Below are positions 1 to 6,192 of a stretch of 6,192 bases of DNA, piece by piece. The DNA is from Candidatus Eiseniibacteriota bacterium (GTDB lineage: Bacteria; Arandabacterota; Arandabacteria; JAGLYR01): contig JAGLYR010000278.1 of NCBI GenBank assembly GCA_023132135.1, forward strand, positions 1 through 6,192, written 5' to 3'. Made by a program: the position numbers and the translations under genes. A model generated the notes under the pieces. The model was given only the letters and a program-made list of their open reading frames with translations, was not told the DNA's origin and made no database searches. How positions within the stretch are numbered: position 1 is the stretch's first letter; the number at the start of each line of letters is the position of its first letter.

Positions 1-46
1 CGCGCCTTGCCAGTCACACCCTGCGTCCCTCTCGCTACGGGATTCC

Positions 47-78
47 TGAATAACCCAAGCTATAACCTGGGTGATTCA
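47..78. repeat. Imperfect inverted repeat (hairpin) downstream of the minus-strand gene
   Basis: TGAATAACCCA (47-57) pairs with TGGGTGATTCA (68-78) at 10 of 11 positions around a 10-nt AT-rich loop. It lies about 45 bp past the stop of the minus-strand gene. Neither strand has a T-run after the stem, so it is not a classic intrinsic terminator. It could still stabilise the 3' end of the transcript, or be a copy of a dispersed palindromic repeat. A perfect 12-bp palindrome, GAGAGCGCTCTC, follows at 81-92. The pairing is directly visible; any role is a guess. Confidence 0.5.
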
Positions 79-88
79 TGGAGAGCGC

Positions 89-119
89 TCTCGCCTTGTC
101 GCGCCCTCTCGCTCTCGCC
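89..119 (-). repeat. Degenerate 7-bp repeat array (GGCGAGA type)
   Basis: Read on the minus strand just past the stop of the 123-1076 gene, the sequence falls into 7-bp steps: GGCGAGA, GCGAGAG, GGCGCGA, CAAGGCG, then AGAG. It shares an exact 13-mer, GACAAGGCGAGAG, with the stretch that overlaps the stop codon of the gene ending at 2352. The copy here is on the opposite strand (88-100). Both copies therefore sit at the 3' end of a gene and point the same way relative to it. The array is short and imperfect, but the agreement with the 2356-2383 array makes chance less likely. Confidence 0.5.
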
Positions 120-122
120 CGG

Positions 123-1076
123 CTAGGGTTTCGGAATGGCCAGATCAGCTGTCCCGAGCTTGGACATCGTCGCCTCCGGGAAGTTCTGTTGGATGTGCTC
201 GTGGATGATCTGGGCGTACTTGACCTTTTCGCGCGCCCAGTCGGCCATCATGTCAGCGTTCGTCCACGGTTTGTAGAGAGCTCCCGGTCCTGCCGCGCAT
301 CCCGGTCCCGGCTCAATCTTGAAGTAGCAGGGAGCCGTGAGTCGGACCATCTCCGGTGCCTCGGCGATGCGGATGAAGCCGCCGAAGGACTCGGTCAGGA
401 TGATGTGGACATCCATTGGAATGTCAGTGGACCGGCGAAGCGAAGCGAACTGGGGCAGCGAGAGATCAGCCGGCGGGTTGAAGGACCCGGCCCCGAGGGA
501 GTCGAGCAGGTGGGCGCCCGCGGCGTTGGCATGCCCGGCATAGATCGATACCTTGAAAGTGATGTCCTCGGGAATGTCACCGGTCTTCTTCATCTCGTTC
601 AGGAGCCAGAGCTGTCCCTCATCGACGACAAGGAAGCCCCGGAACCCGAGGTCGATGCAGCGCATGATTTCGGCGATCACGAACTTGAGCTGGTCGGATC
701 CTCGGAACCGGAGCCCGGAGAGGGCGCCCTCGACTGTTGCCAGCTGCCGTCCCGTATCCCAGGCCGAACGCGGGCCCGGGGTCATGATCACCTCAAGCTG
801 AGCATCGGCCGCAATCTGGGCGAAGTCCTTGAGCTCGGCGTCATCCAGCAAGGTGCTTCCCATCACCACGGAAATGGCGCGATGGATCGGAATCTTCCGC
901 TTGTTCATCTCGTCGATCATTGCCTCAAGAACGTTCGGGCGCTCGATGCCGGATATTTCCATGCGATACCATGCCCCGTCCGGAAAACGCTTTGTGCTCG
1001 TCGGCATATCGTAGCTGTCGGATGACGGTATGCTATGCTTCTCCATGGCCTTCGCCGCACGGTTGAGATCCATCAT
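123..1076 (-). CDS. Peptidase U32-like TIM-barrel protein of unknown function
   Basis: This is a 317-residue soluble protein with no signal peptide or membrane segment. It has an alternating beta/alpha pattern and motifs that I associate with small proteins annotated as U32 family peptidases: RGFLVVDEG (about 146-154), FKVSIYAGHAN (174-184), LGAGSFNPPADLSLPQ (194-209), then MDVHI and SFGGFIR (221-236). U32 proteins are barrel-like, and several are RNA- or cofactor-modifying factors rather than proteases, so peptidase activity should not be assumed. No cysteine cluster for an iron-sulfur centre is evident. A strong Shine-Dalgarno sequence (AAAGGAGG on the minus strand, 1079-1086) precedes two adjacent ATG codons. 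The second (1071-1073) has the better spacing, so the true start may be one codon later. The gene is transcribed away from the acetyl-CoA pathway genes and may be functionally unrelated. The family call is from remembered motif patterns; the coding call is firm. Confidence 0.65.
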   Translation of the reverse strand: MMDLNRAAKAMEKHSIPSSDSYDMPTSTKRFPDGAWYRMEISGIERPNVLEAMIDEMNKRKIPIHRAISVVMGSTLLDDAELKDFAQIAADAQLEVIMTPGPRSAWDTGRQLATVEGALSGLRFRGSDQLKFVIAEIMRCIDLGFRGFLVVDEGQLWLLNEMKKTGDIPEDITFKVSIYAGHANAAGAHLLDSLGAGSFNPPADLSLPQFASLRRSTDIPMDVHIILTESFGGFIRIAEAPEMVRLTAPCYFKIEPGPGCAAGPGALYKPWTNADMMADWAREKVKYAQIIHEHIQQNFPEATMSKLGTADLAIPKP

Positions 1077-1170
1077 TTCCTCCTTTGGCCTTCAGTTTCC
1101 CGCGATCGACACCGCATCGCTCTCTCTGCCCTTGTGTACCTGGATGTTTCGTAAAAGACGGGTGGCAAAA

Positions 1171-1200
1171 ATGATAGTCGATCCATGGGGCCGGGGTCAA
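1171..1200 (-). promoter_or_regulatory. Sigma70-like promoter for the U32-like gene
   Basis: On the minus strand, TTGACC (1195-1200) is followed after 18 bp by TATCAT (1171-1176). Both hexamers are close to the sigma70 consensus. Transcription would start near 1164 and leave a leader of roughly 90 nt before the Shine-Dalgarno sequence. The match is good but comes from sequence inspection only. Confidence 0.5.
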
Positions 1201-1231
1201 GGGAATCTCGAGACGCGGGACGCCGTCCGCC
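1201..1231. promoter_or_regulatory. Possible operator between the divergent promoters
   Basis: The 31 bp between the two divergent -35 boxes contains a perfect 8-bp palindrome, TCTCGAGA (1206-1213). Next to it is a short inverted repeat, GGAC-GCC-GTCC (1218-1228). A regulator bound here could affect both promoters. Short palindromes are common in GC-rich DNA, so this is only a candidate. Confidence 0.25.
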
Positions 1232-1259
1232 TTGACTTCCCCCTGTATGCTCGTATACT
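1232..1259 (+). promoter_or_regulatory. Sigma70-like promoter for the methionine synthase-like gene
   Basis: TTGACT (1232-1237) and TATACT (1254-1259) are separated by 16 bp. Each matches the sigma70 consensus at five of six positions. The start of transcription would be near 1266, giving a leader of about 30 nt with AAGGAG (1285-1290) six bases before the GTG start at 1297. This is the strongest promoter candidate on the plus strand and may drive the whole downstream gene run, since I see no clear promoter in the later spacers. Confidence 0.6.
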
Positions 1260-1296
1260 CGCATGAATTAGCCTGGAATCGAGCAAGGAGTCTGCT

Positions 1297-2352
1297 GTGT
1301 CCTTTGATCCTCTGTGTCTGGCCGCCGCCGTCGGGAGCTTCCCTCATAAGAATGCGGAAGAGGCGCTGGATCTAATCTTCCAACGCTTTCCAGAGATTCC
1401 GGTGTGGCCCCAGCTGCCCCGCTTGGGATTCCGCGAGAACATGTATGTGCAGTTCAGCGAGAAGCTCCCGTGTGCCGTGCTGGACGAGAGTGCGGGGTGC
1501 CTCCACTTCGATACCGGCGGCGACATCTACGGACCACTGGAGTCGTTTTTCGAGCGAGTAGTACTGGAGGATGTGGATTTCTTCGAAACTGCACAACCCT
1601 TCGCCGCGGGCTTCCATGCTTTCATTGATCGGTTGACCAGGGAGAAACCGGAAACCGTGCGGTGTGTCAAGGGACAGGTCACCGGTCCCATCAGCTTCGG
1701 GCTCACGATTACGGATCAGGGCAAACGCGCCATCATGTACCACCCGGAGTTATACGAGGCGATTCTCAAGGGGTGCGTGATGAGCGCCCGGTGGCAGGTC
1801 CGGAAGCTCAAGACCGTCCATCCGCAGGTTCTCATCTTCATGGACGAACCCTACCTGAGCGCGTTTGGATCTGCTTTCATTAACCTGTCCCGCGAGCAGG
1901 TCGTCTCGAATCTGAGCGAGCTCGCCGAGGGGATCCACCAGGAAGGCGGTCTCGTGGGGATCCACTGCTGCGGGAACACCGACTGGTCTATCCTGATGGA
2001 CGTGCCCATCGATGTGTTGAACTTCGATGCCTACGAGTTTTTCCAGGGTCTCACCCTGTACCCTGAGTCCCTGGCGCGGTTTGTGGATCGTGGTGGCACG
2101 CTGGCGTGGGGAATTGTCCCGTCGAGCGATGCGGCGGAGGGAGAGTCCGTGGATTCGCTGCGGGCCCGGTTCGGGGAGGGCCTGGAACTGCTGGCGGGGA
2201 AGGGGATCGACCGGGACAGGCTTGTCCGGCAATGCCTGATCACACCCAGTTGCGGAATGGGGGGGCGCACCGTTGAACTCGCTAAGCGAATCACGATGCT
2301 CACGGCCGAGCTTGCCGCCTCCCTGCGCGAGAAACATGCCCTGTATCGGTGA
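1297..2352 (+). CDS. Core (folate-independent) methionine synthase-like protein, MetE/UroD superfamily
   Basis: This 351-residue protein resembles the C-terminal catalytic half of cobalamin-independent methionine synthase and lacks the MetE N-terminal half. The N-terminus has VGSFPHKNAEEAL (12-24), then IPVWPQLPR and ENMYVQFSEKLP (about 34-58), typical of short MetE-like proteins in anaerobes. A full zinc site can be proposed: His223 and Cys225 (GIHCCGN), Glu247 (22 residues after Cys225, the same spacing as in E. coli MetE) and Cys319 (PSCGMGG). Zinc in this superfamily activates homocysteine thiol for methylation. Short 'core-MetE' or MesB enzymes are known from anaerobes with Wood-Ljungdahl genes and take the methyl group from a corrinoid protein rather than methyl-folate. 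The position upstream of cooC and acsB fits that role. The GTG start is supported by AAGGAG at 1285-1290. Alternatives are another zinc methyltransferase of the UroD/MtaA type. Superfamily certain, substrate inferred. Confidence 0.75.
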   Translation: MSFDPLCLAAAVGSFPHKNAEEALDLIFQRFPEIPVWPQLPRLGFRENMYVQFSEKLPCAVLDESAGCLHFDTGGDIYGPLESFFERVVLEDVDFFETAQPFAAGFHAFIDRLTREKPETVRCVKGQVTGPISFGLTITDQGKRAIMYHPELYEAILKGCVMSARWQVRKLKTVHPQVLIFMDEPYLSAFGSAFINLSREQVVSNLSELAEGIHQEGGLVGIHCCGNTDWSILMDVPIDVLNFDAYEFFQGLTLYPESLARFVDRGGTLAWGIVPSSDAAEGESVDSLRARFGEGLELLAGKGIDRDRLVRQCLITPSCGMGGRTVELAKRITMLTAELAASLREKHALYR

Positions 2353-2355
2353 CAA

Positions 2356-2383
2356 GGCGAGAGGGTGAGGGCGCGAGGGGGCC
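2356..2383 (+). repeat. Degenerate 7-bp repeat array (GGCGAGA type)
   Basis: Directly after the stop codon, the sequence runs in 7-bp steps: GGCGAGA, GGGTGAG, GGCGCGA, GGGGGCC. The first and third units recur in the array at 89-119, and the 13-mer GACAAGGCGAGAG at 2351-2363 is shared exactly with it. The low-complexity purine-rich make-up weakens the case for a defined element, but the shared 13-mer and the same place relative to a stop codon support it. Confidence 0.5.
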
Positions 2384-2404
2384 TGTTCTGATGCTCTTCT
2401 CCTT

Positions 2405-2439
2405 GGACTACGAACTAGGGACTACGGACTAGGGACTGT
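2405..2439 (+). repeat. 7-bp tandem repeat array (GGACTAS type)
   Basis: Five consecutive heptamers are visible: GGACTAC, GAACTAG, GGACTAC, GGACTAG and GGACTGT. The array ends 18 bp before the TTG start at 2458, so it would lie in the leader of the CooC-like gene. The unit differs from those of the other arrays in the window but shares the 7-bp period and the leading GGA. It contains no clear promoter hexamers. Confidence 0.75.
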
Positions 2440-2457
2440 ATCTAGAGAGGATCAATT

Positions 2458-3234
2458 TTGGCAATCGGCAGAGGAACCGTCACCGCTATAGTCGGAAAGG
2501 GAGGGACGGGCAAGACCACCCTGTCGGGGCTTCTGGTCCGCCGTCTTCTCGCCGATGGCCTGGGGCCGGTGCTGGCGGTGGATGCGGATCCGGCGCAGGG
2601 CTTCGGAAAGATTCTGGGAGTGGAGCCCACGGAGACGCTGGGAGAAATCAGGGAAGGTCTTCTGCGACCCGGGAACCAGATTCCCGCGGGCGTCGCCAAA
2701 AAGGGCTACCTGGACCTCCGCGTGCAATCGTCCATTGTCGAGGCCTCGGGTTTTGACCTTCTGACCATGGGGCGACCCGAGGGGCCGGGCTGCTACTGTT
2801 TTGTCAACAACCTCCTCCGGGACTCGCTGGATTCGCTGGTGGGCAACTACCCCTGGGTCGTGATCGATTGTGAGGCGGGGATGGAGCATCTCTCCCGCAG
2901 GACGGCCAAGGATGTGGACTACCTGTTCGTTGTGTGCAACGGCTCGCTGGCATCTGTGCAAACGGCGAGCCGGATACTGGATCTGATAGAGGACCTGCGA
3001 ACGAAGGCGGCACACAGGATTCTCATCCTGAACAACTTGGCGGGCGACACGGATGAAGTCGTGGAATCGCTCCTGGATCGCATTGATGCCGCCAGATTCG
3101 ACACATCGGGTGTAATCCCATACAATCAGCAGGTGAGTATGATGGAGCGGGAGGGTCAATCGATCCTGGATCTTCCGGACGAGAGCCCGGTGTCTCTGGC
3201 GCTGGAGCACGTGTTGGGAAAGATCCGGGGGTAG
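2458..3234 (+). CDS. cooC: CooC/AcsF-type nickel-insertion ATPase
   Basis: This 258-residue cytoplasmic ATPase belongs to the MinD/SIMIBI class that loads nickel into carbon monoxide dehydrogenase (CooC) or acetyl-CoA synthase (AcsF). A deviant Walker A, GKGGTGKTT, lies at 13-21 with the signature Lys14. DADP (42-45) is the switch I region. Cys112-Tyr-Cys114 (GPGCYCFVNN) is the CxC motif that binds metal between the two subunits of the CooC dimer. DCEAGMEHLSRRT begins at Asp137 (Walker B/switch II). All key residues are present, so the protein should be active. The TTG start is supported by GAGAGG at 2445-2450, seven bases upstream; no ATG gives the conserved N-terminus. The gene lies 41 bp before the CODH homologue and is probably co-transcribed with it and acsB. 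Because that CODH homologue has lost most nickel-site ligands, the A-cluster of AcsB is the likelier client, so AcsF may be the better name. Confidence 0.9.
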   Translation: MAIGRGTVTAIVGKGGTGKTTLSGLLVRRLLADGLGPVLAVDADPAQGFGKILGVEPTETLGEIREGLLRPGNQIPAGVAKKGYLDLRVQSSIVEASGFDLLTMGRPEGPGCYCFVNNLLRDSLDSLVGNYPWVVIDCEAGMEHLSRRTAKDVDYLFVVCNGSLASVQTASRILDLIEDLRTKAAHRILILNNLAGDTDEVVESLLDRIDAARFDTSGVIPYNQQVSMMEREGQSILDLPDESPVSLALEHVLGKIRG

Positions 3235-3235
3235 A

Positions 3236-3256
3236 GCCCGCGATGGCGGAGCGGGC
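3236..3256 (+). other. Short hairpin in the cooC-CODH homologue spacer
   Basis: GCCCGC (3236-3241) and GCGGGC (3251-3256) form a perfect 6-bp GC stem around a 9-nt loop, two bases after the cooC stop. No T-run follows, so termination is unlikely. The hairpin could affect mRNA processing or translation of the next gene. An ATG in the loop opens a six-codon frame (3243-3263) that ends 12 bp before the next start. This may be fortuitous. Confidence 0.3.
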
Positions 3257-3275
3257 AGGATAACGAGGCGGCGCG

Positions 3276-4952
3276 ATGGATGAGTGCAATTTGGCCCGGG
3301 CGGTGGCGCGGGGAGCGGCGGCGCGCGCAGATCACGCGCGGGCGCTCGCGCAGGCCCTGCTCAAGGTGGCCCGTGACAGGGATGGGGAATGTGTTCTCGG
3401 CAATGAGGAGCGCATCCGGCGGCTTGCGGTGGAGATGGGGATTTCCGCCGAGGGTGCAGTGGCCGAGGTCGCAGAGGGTGTTGCCCGGGCGGTGATGTCG
3501 GAGTTCGAGCGGAAGGATGGAGAGCTCGTTTCAGCCTGCCGGGCCCCCGAGAATCGGCAGAAGGTCTGGCGAAATGCCGGTGTTTTTCCGCGCGGTGTCG
3601 ACCTGGATATTCGGGATGTCCTCGACAGCACCGGGAAGAAAGCCGGCGACGCGAGGGATTTCCTGTGGGATGTGGTCCGCTGCGCTCTGGCGGATGGGTG
3701 GGGTGGATCGATGCTTGCCGGCGACATCTCGGGGGTTCTCTTCTCGCCGCTGTGGCCCGCGAGAGTGCGGATGGACTTGGGCGTGCTCAAGGAAAGCAAT
3801 GTCAATATTGTGATCCACGGACACGAGCCGGGTTTCGTCGAGACAGTCGTCCGGATCGCGGCAGAGCCCGACATGTTGGGCCGGGCAAAGATCGCTGGCG
3901 CGCAGGGGATAGCGGTGATCGCCACCGATGGCATCTCGAACGAGGCACTCATCCGCGACGGCCTGCCGGTGACCGGCAATTTGCTGCAACAGGAATTGTT
4001 GGTGGCCACCGGTGCAGTGGATCTGTTGGCAGTGGATGAGCGGTGCGCTCTTCCGGATCTCCAGGTTGCAACGCGCTGCTGCCACACTCGGCTGGTGGCG
4101 GTTTCTTCCGGGAGCGGTGCGTCGGGGCCGTGCTGGGCGCCGTCCTGGGAAACGTTTGATAGCGGTTCATCTCGTGAGCTCATCGCCGGCGCGATTGGGA
4201 ACTTCGGGGCGCGGGATCAGTCCCGGGTCGAGATCCCAAATGGGGAAACGGGGCTCATCGGAGGCTTTACGGCAGAGAGCCTGTCCCATCACTTCGGCGG
4301 CCGGTTCCGCGGGGGCTTCCGGCTGTTGAACGATGCCGTTGCCGCCGGACGGATTCGAGGCATCGCGGCACTGATGAGCAGCAACCTGATGGAGAGAACC
4401 TTGGCTGAGGGCATTCTCTCGGCAGTGACCGGTCTTCTGTCGAAAGACGTGCTGGTCGTACAGACGGGGCCTGCCCTGATCACGTGCGCCGCAGCGGGGC
4501 TCCTGAGACCCGAAGCTGCCTCGGAGTTCGCCGGGGACGGTCTTCGCGAGGTCTGTGAGATGGTGGGAATCCCGCCGGTCCTGCATATGGGTTCGTGTGC
4601 CGGCCACTCGGAAGTTCTCCTGAGCTTTGCCGGAATGGTGATGGAAGGAGGAGTCGGAAAAGATCTCTCGCAACTGCCTGTTGCGGCGGTCATGCCGGAA
4701 GTGATGAGCGACGATGCGGCGCCAATCGCTGTCTCGGCTGCCGCGTCCGGTGTGCCGGTCATCGCTGTCTCGTTACCGGGAGAGGAATCCCGGAAAACGA
4801 TGGATTTCCTGTCTCGGGAGATGCCGGATGCCCTTGGAGGGACGGTTGCGTTTGTGGGCGATCCCGGGGAGGCCGTCTCCCTTGTTCTGGAGCATCTTGA
4901 CGAGCGCCGGAGCGCCCTCAATCTCAAACCGAGCCGGGAAGCTGCGGGTTAG
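3276..4952 (+). CDS. cooS: Divergent, N-terminally short carbon monoxide dehydrogenase catalytic subunit homologue with a degenerate active site
   Basis: This 558-residue protein is clearly homologous to Ni-CODH (CooS/AcsA): GAAARADHAR (13-22), VNIVIHGHEP (176-185), GNLLQQEL (234-241), VDERCALP (253-260), GGFTAES (329-335) and PPVLHMGSC (433-441). Compared with remembered C. hydrogenoformans CODH-II numbering, the first ~75 residues with the D-cluster (Cys39, 47) and B-cluster (Cys48, 51, 56, 70) ligands are absent. Retained C-cluster ligands are His261 (here His183), Cys333 (Cys257) and Cys526 (Cys441). Lost are Cys295 (Gly219), Cys446 (Ser369) and Cys476 (Pro399). Catalytic Lys563 is Asp480 and His93 is Arg17; Asp219 is kept (Asp140). 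The frame is intact and motifs are preserved, so it is probably a working gene rather than a decayed one. An in-frame TAA at 3261-3263 rules out a longer N-terminus. GAGGCGG (3265-3271) is the likely ribosome site. It cannot be a standard CO dehydrogenase; a partner or scaffold of AcsB is one possibility. Homology is firm, function unknown. Confidence 0.88.
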   Translation: MDECNLARAVARGAAARADHARALAQALLKVARDRDGECVLGNEERIRRLAVEMGISAEGAVAEVAEGVARAVMSEFERKDGELVSACRAPENRQKVWRNAGVFPRGVDLDIRDVLDSTGKKAGDARDFLWDVVRCALADGWGGSMLAGDISGVLFSPLWPARVRMDLGVLKESNVNIVIHGHEPGFVETVVRIAAEPDMLGRAKIAGAQGIAVIATDGISNEALIRDGLPVTGNLLQQELLVATGAVDLLAVDERCALPDLQVATRCCHTRLVAVSSGSGASGPCWAPSWETFDSGSSRELIAGAIGNFGARDQSRVEIPNGETGLIGGFTAESLSHHFGGRFRGGFRLLNDAVAAGRIRGIAALMSSNLMERTLAEGILSAVTGLLSKDVLVVQTGPALITCAAAGLLRPEAASEFAGDGLREVCEMVGIPPVLHMGSCAGHSEVLLSFAGMVMEGGVGKDLSQLPVAAVMPEVMSDDAAPIAVSAAASGVPVIAVSLPGEESRKTMDFLSREMPDALGGTVAFVGDPGEAVSLVLEHLDERRSALNLKPSREAAG

Positions 4953-5028
4953 CCTGCATTGCTCACCAGCGGCCGGAAGCCGGTTCGGATATCAGGCTCT
5001 TGGCTCCGACGATTGCGGGAGTGCAGTG

Positions 5029-5056
5029 GGAAATAGGAAATCGGAAATAGGAAATA
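5029..5056 (+). repeat. 7-bp tandem repeat array (GGAAATA type)
   Basis: Four tandem heptamers, GGAAATA, GGAAATC, GGAAATA, GGAAATA, lie in the 128-bp spacer before acsB and are followed by the related GGGCGAA. The array ends 24 bp before the acsB ATG. Its AT-rich make-up stands out from the GC-rich surroundings. The rest of the spacer (4953-5028) shows no convincing promoter or terminator; a weak GGCCGG-AAG-CCGGTT fold is present at 4971-4985. Confidence 0.8.
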
Positions 5057-5080
5057 GGGCGAATACACGGGGGACGCTGG

Positions 5081-6192
5081 ATGTCCAAGGTTATCGCCAC
5101 AGTTGCGATTGAGGGAGCTCGCGCCTGTGTTTCGAGGGCCGATGAGGCCGTTGCGCTGGCGGTTGAGAAACATGGGCGGGATGCCAAGGTGTCGCTGACG
5201 GACACGGCGTACTACCTTCCGGTGATCTATGCCTTGACGGGAAAGAAGGTGCAGGAGGTTGGGGACCTGGAAGAGGTAATGATCCGGGCCCGAGGACTCC
5301 TGTCCCCAGTGCCTTCCGAGACACTGTGTCTTCCCTATTTCGGAACCGCACTGGATGCGGGCGTGGCCACCCTGTTTGCGCAGGAGGCGATCGAGGCTCT
5401 CAAGGTGCTCAATGGTCTGCCTCTGTCCAGTGGTATCTGGCTCGGCCCAACCCCCGATGCGATTCTCCGGGAGCAGGGAATAAAGCTTGTTGACGGCCGC
5501 ATGCCCGGCTTCGCTGTATGCGTAGGCGCCATGCCGACTACCGAGGCGGCAGTGAAGCTGGCGCGTGATCTCCAGGAACGCAACATCCTTGTCTTCATGG
5601 CCGGCCACACGGGCGGTGTCAGTATGGCTGAACAGTTGGCGGAGGCCGCGGTGGAGATGAACTGGGATACGTTTCTTGTGCCCTACGGAAAAGACATTTC
5701 CGCCGCCATTCACGCCTTTGGTTTTTCGGCGAGGGCGGCGATGACATTTGGTGGCGTGATACCCAGCGGCACGGCGGAGGCGCGTAAGATCCTGCACTAC
5801 ACTCTGCAGCGCGTCCACGCCTTTGTGCTTGCACTGGGCGAGGTGGACGCCGAGAAGGGGGCAACCGCAGCGGGGGCTCTGGTCTTCGGCTTCCCGGTGA
5901 TTGCTGATACTGCGCTCCCGGAAATCCTCCCCTCGGGAGTCTGTGCCTACGAGCATATTGTCTCCTCCGTGGGCCACGACGAGATGCCTACCCGGGCCAT
6001 GGAAGTCCGGGGACTGAAGCTCAGAATAGACAAGGTGCCCATTCCGGTCCGCTACGGCCCGGCGTTCGAGGGCGAGCGTGTTCGGAAGGAGATGGTGGCG
6101 GCCGAGTTCGGCGGCAAGTTCGCACCGGCCTTTGAGCATCTGGAGATGGCGGACCTGCCGCAGGTCGAGGACGACCGGATCGAAGTGATCGG
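5081..6192 (+). CDS. acsB: Acetyl-CoA synthase (CO-methylating), N-terminal half; cut by the window end
   Basis: The frame is open for 370 codons to the window edge with no stop. It matches the N-terminal half of bacterial AcsB (about 730 residues in Moorella): DTAYYLPVIYALTG (41-54), VGDLEE (60-65), QGIKLVD (132-138), MTFGGVIPSG (221-230), RVHAFVLALGE (244-254), GFPVIADTALPE (270-281) and YGPAFEGERVRKE (325-337). The enzyme joins a methyl group from the corrinoid iron-sulfur protein, CO and CoA into acetyl-CoA, or runs in reverse. The N-terminal domain, which docks CODH in Moorella, is present, so this is the bacterial form rather than archaeal CdhC. The A-cluster cysteines lie in the missing C-terminal part and cannot be checked. 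The ATG at 5081 follows a GGGGGA stretch (5069-5074) and gives the MSKVIATVAI N-terminus expected for this group. The gene is 128 bp after the CODH homologue and probably in the same operon. Any acsC/acsD genes would lie beyond the window. Confidence 0.95.
   Translation, partial: MSKVIATVAIEGARACVSRADEAVALAVEKHGRDAKVSLTDTAYYLPVIYALTGKKVQEVGDLEEVMIRARGLLSPVPSETLCLPYFGTALDAGVATLFAQEAIEALKVLNGLPLSSGIWLGPTPDAILREQGIKLVDGRMPGFAVCVGAMPTTEAAVKLARDLQERNILVFMAGHTGGVSMAEQLAEAAVEMNWDTFLVPYGKDISAAIHAFGFSARAAMTFGGVIPSGTAEARKILHYTLQRVHAFVLALGEVDAEKGATAAGALVFGFPVIADTALPEILPSGVCAYEHIVSSVGHDEMPTRAMEVRGLKLRIDKVPIPVRYGPAFEGERVRKEMVAAEFGGKFAPAFEHLEMADLPQVEDDRIEVI

Follow-up and report, generated by a model that had tools for sequence, protein, structure and literature searches.

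A CO dehydrogenase homologue without its catalytic residues in an acetyl-CoA synthase operon

We describe an acs operon in which the gene directly beside acsB, the position of a CO dehydrogenase/acetyl-CoA synthase (CODH/ACS) subunit, encodes a homologue of the AcsA/CooS-type Ni-CODHs that has lost half of its C-cluster ligands, both acid-base residues and its N-terminal D/B-cluster domain. Judging by its residues, this pseudo-CODH would almost certainly be incapable of normal CO/CO2 catalysis. We favor, at a probability of roughly 0.6, the reading that it acts as a non-catalytic, structural or conformational subunit of ACS. The window analyzed is a stretch of 6,192 nucleotides, the whole of contig C199 of a 3.4-Mb MAG (G000; 345 contigs, 96% complete). 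The main finding concerns this one MAG of one species, from a phylum sampled by eight species. CODH/ACS lies at the heart of the carbon fixation pathway that has been proposed as the oldest. Genome annotation reads a CODH gene as evidence of CO/CO2 chemistry, yet the product of the gene described here, though it passes as CODH, would be unable to carry it out.

Residues and domains of the CODH homologue

The pseudo-CODH reading frame is uninterrupted, with zero internal stops (Table 1). Its product falls in the Prismane/CODH family (Pfam, 250 bits) and resembles the C. autoethanogenum CODH (6ytt/9fzy) with an E value of 6e-95 (phmmer). Its best NCBIfam match is to the Ni-CODH family TIGR01702 (E 3.6e-98; 329 bits, below the curated cutoff of 478) and not to TIGR01703, which places it outside the hybrid-cluster family; by sequence family and fold it belongs with the Ni-CODHs. 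A preliminary description made from the sequence had stated that the CODH fold motifs are kept, and indeed the HGHEP and HMGSC segments are common to this protein and AcsA/CooS-type CODHs.

Residue columns were set by a phmmer alignment and by MAFFT alignments with about 80 CODHs, using CODH-II numbering. A Ni-CODH is expected to have six C-cluster ligands, one His and five Cys. Three are kept (His183, Cys257 and Cys441), and no cysteine stands in the columns of the other three, which hold Gly219, Ser369 and Pro399. Two of the three cysteines that hold the Fe-S part are thereby replaced, by Ser and Pro. Both acid-base residues are replaced as well, His93 by Arg17 and Lys563 by Asp480. The preliminary description had named these five substitutions and listed the same three residues as the sole ligands left; the alignments agree with it on every one. 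Its expectation that a normal NiFe4S4 C-cluster cannot form is strongly supported by the ligand columns.

Table 1. Features of the window, with residue columns given in CODH-II numbering
Feature	Position	Strand	Length or basis
MesB-like core methionine synthase	1297..2352	+	weak PRK00957 match; Zn-ligand pattern His223, Cys225, Asp244, Cys319
AcsF/CooC-type nickel-insertion ATPase, GPGCYC type not CooC1 type	2458..3234	+	67 bits to CooC1 3KJE
Pseudo-CODH, AcsA/CooS-type CO dehydrogenase homologue without N-terminal D/B-cluster domain	3276..4952	+	558 aa
Arg17 codon, column of catalytic His93	3324..3326	+	alignment
His183 codon, ligand His261, retained	3822..3824	+	alignment
Gly219 codon, column of ligand Cys295; Asp218 at preceding Cys	3930..3932	+	alignment
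Cys257 codon, ligand Cys333, retained	4044..4046	+	alignment
Ser369 codon, column of ligand Cys446	4380..4382	+	alignment
Pro399 codon, column of ligand Cys476	4470..4472	+	alignment
Cys441 codon, ligand Cys526, retained	4596..4598	+	alignment
Asp480 codon, column of catalytic Lys563	4713..4715	+	alignment
acsB, acetyl-CoA synthase, N-terminal 370 aa	5081..6190	+	leaves contig; rest on G000:C200 (L019:1-1011)

A second loss goes beyond the residues listed in the preliminary description. The protein starts at CODH position ~77–80 and so lacks the N-terminal ~80 residues, which carry the cysteines of the D- and B-clusters. A search of all six frames for a D/B-cluster Cys motif was negative, so we rejected the idea that the domain is encoded in another frame. 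Because the motif is absent and the DNA 5′ of the gene is taken up to position 3234 by the AcsF/CooC-type ATPase gene, the missing domain is not hidden upstream.

These losses bear on the idea of an altered but active enzyme, catalyzing CO/CO2 or other redox chemistry with an unusual cluster. There is precedent for this within the fold: other clusters, bound by ligands that partly differ, occur in clade-D CODHs and in hybrid cluster proteins (PMC6344411). However, the pseudo-CODH has neither a B- nor a D-cluster for electron transfer, and with the cluster-holding cysteines and acid-base residues replaced as described, we regard such an activity as very improbable.

Operon and genome context

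Contigs C199 and C200 appear to adjoin, based on homology and contig numbering; C200 begins within acsB, about 23 codons past the end of C199. Joined, they give the gene order mesB-like / acsF-like / pseudo-CODH / acsB / acsD / acsC / acsV. The A-cluster ligands of AcsB are complete (CX2CX8CX9C plus CGC), and the ACS is probably still catalytic. The corrinoid activator AcsV and CFeSP (AcsCD) are retained alongside ACS and the MesB-like synthase. The Zn ligands of the latter are spaced +2, +21, +96, compared to +2, +21, +97 in MesB of Dehalococcoides (PMC7857596). Upstream of the operon, on the opposite strand (123-1076), lies a gene for a 317-aa protein with no Pfam, NCBIfam or PDB sequence match. 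Purine-rich short repeats (GGACTAC, GGAAATA and GCGAGAGGG units) are found between operon genes, at window positions 2405-2437, 5029-5058, about 27-112, and 2357, and a repeat of the GCGAGAGGG kind also forms a low-complexity insert in the reading frame of acsV (L019:4009-4050).

Protein and Pfam searches of the MAG found no CODH other than the pseudo-CODH; the one further member of the Prismane family encoded there is a hybrid cluster protein. MTHFR was not found genome-wide. Searches for AcsE and MetH in the genome returned a single Pterin_bind protein, which reads as FolP by sequence motif, and hence neither enzyme was found in G000. The gene set is thus of the Dehalococcoides type: an ACS with its A-cluster ligands, CFeSP and a MesB-like protein, with no MTHFR, AcsE or MetH.

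Genes tied to CODH maturation and electron transfer are missing too. Relatives with intact CODHs have two nickel ATPases, one CooC1-like (158 bits to 3KJE) and one of GPGCYC type, and the window has only the latter. In a genome search of G000 for a CooC1-type ATPase, the sole match was the AcsF-like protein itself (33%); G003, which has an intact CODH, carries a 49% copy, and the type is also present in G068. We infer from this pattern, together with the CooC1 similarity, that the GPGCYC type would serve ACS (AcsF) and the other type CODH. In the closest complete operon (L055/L090), genes for a CooF-like ferredoxin and an FAD-NAD oxidoreductase lie between CODH and acsB. Here both are absent, and the gap between pseudo-CODH and acsB is 128 bases. 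All functions specific to CODH catalysis seem to have been lost together.

Given a MAG of 345 contigs and a contig that ends within acsB, one could ask whether the substitutions are assembly errors, or whether a true CODH sits in the missing ~4% of the genome or was lost in binning. Several independent replacements and a clean 5′ end in an open frame are unlike sequencing errors, however; the losses extend beyond the active site to the CooC1 maturase and the CooF/oxidoreductase partners; and neither the protein nor the Pfam search turned up a second CODH. An artefact of this kind is highly unlikely.

Constraint on the gene, and other broken CODHs

To place the pseudo-CODH among its relatives, we surveyed 386 genomes, mostly from different families, by profile search, which gave CODH matches in 57 (a few of which reflect contig ends or weak similarity of other proteins), and added 80 AcsB-selected loci from named MAGs. 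One short match, in G002, was set aside because it is short only through a contig end. Where the columns could be assigned, the intact catalytic set HHCCCCCK was present in 79 CODHs (a few loci entering twice) and the clade-D-like set YHECCCCK in 8. The clade-D-like pattern, in which Tyr takes the column of His93 and Glu that of Cys295, is seen at L032, L033 and L034 (G006, G005 and G001, respectively), from the class of the window genome. Three CODHs in the survey are broken: that of the window and those at L023 and L039.

The preliminary description had proposed building a CODH tree to see whether close relatives share the substitutions; among the operons nearest by AcsB, none does. The five operons with AcsB nearest to the window's (68–70%, full length), from LCP-89, Calditrichota and two other MAG loci, all have intact CODHs. 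In the AcsB tree the window groups with the LCP-89, Calditrichota and two MAG operons (SH-aLRT 99), and the CODH tree is compatible with this grouping (AU p 0.54), less so with a grouping with G003/G006 (p 0.08). We had considered an orthologous operon in sister families of the same phylum, and dropped the idea when AcsB of G003 and G006 was placed elsewhere in the tree. These two phylum relatives, whose CODH is intact, likewise have no MTHFR and one pterin-binding protein each, a sign that the methyl branch can be lost while CODH is retained. Their CODH could oxidize CO, which in the window organism would have to be released.

Single-protein scans of genome and viral contig collections found no close relative of the pseudo-CODH itself, and hence we relied on the conservation gradient, codon usage and an expected-nonsense count in place of dN/dS. 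Trees of CODH and of AcsB were compared for the same 56 operons. The window has the longest CODH branch of all, 1.57 changes per site against a median of 0.15; for AcsB, its branch measures 0.31, against a median of 0.13. The pseudo-CODH has thus changed at about 5 times the rate of the ACS encoded beside it. Near-invariant sites (≥97% in intact CODHs) are retained in 54 of 71 cases. The 17 losses lean toward the ligand neighborhood (Fisher p 0.002–0.04), a tendency that weakens to p about 0.1 without the ligand columns themselves.

A branch about 10 times the median also fits slow decay, that is, a gene on its way out, which has drifted since CODH activity became unneeded and is so far unbroken, with no present role. 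The 17 lost near-invariant sites, the loss of the N-terminal domain and partner genes, and the existence of a related Auribacterota operon without any CODH all favor this idea. On the other hand, the excess of amino-acid changes in the pseudo-CODH, estimated from the CODH and AcsB branch lengths, is roughly 660; under neutrality, about 20 nonsense changes should have accompanied them in the 558-codon frame, and none is observed. Codon usage matches that of the operon (RSCU r 0.81) and GC3 is normal. Change depends strongly on site conservation, with the consensus residue present in the window at 68–69% of sites that are ≥90% conserved versus 8–20% of the most variable sites. The CODH fold is predicted at high confidence by AF2 (pLDDT 88.4, pTM 0.90), with TM values of 0.90–0.92 to solved CODHs, including those in CODH/ACS complexes, and a dead CODH has been retained independently in another phylum (see below). 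These data make it likely that the pseudo-CODH is maintained by selection, and we consider decay without a role to be unlikely.

The independent case is L023:5478-6647 (G042:C88). It encodes a CODH homologue of 389 aa, dead like the pseudo-CODH and placed between acsD and acsB in the ACS operon of another small phylum, with the A-cluster signature of the operon's AcsB intact. It is also predicted to fold (pLDDT 79, pTM 0.82, TM about 0.8 to CODHs). It differs in that the middle domain is deleted and zero cluster ligands remain. The AcsB of this operon is nearest to that of L024 (65%, versus 50% to the window's), where the CODH is intact, indicating that the losses in L023 and the window are independent. 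The metabolic setting differs as well, since G042 keeps MTHFR and an AcsE-like gene. The other broken CODH, L039:1570-3423 (G226:C49), has its D/B-cluster cysteines intact, but its C-cluster is broken, with the columns reading Arg, Asp, gap, Cys, Ser, Glu, Ser and Lys. Its neighbors are ferredoxin-like and NADH-oxidase-like genes. We rejected it as an instance of the same case because the N-terminal cysteines are kept and the locus has no ACS.

In CODH-II, His261 and Cys526 flank the Ni/Fe1 side of the cluster. Retention of the corresponding His183 and Cys441, and of Cys257, though three other ligands are lost, raises the prospect of a repurposed metalloprotein, in which the three would hold a mononuclear metal (e.g. 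Ni for the A-cluster) or a small Fe-S site; the nickel ATPase retained in the operon points the same way. No new Cys/His motif appears in the protein, however, a CODH-type maturase was not found, and L023 has been retained in the same kind of operon without any ligand. We therefore view a new metal site as improbable, more so than decay. The preliminary description had proposed a repurposed protein, either a pseudo-enzyme or one with a different metal center. Its first half is favored by the intact frame, fold, codon usage, selection gradient and operon retention; its second half fares poorly, the three kept ligands notwithstanding.

Possible role beside ACS, and known systems

In solved complexes, the N-terminal part of AcsB is the part that contacts CODH. 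The ratio of N-domain to C-domain divergence is 1.22 ± 0.09 in CODH-linked ACS, 1.37 in the window and 1.47 in L023, compared to 1.71 in the Auribacterota mesB-acsB operon without CODH and 2.1–2.4 in Omnitrophota ACS without CODH nearby (essentially one clade, with CODH judged by locus). The values of the window and L023 thus lie close to those of CODH-linked ACS. The Omnitrophota loci include L105, L109, L110, L121, L124-L126 and L130-L132; in the two inspected, L105 and L110, an MTHFR-like gene lies upstream. Among CODH sites specific to ACS-linked enzymes, the window keeps 20 of 26 (77%), versus 106 of 160 other conserved sites (66%), a small difference. The ratio and these sites are indirect signs that the dead CODH may still meet ACS.

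If the pseudo-CODH is a structural subunit, the system might work as follows. ACS would cleave acetyl-CoA, yielding CoA, CO and a methyl group that would pass to CFeSP and then, via MesB, to homocysteine, giving methionine as proposed for Dehalococcoides. CO would be a by-product that can no longer be oxidized here and would leave. The dead CODH would dock on the N-terminal domain of ACS, which it would stabilize or keep in a given conformation, and it may provide the way out for CO. One caveat here is that ACS is active without CODH in some organisms, which, together with an Auribacterota operon that has no CODH, implies that such a scaffold is not universally needed. In that operon (L091:3487-6917), mesB is followed directly by acsB, acsD and acsC, with no CODH at the locus, and it looks like an end point of CODH loss.

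More tentatively, and with somewhat less than even odds, dead CODHs may constitute a recurrent class of non-catalytic ACS subunit, reached at least twice, in which the clusters, maturase and redox partners are lost and the structural or CO-venting half is kept after acetyl-CoA cleavage has been repurposed for methyl supply. Such forms would be intermediate between full CODH/ACS and the CODH-less ACS of the Dehalococcoides type, and the pseudo-CODH would mark a stage on the way from a carbon-fixing complex to a methyl-supply system. If the pseudo-CODH still binds ACS, then the structural role of the CODH subunit would have been separated from its catalytic role in nature, and the system would serve as a natural experiment on whether the body of CODH is required by ACS for stability, conformational change or a CO tunnel.

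Compared with the AcsA/CooS-type Ni-CODHs of C. autoethanogenum (6YTT), M. thermoacetica (1OAO) and C. hydrogenoformans (7ZKJ), the pseudo-CODH has the same fold and acsB-adjacent position, 29–34% identity, and HGHEP, HMGSC and His261/Cys333/Cys526 in common. Unlike them, it has no D/B domain, its Cys295/446/476 and His93/Lys563 are replaced, and it is accompanied by neither CooC1 nor CooF. Incomplete sets of C-cluster and acid-base residues have been described before in bacterial CODH homologues from ACS clusters, namely groups A-4 and A-6 of the Cdh-type clade A (Inoue et al. 2019, PMC6344411), and in the open-access literature we found nothing closer on dead CODHs in ACS operons. In A-4 and A-6, only the His and Cys1 (plus acid/base residues) are changed, Cys2–Cys5 are kept and the E/F clusters are largely kept, whereas the pseudo-CODH is of the CooS/AcsA type and has lost cubane cysteines themselves. 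That survey (PMC6344411) filtered out any sequence in which part of a D-, B- or C-cluster region was deleted. Incomplete ACS-adjacent CODHs of the Cdh clade are therefore already known, and what is new here is a CODH of the CooS/AcsA type that lacks two of the cubane cysteines as well as the N-terminal domain.

The metabolic parallel is with Dehalococcoides mccartyi, whose incomplete Wood-Ljungdahl pathway comprises AcsB, AcsCD and MesB/core-MetE and lacks CODH, AcsE, MetF and MetH (PMC7005905, PMC7857596). In that organism, methionine has been proposed to be made with the methyl group of acetyl-CoA, with release of CO (PMC7005905). The window genome has kept and lost the same genes, except that a dead CODH is kept here, where Dehalococcoides has none.
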